Shown here one piece after another: positions 1 through 64,000 of a stretch of 64,000 nucleotides of DNA. The position numbers and the translations under genes are program-made. This DNA comes from Ephemerocybe angulata (taxonomy: Eukaryota > Basidiomycota > Agaricomycetes > Agaricales > Psathyrellaceae), in contig JAACJK010000001.1 of the NCBI GenBank assembly GCA_013368325.1, positions 3,286,001 to 3,350,000 of the forward strand. Direction: 5' to 3'. Under the pieces are notes generated by a model. That model did not search any database and had not been told where the DNA came from. It saw only the letters and a program-made list of their open reading frames with translations. Position 1 is the first letter of the stretch, and every line of letters begins with the position of its first letter.

Positions 1-2685
1 TGCTACCTCCGAGTCATTAGGAAGAAGAAAGGCGAACTCTACAAATGCCGCGCAGAACAACAATTGGTACTGCTACACGCCTGCGATTCATGTCAGCTCG
101 ACCGAGACGCATCTTATACTGGTCACGGGAACACACTGATACATGGCACGAGATGGCAATCATAATCAGAGGACAGTGGACGTGGGTATTCACAGGGCAA
201 GAATTACTAAACCCTGGCGATGGCGATGGCTTGTGCTTGTGCTTCAGGAAAAGAAAAATTGTTGGCAACCCGCGAGGCAGTGACATCCCAACGACGGCCG
301 TGAGGGCTCGAACAAAAGAGTCCCACCATGGACAACGAACGGTGATATGTCCACCTTCTCTCCATTTAGTTACTTTTTCTGTAGAATCCTTTTCAGTGAT
401 GCTATATCAGTACTTGTTGCGACCTCACCAGCTGGGACTCGAACGATTTGATCATGGCTCCGCACTTCAATGTATTGGCAAGGGACAGTGGTAGTACATG
501 CATCTATTCATTGCGGCTATATCAGCTTCAATCTCCATGGAGCTTAAGCCCATGGCTGATGTGGAGGACTGTTAGCCAAGCTTTCTATTGGGCGCTTGAG
601 TTCTCAGAACGAGGCCCCTTCTACAATGTCTACAACGTATGCTAGGCATTGGGGGCTAACCTAATATCACAAGTATATAAACCCGTGTACCGAGGGACGG
701 ATTTCACAGTTCGAGGGACCTTGTGTCAACACCTAGTCGCTAGGAGTGTTAAGGTTCATCTTACAGTGGATATTCAGCCTTAAGATGTTCAATCACCTGG
801 GCGCCATCTCAACTGGACACGAACGTACAACAAACGTACAATTGACTTTTTGAACTTGAGAGATGACGAAAGTAGTCCACATGTGCTTATTAGAGCATAC
901 TCCGTGGAAGAAGTGGAAACAGTGGATTTAAGCGCTCAGCAGATGTCACCATCCGCCGGTCTTCTTCAGATGAACAGGGACCTGGATACCAATGTTGGGT
1001 ATTTACGGCGCTGGACACACCACTCTGATTGGGTTCTGTATCACAATTTTGATCTAATGTTGACCATCGTAGGCCGTAAGCCCATCCTCCGTTCAAGGCA
1101 TATCAAAACCGAACTCCACAAAAGGAATGTTCCTCGGTAAGGCCGCAGGCATCAATGTAGTAGACAAAGGTGACACGAACACTCATTGAATGCTCAGTAA
1201 CATCGCAAAGAGGGACACATCAGTTGGTCAATCATCCGTGCTTGTTGGGGAAACGCACCGTGAATTATACCGTATTTCTCCTCGGATGCCGCCGTGGTTC
1301 ATGTGTTATGTTAACGCCTATTACCTGCTGGGTCCGAGGATATTCACCATTTTTTGGACAACCGTGTCTTTAGATATGCCACCCAGCGAAAATGGCCATA
1401 TGCTGGATGGACGCCTGACATAGCTGATTCCAAATAGCGCCGTCACCCGCGCACACTTTCTGTGGATTTAGAGTCAATGCGTAGATCAAGGTCGTATTCT
1501 GCCAAAAAAAGGCTCGAATGGCATCGCGAGCTCGTATCCCTCGAAAGCCCTTCTCCTTTCAGACCCGCTGCCCTGCTAGCTTGCGGACAGCCGAGTCGTC
1601 TTCTGGCCAGTGGCCGCACAGTCCAGCGATGGTCTAGCGCCCGCGAGAAAACGCGCTTTCTTCCTCTTGGATTGCAGGCACAGAAGCTGGGAAGAAACGT
1701 GGCACAGGGGAAGGCAAGTTGTGGATTGAATTGTATCGGGCATCTCTGCACATCGACCGAAAGCTTTCTTCTCATTTTTGAAGTGCAGCTGCGCTTCGCG
1801 TTCCGGAAGGTCTTATAGTAGCTCGAGCTAGTATAGAGTATACCAGACCACCATCAGGACGAGGGGACGAAGGGAATCGGGCATGAAACAGTGCGCGGAT
1901 AGACATCAGTCTGTAGCGGCGCTCTTCAGTTTGCTACTTATTGAGACTACAGCCTAGTAAGTATCGCTGGATGCTGTTCAACCTCTACGATCACTAAAGT
2001 GCGCGACAAAGTCCTTGGGGCTAAACGGTCGCGGACAAAAGTAGCACGGCGTTCGCCGGATTGGAGGAAAAGAGACGTTGGCCTCGTTTTCTGATCCCGC
2101 AAGCCTCGGGGAAGCACCATATCGAGTACTTTCTGGTAAAACTTCGAAGCTGATATTGGGGCAAAGATTTTCAAACATGCCTTCAAGGACCTTCAGTAGC
2201 TCGCGCTTCATTTTCGGGTGCTGCTACACCAGCGTGCCGCTGTGGCAACCAGGTTGCGCTACTAATTCGGCTAGCTGAAGCGATAACCAGTTCGAAACGA
2301 CATTTCAACTTCATAGCTGGCCTCATGTACAAAGCACCCAAACTTCGTATCTTTTCTCTCCCAGCCCTGCCCAGACAGTTTTGTCACAAATACAGGGCCA
2401 CGGCTACAGTTGTTGAAAGTTTGAGCGGAGATGCGCGTAAATACCTACCCAATAGGTCTGGCTAGTCGACAGATCAATCTCTCGCTAATCTAGAAACCCC
2501 AAAACAAGTCAAGACCTGATCCCGATCCACACCAGCGAAAGGTTTCTCACAGACCAACCCCGTTTGTGGCCCCTTACTTCAGAGAGAATTATAAGTATAG
2601 CCATGTCGACACAGTCCACTTCATCCTAACCTTGACTTGTGGATTGCCCTCCTCTGACCATTCAATCGACATATCCCCTCGTAAC
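1..2685. other. Intergenic region, no supportable gene
   Basis: Open frames in this stretch are short, overlap one another on both strands and show no recognisable domain or plausible exon chain. Only the last few hundred bases, upstream of the Myb gene, can be assigned a likely role as its promoter and 5' UTR. A tRNA T-arm-like string near 430 lacks a matching acceptor stem. Confidence 0.5.
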
Positions 2686-4190
2686 ATGAATCAGCCACAG
2701 TGCCGGGAAAGACGCTCATGGACAGCAAAGGAAGACCAGCTTCTTCGTGAGGCTGTTGCGAAAGGTGAACGAGGCACACGCACAATCTTCTTAAGTCGGC
2801 ATATTGACATCCCTTTTCTGTACAGAGGATCCCAATAACTCCAACCCATCGAAATGGCATGCAATTGCCAAGCACGTTCCGAACAGGACCAACAAGGACT
2901 GTCGCAAGCGCTGGTTTGCGAAGATGGCTTCCGACGTGGTGAAGGGCGGCTGGTCGCCAGAAGAAGATGAGAGGCTCGTGAAGGGAATTGAGCGATATGG
3001 TACACGGTAAGACACTCCGTACGTTGGAATCGTACTCAATACTGAAGGGTTCTTGCCAGATGGTCGTTGGTCGCCTCGATTGTGCAGACGCGCAACAGTG
3101 ATCGTGAGTAGAGCTCACATCGACACCTACTCTCGGAACTGATGATATCTCGACAGAGTGTGCGAAGCGCTGGACAGACACTCTTAACCCAGCCATTGAT
3201 AGAACGACATGGTCTCCTGAATCGGTAAGGCAATGACGACTACCCCATTGCGACCTGCCGTTGACGCTTTTTCAGGATGATCTCCTTCTCAGAGCCGTCG
3301 AAGAGCACGGGAAAGTGTGGACGAAGATAGTGAAGACATACTTCCCTGGTCGCACGGGCCTGTCCGCGAAGAACAGGTAAAATAAACTCCATGACATGTG
3401 TTCCATGACGCTGACCTCATTCCCCTGTAGGTATAATAGCATCACTCGCTTTAATCCCGAGTCACGAAATGCTCGTGCGCGGAGACGGTCCGTCGAGAGC
3501 GGGTACTTCACCAATCGCAAGGCGGAGAGCACCTCGTCTTCCTCGTCGAGCGCTTCCCCGGCTACACCGTCGATTACGTTGCCCCACCTTTCGTCGCCCA
3601 CCGCACAACTCATGTTATCCTCTGGCGGCCATTCCCCCTACGAGCTCGGATGGCCTTCGAGCTCATCAATGATAAACGACGAACTCACGTCGCTGCCAGG
3701 CTATGATCATGGTTCCGTACACACGTTCTCACCGTCCTCATGTTCATCGAGTGAATCTTCCTACCACTCGGTTGACATCAACATGAGCTCAACACTATCA
3801 TCGCTGACGGACATGAGCCACAGCATCCTGTACCCCGAAAACTCTACTCAGGGAAATCAGTACTTCAAAACGCCTTCGTCGGGCAATGCTGGCCATTCAT
3901 TCTCAGCGCAGCAATCCGCCCCCTCCACATATTCCCACTACACGAATCACTTCGGCTGCAACCAGGCCGAAATCACAAATCAATTCGCGTCACTAGATTC
4001 CAATGCCGTCGACTCCCTCTCCGGTGGTGTCTCCTGGGAGTCCTCTCATATTCCACCGGGCGATTCGAAACACCATCACTACAAAGGGCAGCAGGGCTCT
4101 GAGTTTCCGGTACGTTCCCTTACCTGCCGAACAATACACATGCTCACTTCACCGGTGTATAGGGTTTCCTCTTTTGAATTATCTTCATGA
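2686..4190 (+). CDS. R1R2R3-type Myb DNA-binding protein
   Basis: Predicted nuclear transcription factor. Six exons join in frame: 2686-2764, 2826-3006, 3060-3103, 3157-3224, 3276-3376 and 3431-4190, giving about 410 aa. Three consecutive Myb/SANT repeats occupy roughly residues 10-175. Each has spaced tryptophans and ends in a recognition helix: NRTNKDCRKRW in repeat 1, TRNSDQCAKRW in repeat 2 and GLSAKNRY in repeat 3. Three repeats with closely spaced linkers resemble the c-Myb architecture rather than a telomere-binding or ADA2-type single SANT. The rest is Ser/Pro/His-rich and looks disordered, as is usual for a regulatory tail. The start at 2686 is chosen because it lies just before the first repeat. 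A further intron (4110-4162) is possible; it would end the protein at 4177 instead of 4190. Target genes cannot be inferred from the neighbours. Confidence 0.87.
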
Positions 4191-7100
4191 CTGGACGTTC
4201 TGACAGTGATATACGACCGATTTCCGGCTATCCGAACCCTGCCTCTCGATCCCTCTCTCTTTCTTTTCTACTCTAGACCTCGGTTCCTCTCTACAACACA
4301 GCATTTCGTTATCACCGGAAGAGAAATGAAACTGTACGCCTCGTGGTTACCGCTAGATTGTATTTGTATCGCGTATTGTATTGCTCTCCTGCTACCCCTG
4401 CATCTGTTCATTGTACTTATTCCCCCACATTCCCTAGCATACTATTAACTCCTGTTTAGCCTTATGTCTATGCAGAAATCTCTGAATACACGGATAACTG
4501 ACCAATGCTCATTGCACAAGTCCAGTTCCGTCTCGATATTTCCGGAAATTGAATGGCTTTTTGTGTCCTGATGGAGTTGGGTTCAACGCCATCCGCTTCA
4601 GCCTTCCGAGCGCCATACTATGTAAGACTGACTACAAAATGGGGTCGGACCGCGTGCCTTCCCGGCGTCCTTACCAAGCCCTCCGCCTTCTTGGTTCTCA
4701 ATTATCAAGCCAGATGACGCATGTTCACGAAACTGACATTTATTTCTTAGTCCAGTCCGCCGTTCAATGACCTCGCATTATTAAGAGAACAGGAGGGTTG
4801 GCATAGTGAGAACTGCGGCTTTAGCATCGCCCCGCCGGTCGGAACCTATCCTTGCCTGGGGGTGCGATAGGTTGTCATATGTAGTCGGTCACCACAGTGG
4901 AACCTCAGCGCAAATCTCCTTTGGTTACAGGCTTCCCCTCCTTCCATCGAACCAGGTGCGTTGAGGCACACTGGGTGGTACGAGACGTTGGTACTTACCT
5001 CATTCATCATTGAAACAAATCACGGAATTAAAATGCCTGATGTTAGGCTGGGAGGTACACGAGGGTCGCAGACGTGAAGCACAACGGCCTTGTCACCCGT
5101 GTATGCATCAAGGTATTCTTTCTACTGTTTTACTTGTGTTGAATAATGCAGTGGCGCTTGTTGTGGTGCTTCAAGGACTTTCATTACCTTGGACGGACTA
5201 CTATGTTATACAACGGCGAAACAGTTCTGAGAAATGTGGAACGCTGTGCTGCAGTGGACCGTATCTAATTTATGTGGCCTGCAATGAACCGTTCGCAGTC
5301 AATCATCCGACTGTCTGAACAGCCCAGTGGCCCCGTTTACGCAGGATTGCAGTGTGTTTCCAGTCCCAGTCGCAAAGACTTGAAGGCGAAAGCAGACCAT
5401 TCATCTATAAGTAAAACGAATCACCGATGCTGTAGAATCCGGATCCCACATACCTACATGGGAGATAGATCCTGCGAGTTCTTGGGCCTGCAAGCACGAT
5501 TCATCCCAGAGCCTAGAAAGGTGCGCATAGCTTGAATGTCTAGCAGCACGCATGCTTGCAGTGGGAATTCATCATAAGTTCATCGGAGCGGTGCGTCCGA
5601 GTGACAGGTGCACCCAGAGAGGTAAGTTCTAGCCCAATACTGCCATGCGAGTTCTCAGACGGGCACAGAGCGACTATGTGAGGGTAACGAGGGTGGCTAT
5701 TGTCGGTAGTGTACAACTGGATCCCCCAAGCCTGCGATGGTGCGTGCTCGAAGTGTTGTCGTAAGTCTGAGGTCATCATGCACATAGCGAGAACCAGGCT
5801 CGGCGGAGAACACCTTCATCAAGCGCCTACGATCAGAAACCATACAAGGGGAGCAAATCGGGTACATCCACTGTCATCCAGGATCCATTACATTTCCTGT
5901 GAACGAGCCTCCCGCAGGAGTGATGAACTTTCCAAGATGACAGTCGTTTGCCGCAATGGATACTCACTCATTCGGTAAGCCATGCTCAAAATGAGTGGCA
6001 CTCTGTACCCTTGATGGGCGGGAAAGGGTCTCGGTCAGAAAGCACTGGCGAATGACATGTACCAGGATACTGGAAATCCAAGTACGACGAGAGTGGCCGA
6101 GGACTTACGCTTATTGAGGGCGCACTGGTTCTACATGGGCGGCAAATCCTAGCCGCCCATTCCCAGACAATCAAGCAGCTCGCCGATGGTAGCAATACGG
6201 CCGCCAGGCAACGTATACCGTCGGGACGTGGATCCCCCGCTCCGATGGTACCAGCCGTCATGGAAGGATTGTCGATCCAAAGGCCAGACTTGGGCAAGAT
6301 TGGTTAGACTGATGGAGTACCAGTTCTCTCCGAGAGGCATGGAGAGACGTAGCCACTTGCAGCTCAGCAGGTCAGAGGGAAAAGGTAGGGAATTTGGAAT
6401 GATCTGATACCAGCCATAGTTAGCGGTGCGGAATGAGTGGATCTCGAAAAGCCGTTAACGCACGCTGATAAAGCGGGGTTTAGCAGACTTGCCGGCGGCT
6501 TTGCAAAGAGGGTCAGTCCTAAAGTCCATGTCCTCGGCAGTTGCCCAATCATCGGTACCAAAGGATCACTATCTAAGAAGAGAGATGATCTATTGGGCAG
6601 TTTGAGGTGGGCCGCACTTACTACTATTTCGAGTCAGTAGGTTTCGCTCGTTTTACATCCAAAAGAGGGAGTAGCAGGTGAAGCAAGTTAGAAGTGTGGA
6701 CCTCAAGCCTATCCCAGATCGCTCCGTCGACGAACCTGCCGTTCTCCAGAGCGTTTCGATATGAAGACGAGACGATTAAGTGGGCGAGATAGTGAGAGCC
6801 CAAACGACCTACAGAAATCTACTGCCAACTTTCCCTTGCCCGAGTTTGCAGGCTGAGGTGAACCTGCGGTTACCTGCCAGCGCGAATTGAACTTCCCATT
6901 TTCACGCCGGCCCCTGAGGCATTCCGGTCCATAAAGGAGCATATATTGCAGCGAGATTGCAAATTTCTAGCTGATTCCTTGAGATTTGACTTTGGAACCT
7001 GTCTTGAGACCGAACCAGTTTTGACTTGGAAGTAAGAAGCAATGAGTCGCCCTCGCGATTTGTCGGGCCCGCCGGCGCTTAAGGGTAAATATTCCGGGGA

Positions 7101-7673
7101 TCAGGGTTAGTAAGCATGCCAAGCGCTTTCCTGACAGAAGAGTGGTCGCCTGCCAGTGATCTCGCCTCCCATCATCGCCGCCGTCGGGGCCCCTAAACGC
7201 AAGTGCTTGTCCAGTTTCTATCGAGCGCCAAATATGATAGCAAATGCCAAATGGCATCCCAGTGAGGGAGTCATATACAAGATATGACAGAAATTTTACC
7301 AGCTTTCCTTTCGTGATGAAAGCAGGAAGCATGGCAATTTGACGTCTGGTGGGTGCTAGTTTTGCTTCGTTGGCTTAAGCTCATTCCAAGTTCTTTTCAG
7401 CATCTTTACAACTTTGAACCCAAACTGAGAGACTCAGGGGACTGACAGGAACCGGGGCATTGGATGAAAATTGACCATGACACCAGCTCCTACAATCCAA
7501 GTCATACTACATGACCCCTACGACGCGGCGACGCACCGATATCGGAGAAATGGCGGCGATCGCTTCGCTCGAGACGATCTTTGGCTGTTTGGGGTTATAT
7601 TGCTCAGACTGGTTAAAGCATATGGAAGAGGCGCAAGCATCCCTTTCACCCGCCCTCCCACGTAGCAGATAAT
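4191..7673. other. Gene-poor intergenic region
   Basis: About 3.5 kb between the Myb gene and the epimerase gene. All open frames are short, and no domain, signal peptide or consistent splice chain could be recognised. The first few hundred bases probably hold the Myb 3' UTR and the last hundred the promoter of the next gene. Confidence 0.5.
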
Positions 7674-9396
7674 ATGTCGCAGTTCGAACCCGTCCAGATT
7701 TCCAACGGCCCCCTCACCCTCGAGGTGAGTACAATGAGGCTAGATCCGTCTTCATCGCCCTCATCGGCCCTCAGGTTCTTCCATATGGTGTTACGATATA
7801 CCGCTTCCTCGTTAAAGTGGGGGAACAGGTGCGTGTATCACCCTGAGGCAGAATATAGCAGGATCTAACGGAATAACAGACCCATGACCTTGTGATTGGG
7901 CCGGAATCTCCTGCTGAACACCAGACTCAGAAGTATACCAACTCAATTGTGGGCCGATATGCCAATCGCATTCCCGTTGGGAGCCATTCGCTGCAACGAG
8001 GTGGTTATAGCAGTACTTTCACTGCGCAGGCTAACGGTACGGATTCCGACTTTCCGAAATATCCGAGCTCGTCTGAAGTCTAGAATGTTTTGACAGAGAA
8101 CCCCCGCGTATCTCTCCACGGTGGTCCCATTGCATTCGATGCTGTCGTTTGGACCAAGATCGGCGAGCCGACCCTATTTACCCAGGCTGAAGTCGAGAAG
8201 TTGAAGACGTTGGATCCTAGCGCCTACGCCATCTTTAGCCTCACCTCGGAAGACGGCGATCAAGGCTATCCTGGAAAGCTCGTTTCTGAAACCTTGATTG
8301 TTCTCGTTAGCGGAGCTGGCGTCCCTACTTCTGCCGAGCAAGCTCTTGGTGCAGTTACCATCGTGTACCGAGCCAAGCTGGAGGACAAGAACACCGTGAC
8401 TCCAGTTAATATCACACAGGTTTGCATGCTTTCTTCCGATCATCTGCATCTGGAGCTCATATAGAATCCAGCACTGGGGATTCAACCTTAACGCAAGCCT
8501 TCCATCACACGAGACCACCATTAAAAGCCACACATTGAACCTCGCGGTACGGGGGCATGATCTCGTTTTTGCCCTTTCTCATCACCTATTGACTTTTTTA
8601 TTATAGACGGACCATCTCGTGGTCAGGGACTCAGACAACTTCTCTTCTGGGTACGCTCCTACATCCCAGGATGCAGTGCATAACCATGCTGGGAAGGCGA
8701 TCGGCGAGAACTACCCGGAAGCTGGATATGGTGCGCTCTCCTTGCCCCTGGATGTCGTCTGACCGTCGTCGATACATTTTGCCCATAGATGATTATTATC
8801 TTCTGAAGAAAGGTGCTGCTGACTCCGCGCCGACTCGTATCAGCACGGAATCGTTCACGCCAGAATTGGATCTTGTCGGAAATATCATCAAGCCCGAATA
8901 CACTCGTTCTATTGCTGAACTTGCTTCCAGTGTGTCAGGGCTCAAGCTATCCTTCGACAGCAACCGTAAGTCGAAAATGTCTATCAATGTCAATGGGCGA
9001 CGTTTTCGAACTCCTTACTTCAGAGCATGGCCTCATGGTCTACACCAACGGCCTTTCCTCCCCCAGCAAAGGAGCTCGCAAGGTCGCGCACGGTGGATCG
9101 GGGGTCAAGGACAAAGGCGATTCCTACGGCCCTGGGGGTGAGATTTGCCAGCGCTATCATTTCCCGGCAGTATTGCCTGACTTTGTTTGACTGGCAGACG
9201 CCGTGTTCATGGAGTTTCACCATGTGAGAGTTTTTTCCTTTCACGTTCGGTTCATAGTACTTCATACTCACGTTTACTGTAGCCCCTTCACACTTTCTTG
9301 AACCCTGAGGACAAAGATGGCGAGGACACCTTGCTGACCTCTGATGAAATCTATCACAACTTTGTCCGCTGCACCGTCTCTGCGGTCGCAAAATAA
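7674..9396 (+). CDS. Aldose 1-epimerase (mutarotase) family protein
   Basis: Predicted enzyme interconverting alpha and beta anomers of aldoses, feeding sugars such as galactose into metabolism. Ten exons join in frame: 7674-7724, 7775-7828, 7880-8036, 8097-8419, 8472-8546, 8607-8730, 8789-8965, 9024-9137, 9198-9223 and 9283-9396. The product is 404 aa, near the usual size for eukaryotic members. Family signatures appear in the expected order: the NSIVGRYANRI segment near residue 55, the LHGG motif near residue 92, the NITQHWGFNL segment carrying the likely catalytic His, a short HNH segment, and a C-terminal FMEFHHP segment that could supply the catalytic acid. There is no obvious signal peptide, so it is probably cytosolic. 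Dense short introns are typical of basidiomycetes. The fold assignment is firm; substrate specificity is unknown. Confidence 0.88.
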
Positions 9397-11191
9397 AGGG
9401 CGTGTGTGCTGGGAACTGAAGATCAGATGAAGAGAATTTAATGTGAGTGGTCTTATGAGTTTCAGGCCATTCGTGCCTCAATACTCATTCGATCTCCAGA
9501 TATTTGTAAACTATAGGATGTTTGAACATAGTCCACATCATTGAAGCAGTGTGGCTAACCAAGTTGCTAACTGCGTATCTGCCGATCAATAGCGTCCGAA
9601 TGCACGCTTTCCGCGCTAACTGAGAAAGTGCCGTCAAAGCAAAAAGATCGCTCCCAATGGAGGGGCACTGGTGATGTAACTCTCCCAAGGCGTGGTCTCA
9701 GGTCAGAAGGCTCCCTCGAGCCTAGCCAACGTGGCTGTTCGGCGGTCGGAGCTGCCTGGCCCTGGTCATCCCAGAACTTATAATAACTCCCATACTCAAG
9801 CAAGTAATTTTAGCAGAACGCATGGAAGGCCCTAGTGGCGTTCAAGTTTCGAATTTTACATTCCACGACTCCAACGGGAAGTCGATACGCCTCACTGACA
9901 CCGTAAGATCCGTGCAGAAATCTCGTCTGCGGCTTTGATTTTTTGTGACTTCACCACCTCTATGCGAGTTTTATATCTAAATGAAGAAGTACACCTGCCT
10001 TTCTCTTCGTTTCGCTATCAAGAGAAATCGAGCTAATACCTTATCACCACACCACAGGCGTTTTTCTCAAGATCGTGAACGTCCAACCTTCCACCGTTGT
10101 CACAGAATAGTGACTTGCGCTTTCTGACCGGAATAAGTCCCGTTATCTTGCTATTTCTGCCTTCTCGTTCCCAATTGTATCCCATATACGGATTGCCGTT
10201 CCTCAGATCCGCCACGCACCCCTTTCGAAGCAGATCTCAAGCAAACGTGCCCCGTCGACGTCTTTCCGTCAACGTCGTCGATCAATATTAATGTTCCAAA
10301 TGTTGCCATCACCGCCAAACGTCCTCGAAAGCGACATCGGATCGCCCTTGGCCAGTCTATACCTTCGGTTTGGGCCTTCTAATACCTCATAAGTAACTAC
10401 TCACCAGAAAAGGCAAAAAGCGAGAAGTGGCAATAACTGACGAGATGCAGCCAGATCCAAGGATAGTGGCACGTTTGATGGATGAGATTGAACGAGCTTG
10501 TGGCGGAAATGGTGTGGGCTCCAGATTTGAGGTAAAGTAGTTTGGGATCTTGAAAACGGGGAACGGGTTCAACCTGTGCTTAAATGGGGACGCCCGAGGA
10601 GATTAAAGCTTAGAAGCGCTCGTGTGGCTTTCAGTGTGGCCCAACGCCGTGAACATCGGTGATTTCGATTGCTGAGCAGAACGCTTTGACAGCGAATGCC
10701 TACTATGTAGTGATCGACGAAGTTACGACCCTGAATAGTACTTGTGCACCCGCGTCCAAAGGTTCCTCGAATGCCGTAGGATGGGAAGACATCGCTGTGG
10801 CTCTTGCGGCACTTATCGGAAACGAAAGTGACCCTTGAATGGCGGATCCGCAAGCGTACCAGTCTCGGTTTACTTTGGTACGTATGTATGGTTGATATTA
10901 GTTTTGACAATAGTGTCAAGATTACAGAAGGGTTAGTACAAGTAGTAATGTCCGACGGAGCGACATACAAATGTCCTGCGGTAGCTGGTGTGATAGAGGC
11001 ATCACGCATGGTTAGATCTCTAGATGCGTCCATGAAGTTAACTTGAACACTGCGGGAAGAAAGCTGCAAAGGAACTAATGGAACATGGAATCAAAGCCCG
11101 ACCGTGTCTCTGAAGGATCGGCGGGGAAGAGGTTCCTCCTTTCTTCTCGGCAGGTATTTGCGGACGCCCTGCGGAGACGGTTCATCTCCGC
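9397..11191. other. Intergenic region, nothing recognised
   Basis: Roughly 1.8 kb between the epimerase stop and the 3' end of chitin deacetylase A. Open frames are short and without recognisable motifs, and no repeat or RNA gene was seen. Confidence 0.5.
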
Positions 11192-12413
11192 TTAGAGCTG
11201 GTAGTTAGGCCTGTTCGCGCAAGTCCAAGAATCCTGTCGGAGGATGGCTTAGACTCTGATATAGCGGATAGAGGTAACTAGACATGACTTACATCGCGAG
11301 CCTTGGGGCTACCGACACGCATGTAAGGACTTTGTCCGATGCATTCGGCAAGAGTGACGAGCTTATACCCTGCGGCCTTCAGGACGCTGATAGCGTGCGG
11401 CAAGATGTTGTGGCTGCGCCCGAGAGTACGGGTTTGGTAAGTACGTTAAGCAGAAATGTCGCTGATATCGAGCTTACGCAGATTGTTCATAGACTTCGTG
11501 GTTGAGGGCGAGAGCGTTCGATGGCCTCCTGTTCGCAAGGTCTGTGTATGCCTTCTTGACATCATCGGCAGAGTCAGACCAATCGAGCGAGCTGGATAAA
11601 TATGTGTTAGCAGGCTTTCGCTCTGTCATCACCACTTTGCGGCGGCGTGAGGAGTAAAAACTCACTCGAAGTCCCAGGTTGTGATCGTCTGGCCTCTGAC
11701 GCGGGCAGCGTCGACAACCATGTCGTTGTATTCGCCATAGGCTATGTGCCATCATTAACGAGGTGTGCCAAATAGGGAAAGGAACTTCCTTACGAGGTCT
11801 AACCATAGCAGGGTAGGCGCCCGTGATCTTCTCGATGGCATCCTCAACGAGCCACATCTCCTCGTGAACTAAGATGGAGGTATTGAATCGTAAGCCTCAA
11901 AATCTTAGAAGCTGAGCGTACTTTGGTCCCATGTGAGGGTGGGCAAGTGCCTGTGCGACCAAGTGTGCGACGCGACTTGATGTCCCTTGTCGTACGCGTA
12001 TTTGACGCGCTTCGCTTGGTCCGCGCTGTAGATGCAGTCGTAGTTGTTCCCGTCTAATTGCCGTCGCATCCGTAAGTGAGTCGAGCTACATCGCGAAGCT
12101 AGTAAGTCACGCACTGAAGAAGAAGGTTCCTTTGGCATCTGCCGCGATCAAGGCTTTGCTGATATCGTAGAGGTAGACCCAAGGTCCATCATCCTTTAGT
12201 TGAAGTTGCAACGTAAGCGCCCACTCGATCCGAAAAGGCTTCGAAGCTCACAAACGTAAGAGCAACGGTGTTGGGCACCGTGCATTGAGTGACGACCTGG
12301 CCGGGCGTCCTCTTGAGCACTTCGCTCACATTCCTCGCAACGTGAGCGGGGATGGTGATCGCTGACGCGGTCGCAGCGAGAAGGGTGACCGCGGTGAAGA
12401 TGGATGCGAGCAT
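11192..12413 (-). CDS. Secreted chitin/polysaccharide deacetylase (CE4), copy A
   Basis: Predicted secreted NodB-fold enzyme that removes acetyl groups from chitin to give chitosan in the cell wall. Exons on the minus strand are 12413-12252, 12193-12115, 12053-11922, 11868-11794, 11741-11666, 11591-11478, 11413-11293 and 11233-11192, giving 266 aa. A signal peptide ends near residue 19 (ASA). All CE4 motifs are visible: TFDDGP near residue 53 (catalytic base and metal Asp), SHTWSH near 109-114 (metal-binding His pair), RPPYGEYN near 148, a TTWDFD motif, and LNHE carrying the catalytic His. The C-terminus ends in SWTCANRPNYQL with no GPI signal or chitin-binding module seen. Two paralogues lie 20-24 kb to the right on the same strand and share several intron positions. 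Confidence 0.9.
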
Positions 12414-13212
12414 TGTAGTTTGTGAAAGGAGTGTGGTGAGTAAACGAGTGACTGGGAGCTAGCGTAGTGCTGAGCTGTAGGAGTTGACGAATCTGGGGAG
12501 CAGGGCGCAAAGAGGAAACCTCTGTGGAGCGAAGTAGCCTGTTCGCGATCTTATACAGTTCCCTGGCGTCAATCTTTTCCCTTGACTTCGGCTACTAGCC
12601 CCAGGGTAACCTAAGCCTTTGACACAGTAACACTTGGCACGCCAAACGTCAGTCCGGCCGTTTTACTGGTCGACTTTGTCGCGATTTGCGTGCCTCCATG
12701 GGTCAACGAGGGGTATACTCAGAGTTCCTGGTCGACTCCTGGTTTAACAGCGAGATACCGACGCAACGTTTCTTTTCCACTGCCGACCAAAGTAACTAGG
12801 CTCCCTAGGGTCATATGGGTCGTGAGACCAACAACCGAACACGCCGGCCAACTCCTCGAAGCTGGTTGAGGCGGATCCTCATACCTGCATTAAGTAAAGG
12901 CTTGGCGTTCGGAGGCTAGTTACCGAGAAAAATCCAACAAAGTTCAGTTTTCGACGCAACCCTGGCTGATGGCATCGTTTCCCGGAGGCACCATTTCGCC
13001 CAACGAGGGGCGGGCAACCATCGAGAGCGTTTGTCCTTTTGCCAGCGAAGGTAATCTCCGGTGGTGAGAAGGGCGGTAAAACGGATGTTTTGCCTTCTAA
13101 AACTTTGGTTAGCATCTGTATTCCCATGCTCATGACGTGGGGTAACGCGTTGGAGCGGCTGGTCCGACATGGGTCAATCGCAGTGAATAGGACGCCGTAG
13201 AAAGATGCAGGT
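12414..13212. other. Upstream region of chitin deacetylase A
   Basis: About 800 bases between the deacetylase start and the outer edge of the left inverted-duplication arm. The near end is the likely promoter of the minus-strand deacetylase. No gene or repeat was recognised in the remainder. Confidence 0.45.
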
Positions 13213-13503
13213 ACGCCAGTGAACGCCATTCCCCTGCGCAGAGTTTGCGTAAGGCGGCAATGGATGTCTGTCGGCTCCGATGGAGGGGGGTAGACCACCA
13301 CTCGGAAAGCGTATACCGCGGGCTTCATACAAGGTGTTGACCCCAGGCGTGAACATCGACACGCTCCATATGAGCAAGCGATGTGGACCGTGGTCACTGG
13401 TAAAGGGGCGCCTACGGTCGGAAATAAGCGCCCAAGGGTCAGGGCAGTGTACCATATATTGCAACTCAGACTGTTCTGCAGACGCTGGTATACGCAATCG
13501 CAT

Positions 13504-14385
13504 CTAAACGGCGCTCCCGCTCTTTATAGCATGCCAAGAAGGGCGGCTTGTCATGTCGTCAAACCACCTGCGAGCAGCTTTTGAGCAGTCTGGTTCCACA
13601 TTGTTGTATTGGAACCTGACGAACCTTTTGACGTTCGGCCTGCCGTCCAAGACATCAGCGCCTGCGCGCTTAAGCAGAACGCCATAAGGAACATGGAAGA
13701 GGTCGGCCAGAGTGATGTTCTACAAAGACCGCGATTCAGAGACTTTGAGTTGGGATAAGAGTCATGTTGGGACTCACATCGCCTGAAAGGTAGCGTTGCT
13801 TGCTCAGGATCTGCTCGTACACATCCAACTTCTTCGAAAGGGTGGAGGTAAGGTCTTGCACCTTTGCCTTGTCGGTTTTTCCCCCCATCATGCTACCAGA
13901 AAGGACAGTCTCAGCAAGAGCGAGCAGTACACTCGACGGGCAAAGCTGCTTACGGTTTGAAAAGACCCTCCATGACGATATGGCTCGCGTACTGGTCGAA
14001 ATCACTCGTCTCGATAGACGCAGCTTGCTCGAACAGGGCACGCGCTTTGAGATCTGCGGTAGGAAGCAGATTAGGGGTGCCTTGCGACGTGTATTTCTCA
14101 GCGATGTAGCGTGCGATGGCGCGGGACTCATATAGTATAAATCCGTCTTCGTCCTGGTGGAAAAGGCTTGATGAGAAGTAATCCCCAGAGTTAAGCACGC
14201 CGGATACGACGAACAATATAAGGTACCTGGCCGAACGGCTGGATTGCGAGGAACTCGGGGGTCTTGGTTTCGCCCTTGTGGAGCTGGACCTCAACCATCT
14301 CGTATGGGACGCCCTTTTCGTGGAGTGCGAGAAGAGCCCGTTGTGTGCAGGTAGACATGGGGAACCCGTAGAGTTTGAGGACCAT
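13504..14385 (-). CDS. Phi-like glutathione S-transferase (left arm copy)
   Basis: Predicted cytosolic GST conjugating or reducing electrophiles with glutathione. Exons are 14385-14215, 14153-13954, 13892-13778, 13719-13625 and 13567-13504, giving 214 aa, normal for the family. The thioredoxin-like N-terminal domain carries MVLKLYGFPMSTCTQR with Ser11 in the Phi-class catalytic position, the cis-Pro segment FGQVPYI, and the glutathione-binding ESRAIARY motif. The C-terminal helical domain includes the conserved ITLADLFHVPYG stretch and a final NVKRWFDD segment. A TATA-like cttataaa lies at 14470-14477, about 85 bases upstream. A nearly identical gene lies in the right arm at 53737, and related GSTs at 45925 and 47679. 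Residue 50 is Ile where the copy has Asn (FLAIQPFG against FLANQPFG). Confidence 0.92.
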
Positions 14386-15446
14386 GGTAGAGAATAGAAC
14401 AGTGGTTTTGGCTGTGGTTGTGGTGGATGTGGGCCAAGAAAGATCGGTAAATGGGAAGGAATGTCGCCTCTTATAAACCCATCGCCACGATCGCTCGATC
14501 GCTTGGAAGATTCGTCGCGATATCCCCCCTCATTGGCCCGCCTTTACTTTCTTTCGGGTGGACGACGCTCTTACAGAGCAGGGAGGCGGCGGGCACGGCT
14601 GCTCCGTCATGCTGGTGGGAGAAAGGAGGAATTGGCAAATTTGCATTGACGCGGTTTTGTTTACGCGTTGTTAGGTTCGCGAGATGCCATCATATTCACA
14701 GGCTATCACTGGGTTGTGGCGAAGCCCCTATCCCGTCTTCAGTTCAAAGGCGACGTGGAGTCAAGACACCAAAACGCGCCGAATCTCCTTCTTGAATATA
14801 TAAGACTCTGCGTACATAGGTGACCCAGGTAGGCCTTGATGAGATTAAATTCATGGATACGTTACGTTTGGGTAATTTCCAGGAGGACAGTCGGGTTCCA
14901 TGGCCTAGTAAAGATTGCAGAGGCGGGGCTGAAAGACCGTAGAATGAGCTGAAAGTTAGGTTAAATTTAGTCCAGAGAAAGTCTCCAAGGGTCTTAAGAA
15001 AGGTTCTACAGCTTTGCTTACCTACAGCCGACGCAGCAGTGGAGCTGGAGAAAACGGCTTCCGCTAGACTTACGGTTGCACGCCTTCCGTTTCGTAGTGA
15101 ACGAGATGCTGTGGCTGCGGAGTTCGCTGATCAAGGTACAAGGTGGCAAGTAGTCCAGGTGAGGCACTGCTCAATGGAATATAAATAACTGATTTTTCGT
15201 TCTATTTGTGTTAGAAGCGGCGATCGTAGCCCTCAGTGGTGTATGATGGCATATTACTGGCTACAAGGTGGCAACTGGTGGCAACCTCAGGACTGCGCAC
15301 TTCCCGGCTTCCGAGGCGGTGAGAGCTTTGGAAAGAGCATATGCAAGTATATAAGACATGGAGAGACCACGGTTAAGAACAATACACTCAATTTCTTCAG
15401 CCTCGACAAACCTATTACCCTCGTTAAACTATCAACTACCTGAGAA
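14386..15446. other. Spacer between GST and Thr-rich gene in left arm
   Basis: Divergent promoter region inside the duplicated segment. It contains the TATA-like elements of both flanking genes. No conserved coding signal is visible, although the region is retained in the right arm (52695-53736). Confidence 0.55.
15348..15355 (+). promoter_or_regulatory. TATA box of Thr-rich secreted protein gene
   Basis: The sequence tatataag lies about 92 bases before the start codon at 15447. The right-arm copy keeps a similar element on the minus strand near 52789-52797, in the same position relative to its gene. Confidence 0.55.
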
Positions 15447-16306
15447 ATGATTGGAGTTAAAGCAGCCCTGCTCATTCTTGGGCCACTCTTTCAGCTGTAA
15501 GCATCTTATCTTAGCTCACACAAAGTTAGCAAACCAATACTAATTTCAAATGCAGAGGAGGAAACATGGTCTCCGCCCTCCCCCAAGGCCTCATAATTAA
15601 TGGGACAATAGGCTTCCCCGTACCCTCAGGGACACCTACAAGCTTCCCCGGGAATGGGACAGCACCCTTCCCCATCCCAACAGGCAACGGTACCTTCCCA
15701 GGAGGAAATGGTACGGCGCCATTCGGGAACGGCACCTTCCCTGGACATCACAATGGCACTGGGCATGGCGAAGGAATGCCTGGCAAAGGACACCATGGTG
15801 GCCACGGTGCCCGTCCGCCCTGTACTTTCCCCAACGGCACCGACACTGTGCTGCCCACCGATACAGCCACGGCTACTGATCCCACCGAGAGTACGACCGC
15901 CACTTCCACCGCCCTGCCCACCGATACTACGGCCACCGGAACCGTGACGGACTCGTCCACGGACACGGCGACCGCGACCGCTCTGCCCACTGATACTATG
16001 GCCACGGGAACGGACTCGACCACGGACACGGCGACCGCGACGGCTCTGCCCACAGACACCACGGCCACAGCGACCGACAGCTCCACCACCGACACGGCGA
16101 CCGCGACAGCTCTGCCCACCGACACCACGGCCACAGCGACCGACAGCTCCACCACCGACACGGCTACGGGAACTGACACCGTCACCACGGATACCTCGTT
16201 GCCCACCGACACTACCACGAGCATTGGAACAGACACTTTGGAGAGTAGCACTGCTTCCACTGCTACCACCACCAGCGATGCCTCCGAGGCCACTTCGTCG
16301 GACTAG
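15447..16306 (+). CDS. Secreted Thr-rich tandem-repeat protein (left arm copy)
   Basis: No known family recognised. Exons 15447-15496 and 15556-16306 give 266 aa. The first exon encodes a signal peptide (MIGVKAALLILGPLFQL), so the product is probably secreted or a wall protein. The middle is Gly/Pro/Asn-rich with at least six NGT N-glycosylation sequons and a GHH/GKGHHGGHGARPPC segment that could bind metal. The C-terminal half is a Thr/Ala/Asp tandem repeat with about four units of 21-23 residues beginning ALPTDTTAT, which should be heavily O-mannosylated. It ends in a Thr/Ser tail without a clear GPI signal. The right-arm copy at 51901 has one unit fewer. A related acidic protein lies at 49378. 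Confidence 0.82.
15911..16174 (+). repeat. In-frame minisatellite, about four ~66-bp units
   Basis: Four consecutive units encode ALPTDT..AT..D.TTDTATAT, of 23, 21, 22 and 22 residues. Units 3 and 4 are nearly identical at the DNA level, which suggests a recent unit duplication by slippage or unequal exchange. Confidence 0.85.
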
Positions 16307-16484
16307 ATCTCCAGCCGGCTGGGGTGAATTGCATGTGATGCAAGCCTGGATAGAGTTAGCGCCTCATCTATGGACCATGTCAGAGACTTCAGTAGATTAC
16401 GAAGGACTTTATGTTCATTAGAACATCTCGGTTTAGTTACACAAATTGATAATAAGATCATACCGCTGGCTGGTGCCGTTTCAT

Positions 16485-17102
16485 CTAAGCAGTCTCATCA
16501 GGTCGCGCAACGAGCTTCAGTCCCGAGACCTGGTTAGCCTCGAGCCTCTTCAGTCCTTCAGGTATCCCAGCCAAACCCCAGGGAGCACCTCCAAGCGACT
16601 TCCCTGCAAACACAACGCATCAGTCAACCAGTGTCAAACAGTCTGAATCCCAAAGTCAATACAAACTTACCTTGAGCGCACCCGACTCCATTGAAAGACC
16701 CGTCACCGCGCCAAACAGGGCCCGAATATACTCTACATGAAGAGGGTTCATCTTCTCCACCGTGAACCTAGCCGGACGCTTCCCATTCGCGTCGGGGGAT
16801 GCGTATTACAGCCTCTAGTTCGCAGTGGCGACCGTGCCCCCTGGCACGAGCGCAAAGCGGAAGCTCGCTTCGACGTCCCCAATTGCGTCGTACGCGTACT
16901 TGACCTTCGCCGGCAGACCTTCGCCGGCAGGCCTTCGCCTTCTATTTCTATTTCCTTGAGCGCGGCGAGGAACACGTCGAGCGAAAGGTTGCGGTCAATC
17001 ACATGCGTTGGCCGTACGATTTGAGATATTCGGTATGCTTGAGGGAAGCGGTCGTGATGATGTAGCTGAACCCTGAGATCTTGGCGAGCTGGATGACTAT
17101 GC
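16485..17102 (-). pseudogene. Truncated MDR (zinc-type ADH-like) reductase pseudogene, left arm
   Basis: The minus strand encodes the C-terminal half of a medium-chain reductase like the intact gene at 17749. It carries IQLAKISGFSYIITTASLKH, then DRNLSLDVFLAALKEIE, and a last exon ending in GLKLVARPDETA. The N-terminal GroES-like half is absent. Lesions are visible: a one-base loss near 17007 where the paralogue reads FGATHVLNR, a 15-base duplication near 16910, and a frameshift in the last exon (ccctggggtttggctggg against ccctcgggggttggctggg in the right-arm copy). It was probably already damaged when the arm was duplicated, because both copies lack the same half. Confidence 0.78.
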
Positions 17103-17748
17103 ACCACTGCCGAAGTACTTTCGTGGACATCCTGGACTTGATCCTACGGAGGTACTATTGATTGCCAGCTGCATTCAGTGCACCGGCAACATAGATGTGC
17201 CGTGACCCCGTTGCATTCGAAGCGGCAAGAAAGACACTTGGGCCTAGAAAAGAGCTGGGAGGCGCTGGCACGGAAGACCACGAGGCGTCATGAGGTGCAA
17301 CCGCTCACTGACCGGAGCCAGAAGTATAAGAGGCATTGTAGTTAGCGTCGATGTAGGGAGGAAGAAGGCCTGGGAGAACGAGGATCGGATTCGTCAGAGC
17401 AATCAGATGTCTGTGTGTGTCTGTGTGGCTACGGCTTCTCGGGCTGCTGACAAAGTAATTGGGCGCTTATCATTTTTTGAGGGAATTGAGCGATTTTCGT
17501 ACGTTCCTCCTGACTTCACCGACTGAAATTGGGGAAAACACTTTCAAGAGGGCTGCTATCTATACTTTTCTCTTCTCTCTGATACGACAGTAGCAAGGCA
17601 GGTGAATGGTCCGTGTCAAACACTTCACAACGCCCCTATCTAGCGTAACAGAGTCGACATCATTGGCAGAAGCTAAAATGATTTGGGTATCATCCTGCTG
17701 GTACAGGACATATTAACGCCCCATTTGATAGTGTAAGATATGCACAAC

Positions 17749-19077
17749 CTAAGCGGTCTCATCTGGATGCGCAACTAGCTTGAGGCCCGAAATCTCCTTC
17801 CTCTCAAGCCTCGCCAACCCATCAGGAATGCCAGCCAAGCCTCGAGGAAGAACCTCAAATCGATGCCCCTACAAAGCCACAGTAAGCACATCTCATCTTC
17901 CGAATTCCCATCCTCTAGCAAACAGAGAAACTCGTGCACGTACCTTCACCAATCCCTTCTCCAAAAGCCCCGGAAGCGCACCAAACAGGTCCATAATAAG
18001 CCCTGCATTCCCCTCCGAGTTCTTCTCAGATGTGAAGCCCGACACACGTCTCCCTTTAAGCTCAAGGGTCCCGTGCTCCAACCTCGGGTTTACGGTGACG
18101 ACGATGCTACTGCTGCTGGGCACCACTGCCTCGAGCGCATAGCGGAATGACGACTCGAGCTCGCCAATCGCGTCGTAAGCATACTCGAGCTTCGGCAAGC
18201 CCTCTATCTCCATAAGCGCCGCGAGGAACGCGTCGAGCGGCAGGTTACGGTTGAGCACATGAGTTGCGCCGAAGGATTTGAGGTATTCTGTGTGCTTGAG
18301 GGAGGCGGTGGTGATGATGTGACTGAATCCGGAGAGCTTGGCGAGCTGGATGACTGCGGTTGATCATGATCATGAGCTGCCATGGGACAGCTACTAGTAC
18401 CTACCTGAGTGCCCAACAGAACTCGAACCGCCAATGATAAGGATAGCTTGGCCAGCGTAAGCGCCCGTGCCTCCTGGAGCTGTGAACGGCTTCAAGCCGA
18501 GGCCGCGGGGATGCTCAGCGTATAAGCCAACATACGCTGTGGATAACACCACGGGGAGCGTAGAGGCCTCGTCGTATGAGATGTTTTGGGGGATCTAGGA
18601 GGTAATCACAGTTATTGATTAAAAAAATGCTGAATTCTCGGCGGCTTAGCTCCAGAAGTTAGAACGTACAATGCAGGTGGTGTCGGCATGAGCCAAAGCA
18701 TGCTGCTGGAACCCGCTGTACTCGCTCTGAACAATAGCTGCGAAAGCCCTGTGGAAACAAATCTTTCAGTCTACTATATTACCGCTGGAATGCTTATGAG
18801 CTCCGACGTACACGCGATCCCCTTCCTTAAACTTGGATGCAAACTCGTCCTCGCCGACCTTCACGACCTCGCCGGAGATATCGAACCCCAAAACCGCAGG
18901 ATACTTCTCAACGAGGAGCCCCGTCCTCTGTATGAGCCAGTCCGCAGGGTTCAGCGCTACCGCTTTGACTTTGACCAGGAGCTCGTCTTTGCCTGGGGGT
19001 CCGGGGATCGGGATAGTCGCAACTGTGAAATCGCCTTGTTTTTGTTGAAGGACGAGGGCTTTCTGTGAAGTCGACAT
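17749..19077 (-). CDS. MDR-superfamily quinone/enoyl reductase (zinc-type ADH-like)
   Basis: Predicted NADPH-dependent oxidoreductase of the medium-chain dehydrogenase family, near CipB-like and trans-acting enoyl reductases. Exons are 19077-18812, 18748-18670, 18594-18405, 18353-17944 and 17868-17749, giving 354 aa. The N-terminal GroES-like domain has VKVKAVALNPADW near residue 35 and VLGFDISGEVVKVG. The Rossmann domain carries GGSSSVGHS near residues 170-178, the nucleotide-binding loop of this family. Structural zinc-binding cysteines are not seen, so it is unlikely to be a classical zinc alcohol dehydrogenase. The end GLKLVAHPDETA is shared with the two pseudogene fragments in the duplication arms. 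No biosynthetic cluster surrounds it, so the substrate is unknown. Confidence 0.88.
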
Positions 19078-19740
19078 TGTGTAGTATGATGTTTAGGGCC
19101 TTTGGTCAGGCTGAGATTTGGGTGATATTATCCACTGGCAGGCGTTGCGGCTGGGCTATATACTGCTATATATATTATATAGTCCTCCACTATTGTGCTA
19201 ATCAGGTCACGTATGGCGATCCCAGCAACGAATAACTCACCTGTCATACAGACTCATACTACCATCACAGGAAAAACTGCTGCGTATCATCCAAGCCTGA
19301 CGCGTCCAGTCGGCACGGCTGCCTCTATGTACGCGTATACCAGCCGTAGATTCCGAGGAGAGCTCTTGAAACTAGAATATTGCCCCTCGAGACACCCGGG
19401 CCATGTGGGCCATTGTTTCTATCTGGAAGCCAGGGTATGAGCATCGTAATACCCGAGGGGTTGACCTTGCACTGAAGCCAGAAGAGCAGCCAAAAAGTGT
19501 GGTGGACGGTGCAGTCCAAGAGGTTAGCAGGAACAACTCTATTATCGACATTCTAGTACTTATGAACTCCACAATTGCAAGCCTCAAGCAGAGAGTGCAC
19601 ATCGAATGGGTACTAATACCGCGTGCGACAGATGTGCGGCCCAGAGCGTGTGCGGAGGTAGATGCAAAACGACGGGGAAGGTATCAGGATGAGTAAGAGT
19701 AGCGATTTTCACCCAAGCAATTCCAAATGTACTATCTGAT
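19078..19740. other. Intergenic region next to foldback element
   Basis: About 660 bases containing the promoter of the minus-strand reductase (AT-rich tatatatt run near 19170). No gene could be supported up to the target-site duplication of the foldback element. Confidence 0.45.
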
Positions 19741-19760
19741 CCCTTTCCCCAGACTCCAAA

Positions 19761-19849
19761 CCAGTCGGTTGTGGACACAGCGTAGGTAGAGATACTTTTG
19801 CCGAGGATATACCGAAACAATTGCAAAAGTTGTGTCCACAACCGACTGG
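19761..19849 (+). repeat. 89-bp subterminal hairpin module, copy 1
   Basis: The module begins with ccagtcggttgtggacaca and ends with its exact reverse complement, a perfect 19-bp inverted repeat around a 51-bp loop. It is identical to the reverse complement of the second module at 20289-20377. Confidence 0.9.
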
Positions 19850-20288
19850 CACCAAACACGTGTGTTGTCATGTTTACCAAGACCTTCCCGGATGTCAGGC
19901 AAGGCTCTCCCGTTTTGAACAACGGATACATATCGAGTACCAGACTTTCTCCTCTGATTCATCATATTTAATAACCAAATGCACCGCTACTTCTTTATGG
20001 TGGGTTACGATCAGCTCAAAATGCCCTCGATCGGTCAGAAGAGGAGTTATCGTCGCCCTCCCCAGTCTGGTGCTTGCATATAGGATTATGGCTCACCGGG
20101 TGCACAATCGGGGGTCCAAGCTAAAACATATGCCCAAGATAGACACAATATGCTATTTCTGCTACTTCGATTTACTTACAGAGGCTCTCCCCTCCCATCC
20201 AGAGCATAGATCCTTCGTGCCCCTCGTATATTGAAACTCCGCACAAAATCAAAGGCCCAGGTAAACACGACAACACACGTGTTTGGTG

Positions 20289-20377
20289 CCAGTCGGTTGT
20301 GGACACAACTTTTGCAATTGTTTCGGTATATCCTCGGCAAAAGTATCTCTACCTACGCTGTGTCCACAACCGACTGG
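20289..20377 (-). repeat. 89-bp subterminal hairpin module, copy 2
   Basis: Exact inverted copy of the module at 19761-19849, with the same perfect 19-bp terminal inverted repeats. Two nested levels of palindrome are therefore present in the element. Confidence 0.9.
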
Positions 20378-20397
20378 TTTGGAGTCTGCCCTTTCCC

Positions 20398-20860
20398 TGA
20401 GAGCTTGATCTACAGCTCTTCTATCCACGCGCGCGTCCCCAACTCGCATGGCGGGAGACGGTTGCATAAGCGCTCGTAAGCCGAAATCGACTTCGATACA
20501 TGGCAGGACCTATTCGACTCATTATTCAAGGGGGCGGCCACCCACTCGGAGAAAATAAAAACCCTGAATGATTCCAGATTGGCAGCAACTGGAGCGAGGT
20601 CGTACCTTCTCCAATGTGGCCACTGGACACCCTAAAAGCTAGACCATATTCTCCCAATTCTCGAATTCACGGGGAGACTTAAATTCGAGTATCTCTCTAT
20701 TCAAGCCCAGCCCAAAGAAAGCATCGACGGAGCTGCTCGCTGGCCGTCTGCATTGTTCAAAGGGCCATACACAGAGTACGCCAGGATCTTGAAGGAAGCC
20801 ACAGCGATGCTCTCCGGCGTCGAGTTGGTCCCCATGTCGACCTTCGCAGAGTGGCAATGA
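20398..20860 (+). pseudogene. Degraded coding-like remnant of unknown family
   Basis: Plus-strand segments look protein-like but fall in different frames: ESLIYSSSIHARVPNSHGG just after the foldback element, a segment with EIDFDTWQDLFDSLFKG, and a terminal segment ending LSGVELVPMSTFAEWQ before a tga near 20857-20859. The order and the final hydrophobic-plus-Trp motif recall the C-terminus of thioester-reductase domains, but no diagnostic motif is present. Internal stops in all frames argue for a relic or a gene with unresolved introns. Confidence 0.25.
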
Positions 20861-21292
20861 AGGTTCTAGGGAGCGTGCTACACGCGTATAATAGCAAGAA
20901 CCTGTTTGAGGCCTCGTTATAACAACATGCGTTCTGAAATATAAGGGCGAGTCGTTCAGATCAGTACAACCTCAATATACAGTCGCAGCGGTGAGGACAA
21001 ACAGCCAGAATGCTTTCGAAGATCGGCCAACGGCATTCAGGTCAGAGCCAGGCTCCAGCAAGGTCGTTAAACAAGCAGCAGCCGGTACGCTCAATCGTGA
21101 GTATAAAGGTGGGTGCCATTCACTCGAGCAGGTAGAGCACCCCAAGCCAACGAACGCAAGACACCCTCGACCAATCCTAATCTCTCAAAAAGCGAAGCAT
21201 AGCCATTCCGTGAAATAATGCCCATACTACAAGACATCGCAGTAGTCATCATCATAGCCCGTTCAAAATAGTAGTAACGAACGAGCAGACAT
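20861..21292. other. Intergenic region 3' of eS10
   Basis: About 430 bases containing the likely 3' UTR of the minus-strand ribosomal protein gene. No other feature was seen. Confidence 0.4.
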
Positions 21293-21871
21293 TTACTCCC
21301 GGGGAGCGCCCCGTCCGACACCAGCGAACTGGGGACGGAAGTCGCCGGGGGCGGAGGAGTCCTTCTTGCGGTAGTCGTCGCGGTCGCCGCGGGGGGCACG
21401 GTAGGCGCCGTCGCCGCCGGCACGGACCTGGGCGGGGCGAGGGGGGCGGACGGCCTTTTTGTGCGTGGCGGGGACGATCTCGGCGGGGAGGTGGAGCCTG
21501 CACAGGAGAGGGGTAGAGGTTGGGAGGTGTAAAGCTAAAGATGGGTATTGAGACGCACCACTCGCGGAGGTACTCGACACCCTCGGGGGTCAAGACGTAG
21601 TAGTACCACTGCCAAGAGAACTGGGTCTTGACGAGGCCCTTGGAGGTAAGGCTCTGCATGGCCTTGATGACCTCCAGGTTGGGGACGTCGAGCTCTTCAT
21701 GCTTAGGCGCGTTGAAGTCCTTCTTGGCGACAAGGACACCCTCTATTCATCGCAATATAATATAAAGAGACCCAATTAGCTGTCGTTGCTTTCCCGGGAT
21801 AGATGTATTGGGGGCGTACCCTTGAAGAGGTTCTCGTAGATGATGCGCCTGTGGGGCTTTGAGATGATCAT
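21293..21871 (-). CDS. RPS10: 40S ribosomal protein eS10
   Basis: Structural component of the small cytosolic ribosomal subunit, located at the head near the mRNA entry. Exons 21871-21820, 21742-21559 and 21497-21293 give 146 aa, the expected size. The N-terminus [19 protein letters not shown] and the winged-helix S10/plectin domain ([19 protein letters not shown], then [19 protein letters not shown]) are nearly invariant in eukaryotes. The basic Arg/Gly-rich tail ending in GVGRGAPRE is also typical. Single-copy and intact, this is the most securely identified gene of the window. Confidence 0.97.
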
Positions 21872-22547
21872 GCTGGGCTAGTGGTTTTCAAGTCGGAAGC
21901 TGGGGTAGGCGAGAGCGGATTGGTGCAAGTGAAGGGGTTGGGCGAACGAGCGGGCGAGCAAGCAAGATCGTTAGATTGCCTGAATTATAGAGATTAAGGA
22001 GGTTTACTCACTGCGAATATAATCGCACTGGTCCCGCTAGACATGGGTGTACGGTATCAGCACTCCGACCGTCATCCAAACAGCATTCCCCCAATCCATC
22101 CAAATTTCCGCGCCAATCCACCCAGATCCACCCTCCAGCGATTCTCCATAGCACCAGCAGCAGGACGGGTACTCACTTTGCAGATTTTGAGGGTGCCTTG
22201 AAGGAGTCTTGACGTCGTGGGCCGGGGATGTCGAGGCGATACACAGATTCGGCGGTGGCTGCGTCCTTTGGTCTTGTTTGTCAAAGGCTTTCAGTTGGTT
22301 TTGTGATGGGCCCCTATCTTTTCAGTCGCGTCGCGTCGACTCCGAATCCAATTCTCATTTTCTCGACTGGAATTCTGCATCTGTCTCGGTTCTACCCGAC
22401 TGGGTGGCGATGAGTTTGATTCCCTCATGATAGTGGGGAAAAACTAATTCTCTTCATCATAGCAATAAGAAGTAGCAACTCAGAACTTGGCCACAACCTC
22501 GAGTGTCTTTTCGAGATATTATACATATTCTACAATTCAACCGCGGC
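21872..22547. other. Intergenic region 5' of eS10
   Basis: About 675 bases between the eS10 start and the 3' end of the next minus-strand gene. It should contain the eS10 promoter and perhaps a 5' UTR intron. No coding signal is supported. Confidence 0.45.
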
Positions 22548-23612
22548 TCATCCTTCCAACCTCGCCTTCAACGGCGTCAACCCAAAAGTCTCCCAAAACT
22601 CCCTCGAATCAACCGCCCTCCCAAGCGCCTCCACATTCCTCGGCAGCGCCCTCACACCCGTCTCCTGCATGAGCTCCCTCACCCACCTCGGATGCGGACC
22701 CCTCTCCCCATCCTCCTCTTTCTCTCCCTCATGAGGTGGTTCACCATCCTTACTCGTTGGCAGGCCCCAAGCCGACGCAAGGTCCCACCAGTCGTAGACC
22801 CGTCCGTCGGTGAGGATCCATCGCTGGCCCTGTGCCTTTTCGAAGTTGGAGTGGATGGCTAGGATGGCGCGCGCGACGTCGACTCCGTGTATCATATGGA
22901 TGCTCCCCTTCAGCGTAAAATATGTCAGCAGCGATTCCAATTGAAGAATGTTGCAGTCACCGCGATCGACTGACTTTGTTCCGCAAAGCCTCTTTCGTAG
23001 GCGCGACCCTTCCAACCCAGTTCCGCGTCGACCGAGCACCTCCCCACAGCCCTGCGAGGTTCAGAACTGTCGTCCTGCACGAAGGGTTCAATCGAAGAAG
23101 CTCCTCCTCAGCTTCTCCGCGTTCATGCCCAGGCGCAATCAGAGTATGCCGGTCATACCACTTGTTCTCGACTGGCTTAGGTGGTGGAGGCGGCGCTGTC
23201 GAGCCTTTCGCTTTCCTCTGTCCCTAGACGCAATGAGCTTAACACCCTAATGATTACAAGCAAAAGGAAATGAACGCACGTCCCAGACCCCAGTAGACCC
23301 CAACTGCACCCACCTTGCCTCCTCCCCAACTTCCTTCCTACCCCTACTCAGCTTATAACACCTAACCAGCCTCCCACTCGCCCCTCTCTTTGTAATGGGG
23401 AATGTAATCAGAACCGTCTTCGCATCAGGCAACGCCCTATAGTCATCCAAGTCCTCCGAGTCCGAGTTATCGTCAAACGCGAACTTGACCGTGTCGCCGC
23501 GACCATCTCGGGTTGTGGCTGCGTAAGAGAGGGAGTGGGAGGAGAGGAGGGGGATGAGGAATGTGGAGGTCCAGCCTGCGCCGAGGATGAGGATGTCGAC
23601 TGAGAGCTGCAT
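22548..23612 (-). CDS. NAD(P)-binding Rossmann-fold reductase, YeeZ-like
   Basis: Predicted oxidoreductase or epimerase-like protein of unknown substrate. Exons 23612-23280, 23223-22975 and 22907-22548 join in frame to give 313 aa. The N-terminus MQLSVDILILGAGWTSTFL has the glycine-rich dinucleotide loop. Later segments VQLGSTGVWD, NKWYDRHTLIAPG, VLNLAGLWGG and IHMIHGVDVARAILAIH follow the order seen in extended short-chain dehydrogenases of the YeeZ/NAD-epimerase group. The classical YxxxK is replaced by a WYDRHT context. No signal peptide is present. It is followed by eS10 on the same strand but nothing links the two functionally. Confidence 0.78.
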
Positions 23613-24920
23613 GGAACGGCGCGTGGTTGAGGAAGTTGGTGGTGGGAGGAGAGAGTCGGGGTTCTGGGTATGAGAGTTCGTCAACGCCTGCGATGATGAC
23701 GGCGGCGCCGTCGCGGTCGATCGCGAGCGACGTCCAGGGCGTAGATCTGGGGACATCTTGGCTCGTCATCTAATCTAATCTCCCTGGATCGGATGTTGCC
23801 GCCGGACCATCTCACGGGCGACCACTTGGAGCCTGGAGGCTTCTTCTTGGTTCTTCCTCTCACCATCATGAAATGCACTCACCCTGTACTAAGTATTCGA
23901 ATAACCGCCCGTCCAAATCGCATTTTCTAATGTAGAGGTATACGGTATGCTTGACTGACAACTGCCACCAACCGCAAGTTGTACACTCCGTCGTCCGATT
24001 GTGCACTATTAATAGGTCGACCCGACGCAACTCAGCCGACCCCTCATCTCAACGGCGGAGAGGGGAGGACTAGATGTAGACGAAGGGATTCACTATAGCG
24101 GCTTACAGGCAGGCGCTTCCAACATTCGCGCAGTCCAAGCTCCCCATCACCTTGGAAGGCCATGAAAAGCGCCTTACACCCACCTCCAGGCCACCTGACG
24201 CCTTCAGGTCTTCGGGACCAAAATATCTTCAGGCATTGGAAGATCACCCCACCACATCAGCATACAATGTCCAACCGAGGCTTCGACTCCCATGTCAGGC
24301 CCTCTCTGTCTCCAGCCCCCAAGCATTTGTCGTATAGATCACTGATGCGAGTACGAGACGAGGACGATATTCATTCATTGCATTCGAAGCACTCAACGAA
24401 GACAGGCAGCCCAAAGCCCCTCCCTCTTCCTTCTTGTTCGAAAGTGAATGGAAACATCGAAATACCGGGCATCATGGTCTGCCCTATTCCACATCCTGAA
24501 CCCCCCTCGCCCTCGCGACGCTCGACGGTGCAAAAGCCCTCTGCAAACGACCTTCCCAATTTCCTCTACCCCCTGCCTGCCTTGCCACTCCACCCAGCGC
24601 CCTCGTGTCTCGTCTGATGCCCGAGCCCAGCTGACGCAGACAATCCAATTTTCATCACGACTGGGTCGCGCTACTCTACTTCTTATTATGTTCAATCGCC
24701 AGTGGCACTGAGAAGCTTACCTGGAAATCAACAAAAGCCTCCGTTCAGAAGCCTCAGCAACGTATGGAAAGTCATCAACACCGGGGTACATAAGAAAAGC
24801 CTGCAGGAGACATGGTATGCCCAGGGCTGTCAATTCTTTCTTAACGTTACCTGGCTAGGGCCGTTTTGCCCGTCCGTCACTCTCTTTCTTTCGTTCCTGT
24901 TCGTCTATTTGCTCGTGGCG
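23613..24920. other. Intergenic region with one weak Ser/Pro-rich frame
   Basis: A plus-strand frame at 24162-24617 (151 codons) is rich in Ser, Pro and His and has no recognisable domain. It could be a spurious frame, an exon of an unannotated gene or 5' sequence of the next gene, and is not listed as a CDS. The rest is promoter-like sequence. Confidence 0.4.
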
Positions 24921-26599
24921 ATGGTGCATCCTAACTACTCTCAGTGAGTGCCCAAGTTCCCTTCTGTGCGAGTCTTCGCATACTGACGCGTCAATTTTCA
25001 AGATTCGTCCAGTTCTGCGTCCAATATGCAAGCGTCAGTACGTATCCGTCCATCCATCCCCCTCAACATACATACCGCCCGAACTCCCGAATCCATCGAT
25101 CCATCTCGGCGCCCGAAACATACTCACGCTCACCAAACGATCGATCTGCTCCTGTAGCCCTGATCTACTACGACTGGGTCCTCACGTTCGAGCGCGAGGT
25201 GAAGTACATATGGCGGCGGCCTGCGTCCATCGCCATGGTCCTTGTGGTGTTTTGCCGGTACTCGCTGGTCGCGAATGTGGTGTTTGCGTTGGGGTTGGTG
25301 GATAAGCTTAATGGAAAAGGGGTGCGTTCTTCCTGCGTGACTGACTGTTCTTTCGGTGGTGGCTAATATAATGTTCGTGCATAGTTCGTACTCTTAAACT
25401 GTTATCTTGACGCTGGCTTGGAAGACCTCCGCTAACCTCCTTGGCTGTGAAGATGTGACTTTGCGTATGTCATTGCAGCTGCGCTCAGCCTTCTAGGGCG
25501 GCTTGGGATTCTAGGTACGCAGCTCTCCACCACACCTCATCCCATCCCATAATGCTCGTACTTCAGCCATCCTGGGCGCCCGAACGTGCGCCATGTTCCA
25601 GCATAACAAGTACATGGTCGCTTTCTTCTCATTACTCGGGCTGGCCGTGATGGGTCTCGCCATCGCACACGTTCCATACGTCTCGTGTACCGGGAATGGA
25701 CGAAAGCCACCCAAGTAAGTCTCCCATCCCCCTGGAATGCGAACTACACTAGTGACTAACGCTTATGAAATAGACCTTCCCCTGGGGACGTCCTGAGCAT
25801 CATGACCGTGATCTACGAGCTCCTCTCCACCATATGTCTCGCGTACGGCTGTCTACGCAGTATGAAGAAGACTGCGCCAATTACAGGTCGGGGCAAGAGC
25901 AAGTTTGGCTGGGATACGAGGGGCCTGGTGTTCTTGATGCTCCGGGAGGGGTTGTTGTATACGGGGTTTGTGTCGCTCTTCACGACGTCTGCTATGATTC
26001 TTGTATATGTGAGTGAATGGTGTTCGGGGAATGTGGTGTGTGGATATTTGTGTTGACTGTTTGGTGTTACGCTGTAGACGACGAAGCCTGGGTCTTTCGC
26101 TCAGCGATCTTTAAACGCGCTTACTTTACCGTACGTCCCCCCACTTCTTGGAGCTGTAATCCCGCGGCCTTCCTTCCGTGGACCTCGCTAGCCGGGTACT
26201 CCCATGCTCTTATGCTACTCCGCACTTCTCTCGGCTTCTCGAAGCTCAGGCTCAAGCACCATACCCGAGCCAACCATATCTAACCTCGCAGCCAGCAACC
26301 ATGCTAACTTTATTTTGGCTTCTACCTCCAGAATCTCCGGGATGATGACAGTCCGCTTCCTCCTGCACCTGCGGGAATGGCAAAAGGGCAGTGCCGAATT
26401 CACCGCGACCGAGTTTCACCACTCGCCGACTGCGCTTGAGTTTATGAAGAACGAGGACGATTTGAACGAGGATGGGGTGCCGGGGAATACGTTTGAAAAG
26501 TCGGGGATGGAGGGGTGGAGGAGCGGGATGGGGACGATTGAGGAGGTTCCGTTGGAGGAGAGGGGTGGGCGAGGCGTAACTCAAGGTGTGGGCACCTGA
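24921..26599 (+). CDS. DUF6533-like multispanning membrane protein, tandem copy 1
   Basis: Member of a family greatly expanded in Agaricomycetes and of unknown function, with about seven predicted membrane segments. Early exons are 24921-24943, 25003-25037 and 25158-25321. The DUF6533-type signature follows the third exon start: ALIYYDWVLTFEREVKYIWR, then CRYSLVANVVFALGL. Further hydrophobic segments read AALSLLGRLGIL, AFFSLLGLAVMGLAIAHVPY, VIYELLSTICLAYGCL and LYTGFVSLFTTSAMILVY. The last exon has ISGMMTVRFLLHLREW followed by an acidic cytosolic tail. One junction around 25322-25480 could not be fixed. The same splice phases (23-nt and 35-nt first exons) occur in the two downstream copies, showing tandem duplication. 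Confidence 0.8.
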
Positions 26600-27404
26600 T
26601 ATTTTGCGAGAGGATTGAGGATGTTCACAGAGGTGGTCTTGCTCTGTGTTGTTTGGAGGGCCTTTCGTTTGTATTTTTATTTGTATTTTATGGGTAGACT
26701 GTATTTCGCTGTATGTAATCCAAGACCTAAAAGGCTCTTCAGACTCTACTCTCTCCCTGACCCCCCATGTTTTGCAGGCGCTGTGAACTGGATCTTATCT
26801 TATCAGTGACTAGCACAGTATACATTCCCACGCTTCATCCCTGTCTGCGCAACAGCGAGCGTCGGCATTCTTCTTCACCACGACGACCTCCTCAATGCCT
26901 AATCGTATTCCCTGCTTGAAATCTTATGTGGCTTGAGTAGAGCATTACTCGCTGGGGTTCCGAAGTCCAAACGCCTGCAAACGCCTTCGCTCACCTTCGA
27001 CACTCCCGTCTCCATGTGGACCTGAATGAATGGAATCATCATATATCGCCGAGAAGGTGGCGGGTTGCGGGGTTCCTCAAGATACCGTCGAGAAACTATC
27101 CCACCGAAGACCGCGACGCCGCCCCGCGCTCAGGCCGTGTAGATGGTCCAAAAGCAACTGATGATGAATCATACCTAGTTACCGTTGATTGTGCAGGTTT
27201 AAGAAGCAGTGAGGAAGAACAGAGGTATGTATTGATTCGTGGCTTGGCGCGAGGCGCAGCCATATGAAAAATAGACTCGAGAGAAGGGTGGGGCGGCGAA
27301 AAGGCCCGAGGGTTCTGAATGACAGGTCGCCTTATAGACTCTTGGTTGCCGTCGTGTTCGCTTTCTCCAATGAGCCACCTTTCTCTTTCTTCTTCCTTCA
27401 TGCC
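26600..27404. other. Spacer between DUF6533-like copies 1 and 2
   Basis: About 800 bases containing the 3' UTR of copy 1 and the promoter of copy 2. Open frames have no recognisable content. Confidence 0.45.
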
Positions 27405-29203
27405 ATGGCTCGGTTGACCCAAACGCAGTATGTATCTCTCGGTTTCTCGTGTTATAAGGCGTTTGCTCACCGGTGTATTGCAGGTTTGTTCAGTTCTGCG
27501 TTCAATATGCTAGCATCGGTGAATTTGCTAAAGGATGCGTCGGCTAAGGGTCTTCCTGCTAATGACGAACGCAGCCCTGATCTACTATGACTTCTCGCTG
27601 ACCTTCGAGCGAGAGTTACGCTACATCTGGAGGAGGCCCATATCTATCTCGATGCTGTTGCTCATATTCTGCCGATACTCTCTTGTGGCAAATGTCGTCT
27701 TCGCTCTGGGTCTTGTTAACAAACTGAATGGAACAAGGGTAAGCCAAGATCGGCCTTTACTTATCTCTCCCTGCACCTGTACGCTAACTTCTTCTTCCAT
27801 GTATCACCAGTTCGTCAAGCTTCCTTTGCGATACTGTGGTAAGACGGCAAGGGATGTTCATTAAACATCAACTTCTTGTCAGTTGTGACAGCGCATACAT
27901 CATTGCAGCTTCACTCAGCCTTCTTGGCCGCATTGGAATTCTGTGTAAGTTACCCTAAACCCGGTCAAATCGAAGGCTGACCCAACCATTTGTCTCAGCC
28001 ATTTTGGGCGCTAGAACCTGTGCCATCTTCCAACACAATCGAATTATGGTCGCGTTCTTCTCGCTACTAGGCTTGGCTGTGATGATCCTCGCCGTTGTAC
28101 GTTGCTTATTCTTCGCTTATTCTCACATCGAAGAGTGTTGACATTGAGCTTTCGAAGCTTCACATACCATACGTTTCATGTAACGGGACGAAGCTCAAGC
28201 CAGAGAATAGAACGTGCGTCCTCCATCTAGTCTCACTCCCCACCTTCTGATTGCATAGCAGAGGTATGGGATTTGGCGTTTCGCGCCGTGTCAAGATTGC
28301 TCATCAGGTTTCTTCGCGTAGCGGTCGATCTGCTTAGCGTTCTGACTGTTGTGTATGAGCTGCTATCCACTGCCCTGCTCGCCTTTGGATGTATCAGAAC
28401 GCTCAGGGTAGCTGGCATGTTCAAGTGGGATAAAAAGAGTCTCGTGTTTCTAATTCTCCAGGAAGGTAGGTGAAAAGGGACTTCCGTAGCTGCGTTTTCG
28501 CTGACAGTCATTTCTTATCCACAGGCTTACTCTACACAGGGTATATTTTAGGCCTTTCTCCATAGAAGTAATAGGCTAACGGGGAGCGTGCCTTAGATTT
28601 GTCTCGCTTTTTACAACAGCGGCAATGATCCTCACCTATGTAGGTCCAGAAAGCACTGTTGAGACTTGATGCTGATCGTCAATTAATAGGTTGCCCCGGT
28701 AAACATTCGTCCGACTGACCTCCGTCCAGCTCGCACTGACACAGATTACTTCAGCTTGGATCCTTTGCACAACGGTCCTTGAATGCCTTGACGTTGCCGT
28801 ACGTACCGAATTTTCACCCCTGCGATTATAGCGGCCCACTAATGCACACCGCATTCTTTTCTATTTATCCCTCAACGATTGTCGCTCCCTTAGGATATCT
28901 GGCATGATGACAGCGCGCTTTCTACTGCACGTCCGCGGATGGAGAAAGGGCCAATTTACTGAAACCCACCTACACGTCGCCCCAAGCGAAATGGAATTTC
29001 AAGTCGCTGAAGCAAGCTACAATCCCAAGTCTGGGAAGGCAGTTGAGCACAGTGAGCGTGCCCCACGGCGGCGGCCGAGTTCGGGCGGCGATATCATTCC
29101 TCTGGAAAGTAGAAGGCGTATGGGGGATTTAGAAGGTCGGTCTCTGGGGGAAGAGAGGTCGCCTTCGACCGTCCAAGGCGATCCTGCTCATCTACGAAGC
29201 TGA
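27405..29203 (+). CDS. DUF6533-like multispanning membrane protein, tandem copy 2
   Basis: Paralogue of the 24921 gene with the same exon pattern: 27405-27427, 27484-27518, 27575-27738, then several short exons to 29203. The signature ALIYYDFSLTFERELRYIW is followed by the hydrophobic stretches CRYSLVANVVFALGL, AASLSLLGRIGIL, AFFSLLGLAVMILAVL, VVYELLSTALLAFGCI and a Phe-rich TFVSLF-type segment. The last exon carries ISGMMTARFLLHVRGW and an Arg/Ser-rich tail. The junction between 27838 and 27888 does not keep frame with simple GT..AG choices, so a noncanonical splice or a small lesion is possible there. Confidence 0.75.
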
Positions 29204-30364
29204 TGGAACTCTATGAGAGGCTAAAAGGAAGTACTGCACAGTGTATGTCCTGTATGTGGGGACGTCAATGAAACAGCGCTTGGAGATTTCTTTTCTTCCT
29301 CCTGATTATCTTTGGAGGGAATCTTTTGCCTTATATCATTGGCAGTGGCACGAGTGCTTCTCAGGATTTAAAGTTGGACACGAAATGCTGCTTGCCTGCC
29401 AGGCGCTGTCTCTCAGGCTGAAGTTATTCTCGCTCAGCAGCTTTTCTTTATGCCCTTTTGCTTCGCCCATTTGGTACTCCTCTGTCGGGGAAAAGGGACG
29501 ATGTCCGGGATGGGCGTTGTTTGCGGTGGATACCCTCGGAAGTTCAAAGATGACGAGCGCTCGGGGGATCGTATCATTGTACCCTCCATCCATCGGATTA
29601 GATGGAGTGGCGTCCACTGATCAGCCAAGTATCTTCTCTTGGTCTACAAACGGCTACATTGACGAAGGAATTTGAAATGCCTGTGCTGTTCTGAATCCTG
29701 TGAGGTATTTTTCCGATTCGAAACATAGACTTGAAACATCAAAGACTATTATAAGGTCTCTATAAGTATAACTTTACGCCAGATGTGACGGCAGGGAAAT
29801 CCTATTCAGTGCCCGCTCGGAGGCTGGGTATGCTGAGGCTGGACGGAGCACTGGTGCCGCATCCACTCATCATGTTTATCATGGAACTTTCTTGCTAATG
29901 CGGGCCTTTGCAAGGTGCTTCCCCGTCAACAGATACCGATTGAGAGAAGGAATGGTTTGGACACCCTCGACACCCGATCTCTACAACGTACAACAACCGC
30001 TCTTAAAACCATGCTAAACTAGCTGTTTCTCTGCTCAATCGGTTGGTTTCAAGCTCAAATTAGAGCGCATTTGAAGCGCCAAGTGGATAAGATAAGAGGG
30101 CGATGTGCTTGGATCTCCACATGTGCCCATTCCCATAAGCGCGGCGCTATTCCTCGCTATTCCCCCCGCTGATCATCAGGAACATACCCAATCCAATCAG
30201 GTTCACCTCCGTCAACCTCCGCACACCCAGATCTCAACTTGAAACCTCTACAGTCACCGTCATCGTGGCAAATGCTGTGCCCTTGCCGAACCTTTATATG
30301 AGACGACCACCGATGCAAAGCGCCTTTTTCTCATTGGGCTGGTTCCCACTCATTCTGCGTCTAG
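29204..30364. other. Spacer between DUF6533-like copies 2 and 3
   Basis: About 1.2 kb. Plus-strand frames around 29240-29680 have no family signature. The final 100 bases are the likely promoter of copy 3. Confidence 0.45.
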
Positions 30365-32205
30365 ATGACCGCCACCACCCAAGTCCAGTGCGTCTTCTTT
30401 CGTTTTCGGATTGCAACCGTTATCTGGCATGCTGATACACCGATTTGGCTCCAGATTTGTGCAGTTTTGCATTCAGTACTCCAGCATCGGTGCGTTCCCT
30501 GTTTCCTATGCCCTACACCGATACCCGAACTACTTTTAACGACGACTACATTCAACCTCTGTCTCCTTGTGCCATGCAGCCTTGATCTACTATGACTACG
30601 CCCTCACATTCAAGCGCGAAGTTAAATACGTCTGGAACAGGCCCTTCCATATTCTGACGGTCATGTTCTTCTTCTGCCGCTTCTCACTCCTGTCCAATCC
30701 GATATTCCTTCATGGTCTGAAGAACAAACTCGGGGTGAGTGAAACTTGTCGTGCTTCTTTGCTGCCTCATTGCTCACTCGGGGTCGTTTGACAGTAAGTG
30801 CCAAGGGTTTAGACGAGGATAACCATCACAGTCCATGCTCAACAAATGCCGGTGCCCACAGTTGCGACACGGCCTACACGATTGCTGCTTGCCTCGGTGT
30901 GCTGGGAAGGATTGGTATCCTCGGTCAGTCCCTCGACCGTGTCATCCGCCCTCCAGGATCCTGACTCTTGCTTTTAGCCATCCTTGGGGTACGAACCTGT
31001 GCTCTATACCAGTACAATCGATTCATCGTGGGACTCTTCGGTCTGCTGGGTACCCTCGTCGCTGTTGCAGCCATCGTGAGTCTACTTCATATGTTTAAAC
31101 TATCTTCAAGCTGATTGTGTGAGAAAGCTGCATGTTCCCAATGTATCTTGCACTGGGACCAAAGTTTTAAACAACCCAGGAGTCAGGGTCTGTGAGTATC
31201 GTCGTTCTCGCAAGGCTACCGAAGCCCTGATCGCTTTCTCTTAGCGACGGACCTCTTGAGTACCAGCACTGTTGTATTCGAGCTGCTATCCACAGCCTTC
31301 GTCGTTGCGAGCTGTCTCCGGAACATGAAGTCCATCGGATCGCTAAAGCTGCAGAAGAATAGTCTCCTCTACCTCATGCTCAAAGAAGGTACGTACTCCT
31401 GGTCCTCGCTAATTACAAGGTCTCAAATCTAACGGTATACCTGTACATCGCACTTGATAGGTCTTCTGTACACTGGGTACGCCTTTACGGGCTGGTGTCC
31501 GGTTAGAGCGTGCATCTAACACTATCGCAGATTTGTTACCGCCTTTACAACAACCGCTCTGATCTTGAACTATGTGAGTGTTGTCTGCAATCATACCAAG
31601 ATCATTCTAAACTTATCGTTGTTGTAGGGAGCTCCTGTACGCCATGCCTCTGAAATGTCCTTTTTCTATCAACTAATCTCCGTCGCCTTGCAATACAGCT
31701 CGGTTCATTCTTCCAGCGTCTGCTAAACGCTCTGACAATGCCGTACGTCATTAATGATCCCTTGTTCTTCATCCACAGAACTGACAAGCGCACGTTTCAC
31801 GGAACCAGAATCTCCGGGATAATGACGGCACGCTTCCTGCTGCATGTTCGCGAGTGGCAAGGAGATAGCAACGGAGACCGTCTCGGGAACGACCTCAACA
31901 TCGAGTCGGACGACTTCGACTTTCCAGACCACATGGTGTTGAACATGGACCGCAGCCTTCCAAGTGTAAACGTTGCCTTCACGCGCTCGGTGAGCACGAT
32001 CGAGTCGTTTGGCGCAGATACCGAGATCTACTCGCACGGGCAAGCAGACTCGAACCAGGGAGTCAGATCGGATTTGGCTTCTGCTGGGCACGAGCCACCG
32101 CCATTGGCAGGTATGACGGAGAGGAAGGGTACTACGGGGGTGATGGCCATGGTCTCGTCTTGGAAACATGGGCGAAACCATGCGTCAACGTCGTCCTTGG
32201 CGTAA
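30365..32205 (+). CDS. DUF6533-like multispanning membrane protein, tandem copy 3
   Basis: Third tandem paralogue. Exon 1 encodes MTATTQVQ and splices at the same phase as in copies 1 and 2; exon 2 gives FVQFCIQYSSI; exon 3 begins ALIYYDYALTFKREVKYVW. Later membrane stretches include CRFSLLSNPIFLHGL, TAYTIAACLGVLGRIGIL, VGLFGLLGTLVAVAAI and VVFELLSTAFVVASCL. The last exon has ISGIMTARFLLHVREW and a long acidic, Ser-rich cytosolic tail. The short exon after 30735 is uncertain. This copy is the most diverged of the three in the membrane segments. Confidence 0.75.
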
Positions 32206-32909
32206 GGGACTGGCTTCATACGTAGCCACCCAAGACAAAAGCAGCACCCAAAGGGTCATCCAAAGGACATTTTAGACTAGGTTACTCCGAGCGTGAACTT
32301 GGATAGTAGGAAATGGGCAATCGAGTGTACAGTAACGGACATATATATGTATATCAATTGTATTTGTACCTGGGTGAGAGCACGAGGAGAGTCTTACGAA
32401 GTAGCGGCCCCTCCTGTTTGTAGGTTTCAAACATCTTGGAGTGCAAGTCGCCACCCTGCATTCAGGCGCGGCGCTTCATGGGTATGCTCGAGCGCTTAAT
32501 GGAACGCGACACATTCTTTTAGCCTCAACATGGCGCACATCATTCGTCACTTAAGGTTCAAAATGAGAATGATAGTATTGTGTTTGATGATAGCTCTTGT
32601 AAGGATGTATGTAGTACGCAGTGTAAAAAAGGGTGGTAGAAAGACAGAAAACAATGGTTGTCGCGGTAAGAAGTAAACCGATAGCAAGCAAGTCCGTAAG
32701 AAAGTCTACACAACAGATCACATGAAGTATCGGTAAAGAATCCAATGTTCAAACAGCATTGAAGTCAAGTATCCAAAGTTCTCCACAATGTCCAGATCAA
32801 GTCCAAGAAGTGTCCAATTGCTCGTAAGTCGTAGCATTTGTCGTAAGTAGCTCAGTGTGGATGACTGGCAGCATTCATGATCGCATGAAAGCCGGTCAAG
32901 CTGTCATTT
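32206..32909. other. Convergent intergenic region
   Basis: About 700 bases between the 3' ends of the plus-strand DUF6533-like gene and the minus-strand deacetylase. It should hold two 3' UTRs. No coding or repeat signal was recognised. Confidence 0.45.
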
Positions 32910-34298
32910 TTAGCGGCGTCCACACGTCCATGAGGCCTGCGAGAGAGAGCAATTTGTTAATCAGGCTTGCTCGGGACGAAATGAAAGGAATGTACGTACA
33001 TCGCGCACCTGAGGCGGGCTCACAAACTGGTAAGGCTCCTGACCCAGGCATTCCGCCAAAGTAACGAGTTGGTAGCCAGCAGCTTGCAGTTCACGGATGA
33101 TATTAGGAAGATCACGTCTGCGTAGCAGGTCAGTTCATTGATGTGCAATGGAAGATTGGATGGGAACATACGGAGTGTCCGGGTTGATTTAATGGTTAAG
33201 CGTCAGGATGGTTGGGGGTCTTGAACCGATGAGGCTCGTATAGGCACCTAAGGTCTGCGCCATGCTGGCCCCCGCGGCATCACGAGAGCTTGTGGAACAA
33301 CGACATCAGTCGCATCGCCGCCGACCAAAAAGGTGATACATACTCGAAATCCCAGTTAGCAAGCGTCTGACCTCTCGCAGCTGCGACCTGTTGAACTAGA
33401 GCGTTGTACTCCCCGAACGCTGTGATATGCGGAGAACGCACCGTTAGTGATAGTTTCCCGCTCAGAGATAAAACGAGACGTACGCGGACGGGTAAAAGCG
33501 ACATATACTCCGGTAATCCTGTAGATGGCCTCTTCCACAGCCCACATCTCGACGTGCACTTTGATTCATAATTGTCAGTTTATATCTGCTGTAGCGTAGG
33601 CGCCTGCTAACGAACGTACATTGATGTTCGTTGAGGGAGTTCAGATGCAAGTGCCGCCAAGTATGCGAGGCCATTTGGTGACCATGATCATAAGCATACT
33701 TGACACGCGCCGTCATGGCCTCGTCGTAGATGCACCCAACTTCGCATAAGCACTTCAGTATACAGTCGAGAACCAGTAGATAACCGAACATGCTACTCAC
33801 AGTTGTCGCCATCTACGGGAAGGGAAACGGTTTTGTCAGTATTCAAGAACAACGCAGGAAGGAGCCTCCACGCACTAAAGAAGAAGGTGCCCTTCGCATT
33901 GGCTGCATTGAGGGTGTCAACAATCTCGTTCCTGGCAGCAGGAAGGAAGGTTTAATGATAGAAGTGTCGTAAGTCAATGTGCTCGTGCCCGACGCGTGCC
34001 GCACGAGACCGCCTTATCTCGGCCCATCTCCCCTAACAGATAGCATTCTACTCACAGCCAGATGTATGGACCGTCGTCCTAGAGGCGAAAGGGGTGGAAA
34101 AGGTCAGTCAAAAGCTAGCACACGAGTGGGCAACCGACTCACAAAGGTCAGGGCAACGGTATTGTTCACAGTACATTTCGTTATCACATCTCCAGGTGCC
34201 CTCTTCTTGATACGCTTGTCCAATCCGAATCGGAGGACAGAAGCAGAGACGAGGCTCGCAGCGAGCAGCAAAGCTACTAGGAACTTCTGGGTGAACAT
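32910..34298 (-). pseudogene. Chitin deacetylase (CE4) copy B with in-frame stop
   Basis: Ten exons join in frame: 34298-34143, 34078-34056, 33931-33876, 33812-33801, 33739-33620, 33558-33484, 33419-33344, 33288-33172, 33117-33000 and 32936-32910. They would encode 259 aa. Signal peptide MFTQKFLVALLLAASLVSAS, TFDDGP, SHTWRH, RPPFGEYN and NWDFD motifs are present. In exon 8 the conserved LNHE motif reads LNH followed by TAA (33191-33189), so translation stops after about 205 residues. The downstream sequence still encodes INPDTP and LVTLAECLGQEPYQF and keeps its splice sites. The lesion is therefore young, an allele-specific mutation, or a base-call error. All metal ligands and the catalytic His precede the stop, so a truncated product is conceivable. 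Confidence 0.82.
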
Positions 34299-35358
34299 GG
34301 CAAGACCTTGGGTCGTATCGTAACGTCTCGAGGGAAATAGAGAAGCAGAGGAGAGCAGACGGAGAGGGGAGGGTCGTAAAGTGACTAGTCGCCCAACTAG
34401 TCGTCGTAAGGGGGAGAAAAGGAGGGCGACGACCCAGTTTCCTGCATACCGAATATATACAACGGGCGCTCAATACCTGCTGTCACTGGTACGTATCAAT
34501 CGGCCGGGAGATAAGTCGAACAAGGTCTTGGCCGCCTCGCCGTGCAGGGTCCTCGATGCGGCAGCGGGCGGTGGCGTTTCCGATGTGACATGTACATTTC
34601 CCCCAACCCAACCTTTAGTACTGAGTGCTGAGGCCTCGAGGCCCAGCGCGAGGTGAAGAGTACGTACTAGCTAGGCGCCTCGGAAGGAAGCCCCGGCAGC
34701 TGTCTGGACTGTGTAATGGGGTGCGGGATGGATGAGGGACACAAACGGTGACTGGCGGAAAAGAGGCTTGACGGAGATTCATGGAATGCACCGACTCTGA
34801 GCGCCTCGCATTAGCGACCGATCGATCCGGTTGGGGACAAGGAGCATGAGCGCCTAATACTATCCCGGGTATGATCATTTTCCCAAGCTAAAACCAAACA
34901 GGCGCCGCGCCCATAGGAAGTCGGGAGATAATTCGCTTCCTCCGACCTTAGAACTCGCACAACACGTCAAAGTCAAGTGAAATAGAATGCATTTATCACT
35001 TTATATCAGAGTACGGGTGGGTATCGCAATTGCAAGTAAGGTAGTGACTAGAAGTGATTGTACGTGTTGTAGGGAGCAAGAACTAGGGTAGGTATCGCGG
35101 GGAATCGTGTGGTAGGGGGTATGTAAGAAGTCCGTGTAAAAGAGGGCGGGCCAGAGATACCAACAGATGACAAGCCACTGCCCATGTAGGCGATGAAATG
35201 TCATGTCTGCTGGATGTAATGTAGGCCAAAGGGGAAGGGTCCGTGAAGTCTCTCTATGAAGTCCGTGAAAGTGTCGTAATATGCCATGAATCGTGGGGTA
35301 TGCCGTGGGGAGGGATGTCGCGAGGGTGGATGCCATGAAGGAACTCGGTGATAAAAAC
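34299..35358. other. Spacer between deacetylase copies B and C
   Basis: About 1.06 kb containing the promoter of copy B (TATA-like gaatatatac near 34450 on the minus strand) and the 3' UTR of copy C. No gene is supported. Confidence 0.45.
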
Positions 35359-36489
35359 TTAGACGGCGCACGTCCAAGTCGACTGAAGAAAGTAGTCATC
35401 AGTAAGCTCCTCGCACAATTGAAACTGAATAGAACATACGTCGCGCGGTTGGGGCTCGTCAACGTACTGATAAGGCGCTTCGCCGAGACACTCAGCAAGC
35501 GTAACGAGGGTGTAACCTGCAGCTTGCAGTTGTGCGATGACCTCAGGAACAATTTGACTGAAGCCAGATCAGTACACGTTCGTTCTACACGTTAGAAGCC
35601 ACAAGCTACTCACGGCGTCGAAGGGTTGATCTCGTGGTTGAGCGTCAAGATAGTCGAAGGATGATCAGCAATGCGAGCCCTATAGCTGTCAAGGCTCTGG
35701 GCACCACTGAGACCGGCGGTGTCACCATTATCAAAGTCCCAGTTCACGAGGGTTTGGCCTCGCGAAGCGGCGACGTCTTGCACGAGTTGATTGTATTCGC
35801 CGTAAGGGGGTCGGGTAAACGCAGGGTAGGCACCTGTTATCTTGTGGATGGCGTCTTCGACGAGGAAGAACTGGGTGTTAAGACTGGCGGCGTCGAGGGT
35901 GGGCAAGTGAAGATGCGCCCACGTATGCGACGCGATTTGGTGACCAGCGCCGTATGCATACTGGAGGCGGGACACCATGGAGTCTTCGTAGATACACGCC
36001 CAGTTATTTCCATCTAGTATGATTCGTCAATTACCAGACTGAAGCGATGATGGTCGAGGCGAAGTCCTACTCACTGACGAAGAAAGTTCCTTTGGCACCC
36101 GCGGCGTTGAGAGAATCAACAATGTCGGTCCTAGAAAAGGGAAGAAAGTTGCCGTAAGTTCAAGTTCAACAGCAGGAGGGGTCTCGGTCAAGGGATCTGC
36201 GCTGGCAAATTCCAATGCGCCCCACAAGTTTGTAGAAGGCCAGGGTGACTTACTCCCAAATGTACGGGCCGTCGTCCTAAGGGGCACACCAGTAATTAGC
36301 TACAGTAGTGGACGCAACTAAAGATTCTCGACGCACAAAAGTCAGGGCAACGGTCCCGGGCACCGTGCATTGAGTGATAACATCTCCTGGGGCCTTTTTC
36401 TTCAGGCCATTCGCTCCGAAGTTAAGCACAGCGGCAGACGCATAGCTCGCAACAAGGACGAGGGCAAGGAAAGGTCGAGTATTGAACAT
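35359..36489 (-). CDS. Secreted chitin/polysaccharide deacetylase (CE4), copy C
   Basis: Predicted secreted chitin deacetylase. Exons 36489-36337, 36276-36254, 36130-36075, 36013-35614, 35557-35440 and 35382-35359 give 257 aa. Signal peptide ends near residue 20 (ASAAVLNFG). CE4 motifs: TFDDGPYIW, SHTWAH metal-binding pair, RPPYGEYN, NWDFD and TILTLNHE with the catalytic His. The C-terminus ends STWTCAV. Compared with copies A and B, four introns within the catalytic core are missing, so exon 4 is a continuous 400-nt block. This intact copy supplies the reference for the stop codon in copy B. Confidence 0.92.
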
Positions 36490-38743
36490 GATACCGTGTA
36501 GATGGCAGACACTTAGTGGAGGAGGGGAGTGAGGAGAAGGTGGTACGTGGGGTATGCGAGTCGTGGGGGTCGTAAATCGTGAGGAGGGAAGAGGGGAAGA
36601 GAAGGGAAGAAGAGAGACTTGGGGAACTCGAACCTTCGTCCACCTGATATAGTAAAAGGGCGCTCCGGAGTCCGAATTTCTCCTGTCAAGTCGGGAGCTA
36701 ATCACCAAATCAGCCGAAAGTCGGTCGCACAAGGGTCAAAAGCGAACAAGTGAATGACGGTGGCGTTCCCTATTATTAGCCTGCGATTGAATGGTCAGTG
36801 GATAGCGGGCAATAGCAAAAGATGTCTCGAGAGGATAGGCAAGGAGTACTGGGGGTGAGGTGCCGTGAAAAGGTCAGAGCCGAAGCCAAGTAGATAAGCC
36901 AGAGGGAATGGGAAATGCTATCCGCTGGGAAGACCTTCCTTCCCGACACTGGCACTGTGCATAGCCAACCCCGCCATAGACAATTTGAAGGGTATCGCTA
37001 AGTGTCCCTTTCGGGTGGCGAGGCATCCGCGCATCGCCAATGAGAAGACAGTCGAAGGAAAGGTTGGCCGTTCATATGGGAAAGGATCCACGATCATTAA
37101 TCCTGCCAGCCCATAGTGCCCAATGACAGTCGCATTGACATACAAACAACAACGAGGATGAGTAGCCAACTCGCCGACAGCTCAGGCATAGGGGACATAG
37201 CCAAGGCCAGCAAGCGCTCTCCGTTTGATACTCGAGTTTGTTTCCGGGTCTTGAGAAATACCGGAGGCTGCAAAGCTTGGGGCACTGAGTCCTCGAAACA
37301 TCCTTGCTCAGTGAAACGCCTCGAGTTGACAGGGTCTCGAGCGGGTTTGGCGTTGTATGTATTCAAATCCCAAGTCTGCCAAGACCCAAGACGCATTTGT
37401 GTGTCAAAGGTGTCGAGATGGTCGAACCTTCGTCGAAGTCGAATGAAGTGATTTCAATAAACCCCCATAGCACCCAGAAGCAGGGGAGATCAGCTGCAGG
37501 CCTCCATTTGATAGTGATCAGCCTCGGCCTCGGTTCGTGCTCAAACATTGGGGAGCGCTGGGCAAGAACTTTTACGATGTTTGTAACACGCATCACAGGT
37601 GCTATGGGTAGGGTTTATCCATGAGTATCTTGGTCCTTGGTAATAGATAATAAGTAGAGCTGGGGCTGAAATGCATCCCCGAGTTGTCCCCGAGCCCTGT
37701 GTGCCTCGTTGAATGGTGTACGTCCACCTTAAATACCCCACTGCATAGCTCGACACTGGTGCGAACTTCAACTAGGGCTCCAGGATGTTTGCCATTTAGC
37801 CTAGTTGAAGATCCATAAGCGGTAAAGAAGTAGCAGGGCGATAGCGAGGTGGTGGGTGTGGTTAAAGAACAAGTACTTTGCGAGGGCCAATGTTGGCCGA
37901 TGTTTGCTGATGGAAATCACGGGGTATGAACGCGTCCAAAAGCCCCTATCTTTGGCCACGACGCGTCCAACCCAAGGTTCAAATCCGCTCACGTTCAACT
38001 TGGGGCCAGTAGTTCGTAATGCTTCTCCTCAGGTAGATAATTTAGTATTGAATAGTAAGAACATTTAGAAGAAAGGGTCACATTCAATAGTTAATGGACC
38101 CGATTTAGTAGATGCCATTCAGGTTATGTACACGGTTGCGCTTCTTACTCTCCAAGACTGCCAAGCACCCTCTGAGTATGCAACCAGGACGAGACTTAAT
38201 CTATCAAACAAGCTGTTGCATACCCTAAGTAACAAGTTCCTACTGCGGTTGCGGGCTCGTTTCTCCCCCACCACGGGCATTCTGATGCGCGTCGTGTCCT
38301 CGTCAAGCCCGAGGCGCGCGTACTTCCGAGTCTGGCAGGGAGTTACGATAATTATGTGCATAGCTTTACTCTATGCCTCAAATAACAATTCCCAGCAACA
38401 GCTGGAACGCATGTCTCGCCAGGTTCGTGTTCTTGCCATACGTACTCCCCAATAGTAAGTGGGACTTAGAAGCTCGTCTCCATGCTTCTCGGAAACGTTC
38501 TTCTGTAATACAGGGGATCCCCGAGACACACGAAAGACGTTGAAGCAGTAACCTATGTCGAAGAATGCTTGTATAAAAGAAAGCGATACCATATCCAACT
38601 TCTGCAGTGTCCTGGTTAGCCATATTCAACTCTCTTAACTTCTCTCCCAATATTCCTTCAACTTCTTCCTCAAATCCGAGCCTCCTTCGTACCTCAAGCC
38701 TTCAACTCCAACTCAATAAAGCTCTTTACTTCAAATCTTCACT
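36490..38743. other. Intergenic region, nothing recognised
   Basis: About 2.25 kb between the divergent deacetylase C gene and the small secreted protein. Open frames are short and without motifs. The two ends are the likely promoters. Confidence 0.45.
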
Positions 38744-39203
38744 ATGGTCAAGATCGCATCCTCCATTTCCCTCGTCCTTGCTTTGCTCCCTAGCCTGTAA
38801 GTATATCCAACCCTTTCTGCTACATAACATATCCAACCCTATTAACCACCGTACTCTCAGGCTGGTTATTGCCCGACCTATCAATGTCCCTATAAACGAT
38901 CTCTCCCTCGAACGTCGCCAGCTCACCATAACCGCAAGCACCACGGTAACGGCAACCGCCGACCCCTCCTTTTCCACCGAAGTCGTCACCGTCGACGAGG
39001 AGACCATAACCCTCACCGCGTCCCCCACCGACGGCCCGGCCGAAACTATAATCGAAGCAACCGCCGCCCCCACAGTGACCGCGGTTCCCGGCGGCGAGGA
39101 CGAGGTCATTACGGTCACTGGTACAGTCAGTGAGACGGTTATCGAGGCGACACCTGTACCCGCTATCACTGTCACGGCTACCCCTGTGCGACGGGGACTG
39201 TAA
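38744..39203 (+). CDS. Small secreted Thr/Val-rich protein with dibasic sites
   Basis: No known family. Exons 38744-38796 and 38861-39203 join in frame to give 131 aa. A signal peptide (MVKIASSISLVLALLPSLLVIA) is split by the intron, the same layout as in the Thr-rich gene at 15447. Two dibasic sites frame the body: LERR before QLTITAS, and PVRR three residues from the stop. Kex2-type processing would release a ~90-residue Thr/Val/Glu-rich peptide with alternating beta-prone ITVTA-like stretches. It has no cysteines. The role is unknown; it could be a wall component or a secreted peptide. Confidence 0.7.
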
Positions 39204-40263
39204 AGGGCAGGTACACTCGGGTACCCCTCGGGAGAATGTGCCATGGAGGCTGGAGACTCCGAGATTTCTTACTTTTATATTCGACCGGGACTGTCACTCG
39301 TTTAACTTCGTCCCCCTTTTCGATTTGATATCGTACCCTGTCGCGACGTTTACACCCTTGTTGAGTAGTTAGTAAGTCGACTAGTACTTTAGCACAAACT
39401 GTATTACCGACTTGATCTCCTCAAGGAATAGTTGATGTTCGCCTTTCTCCTCGATTTAGCGCTTACGATGATGTAGGGGCCGTTAGTTGATAAAGCAGCG
39501 TCATAAGAAAATAGGCGCCCGTGATTGATCGCCACCAAGTGCTTGACCAGTCGGCTAAAATGGCTGGGAGGAGCAAAGGGCAAGGCGTTGGTTAATTACC
39601 CGTAAATGGTGAAATACTTGCACCCTTTGAACTTCGAAAAAGCTGTAAGTCGGCGTGGTTCAAGCAGTTGCCACACTCTGGTCCCCCTCAAGTAACAGGA
39701 TGTTCGGATGTACGTATGTACTTCTCCAATGCTTTGCTGCGGCAGGCCTGGATATAGTGGAACCACCGCGCTTACGGATATTTTCCTTCCTTACGTCCGC
39801 CACTGAGCTAGCGCTATGGCGTTTGTTGAGCAGTGACCTTACACGTATTTGCTTAGACGAAGAAAACTATAGTTATGGCTTTGACGGCAACTGGAGTCCG
39901 TGCCACAGCAAATCATCCTACTGCCCGCGGGTCACTGGCTCCCGATTTTTCCACTGAGGCCAGAGCTTCATGGACAGGTGGTGAGCTTCTCCACTATAAA
40001 TACAACTGAAGAGAAAAGAGTGAAAGTCCCAACAGTTCCAGTTTGAGCTAAAGCTGAGGTCTCGAAGGACGACTCGGAGGCTGGAAATGTATCTCAACCT
40101 AGCTCGAAAGATGGGGCGGTGAAGGCAGCCAAGGCAGGCCAAGGCCGACATCCCGAAGGACGGGTCTGCCATCACTAAGGCGGGAAGTAAGCGGGACTCC
40201 ATCAAAGGACTCTGACCACGACCACGACAGGCTGTAGCTTTCGCACTCAACCTTCGCCCTGCT
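39204..40263. other. Intergenic region
   Basis: About 1.06 kb. No gene, repeat or RNA recognised. Confidence 0.4.
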
Positions 40264-40656
40264 ATGCCGACTCCGAGGTTCACCCTCAGCCTCGCCGAAA
40301 CTCTGGCTTTAGAGGAATATCTATCTTCATTACCATCCGAGAAGCTGACGCCCGACCTGCTCGACATCATATCCCGGCTGCAAGCCACCATTAAGCGCGC
40401 CACGTCTTTGAAGGATCAGGGCAGGCTGCAAGAGATGCACCACGATTCCCCTGTCGAATCTCACGGATCCAGCCGCCCAGGCACCTCTCGCTCCTCGACG
40501 GACATGCCTACCAAGAGCGGCGACGCCAGGCCTACCAAGACCGGAGAAACGACATCCGCTGCTACCCCTGCCGAGACTTCCGAATCCACCGCTCCTGCTG
40601 TCCAGACCTCCGTTGTACCTACCCCCGAGGAAGATAGCGCCGCCGAGACTGCTTAA
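40264..40656 (+). CDS. Hypothetical 130-aa protein, single exon
   Basis: Not recognised. The first 55 residues form a predicted amphipathic helix region (LAETLALEEYLSSLPSEKL, then LLDIISRLQATIKRATSL); the rest is Ser/Thr/Pro/Glu-rich and disordered (SSRPGTSRSS, TKTGETTSAATPAETSES). There is no signal peptide. The helical N-terminus suggests a protein-interaction segment. No intron is needed, and codon use looks like that of neighbouring genes, so a real gene is likely. Confidence 0.5.
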   Translation: MPTPRFTLSLAETLALEEYLSSLPSEKLTPDLLDIISRLQATIKRATSLKDQGRLQEMHHDSPVESHGSSRPGTSRSSTDMPTKSGDARPTKTGETTSAATPAETSESTAPAVQTSVVPTPEEDSAAETA

Positions 40657-41455
40657 GGCGACTTCTGTTCCAAGGGACAGGCTATACCTCAGACGTGTTT
40701 AACTCCTAGATAGAACTGGTTTACCATGTCTCCCATTTCATCTACCTCCTCGTAACGGACCTCCCTCGTCCTTTCTTCCACCATTTCAGCTTCATGGACA
40801 CTACGAACAGTACTCTCTACACCTGTATCTATGAGGATCTCTGTCCAACACCGATTGATTACTCGTGTGATACAACTATACACCATATACCGTTAGCCAG
40901 ACCCAAGCGCCCGTAATACCACACAGACGCCTAGTATCCGAACACGAAGACCTTCCTTACCCAATCGACGCCCCCCCAGCCCTCCTCCTCAGTAACACTT
41001 GAATGAGAACACCCGACGATTTAGATTTGAACATACCACGACAGAGGACCGGCGCCCATTCTCCTGCTGGTCACCAGTATACTCGAGTAACCACACCCCT
41101 GCGCACGAGCATTCAACTTCATAATTCAGACACATTCCTACAGAGACTAGATCAACGCAAATCAACACAGAATAAACATAAAAGAAACCTAACAGAAAAA
41201 AACTATCTCAGAAACTAGCGCCAGAAAAAAACTAACGAAAAGAGAAAAAAAAAGAAAGAGAGACGAAACAGCAAATCAGTAAAAAACAACACCCCCCTAA
41301 CTAAAAGCAACCAAAAAGATCCCCTCCCCTCCCCACACAAAAGACTACCGCTCCCTCCCAGGCGTCCTCTCCCTCCCAGGCGTCCTCGCCCTCCCCGGCG
41401 TACCCGGCACCCCTTCCTAGGCGTCTGCGGCACCGCCCCTCCCGTTCCACCATTA
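40657..41455. other. Low-complexity intergenic region past DSN1
   Basis: An A-rich tract near 41160-41290 precedes a minus-strand Pro/Gly/Arg-coding stretch at 41340-41420. In one frame that stretch reads GTPGRARTPGRERTPGRER before a stop and may be the lost C-terminal tail of DSN1. Confidence 0.4.
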
Positions 41456-41805
41456 CTAACCCCACTCCCCAAAACCCCACCAGAAGCAACACCCCCAACA
41501 TCCCCGGCAAAACAGTAACCCTCCTACTCCCTCCTCCGAGTCCCTCCCCCCAGCCCGCCCAACCTCCCTCGCCGCCCTCCTCGCAGCGTCCCCCACCAAC
41601 GCCGGCGGCCGCGCCGCGTCTACCCGCGTGAGCGCGCGCAGAAGCGCATGCGGGCCTGCACCCACTCCTCCCACTCCCACTCCCACACCCCCCACACTTC
41701 CTGATAATCCCGAGCCCGAGCCAGACCCTGAAGCAGATGAGGGCAAAGCAAACCTCGGCGGCACAGACCCCGCTCTCACACCCGACCTCAAAGGCGCAAT
41801 ATACT

Positions 41806-44800
41806 TCACAAGCAACCTTCCTCCCCCTCCCCTCCACCCCCTCCCCCTTCCCCTCTCCCCCCGTCTCCCCCTGCCGTAGGAGGGAGACTGGAACTCCGCA
41901 CCACCCCCGCCCCCATCCTTCCATCCAACACCCGATTCAAAACCCTATACCGCTCATCCAAAACCCGCTCACACACCCCCGTCGTCGCGCGCGCCGCGTT
42001 CAGATAGGCATGCAGCAGATCGAGTTTAAACTGTACGCTGGGCAGCGCGGCGCGGAGCGTTTCTTCCAGGTCCACACCTCCCCCTCCCTCTGTTGTCGAT
42101 GCCGATGCCGATGCGGATGCGGATGCAGATAATGACATGCGGGGAAGTGGGATTAGCGCCATAGACGACCGCCGCGGTTTTCGTTTCGACGGCGTCGCAG
42201 TAGGGGTCGCCGGTGCGGGCGCGGGGGGTAGAGACGCAGGTGCAGGTGCAGGTACATGCACGGGCGGTAACGGTGCAGATGGAGGCCGTTTCCGCAATAG
42301 TATACTCCGCGCCAACTCCGCGCCTTTCTGGAAGACAGGCGCGAGCTCGTGCGGCTGCGGGAGCCACGCCTCTCGCTCCTTCACCCTCGCCTCTTCTGCT
42401 CTCTTTTCCTCTTCGTCCTCCTCCCCCGCATCTTGTCCCTCGTCCATGGCATCGGCGTCCTGGTCGTCCTCGGTGTCTCGAGCCTTGCCTTTGCCCTTCG
42501 ATGGTTTGGCAGGCGAGGGCAGGCGGCTGGCTTTGAGCGCTTCGAGTGCCCTCCGCCGTTTCTCGAGCGAGGCTTGGAGCCGCTTTGCGTATGCGTCGTA
42601 TTCGTACGACACTTTCTTCCACGCTTCTTCCTCTGCTTGCGCCCTGCAAAGGCCCAAATAACCCAATCAGCAATCAGTAAGTTTCGCGCTTCCAAATCTC
42701 GCAACCAAAAAAAAGCACAACCAAGGAAAAAAAACCAAGAAACCGCCAGCCATACAACAGTATAAAACGAAAAGAAATGCAGAGAGAAGAGAGAAGAAAC
42801 CCGCACGCACCGTTGTATATCCGCCGTATACCTCCCCTCCCAATTCCGATTACTCACATTCTGCACATTCTCCCTAACCTCCGCCCCATCCTCCCCCTCC
42901 CCCCTCCCCTTCTCCTTCTCCCTCCCTCTAGAAGCGAGATCAACCCTCTTCTCCGCCACCATCCTCACAAACTCGTCCTGCGCGCGCTTCAGCGCCGCCG
43001 CCGCCTTGGCCGAGAGCGGCGGGAGCGTTTCTTTGCTTGCACTCGGGTCTTTACTACTACTCCCATTTCCGCTTGGCCCTGGTATTGAGGATGATGTGGA
43101 ACCGGATGCAAGGGGACCAGAGAGTGAGGGATTGGAGGGATTGGAGGGATTAAAGGAGGAGGGCGGTAGGGGAGGCTTGTTGTAGGTGTTCACGGCGCGG
43201 AGGCTGCACCATATGAGTAACTGCCGTACCCGCTCCACGTCTGGAAGGTCCGCGTCGATGTGTTTGTAAAAGCTTTGCTCTGAGACGCTGTTGTGCGGTT
43301 GTGCTGTGAGGATAAGATAAGAACTTGTCAGCACATTTCACGCATACGCATAAAGAAGAGTAAGAGAAACGAAATGAGGAACGAAGAACGATATAGAACG
43401 ATATAGAAATAGGAATAAGGAAGAAGGAAGAAGGGGAATGAATGAAGAGAAAGAAGGAAGGAAGGAAGGAGAGGAAGGAAGGAATGAATGAAATACCCAC
43501 TAATAACCCCCGTCATCTCAAAACTCGTACTAATCCTCTTCCCGCGCCCCAACGAACTCGCTCTCCTCCCCCTCCCCGCCCCCGCCCCACTCCCGCCAAC
43601 TCCACTCTTCCTCCCCCTTCCTCTTTCTCTCTCGTCCTCGTCTTCCTGATCAGAAGCAATAGCAGCCATAGCCCCCTCCCTCAACCTCTTATTCCTCGTC
43701 TGCTGCGGCGTCTCCTCCTGCGGGACCGGGACCCGCGTGTCGACGTCCATCGCGTCCGTCTCCCGCCCTCTCGACCTCGCCCTTCCCCCCTTGGTCTTTC
43801 CTTTGCTCGAACTCGTGCTCTTGGAGTTGGAGGGTGGGGGGAAGTTGAACATCCCATTCCCATTGCCTCCACCACTTCCACTTCCACTTCCACCAATTCC
43901 ACTTCCACTTCCACCGTTACTGTGGTTGTTATTACTGCTGGTGCCGGGGAAGGTGCCTTGGGAGTGGGATACGAGAAGCGCCGGATCAACCCTCGACAAC
44001 GCCTGAGCCCGATTGGTGCGCCTCAACCGGTCCGCCTCGTCCTCCATCTCTCTTGCCCTTGCGTCGCGCTCGACGTCGCTGTGGCTCACGTCTTCTTCGT
44101 TGTCGAGCAGTCTTCTGCTGGTAGACCCCGTTTTCAAGGGGAGGGGGGCTTGTGCTGTCGTTGATTTGGAGGAGGGGGGCTTGGAGGGGAAGTCGAAGGG
44201 ATTGGACGTTGAGTTGGAATTGGATGTTGAGGTGGAATTTGAAGTGGAGGTAGAGGGAGGCTCAGCGCGGAATTTCTTGGAGGGGGGTTTGGGGTTTGGG
44301 TTGAAGAGGGGTTGCGGGGGTGGGTGAGAGGGTTGGGTGGGGGAGGGGCGGACGATGAGGAGGCCGCCCGGGGCGTCGTCTGTGGGGAGTTCTGTGGGGG
44401 TGTTAGCTGGTGAAGTAAGGGGGGAGGGGGGGACGTACGTTTGCGTTTGTTCGCGTTTGCTTTCTGTGGAGAGAGAGAGAGAGAGGGTTGGTTAGTTATG
44501 GTTTGTTGAGATAGAGATGGGGATCGCGGGTATGGGGGTATGATTGGGAGTAGTGTGGGTGCTGGGTGTATGGTGGGGTACGATTGGGCTGGGCTGGGGA
44601 GGAGATACGCACATCTTTCTTGGCGCGCTTCGCAGCGGCGGCGGCCATGAGCGGGTTCATCGAGGTATCCATGTCGCGTTTCCGCTTCGAAGTGTCAAAT
44701 GGCTGGTGCTGGCTTTTCACGGCAACGAGCATATGGGTGTGCTCGGGGTGGTGCAAAACGAACGATCTTCTGCGAGTGAGGCGCGGGTGGGCGCCTGATG

Positions 44801-44840
44801 ATTCCTCGGATGCAAATCGAAAGTCGGCGTCAAGGGTCAC
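41806..44840 (-). CDS. DSN1: Kinetochore MIS12-complex subunit DSN1/Mis13
   Basis: Predicted component of the MIS12/MIND complex linking centromeric chromatin to outer-kinetochore microtubule attachment. Exons 44840-44613, 44463-44439, 44391-43501, 43303-42811 and 42643-41806 give 824 aa, longer than usual because of Ser/Gly/Pro low-complexity segments. The diagnostic Mis13 segment spans the exon 3/4 junction near residues 370-418: GRGKRISTSFEMTGVI, then FYKHIDADLPDVERVRQLL and IWCSLRA. A coiled-coil-prone stretch follows (AQAEEEAWKKVSYEYDAYAK), then PSVQFKLDLLHAYLNAAR. The annotated end in a Gly/Glu run is doubtful: 41456-41815 in another frame encodes LLRALTRVDAARPPALVGDA, which resembles the family C-terminus. 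The start could also be the internal Met of MDTSMNPLMAA. Confidence 0.85.
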
Positions 44841-45645
44841 GTCGAAGTCGGAGTGTCTGCTTGGACCGTCGAGTTACGTGGCTTGTAGAGAGTTTGGGTG
44901 TGGGTAGAGGTCGTTGTGTATGAGGTATCGCTGGGCAATAGAATACGTCTCGGGTCATCCACCTCTCGGCTTTTCGTCTTCTATCTTCCGTCGACCAAAG
45001 TTCCCTTTCTTCTGCTTCGTTCCGAGCAGAATTAAGGTGTGTTCGTGCGTCTTTACGGCGCGTGGAGGGCGTTTGGGGACGCGCGGGGGCGGCGGACGCG
45101 TCGTCGGCGGGGCGCGACGATGAGGGACGGGATCAACAGAGGCTGGGCGGGGTTTGAATTGCGGTTCGCACGCTTGGGGGAGTTAAACAAAGGCTCGGGG
45201 GCGCCTGGGAATTCTTGTTGGGGCTGCATGGCGGCGGCGTTGTTCTCGTCGTTCGTGTCTTGTGCGCTCGTTGCACTCGTTGTGGAGGAGGATGGAGGAG
45301 AGGAACCATTTTGTATGTTCAATGTCGTTCCTTGTTCGTTCGGTACTGCCAATATATGGATGCATGCCACTGTGCTTTGACTTGATCTGAACAGCGACGC
45401 TGTTTGCGGAGAAGATTGAATTGGGAGATATGGTAGAGTGGAACGAACTGCAATGGCAGAAGCGTCCCGAACCAGCACCGCGCAGCCATCATGCATTGCT
45501 CATCGCGACGCGCGCCGGCACACGCCCGACGCCCAATAATCCGCCACACACTCGCCACCGCCAATCCATCCGCCCATCCACCCACAATCTGACCCAATCT
45601 ACCCTAGGAATTCGCACTCCGAGACAAGCGCAATCAAGCTATGCA

Positions 45646-45675
45646 GGACTCGGACTCGGACTCGGACTCGGACAT
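45646..45675. repeat. GGACTC hexamer microsatellite
   Basis: Roughly five consecutive units of ggactc (cggactcggactcggactc). Short, and of interest only as a marker. Confidence 0.7.
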
Positions 45676-45836
45676 GCCTCCGAGCTGATGGATGGATGGT
45701 CGACCAACTTGAGCGATCTGCTAGGCCATGGCAGCTGCCCACCTAACGGCCTTCTGACGCCATCCTAACGATCCCTCACACCAAGTCATAGATCCTCAAC
45801 ACCTCGGGACCAAACCGAGCACCACAGCCTCACCCA

Positions 45837-45843
45837 TATATAA
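45837..45843 (+). promoter_or_regulatory. TATA box of insert-bearing GST
   Basis: tatataa about 82 bases before the start codon at 45925, the same distance as in the two arm GST genes. Confidence 0.55.
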
Positions 45844-45924
45844 CCCTCACAGCATCTCAACCCCCACCCAACCCAACCCACCCCCAATCTCTTCCACCCA
45901 AGCTTGAGCTTGAACCCACCCAAA

Positions 45925-47327
45925 ATGACGATAACCCTCCACGCCTCCCCCCTCTCCACCGCCTCCCAGCGCGTCGCCCTCGTCCTGCACGAGTTGCACG
46001 TCCCCTTCGACCTCGTCCCCGTCGACATGGCGCGCAACGCGCACAAGAGTCCGGAGCACCTCGCCAACCAGCCGTTTGGGCAGGTGCCTTTCCTTGTTGA
46101 CGATGATCCGTTGGTGGATGTTGTGCCGCTGTTCGTTGCGCCTGCGCCTACCGCCGCTACTACCACGGAGGGCGCAACCACCGCCGCTACCACGACCACT
46201 GAGGAGGGCGCACTTGAAGCCGCACTCACAGAAGCCCCCGCCGCAACCGAAGCCACCCCTGCTGCACCCGCAACGGACGACTCGGAAGCAACTCCCGCAC
46301 CCGCACCCGCAGCCGAAGCAGCCGCAGCAACCCCCGCAGCCCCAGCCCCCGAAGCCACACCCGCAGACGCCCAACCCGCCGAGCCCCCCGGCACACCCCC
46401 CTTCCCCTCCTCGCGCCCCCCAACACCGCCCACCGAGCCCAAAGAGCCCCTCACGATCTACGAGTCGCGCGCCATCACGCGGTACCTTGCGCTCAAACAT
46501 CTCTATACCACCTCCAGCTCTCAACCCGCAGGAGCGGAATCGGGAGTGGAGGGGGTGAATGGGCAGCAGGTGTTTGGATCGAGCAAGGTGGGGGCGTTGG
46601 TGCCGAGCCCGGGAGATTTGAGGGCGTGGACGAAGTTTGAGGTTGCGAGTAGTTGTGAGGTTGCGAATTTTGAGACGTTTGCGGGGAGGATTGGGTTTGA
46701 GAAGGTTTATAAACCGTGCGTTTCGTTCTCTTCCTCTTCTCCTTCCTATTTCATTCCTTTCTCTCTTCTCTTCCTGTCTTCATCCTCTCCTCTCCTCTCT
46801 TCTCTTCTCGCTCTTCGAACCTCCCCCTCATTTCGTGCACTCTATGATATCATGTATACTGACAAACAACTTCGATCTTCTAGACGTGTGGGCCAAGAAC
46901 CGGACGTAGCAGCCTACGAAGCCGCCCACGCCCAGCTCGGCGCGAAACTAGACGTGTACGACAAGATCCTCGCATCGCAGGCTTACCTCGCCGGAGACGT
47001 ACGTCCGTCCCCATTCCTCTCTCCCTCTTCACCCCTCCTCCCTCCCACCTTTCATTCTTTCTCTACTCCCCAAACCCACCCCGAATACCTCTACCCCCAA
47101 AGCCCCTTATGAATGTGTGAATAGATACTAACGACCCCCCACAGACGCTAACCCTCGCAGACCTGCACCACCTCCCCCTCGCCGCGCGCCTCTTCCCCGC
47201 AGGCGCGGGCGCCCTCATCGACTCCCGCCCGAATGTGAAAAGGTGGTATGAGGCAATGGAGGGGAGGGGGGCGTGGAGGGGGATTAGGAATGGGGTGCAG
47301 AGTTGGGCGGGGGAGGGGGAGGAGTAG
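45925..47327 (+). CDS. GST with a ~110-residue Ala/Thr/Pro insert in the N-domain
   Basis: Predicted glutathione S-transferase of the Phi-like group. Exons 45925-46715, 46884-46998 and 47145-47327 give 362 aa against ~215 for the family. The N-domain starts MTITLHASPLSTASQRVAL with Ser in the catalytic position, then ANQPFGQVPFLVDDDP. At about residue 63 the fold is interrupted by an Ala/Thr/Pro/Glu-rich low-complexity stretch (TTAATTTTEEG, ATPAPAPAAEAAAA, PPGTPPFPSSRPP) up to residue 174, where LTIYESRAITRYLALKH resumes the glutathione-binding helix. The C-domain has YDKILASQAYLAGD, LADLHHLPLAARLFP and NVKRWYEAMEGR. The insert is read straight through in frame and has no splice signals that would remove it cleanly. 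Divergence from the other GSTs and neofunctionalisation are both possible. Confidence 0.85.
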
Positions 47328-47436
47328 ACAGAGGTGCAGCAGACGCGTGTAGGAAACGAAGTTGAAATACGAAGAATGAATCAATGAAGAATGAAGAAAG
47401 AAGGATGAATCAAGAAGGATTTGGGACTTATTTGGT

Positions 47437-47548
47437 GTGGTTGAACGAATGAATGAATAGGATGTGGTACTGAACATGGGTATATATCGAAGTAGTGGTT
47501 GAACGAATGAATGAATAGGTGTAATGTGGAATTGAACATGGGTATATT
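47437..47548. repeat. Tandem duplication, two ~58-bp units, in GST 3' region
   Basis: gtggttgaacgaatgaatga begins at 47437 and recurs at 47495, and both units end in tgaacatgggtatat. The units have diverged slightly in the middle. They lie just after the GST stop, probably in the 3' UTR or terminator. Confidence 0.75.
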
Positions 47549-47678
47549 GGAGCTCTCTCTCTGAGCTCCCTCTCTCTATCATCTTCCTTCACAATCTCGC
47601 CTCCCTCACCCTCCTCACTTCCCTCACTAAGACTTCCCTCCTCACCTCCCTCTCCCAGCGCCGCCGCGATGGCTCGAG

Positions 47679-48699
47679 TCAAACGGTACTCTTCACCCCG
47701 TCCTTCACGGCCTGCCAGCTAGGGCGGCTTTGCAAGTCGTCGAACCACCTACACAAAGTGTGAGCGTCAGCACAAACACTTAACTATGGGGAGATGAGGA
47801 GATGAGGAGGAACGCACCTCTTGACGTTGGGCTTGGCCTGCATGATGTCGCTCCCCGCGGTGGACAGGAGGACGCCGTAGGGGAGGTGGAAGAGGTCTGC
47901 GAGGGTTATTTCCTGCGGTCGCTTCGTCAGCTTCCGTTTATTACGCGTGGAGTACGACGAAGAAGGATGGGAGGGAAGAGGGAGGGGAAGAAGACTCACG
48001 TTCCCAGCCATGTACTTCTGCTTGGCGAGGATCTTGTCGTAGACGTCGAGTTTCGCGGAGAGGCTCGTGATAAGGTCTTGGAAGACCGCCTCATCCGACT
48101 TGCCGCCCATCATCCTACATTCAAAGACACATCGTCAGCTTCCATCCTCCAATTCCAAAGCGCCATGGAAAAGTAACTCCATGAATCTGATGATCGAAGG
48201 GGGAGACGCACGGCTTAAACACCATCTCAAACACCGCGCGCCCCGCAAACGCATCAAAGTCCGCCACCTCGACGCTCGCGGCCTGCTCGAAGCGCGCGCG
48301 CGCACGCACGTCGGCGATGGGGAGGAGGTTGGGGGTGCCCTTTGCTGCGTATTTTTCGGCTATGTAGCGCGCGATGGCGCGGGATTCGTAGAGTGTGAAG
48401 CCGTCGTCGTCCTAGGTAGGTATATGTCAGTATACGCGTTGTTGTAAAGGGGAGGAGGGGGAGGGGGAGAAGAGAGAGGGAGAGAAGGGGAGAAGGGGAG
48501 AGGGAGAGGGCGAAGGGAAGAAACGCACGATGTAAGGCACCTGCCCGAACGGCTGCTTCTGAAGGTACTCGGGCGTCTTACTCTCGCCCTTGAAGAGATC
48601 GACCATAACGAACTCGAACGGCACGCCTTTCTCGATGAGCGCCATCCCCACGCGCTGCGTGCACGTCGACTTGGGCCATCCGTAGAGCTTGAGGACCAT
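47679..48699 (-). CDS. Phi-like glutathione S-transferase
   Basis: Predicted cytosolic GST. Exons 48699-48529, 48411-48212, 48114-48000, 47912-47818 and 47748-47679 give 216 aa. Exon lengths 171, 200, 115 and 95 match the arm GSTs exactly, showing common descent. Motifs: MVLKLYGWPKSTCTQR with the catalytic Ser, FGQVPYI, ESRAIARYIAEKYAAKG, a C-domain EITLADLFHLPYGVLL and NVKRWFDDLQSRPSW. It converges on the insert-bearing GST, the two stops lying about 350 bases apart. A tatata run about 145 bases upstream may serve as TATA box. Confidence 0.92.
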
Positions 48700-49377
48700 C
48701 TTGAATATAGAAGTATAGACTCGGAAGAAGGAGTGGTGGTGTAGTAAAGATAAGGAAGGAATGTGGTGGTGTAGTTGAGTGTGGATAGTTAGATAGAATG
48801 AATGAAGTGTTGGATGGAGACGGTGTGGAGGGCGGGAAGGGTTATATATACGGTGGGTGGGTGGCTGACGGGTGTGGCTGGGTGGTGGCGGACGTGTGCT
48901 TTGAGTTGGGTTTTGAATTTGTGTTTGCCTAGCTCTCTCCTTTGGCGAGCTGGGTGTAGGAGATAGGTGATACCCGATCGCGCCGGCCGTCGGGTGTGAT
49001 GCGATAGGCGCCCGTGGGAGCCTTGTTGGCGCTTAGCGTCCATTTTGTCGTTTGGTCAAAGATGGACTCTTGTCACTGCCCATAATGGATAGACCTGCGA
49101 GCTTAGTATGTTCGACGGACATATTTTCATGCCAACAAGGCTCAATTTGTACGGAGATACCACTTGTACAATGTAAAACAAGAAGGGATGAAATGTAGGT
49201 GCGAAAGTTGGGGCATGGGAACTATCCATAGTCCATGCAGAACTTGTATCGCACTGCGATGAAAGGCATAATAAATGAAGTAACAAAATGAGTGTGTGCG
49301 GGTCGGTACAGACTCGATCAAACAAATACTGTCAGTCCCCAGGATTATGCAGATATAATTGAAGGCTCGCCCAGTGT
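48700..49377. other. Intergenic region
   Basis: About 680 bases with the promoter of the minus-strand GST and the 3' region of the next minus-strand gene. No coding feature. Confidence 0.45.
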
Positions 49378-50220
49378 CTAAGAGTCTTCAGAGGTGGCAG
49401 TGCCATCCTCATCCGAGTCAGAATCCACAGGTGTGCTTTCGTCTCCGCCCTCCTCCGTAGTCTCAGAGTCAACTTCACAGGTGTCCTCGGGCTCGTCAGA
49501 GTCGTCTCCATTGTTCCCAGTATCTGACTCTCCATCGTCCGCACCAGTTGAGTCACCTCCATTATCCTCCTCATCATCAGCTGCCTCCCCATCCTCACTC
49601 TCACCCTCATCATCCCCGCCCTCCAAGTCCTGCCTGGTCTCCAACTTGTCCCCAGGGACCTTATCACTGGCGTTCCCCGTAGTCACCACAGTCTCAACAG
49701 GCGCCGCCGACGCGACCTCGGTTCCCGTTGGTCCCGTCGTAGGCAGAGTCTTGCCAGGCGCGATCGTCGTACCCGGGCCAAACGTGAATGTGGCAGCCTT
49801 CGTGGGAGCACTCTCGCCAGGCGCGGTCACGCTGGTAGAGGTAGTGGAGGGGGTATCATTCGGGGTAGCGGGGGTAGATATCGCCCCTCCGGGCCTGCCA
49901 CCGCTATGGTGTGGGCCTTTGCTGGATGGGAAGGTGCCGTTTCCTTTGGGGATATGAGTCCCGTCTGTGCATGGCGGGCGGGCTGGGACGCTGTTGTTCG
50001 CTGCTCCTTCACGTCGGATTGGGGGACTGGGCAACTTGAATGTGTTCAATGTGGGGAGGGACCGTGACGATGGCAGGGAGGGGGCGTTGCCAGTGGGATG
50101 GGCGGTATCGATGGTCGAGGGTAAATGGTCGGAGGTGCGGTCCAGCGCGGTGGGGAGCGCGTTTATCTGCGAGAGGTGCACGGCGATGAAGAGGAGAGAT
50201 GCAACTGTGATTCTGACCAT
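49378..50220 (-). CDS. Secreted Thr/Pro-rich protein with acidic C-terminus
   Basis: No catalogued domain. A single 280-codon exon starts with a signal peptide (MVRITVASLLFIAVHLSQINA) and has a dibasic site (PPIRREGAAN) near residue 73. The central part shares the words ARPPCT and GNGTFP, and a His/Gly segment GPHHSGGRPGG, with the Thr-rich proteins at 15447 and 51901, so the three probably belong to one family. The last ~80 residues are extremely acidic (GGDDEGESEDGEAADDEEDN, then further Asp/Glu/Ser runs), which the arm copies lack. A Thr/Pro middle with an Asp/Glu tail suits a glycosylated, cation-binding wall or matrix protein. Function is unknown. Confidence 0.75.
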   Translation of the reverse strand: MVRITVASLLFIAVHLSQINALPTALDRTSDHLPSTIDTAHPTGNAPSLPSSRSLPTLNTFKLPSPPIRREGAANNSVPARPPCTDGTHIPKGNGTFPSSKGPHHSGGRPGGAISTPATPNDTPSTTSTSVTAPGESAPTKAATFTFGPGTTIAPGKTLPTTGPTGTEVASAAPVETVVTTGNASDKVPGDKLETRQDLEGGDDEGESEDGEAADDEEDNGGDSTGADDGESDTGNNGDDSDEPEDTCEVDSETTEEGGDESTPVDSDSDEDGTATSEDS

Positions 50221-50739
50221 TGTGAGGGTGGGATTAAAGGACTGGAAGGGATGGATAGTAGTATTTGAAGATGAATAAAGGAATGAGGTGAAGGAGTTGG
50301 TATAACTTGGTCCCTTTGTTTCCGTTTTATAACTGCCAAGGCGGGTGCCACCAACAGTCCCCAGTAGGCATATCTGGGTCAGGTTTATGTACGCCACTTC
50401 TCCAATTCAACTGTGTAAGATGGTGAACACTGTAATCTCGGGTACGTTGCAACACGGGCTGCGAAGGCGCATCACCAGCTGCATGTTACGAACGCGGAAA
50501 GACATTACCCGTAAACGGAAGAGACGGTAATCTACAGCGCTTACCCGGGGCCACCATTCAATCTGTGGCTGCACCACTTTATGTACCTTCTCATCATCTT
50601 CTTGCTCTGGGTAATCTCTTTACCTTCCCTTCTCGCCACTGATCTGTGTATCTAGGACTTGGATCATACCAAGTAAAACTAGTTTCAAGTGGAAGAGCAC
50701 TCGGGTTTCCTCGTAATGGTAGCTAAGCGTGGGAGCTTT
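50221..50739. other. Spacer before right duplication arm
   Basis: About 520 bases holding the promoter of the minus-strand secreted protein gene. Nothing else recognised. Confidence 0.4.
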
Positions 50740-51249
50740 TGGAGGAAGGTAAGAAAATTGCCCAATTCCCTCAAATTAACGATAAGCGCCCAATTGCTTC
50801 GTCAGCAAGTCAAGAGGCCGTTGCCACACACAAACACACACGGTTAAATCCTCAGGCTGGCCGCCGCTGCCCTTGGTTCTCCCTTTCTTTGGACTCATCT
50901 TCCTACGCCGGCGCTAACTATCTTGATTCGCAAGGACCTCGTATACTTCTGGCTCCGGCGAATGAGCGGTCGAACCTCCTGACGCCTCGTAGTCTTTCAT
51001 GCCTTCCACTGGCCCAAGTTGACCTGCCAGCGCTGCCAGCTCTTTTCTAGGCCCAAGGGTCTTTCTTGCCGCTTCGAACGCGACGGGGTACCCACGACGC
51101 GTCTATGTTACCAATGCACTGAATGCAGCTGGCAATCAATAGTACCTCCTGTAGGATCAAGTGCAGGATGTCCACGGAGTACTTTGGCAGTGGTGCAATC
51201 TCAAGGTTCACAGGCGACGAGGTGAAGCCATTTGCCTCCACGTCGGCTT

Positions 51250-51724
51250 TTTCCCCACATGTGCAACGCATCGACGCGTTCCTCGCCGCGCTCAAGGAAA
51301 TAGTTGGTCATGGCCGCCGAAGATCGAGTACGCGCACGACGCAATCGGGGACCTCGAAGCGAGCTTCCGCTATGCGCTCGAGGCCGTCGTGCTGGACTGC
51401 GAACTTGACGCTGGAATACGCGTCCCCCGACGCGAAGGGGAAACGAGGCGAAGTTCACGGCGGAGAAGATGAACCCTCTTAATGTGGAGCATGTTCGCAC
51501 TCTGTTTGGCGCGGTGACGGGTCTTCTGGAGACGGGTGCGCTCAGGGTATGTTTGCATCGACTTTGGGACCTTGGCAGTGGTGGACTAATGTTTGTGTCT
51601 GCAGGGAAGTCGCTTTGAGGTACACCCTCGGGGGTTGGCTGGGATATTTGAAGGGCTGAAGAGGCTCGAAGCTAATCTGGTCTCGGGACTGAAGCTCGTT
51701 GCGCGACCTGATGAGACTGCCTAG
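51250..51724 (+). pseudogene. Truncated MDR reductase pseudogene, right arm
   Basis: Plus-strand counterpart of 16485-17102. IDAFLAALKE, a damaged region, LFGAVTGLLETGALR and a last exon after 51604 ending GLKLVARPDETA remain. The last exon is in frame here (FEVHPRGLAGI), unlike the left copy. The N-terminal half and the Rossmann GGSSSVG loop are missing, and the frame breaks between the segments. Confidence 0.75.
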
Positions 51725-51900
51725 ATTGAACGGCACTGGCCAGCGGTATGAATGTGTTATCAATTTGGTAACTAAACGGAGATGTTCTAATGAGAAAAAG
51801 TCCTTCATGATCTACTGAAGTCTCTGACATAGTCCATAGATGAGGGGCTAACTCTATCCAGGCTTGCATCACATGCAATTCACCCCAGCCGGCTGGAGAT

Positions 51901-52694
51901 CTAGTCCGACGAAGTGGCCTCGGAGGCATCGCTGGTGGTGGTAGCGGTGGAAGCAGTGGTACTCTCCAGAGTGTCTGTTCCAGTGCTCGTGGTAGTGTCG
52001 GTGGGCAACGAAGTATCCGTGGTAACGGTGTCAGTTCCCGTAGCCGTGTCGGTGGTGGAGCTGTCGGTCGCTGTGGCGGTAGTATCAGTGGGCAGAGCAG
52101 TCGCGGTCGCCGTGTCTGTGGTCGAGTCCGTTCCCGTGGCCGTAGTATCAGTGGACAGAGCCGTCGCGGTCGCCGTGTCCGTGGTCGAGTCCGTCACGGT
52201 TCCGGTGGCCGTAGTATCGGTGGGCAGGGCGGTGGAAGTGGCGGTCGTACTCTCGGTGGGATCAGTAGCCGTGGCTGTATCGGTGGGCAGCACAGTGTCG
52301 GTGCCGTTGGGGAAAGTACAGGGCGGACGGGCACCGTGGTCACCATGGTGTCCTTTGCCAGGCCTTCCTTCGCCATGCCCAGTGCCATTGTGATGTCCAG
52401 GGAAGGTGCCGTTCCCGAATGGCGCCGTACCATTTCCTCCTGGGAAGGTACCGTTGCCTGTTGGGATGGGGAAGGGTGCTGTTCCATTCCCGGGGAGGCT
52501 TGTAGGTGTCCCTGAGGGTACGGGGAAGCCTATTGTCCCATTAATTATGAGGCCTTGGGGGAGGGCGGAGACCATGTTTCCTCCTCTGCATTTGAAATTA
52601 GTATTGGTTTGTTAACTTTGTGTGAGCTAAGATAAGATGCTTACAGCTGAAAGAGCGGCGCAAGAATGAGCAGGCCTGCTTTAACTCCAATCAT
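51901..52694 (-). CDS. Secreted Thr-rich tandem-repeat protein (right arm copy)
   Basis: Exons 52694-52645 and 52585-51901 give 244 aa. Signal peptide MIGVKAGLLILAPLFQL, NGT-rich middle with the GHHGDHGARPPC segment, then three repeat units starting ALPTDTTATGT, ALSTDTTATGT and ALPTDTTATAT. It is otherwise nearly identical to the left copy, which has one more 22-residue unit and a few substitutions. Intact, presumably secreted and O-mannosylated. Confidence 0.82.
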
Positions 52695-53736
52695 TGCTCA
52701 GGTAGTTGATAGTTTAACGAGGGTAATAGGTTTGTCGAGGCTGAAGAACTTGAGTGTATTGTTCTTAACCGTGGTCTCTCCAGGTCTTATATACTTGATA
52801 TGCTCTTGCTAAAGCTCTCACCGCCTCTGAAGCCGGGAAGTGCGCAGTCCTGAGGTTGCCACCTTGTAGCCAGTAATATGCCATCATACACCACTGAGGG
52901 CTACGATCGCCGCTTCTAACACAAATAGAACGAGAAATCAGTTATTTATATTCCATTGAGTAGTGCCTCACCTGGACTACTTGCCACCTTGTACCTTGAT
53001 CAGGGAACTCCGCAGCCACAGCATCTCGTTCACTACGAAACGGAAGGCGTGCAACCGTAAGTCTAGCGGGAGCCGTTTTCTCCAGCTCCACTGCTGCGTG
53101 GGCTGTAGGTAAGCAAAGCTGTAGATCCTTTCTTAAGACCCTTGAAGACGTTCTCTAGACTAAATTTAACTTAACTTTCAGCTCATTCTACGGCCTTTCA
53201 GCCCGCCTCTGCAATCTTTAGGCCATGGAACCCGACTGTCCTCCTGGAAATTACCCAAACGTAACGTATCCATGAATTTAATCTCATCAAGGCCTACCTG
53301 GGTCACCTACGCAGAGTTTTATATATTCAAGAAGGTGATTCGACGCGTTTTGGTGTCTTGACTCCACGTCGCCTTTGAACTGAAGACGGGACAGGGGCTT
53401 CGCCACAACCCTGTGATAGCCTGTGAATCTGATGGCATCTCGCGAACCTAACAACGCGTAAACAAAACCGCGTCAACGCAAATTTGCCAATTCGTCCTTT
53501 CTCCCACCAGCATGACGGAGCAACCGTACCCGCCGCCTCCCTGCTCTGTAAGTGGGCCCTCCCCCCGAAAGAAAGTAAAGGCGGGCCAATGAGGGGGGAT
53601 ATCGCGACGAATCTTCCAAGCGATCGAGCGATCGTGGCGATGGGTTTATAAGAGGCGACATTCCTTCCCATTTACCGATCTTTCTTGGCCCACATCCACC
53701 ACAACCACAGCCAAAACCACTGTTCTATTCTCTACC
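52695..53736. other. Spacer between Thr-rich gene and GST in right arm
   Basis: Mirror of 14386-15446, with the divergent promoters of the two flanking genes and no supported gene. Confidence 0.5.
53645..53652 (+). promoter_or_regulatory. TATA box of right-arm GST
   Basis: tttataag 85 bases before the start at 53737, conserved in the left arm at 14470-14477. Confidence 0.6.
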
Positions 53737-54616
53737 ATGGTCCTCAAACTCTACGGGTTCCCCATGTCTACCTGCACACAGCGGGCTCTTCTCGCACTCC
53801 ACGAAAAGGGCGTCCCATACGAGATGGTTGAGGTCCAGCTCCACAAGGGCGAAACCAAGACCCCCGAGTTCCTCGCAAACCAGCCATTCGGCCAGGTGCC
53901 TTACATTGTTCGCCGCAGCCATACTCACTTCTGGTGACTACTTCTCATATCATCAATCCCTTTCCAGGACGAGGACGGATTCATACTATACGAGTCCCGT
54001 GCCATCGCACGCTACATCGCTGAGAAATACGCGTCGCAAGGCACCCCTAATCTGCTTCCTACCGCAGATCTCAAAGCGCGTGCGCTGTTCGAGCAAGCTG
54101 CGTCTATCGAGACGAGTGATTTCGACCAGTACGCGAGCCATATCGTCATGGAGGGTCTTTTCAAACCGTAAGCAGCTTTGCCCGTCGAGTGTACTGCTCG
54201 CTCTTGCTGAGACTGTCCTTTCTGGTAGCATGATGGGAGGAACAACCGACAAGGCAAAGGTGCAAGATCTTACCTCCACCCTTTCGAAAAAGTTGGATGT
54301 GTACGAGCAGATCCTGGGCAAGCAACGCTACCTCTCGGGCGACGTGAGTCCCAACATGAGTCTTACCCTCACAGACCCTGAATCGCGGTCTTTATAGAAC
54401 ATCACTCTGGCCGACCTCTTCCACGTTCCCTATGGTGTTCTGCTTAAGCGCGCAGGCGCTGATGTCTTGGACGGCAGGCCAAACGTCAAAAGGTTCGTCA
54501 GGTTCCAATACACCAGTGTGGAACGAGAATGCTCACGAAAAGGTGCTCGCAGGTGGTTTGACGACATGACAAGCCGCCCTTCTTGGCAAGCTATAAAGAG
54601 CGGGAGCGCCGCTTAG
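53737..54616 (+). CDS. Phi-like glutathione S-transferase (right arm copy)
   Basis: Exons 53737-53907, 53968-54167, 54229-54343, 54398-54492 and 54553-54616 give 214 aa. Same splice phases and nearly the same sequence as the left-arm gene at 13504. Motifs: MVLKLYGFPMSTCTQR, FLANQPFGQVPYI, ESRAIARYIAEKYASQG, NITLADLFHVPYG and NVKRWFDD. It ends SGSAA where the left copy ends SGSAV. Both copies keep open frames, splice sites and TATA box, so both may be expressed. The introns differ more than the exons between the copies. Confidence 0.92.
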
Positions 54617-55175
54617 ATGTGATTGCCCATGCTTATATCAGCGTCTCCAGAACAGTCTGAGTTGGAATATATGAGGTACACTGCCGTGACCCTTGGGCGC
54701 TTATTTCCGACCGTAGGCGCCCCTTTACCACGGTCCACATTGCTTGCTCATCTGGAGCATGTCTATGTTCACACCTGGGGCCCCACCTTGTATGAAGACC
54801 GCGGTACACGCTTTCCGAGTGGCGGTCTACCCTCCATCGGAGCCGACAGACCTTACGCAAACTCTGCGCATAGGCGTTCACTGCCTGCCTCAGGGGGCTC
54901 CCACCGCTGCAATCCGTGACATGATCCCCTCCAAAATCAAAGGGTGGTGGTGCCACGGGTCCTCCTTCCATAACAAGAGATATCGCCGGTGCCGCTTTTG
55001 CCGAGAGGCAAATGCTGCCGCAGTCGTTCACTGGAACGCGAGAAGTACAGTCCCATCCACTTTCCGTCGCATAAATCTCGTAGAAACCTGTAGATGGGTG
55101 CGAAAGATAGTAGATATGTATGTTGGCTTCTTCGAGAATGGCTTTAGTGCGAATATATCCTTTCTTCCCTCCACA

Positions 55176-55823
55176 ATGGTCAATCTCGTTCAAATCACCA
55201 CCAATGAGACTGTGCAGTTCACAGTTACAGCCAATGGAACCCAGAAAGTCGTCAGCTACCGGCCATACGTCTCAGAAAACAACTTATCTCAGGAATATGT
55301 GCTGTGCGACATTTGCCAGCTCCCGGTACGCATTCACGGAACAGCCAGGAAGCGCAACCTAGCGAAGTTACTCAAACATCGAGGAGGGACGGGGTGTCTG
55401 AAACGAAAGCGGCTAGATGAGGAGAGAGAAATTGCAGCAGCAGCTAAGAAAGCGTCAATTGCTGCCTTTGGGACTCATTTGGTAGCTTCAACAAGTCAAA
55501 GTGCGTCGCTTATCGCATCTGCTCTATTATTTTAAGTTAACAGTTGTAATTCAGCTGCGATGAGTGCTGGGCCAAGTCGTGATGGAGATTCAACTCCAGT
55601 TGCAGCCCGGTTTCCCTCAGCTCTGTCATCGCAGCTGGATCTTGAGCAGACGACCCCTACACCAATAACCCCGACCCCAGACTCACCTGTTAACTCGTCC
55701 CCACTCCCTGGGTCTGACCTCGCGGATTCCATCACATTGCCGGCGCCGGAGTTAGCGATGCACGACTCACTGGACAGTTTACCGCAGCCCGAGCCGCGGA
55801 ATATCCAGGGTATTCAGCACTGA
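55176..55823 (+). CDS. BED-like zinc-finger protein flanking KDZ element
   Basis: Exons 55176-55500 and 55555-55823 join in frame to give 197 aa. The N-terminal 50 residues are beta-prone. A zinc-finger-like motif, C-X2-C-X20-H-X5-C, starts with EYVLCDICQL and ends in LLKHRGGTGC, followed by a basic KRKR segment: a layout like BED and related transposon DNA-binding fingers. The rest is Ser/Thr/Pro-rich. It could be the DNA-binding accessory protein of the element, or the surviving N-terminus of a longer transposon gene, because a longer frame is not resumed downstream. The family was not recognised. Confidence 0.55.
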
Positions 55824-56824
55824 TGAGACATGGTGATGGACTAAGTGAGTGGTATGATGGGCCATTTCCGATGGATCGCCAGATCTCACCTGGGTCGGTG
55901 CAATGCCGTGGCCAGTATGGCTCACTTGGGCCGATGCCATCGCAATGGCTCAACTGAGCCACCCTGACATATGAAAAAAGCGGTTCGGTAGACCCAAATA
56001 TGGCCAATCACTGATGAGGCACGCCGCCTGAGGAATGCTTGTCGGGGCGCGCCTTCTGGCAGTGGTGGCAGGTAAGTCGGTGCAAATAAATGTTAAGATT
56101 TGTACACGGGGGGCACCGTCGGTAATTAGATTTCCGAATTCCATCCCAGTTAGGGTCCTTTCCCTGAGCGCATGCGCGCCCCATTTCCAGAACACAACCA
56201 TAAACGCACGCGGAATAGGGCATAAATAAGCCCGTCGGAATGAAAAATGTCGAAGGCGGCGCTGTTTGCGGGGTACCGATGATCAAGAGTGATCATAGGC
56301 AAATCATATACATAAAGGGAATGATGTACATAAAGGGAATAATCCCCGGTGCCGGTGGCGGAGTAGCTCCTCCGTTGTGAACATGACGTGACAGCGCGAC
56401 CCGCGGCTTGGGATCGGCATGAAGCAAGGCGGTCTTGCCAAAATCAAGTCACCGACAACAGCGCCCGGCCTCACCCCGGCCTTGAAACTGTCAAGGAATC
56501 AACAGCCTCGCGATCCCCACATGTCTTGTTCGTCCTCGCTCAATAAAAGCCTGAGCGTTCAGTGAGTCCCGCCAACCCTCACGTCCCCCCAGAAAGCTTC
56601 GCAATATCCCGCCGCGCAGGAATGGCCGACGAATTACCGCCGGGCTTGAAATTCTGTTGCGCGTGTTCGGAATACGCGCAAAGTCTCTTGAACGAGGCCA
56701 CAGGGCGGGGGCCCAATGTGCAGTCGGACTTGACTATCCCATATCATGTACGAGGAGAGCTGGAGAAGATGGTGGGCCGCTTGCGCGAAGCGTGGGGTCG
56801 ACAAGGTCCGTGCAATTCATAACT
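55824..56824. other. Spacer upstream of TET/JBP gene
   Basis: About 1 kb. A plus-strand frame at 56562-56822 (LKFCCACSEYAQSLLNEATG) may be an upstream exon of the dioxygenase or a separate fragment; I could not connect it by convincing splice sites. A short direct repeat, cataaagggaat, occurs near 56311 and 56328. Confidence 0.45.
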
Positions 56825-58000
56825 ATGCTACAGGTGCTTACCTTCCCGGCGGAAATTCTAGTGGTTTTAGATTATTCCATCACCGACGTTCTCCAGGCGC
56901 TCCAGTCCAGCAGCTCGAAGCCGAAGTCAGAATTGCTGAGGGAGCGATTCAAAGGTCCCTTCATGCCCAAAGATGATGGGACAGGAACATCAGAACTGCT
57001 GGAGAAGCCGATGGTGTTTGTAGACCAATCAAGCACTATCGTCGCATGGTACCTACCGGGGCTCTTTACTCGGCAACGTTGCGTAAGCTTATTGAGATCC
57101 GGTATTCTATTCGAACTCTGAGCTGACCTGTGATGTGGATGAAATAGGAACAAGTCCATGCTGCAGTTAGGAACCTTTCGGCCCATCCACACAGTCCGAT
57201 CCAGGTCAACAGCTTGAGCCAGAACTGGCGGGAAGACTCGACCTCACTCCAACCCGGATGTGGCTCTGGTTTGACCGCGGGGCACGTCAATATGAGCATC
57301 GGGTGGTACGGCCAAGGTCACGATGTAAGCCGACTCCCTCCCTCCATATCCCGGGCCCATTTTCAGAATAGTGTGGACTGTAAACTGAGACGAGTGCATT
57401 TTCAAATAGGGCACAAACTCTAAGCCATGCCCTTCAAGGGTCTTCCAAAATGGCGACAGGAATGGTGCGAAGGAGTTTATCTCCTCCATCACCGAAATGA
57501 ACGCTTTGATCGGGACGGCACTCTCTCTCGTTCACCCCCGTCTCTTCAAGATGCAGATTCAAGTCTTGGTTGAACTGTACGCCGGCAGGGCTGAATGTAA
57601 CCACCGCGAGCTGATGCTGGAGCTCTTTCAGCACTGGTCTACTCCCTTCACTGGGTTCGATCTTATCTCGAACAGGGAGTCACCTTTCCATAGAGATTCC
57701 CGAGGTGGGAAGCTACTTTGGGACTTTCTCGCGATCTTCGGAGATCATTGCGACGGTCGGCTTGAAGTGCCCCTCCTCAGTGCACGGTTTGTATACAACC
57801 CTGGGACCGGATTTTTCCTACCCGGGTACTTGTTTGAGCACGGCGCTAGTCGCACGACTGGGGAACGGATCTGCATGGCTTGTTACTTCAAGCCCAATGT
57901 TGGTCGGGGTTCCTTAGCTTCATACGTAGAAGCCCGGCCTCCGACCACACTTGAGCTCAGGCATCAATATGGGCAAACTTGTATTATGGACATTCCATAG
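56825..58000 (+). CDS. TET/JBP-type 2-oxoglutarate/Fe(II) dioxygenase
   Basis: Predicted nucleic-acid-modifying dioxygenase, oxidising 5-methylcytosine or another modified base. Exons 56825-57082, 57148-57324 and 57410-58000 all splice in phase 0 and give 341 aa. The double-stranded beta-helix core shows SPFHRDSRGGKL, with the iron-binding His-X-Asp near residues 239-241, then DFLAIFGDHCDGRLEVP, and LPGYLFEHGASRTTGERICM, with the distal iron His near 289 and the 2-oxoglutarate-binding Arg near 298. N-terminal segments VFVDQSSTIVAWYLPGLF and SLSQNWRED, and the helix ISSITEMNALIGTALSLVHP, also match fungal TET/JBP proteins. All catalytic residues are present. The neighbouring KDZ transposase supports the assignment, as the two gene types are linked in mushroom genomes. 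Confidence 0.82.
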
Positions 58001-58043
58001 GTCTGGCAGGCTTGTAATTGTAAATACATAGCTCTACATATAT

Positions 58044-58916
58044 CTACATATATACATCGGGATACTCATGGGCATGCTGCAATCGTCGCAATCTCGAGAG
58101 GGAGTCGTTCAAAAACGCCATGTGTACCTCGCTGTTCCTTATACTCGCATCTATGACAGAGAGACCCTGCGTCAACAAATTGTAAAGCTGCGGTGTTATC
58201 TCTGATGACCGATCCGAACGGCCGGACTGATATGGTACGTCGGGAGCCCGATTGGGCCCGTCGGGGTCGGCGGGGTCGGCGGGGTCGGCGGGCGGAGCAA
58301 TGGTATAAGCCTCTGCGTACGCCTCTTGCCATTCTTCAAAAACAGAAGCGATAGTCGGGCGAGGTAAACCGGAATTCCACCAGCTACGTATGGTGTAGCG
58401 ACAGGACTGCAAAAGGGGTGCCCCTGTCAACCTCCCATTGTCAAGGAGGCATCCGTTGCGTAGTGCGGCCCAAAGATCGGCATTCGAGTTATCGTGGAGC
58501 GGCAAGCGCTCTAACAGCGATTTTAGGGGCATAGTTCTGAGGTTGAACTCCACGAGGGAACTGTGGAAGCCGTGTAGGGTGATGGCTATGTTCTGCAAGG
58601 TACAGGGTCAGTTCCAACTCCCCGATCCACTCTCCTCTTACCCGCTCACCAGTTCATCATAAAAAAGCTCGATATAGCGTACATCGTACGCGATGCGGTG
58701 TCCATTGCGGTGCAGATACTCCAGGAATCGCTCTCTTCGATAGGTGATGAAAACAAGGAAACTATTCCATAGAGTGGGGGAGCTGAAGGGCGGGACACAG
58801 AACATGTTCGGAGTCATTGAAAACCGTGGCATCGCAGGTGAGTCTTTTATAGCTCTATCGTCCCCTTGGGCTGGCGGGAACCATAGAGAAGCATACGGCG
58901 TTTTAAATCCCACCAA
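58044..58916 (-). CDS. Unrecognised 271-aa protein next to TET/JBP
   Basis: Exons 58916-58650 and 58592-58044 join in phase 0 (FYDEL, then NIAITLHGFH). No domain recognised. It is mostly helical with Trp-rich spots (SLWFPPAQGDD, SWWNSGLPRP, VFEEWQEAYAEAYTI), a PADPADPADP repeat from a ggggtcggc triplication near 58262-58290, and a C-terminal helix (LLTQGLSVIDASIRNSEVHM). There is no signal peptide or zinc motif. Its stop is 44 bases from that of the convergent dioxygenase, and it lies in the same gene file as the transposase. Probably an accessory protein of the element, or host cargo. Confidence 0.6.
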
Positions 58917-59062
58917 GATCTAGGTCCTCGGGAAGAATAGTGGTGGCAGCGGATTCCGACAAAGCAGCACCAATCGGACCGCGTATGCAAGTCGGGACTT
59001 CGAAAGGACAAAACACTGATCATTGGCAGAGTTCAATTTACAAACATTGAGATTTATTCTAC

Positions 59063-59837
59063 TCAGGACCGACTTATCAATTCGGCCCGTTTCACGAGCT
59101 CATCTACCTCCAACTTCATAATTCTCTGCGATAAATCTCGGAGGGCTTTGATTGTCAATGCCAGGCCCTTGAGGTGGTCGCGCGTCATTTCTATATCGGA
59201 GTCGATAAATCGGATCGCGTCGGAGGATGCGGCTAGAGCGCCTGTGAGCTGCGCTTCGGTCAACGCGCCGAGGTTCAGGTTGGAATAGCGGGGCAAGCAG
59301 ACAGCAGGAGGCAAATCCTTCAGCTGCTTCTGCCAGTGGTCGAGTAGATTCAGCGGGGATGAGGTTGGAGCTACCTGCGGCCCATCAGGCGTATAAGATA
59401 TCCACCAGTTGCCTTCGTATTTGGCGAGCACCTGGTCATACTCATCACGTCTGTCGGTAACGATCGCCATGATCGCATCAAACTCCCCTTCCCGCCCCTC
59501 CACAAAAAGTCTCAAGAGGCCCCTAAAGGCCCAGGGTGGGTGAAGCCTCTCATCGTGCACCGTAAGCCCCATTCCAAAAAGATAGTTGGTCGATATCTGT
59601 GTGTAGCCATGCCAGCTTCAATGTCAATATACTGCGGAATGATCGATTTAGACATACCAATTCAGTTAGAAGGTAAGACTTGTACATGGACAAAGCGTCA
59701 TCGGATATCATGGTATGGCGGATTCCATAGCAGAGAGCCGCTGCCCGACAACGGCTGGACGCGTAGTTGATTAAACTCTGGAAGACGCGGGGTTTCAGGG
59801 CCCGAATTCTGCTGAGGATTTCGCGGTCCTGAGACAT
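59063..59837 (-). CDS. Unrecognised 237-aa protein downstream of KDZ transposase
   Basis: Exons 59837-59658 and 59596-59063 join in phase 0 (YLLTEL, then ISTNYLFGMG). No domain recognised. It is predicted all-helical and charged, with segments ILSRIRALKPRVFQSLINYA, PWAFRGLLRLFVEGREGEF and a C-terminal coiled-coil-like stretch (DHLKGLALTIKALRDLSQRI, then MKLEVDELVKRAEL). It starts only 37 bases after the transposase stop on the same strand, closer than any other pair here, which suggests a functional link or shared transcript. Confidence 0.65.
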
Positions 59838-59873
59838 AAAGACAATATAATGATGTGGGGGAGCGATATCGAA

Positions 59874-62800
59874 TTACAAGTTGTAGAAGGCAGATTTAAC
59901 ATCCAGCGTCTCTGTTTTGAAGGCCTCATCAATGTCCATCTTTTCATCTCCATCTGAATCATGTGGATCACCAGGTATTCTTCCCTCTTCTTTGACTTCT
60001 TGCTTCACCGAGTCTTCCATCACAAGTAAATCGACCCCCGCTTTTGTTCGGAACTTCACCACTGCATCGGCGCCAACTCTCCTCCACATATCGGCTTGGC
60101 GGGAAGCGTATGATCGCGATCCGTCAGTCTCAGCCCTCAAGGCCCATCCTTCGGCTCTGGTCTGTCGGAAGTGGGTAAATCGGACGAACCAGTCCATCTC
60201 CGACTTGAGGAGAGCCACCTCCTCGGTCCACCTGTCACTCCTGGACTTCGCGCGGATCCAGCTAATACGGTATACTGTTATAGTTGGGAAGTTGTAATTT
60301 AGTGTTCAAAAGTTGCGAATATCATGGCCACTCACCCTCCTCCATATACTTGCTGTTGTCAGAATCCCCTTCGACATTGAGGTGCCAAATCCAAGAGAGT
60401 GCCTCATCTCGCGCCCCCGCCTTGTTCGGGTCATATACCGACGACACCGCCGTGGTATGCGCCCGAGTCAGCACCTGGAATTGGGGATACTTCTCCGCGA
60501 CATCGAGCCGCTCAAGAGCCCACAGTGCGGAACGATACCTTTGCACTTGATATCTCATCGACCTTTCGACTTCGTTAATCGCGTCATATCCCCTTGTCCG
60601 CTCACGTTTCCCAGAGGCCAACTTCTTATTTTCCCGATACAGCCTCGACTTCTGCACGATATGGTTCCGAAGCTCTTCCAAAGCATCGTCCGCCTGCGCA
60701 ACACGAAGAATTTCTTCTTTCTGAAAAACGACATCCCACCCGTCTGGCCGTTCTTCCAGACTGGATGGGAGTGGAAGGGGCGACAGCTCATGCTCCGAGC
60801 CCCGCAGGAGTTCGGCGGTTCGGGCCACGTCCTCCTCCTCGCAAATGCACTCGTCCTATTCCCTCGTCAGAATGTGGTATACCAACATCAAACCCAACAC
60901 CAAAGCACGAACCTCACATATACAAACTTCCTCCTCGATCCCCCAAACCTTTGGCCTCATGTCTTCCAATTTCACGTCGGGGAATAGATCCTCCGCCTCG
61001 GTGTAGAAAATGTTCATCAAGCGGATGATAGCCTGTGCTTTGCGGGCCGTCTCTACCTCCCGCTTTAGCAGCGCCTTGTTTGCTTTCTTCTTCCTTGTGG
61101 TCGGTAAATCCAATGGCCTAGATCGTAACAACGCCCTCTGTTTGATTCTGAGAATATAAATTGTCATTAACATGTGCATTTGACAAGTACATAAATAAAT
61201 ACGGACTGTGCTTCTTGAAGCTCAATACCCAAGGATATCCAATCGGCGACGCCAACCTGATCCCGCTTCTCCGCCTTCTCTTCTTCCATCATTCGGACCT
61301 GGATAGCATGAGGTGCCTCAGCTGAGTTGAGGGGTAAGCCAAATGCGACCCAAAGATGAGGTGATCCACTCACGTTTCGGGACATTCATATTGTATACGT
61401 CCATTGAGGCATTGCCATCGGGGGCGGATCGATCTTGATTGGCTTTGTTCATCAGCGTGGTCCATGAGGCCCTCTGAGCTTCCGACGCGGTGCTATCCAG
61501 CTTCCGAAAGTCTTCAGCGGCTTGGGCTTGATCGACCTTCGAATCGTCCAGGCTCGTAATCAAGTACGCAACTAAGGCAACTGTTAGCTGATCTGAGACT
61601 GTTAAATTCATTCTTCACATACCCATTCCCTGGAGCTTTCTCCAATTGCCGTCGTTCATGCATGCGTCAAGCATCTCGGACCGGTGAGGCAGAGTCATGT
61701 TTCGGGTTGAGCTCGCGGCCCCGTTCAAAGTCGACCACAAAGACTCCAAGATTTCTCCGCTCTTGACTCCTGCCCCTGGATAGTAGGTAGGTGCAAAGCG
61801 GTGTAGACACTCTTCTTTATGCCCGTGGACGTGAAACAGTCCTATGAGGAAGTCCAGGACCAGGTTCTTTGGGAACAGCTCCTGCAGTCGGGGGCTTCGG
61901 GAGATTCGGGTTTGAAAATTGATGCAATACTGGCAGCTGATATCGTACGCGAGGATGGACTTGGGCAAGGCTTTGGCGTTCGTGGACTTCAGAGCCTGGC
62001 ATAACGCATAATCCACATTCAGCTGTCTGTGTCATTGATCGGGATCAAGGGCGGGGTATGATACGTCGGGAGGACGGTGCGGAATTCGGGAAGTCGGGTG
62101 TGTGTCGGGATCATAGCGGAGAATTCGGGAGGTCGGGATGCATCGGGGTTACAGGAGGGAATTAGGAAGGTCGGATGGAATAGAAATTACAATGGACGCT
62201 CACCTTTCCCCCTTCTGCATGTCCACCACAGCCCCCGGTGCGAAGCACCCGTGTCGGGCACAGGCCACCGCCACGAGACCTGTGGAATCATACCCCTTCT
62301 TAGCCTGATTCTTCTCCGCGATTGCACGGTGCTTATTACACATGGGCGCCTAATGTCACATTCAGTCATCCATTCGACTCATAAACGATTCCAAGTTAAA
62401 ATAGAAATAATCAATAAACTTAGGAGATACTAGAAAAGAAGTCAAATCTCATCCCAGCCTACCTCCTTATATTCCTTGGAGGATTTGACGTGCTGGCCAT
62501 ATGCGGTCTTCTCAGTCATGAATGCCCTTCCTTCCGTGAGGTCCACCCCTTCTTCCGACCCCTGCTTGATGGGGTGGTTGAGAACGAAGTTTCCATCCGA
62601 TACTAGGTAGCGGTTGTACTTCCACCTGTTAAATCAATTAGAAAGGTCTTTAAGCAAAGGACAGGCATGAAAAGTGGGGGACTTACATGGGGCCAATTAC
62701 CTTCCAATTCTCCGGGAGATTGATGTCGGGCTGTGGGCATGTTGCGCAAAACAATGCAAGTTCCCCTTCTTGGGGCTCTCCGACGTCGGGCGAGACCCCA

Positions 62801-63982
62801 AACCCATTTCGTTTGAGGTTCGTGAGATGGTTGAACTGCTGCCAGATCCTTCCAAGTTCGCGCTTCCGATCCTGCAAAGTAATTAGATAATATCCATGGT
62901 ATGCAAGAAGTGATGCAGAACTTACCAGAGTTTCGGCGGGGAAACTGTAGTTAGTGAGCCTCCGCAGAATATCGGAGTAGCTGTCAGTCGCCATGTGCGT
63001 CTGGACTTTGAGCAGGTGGACGTGTTTCAGAACCTCAAAGGTGAAGACGGTTTTAACGGACTTGGAGGTTGTGGGGTAGAATGAGTGGCGGAGGCACTGA
63101 ACTTCGTCCGCTGGGGCATTCGGACAGAAGCATGAGAAGACGGGAAGGTGGTGATATCCATTTGTGTGGACGAAGGCAACAACGTCGCCCGACCCGATGA
63201 TCTTGTTCTTCGGGATGGCGCCATAGCTTGGATCGTCCGAGAAATCATCCACCTCGTTGATGTTCGTGCAACGAGCCTCCAGATCTTCTCGAGTCGCCTG
63301 GTATCGCGGGCAGGGTTGGGATCCATGGCCCAAGCAGATAATCGTCCCAACGTGCCAGAGCCAAGCCGGCACCCAATGACCAGCGGTCCACCGCTCGACC
63401 CGATGGAGCGGGTTGTCGCGATGGCCAACAAGGCAACACTCTCGACAAAGGCGAGGGGTGCCGACACATGTGAGGCATCGCCAGACAGTCGCACCTTTCA
63501 AGCATCTCTCGCAGTCAGAGGACCTCAGAGCCTCGGCTTCAATGATTTCGGCCAAGTAAAGTCCGACTTTGGACTCCTTCCATAACTTCATGTATTCGTG
63601 CGTTGTCTGTGGTGCATTGATTAGATAGTAAATTAAAATAAAATTAGACACTCACATTCCCTTGGCTAGTCTTTCCTGAATGTCTTGTAAACAGATCTTC
63701 CTTGTACTCTTGTTTCGCGGCTTCAGCGGCATTCTCGGCGCCCGAATCGTCCGATCCATAGTCGAAGCCACCAAGTTCTGGCTCCATCCTATGCTTATGG
63801 GGATTGTAGTCATCGGTCCTTGGTCGCTTTACCGCCACGTTCTTGGGACCCCTTGGTATGAGAGAGGAGAGTCGGGCTCGAGTAACGGGAACGAGTTTCA
63901 ACTTGTCGCCTCTTTTGGATGGTTGGACCACGAGATCAGAGACTTTGAAACCGCGGCGGTCGAAGGACTTTTTGGGAGGCAT
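59874..63982 (-). CDS. KDZ (Kyakuja-Dileera-Zisupton) transposase with CxC2-like domain
   Basis: Predicted DNA transposase. Eleven exons join in frame: 63982-63656, 63606-62926, 62871-62687, 62625-62463, 62349-62204, 62026-61623, 61571-61374, 61321-61207, 61147-60913, 60855-60336 and 60274-59874, giving 1124 aa. A basic N-terminus (MPPKKSFDRRGFKV) precedes a cysteine cluster near residues 140-185 (CERCLKGATVWRCLTC, LCRECCLVGHRDNPLH), of the CxC2 type found with KDZ proteins. The RNase-H-like core has VSDGNF, VACARHGCF with VVDMQKGER, YDISCQY near 529, FHVHGHKEEC and SGEILESLW near 593; the Asp, Asp and Glu of these motifs are the likely catalytic triad. A helical C-terminus follows. No stop or frameshift was found, so the protein may be active. 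The exon 8 to 9 junction uses a weak donor. Confidence 0.88.
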
Positions 63983-64000
63983 CTCGCAGGTACTGAGGAT

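Follow-up and report, generated by a model that had tools for sequence, protein, structure and literature searches.

A stretch of under 9 kb in the Ephemerocybe angulata genome holds, side by side, a gene for a KDZ transposase, a gene for a TET/JBP dioxygenase, a zinc-finger open reading frame (ORF) and two genes for small proteins. A first-pass annotation took this block for a KDZ transposon carrying the dioxygenase and three accessory genes. This raises the questions of where the mobile unit begins and ends, which genes belong to it, and whether its partner genes are functional components or passengers.

KDZ transposons that carry a TET gene have precedent. The passages of Kojima 2025 (PMC12730594) on which we draw describe the TET-containing (TET+) Kyakuja elements of Agaricomycetes as bearing 7-bp target duplications, CA..TG ends and an AG-type TET, with inverted repeats absent; the duplications of Zisupton and Dileera are given there as 8 bp. 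These passages link Gly 331 and Asp 337 of TET to 5mC/6mA activity and propose that TET allows escape from silencing. Citing work in Coprinopsis and Laccaria, they also report oxidized methylcytosine on other transposons, retrotransposons and centromeres, and suggest that the oxidation is not target-specific. These passages of Kojima 2025 name no further Kyakuja proteins, the passages of PMC8889193 that we consulted mention neither KDZ nor Kyakuja, and none of the titles found on KDZ, Kyakuja, TET/JBP or Coprinopsis 5hmC is about partner genes.

Results

The annotated block forms the left half of a transposon of 18,032 bp

We analyzed a 64,000-nucleotide stretch (the window; C125:3286001-3350000) of an E. 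angulata assembly of 58.7 Mb in 232 contigs, the one genome from which all locus counts below derive. Past the window end, an L009 position plus 64000 gives the carried-on window position. Using the TET and KDZ stretches as DNA queries, we retrieved related loci, four of which (C215, C231, C47 and C219) were taken with their flanks. These share 62–70% identity with the window copy over long stretches, and colinearity runs from window position 55806 to ~9,840 bp past 64000, in C231 only up to the contig end. Borders drawn from the five colinear copies delimit an element of 18,032 bp, extending from window position 55806 to L009:9837 (C125:3341806-3359837); the other three complete copies measure ~18.3–20.1 kb. 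The block of under 9 kb initially regarded as the whole unit is really the left half of this element, which carries another four genes, D, E, F and G, beyond position 64000.

The border features are as follows:

55176..55805, plus strand: zinc-finger gene, left part, outside the element; resumes at L009:9845
55799..55805: left 7-bp target duplication GAATATC; right copy at L009:9838-9844 (C125:3359838-3359844)
55806..56014: left terminus CAGGGTATTCAGCA with a conserved subterminal stretch; 87% identity to two copies, 69–74% over ~155 bp to two others
55806..64000: portion of the 18,032-bp element inside the window; remainder through L009:9837

The left border, CAGGGTATTCAGCA, is sharp, with at most two mismatches in all five copies, and the sequence outside it is unrelated between copies. 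Differing insertion contexts had been put forward as grounds for rejecting a unit; unrelated flanks around a conserved block do not refute it, because they are what a transposon predicts. Exact 7-bp target duplications are present in three of the four copies having both ends (GAATATC in the window copy, CTATTCC in C215 and CTTTCAG in C47), as obtained by searching for 8-mers and reading the output as 7 bp with CA..TG ends. C231, which loses its right end at the contig end, was left out of this count; C219 has both ends, and a search for its left-flank word at the right border returned no duplication. The termini read CAGGG...CATTG in the window copy and CAGGG...TGTG in C215 and C47. Extension past position 64000, proposed at the outset as a way to find terminal repeats, did yield the right end, which was located by alignment and near which the outermost 14 bases do not recur in inverted form. 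The subterminal parts share weak inverted similarity, ~66% over some 100 bp, some 50–150 bp inside the ends.

Two compositional features were also observed. A tandem repeat of a ~50-bp unit (...ctattgcgccctaaattggcgggcgcgcggctgtcccattccg...) lies directly inside the right end, at L009:about 9497-9670. The TCG/ACG ratio is 1.7–1.9 in the elements of the window, C219, C47, C215 and C231, 1.27 in window positions 1-55800 and 1.47 in L010.

The element interrupts a zinc-finger gene

The zinc-finger ORF (55176-55823) runs over the duplication and stops five codons into the element. When the flanks are joined minus one 7-bp duplication, 252 codons are open, 90 from the left and 162 from the right. 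Since the left end of the element lies in the frame of the ORF, and this frame reopens on joining the flanks, the zinc-finger gene is the insertion target and not cargo. The initial count of three accessory genes thus holds for two, A and B, which belong to the element; the third was broken by it. A paralogue at C196 has both parts, zinc-finger and right-hand, in unchanged order, its right-hand match beginning three residues left of the junction, so near to it because the preceding proline-rich stretch does not align. The match of a C98 relative starts ~10 residues left of the junction, within a long open frame. The zinc-finger frame is undecayed at the joint, which suggests that the insertion is young; for the borders, the interrupted gene provides a clean empty-site control.

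An open frame of 1,235 aa (L010:240-3947; C125:3360240-3363947), for which no Pfam family scored above its cut-off, follows the element directly on the right. Judged from its relatives, this frame may be a downstream gene part, belonging either to the zinc-finger gene that was interrupted or to another mobile gene.

Eight genes in the element

Genes were modeled from sequence with a simple splice model that uses GT-AG introns and codon usage trained on conserved exons. Their order is TET(+), A(-), B(-), KDZ transposase(-), D(+), E(+), F(-), G(+):

56622..58000, plus strand: TET/JBP dioxygenase, 4 exons and 388 aa modeled; Pfam Tet_JBP E 1.6e-9
58044..58805, minus strand: gene A, 234 aa, 2 exons modeled
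59063..59837, minus strand: gene B, 237 aa, 2 exons modeled, start taken as the ATG at 59837; found at 21 loci
59874..63982, minus strand: KDZ transposase with CxC2, ~1,100 aa, 11–12 exons modeled
64250-67413 (past the window), plus strand: gene D, HMG-box-like, splice model
67667-68364 (past the window), plus strand: gene E, splice model
about 68685-71823 (past the window), minus strand: gene F, six-cysteine cluster and coiled coils, splice model
72297-73230 (past the window), plus strand: gene G, splice model

The transposase matches the Pfam families KDZ (PF18758; E 4.1e-28) and CxC2 (E 8.4e-19) on the minus strand, and the predicted spliced models of both it and TET have open frames, which agrees with the early description of an apparently intact CxC2-KDZ transposase. 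The splice model gives 1,091 aa in the window copy and 1,059–1,145 aa in the other four copies; the gene end in the window copy is read from the ...AFYNL terminus shared with C219, from which the automatic last exon differs.

That the dioxygenase retains its catalytic residues, as first read, is upheld by its Tet_JBP match and by alignment with CcTET of Coprinopsis cinerea (PDB 7vpn, 8jkk), with which it shares the catalytic HxD, the distal H, the R, and the Gly and Asp numbered 331 and 337 by Kojima. The predicted Fe(II) triad HxD...H and 2OG-binding R align in all five TET copies. The C219 copy matches CcTET in the PDB with E 1e-25 and 94 bits over ~200 aligned residues. Because the Gly and Asp positions of CcTET are kept, 5mC is a likely substrate, and 6mA perhaps another.

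The partner genes gave fewer matches. Neither A nor B matches a Pfam family above its cut-off, and E and G have no Pfam assignment. D seems to hold a divergent HMG box. All seven D members examined match HMG_box_2 weakly, at E up to 10; only a C214 relative (31.3 bits) exceeds the 22.4-bit cut-off of this family, and D of the window copy reaches 14.2 bits. The spacing C-x2-C-x6-C ... C-x2-C-x6-C is the motif of Zn2Cys6 clusters. It is present in F in all four copies that hold this gene, and F gave no Pfam match for the Zn2Cys6 cluster family.

Some copies depart from the simple arrangement. G is doubled in tandem in the right part of C219 (135283, 136821) and C179 (13675, 12062). The copy at C179:12000-47400 is related to that of C219; its D gene is split and 6.6 kb separate TET from A, which looks as though the element had since taken up insertions.

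Partner genes mark a subset of KDZ loci and keep one layout

Matches across the assembly were merged into loci by hand, giving at least 104 KDZ loci from the 150 of 170 matches listed. TET gave 25 matches above the cut-off, with five weaker ones dropped, and A, B, D, F and G were each searched with one C215 query, so that their presence is a lower bound. Of the 25 TET matches, 20 have a listed KDZ gene no more than 12 kb away; B lies within 3.1 kb of one at 20 of 21 loci, where ~1.1% is expected per locus (binomial 1e-38, a figure that wrongly takes copies as independent); the remaining B locus has a TET gene 2 kb away. The check proposed at the outset, whether accessory genes neighbor KDZ or TET genes beyond chance, comes out positive for B in this genome. 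Regions no more than 15 kb away from a KDZ or TET gene in these listings make up 5.3% of the genome; they contain all 13 A loci, 23 of 24 D loci (the last is at 18 kb), 11 of 13 G loci and five of six F loci (six of six within 25 kb).

B and D recur in most of the Kyakuja loci found. Of the 104 listed KDZ loci, counted across KDZ groups, 26 lie near TET, A, B or D and 78 near none of these, so the partners mark one KDZ subset. Every locus with at least two genes that was scored by script (26/26) follows the layout TET+ A- B- KDZ- D+ F- G+, from which parts may be absent. Two misfits identified by hand, a C98 TET-KDZ pair 8.9 kb apart and a C117 TET-D pair near 995–1,003 kb, bring the total to 26 of 28. 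The set of partners had been called variable and poorly described; in this genome it keeps one layout at nearly all loci, and the passages of Kojima 2025 (PMC12730594) drawn on here do not describe it. The layout score leaves aside the partnerless TET matches on C189, C112 and C18, a G match at C47:239002 and the D matches at C117:14671-17103, which are 16–18 kb away from the closest KDZ and on the wrong side of it for the layout.

The TET matches at C189:1899, C112:485538 and C18:735567, with no listed KDZ within 12 kb, are solo, degraded or independent TET genes. Two further Kyakuja families were seen, one comprising C66, C214, C64 and C210 and the other C22, C125:3706k, C117:1024k and C232:291k; copy scores within them are near-equal, so these copies are probably recent.

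The element genes are under purifying selection

We estimated dN/dS by the Nei-Gojobori method on aligned codons for the pairs C47-C231 and C47-C215, pairs with the window copy being mostly saturated at synonymous sites. For the first and second pair, respectively, the values are 0.16 and 0.10 for TET, 0.16 and 0.09 for the transposase, 0.20 and 0.19 for A, 0.15 and 0.14 for B, and 0.33 and 0.23 for D; E (0.30), F (0.45) and G (0.36) were scored in C47-C215 only. All eight genes thus fall below 0.5 in each scorable pair, and A and B range from 0.14 to 0.20, compared with 0.09 to 0.16 for the transposase and TET. Badly aligned windows were removed beforehand (columns kept: F, 805 of 1,285; G, 211 of 280; E, 110 of 163), which lowers dN and makes these values optimistic. 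A and B are genuine element genes under purifying selection, which substantiates the early reading of the two proteins as real. Across the five copies, KDZ, TET, A, B and D show concordant patterns of identity, so these genes were probably inherited together.

Related proteins in other E. angulata sequences

Relatives of A, B and D in the protein collection come from E. angulata only. P0003 (A) and P0004 (D) both derive from a 147,756-bp contig, and P0001 (B), P0002 (A) and P0005 (D) all derive from a 1,481,020-bp contig. If equal size means the same contig, the A, B and D genes sit together in this other E. angulata set too. By eye, P0002 differs from the C231 gene A model at two of 230 residues, and P0001 shares 97.7% identity with C231 gene B across 177 residues. 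The collection holds nothing near-identical to A, B or D of the window copy, a hint that the window insertion is absent from that strain, although unannotated genes would look alike. The nearest relatives of P0003 and P0004 in the present assembly are only ~50–76% identical, which suggests that the two strains differ in the Kyakuja families they contain.

Discussion

The locus contains a discrete multi-gene transposon, inserted in a gene and under selection. Borders, colinear copies and the proximity of most TET matches to KDZ genes strongly support the KDZ/TET linkage in a mobile unit that was proposed at first. In our view the element is very probably a TET+ Kyakuja transposon, an assignment made from the published description of features. 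With TET+ Kyakuja such as Kyakuja-1_LB and -2_LB, as the passages of Kojima 2025 (PMC12730594) describe them, it shares the KDZ transposase, an AG-type (CcTET-like) TET, the 7-bp duplication and CA..TG ends; it differs in six additional genes, undescribed for Kyakuja in those passages, and in its weak subterminal inverted similarity, where they report no inverted repeats. This similarity and the absence of a duplication around C219 count against our assignment. Zisupton and Dileera, also KDZ groups, have the transposase in common with it but, in the same source, duplications of 8 bp. Starship giant transposons are likewise large gene-carrying fungal elements; in the descriptions we drew on they use a tyrosine recombinase and occur in Pezizomycotina, whereas the present element has a KDZ transposase and a fixed gene set.

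In the mechanism that we favor along with this assignment, the KDZ protein would act as a cut-and-paste transposase for the element, with D, and perhaps F, assisting as DNA-binding proteins that the element itself encodes. On element DNA, TET would oxidize 5mC and, like CcTET, perhaps also 6mA, allowing the element to escape or tune methylation-based silencing. A and B may be small partners of the transposase or of TET. An anti-silencing role for TET, also suggested in the first-pass annotation, is plausible and already proposed in print (Kojima 2025, PMC12730594); roles for A, B, E and G are guesses.

Could the partners instead be mere cargo on a KDZ-TET transposon and contribute nothing to transposition? 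A, E, F and G do evolve faster than the transposase and TET or occur at fewer loci, and no function can be assigned to A, B, E or G. We nevertheless judge this unlikely given the dN/dS of A and B, close to that of the transposase and TET, the near-constant placement of B and D beside KDZ or TET at their 21 and 24 loci, the single layout and the way identity patterns match among KDZ, TET, A, B and D. That host genes cluster next to a KDZ fragment by chance, as the zinc-finger gene truly does, has next to no probability given the borders, the target duplications and the occurrence of colinear copies in unrelated surroundings; those copies refute it for TET, A, B, KDZ, D, F and G.

A more serious competitor, less probable than protection of the element's own DNA yet deserving weight, is that TET acts genome-wide on the methylation of the host or of other elements and is kept for host or all-element benefit. 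It draws support from the oxidized methylcytosine on other transposons, retrotransposons and centromeres reported in the passages of Kojima (PMC12730594), whereas the placement of TET near KDZ genes and the constraint on it fit benefit to the element. The five TET matches that lie more than 12 kb from any listed KDZ fit either view. We also entertain, as a distinctly improbable extension, a self-contained epigenetic kit in which D and F, with B as a standing adaptor, would bring the transposase and TET in cis to the subterminal repeats, and methylcytosine oxidation would be an obligate step of transposition, beyond escape from silencing.

TET+ Kyakuja as a kind are already published, and what we add is modest: a less described feature, the conserved eight-gene layout in this genome. 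The pairing of TET with KDZ is known in mushrooms; here its partner genes become a defined set that is testable one by one. The layout of TET, B, transposase and D is fixed across divergent families of one genome, the HMG-box-like D is a standing member, and the constraint on A and B is close to that on the catalytic genes.
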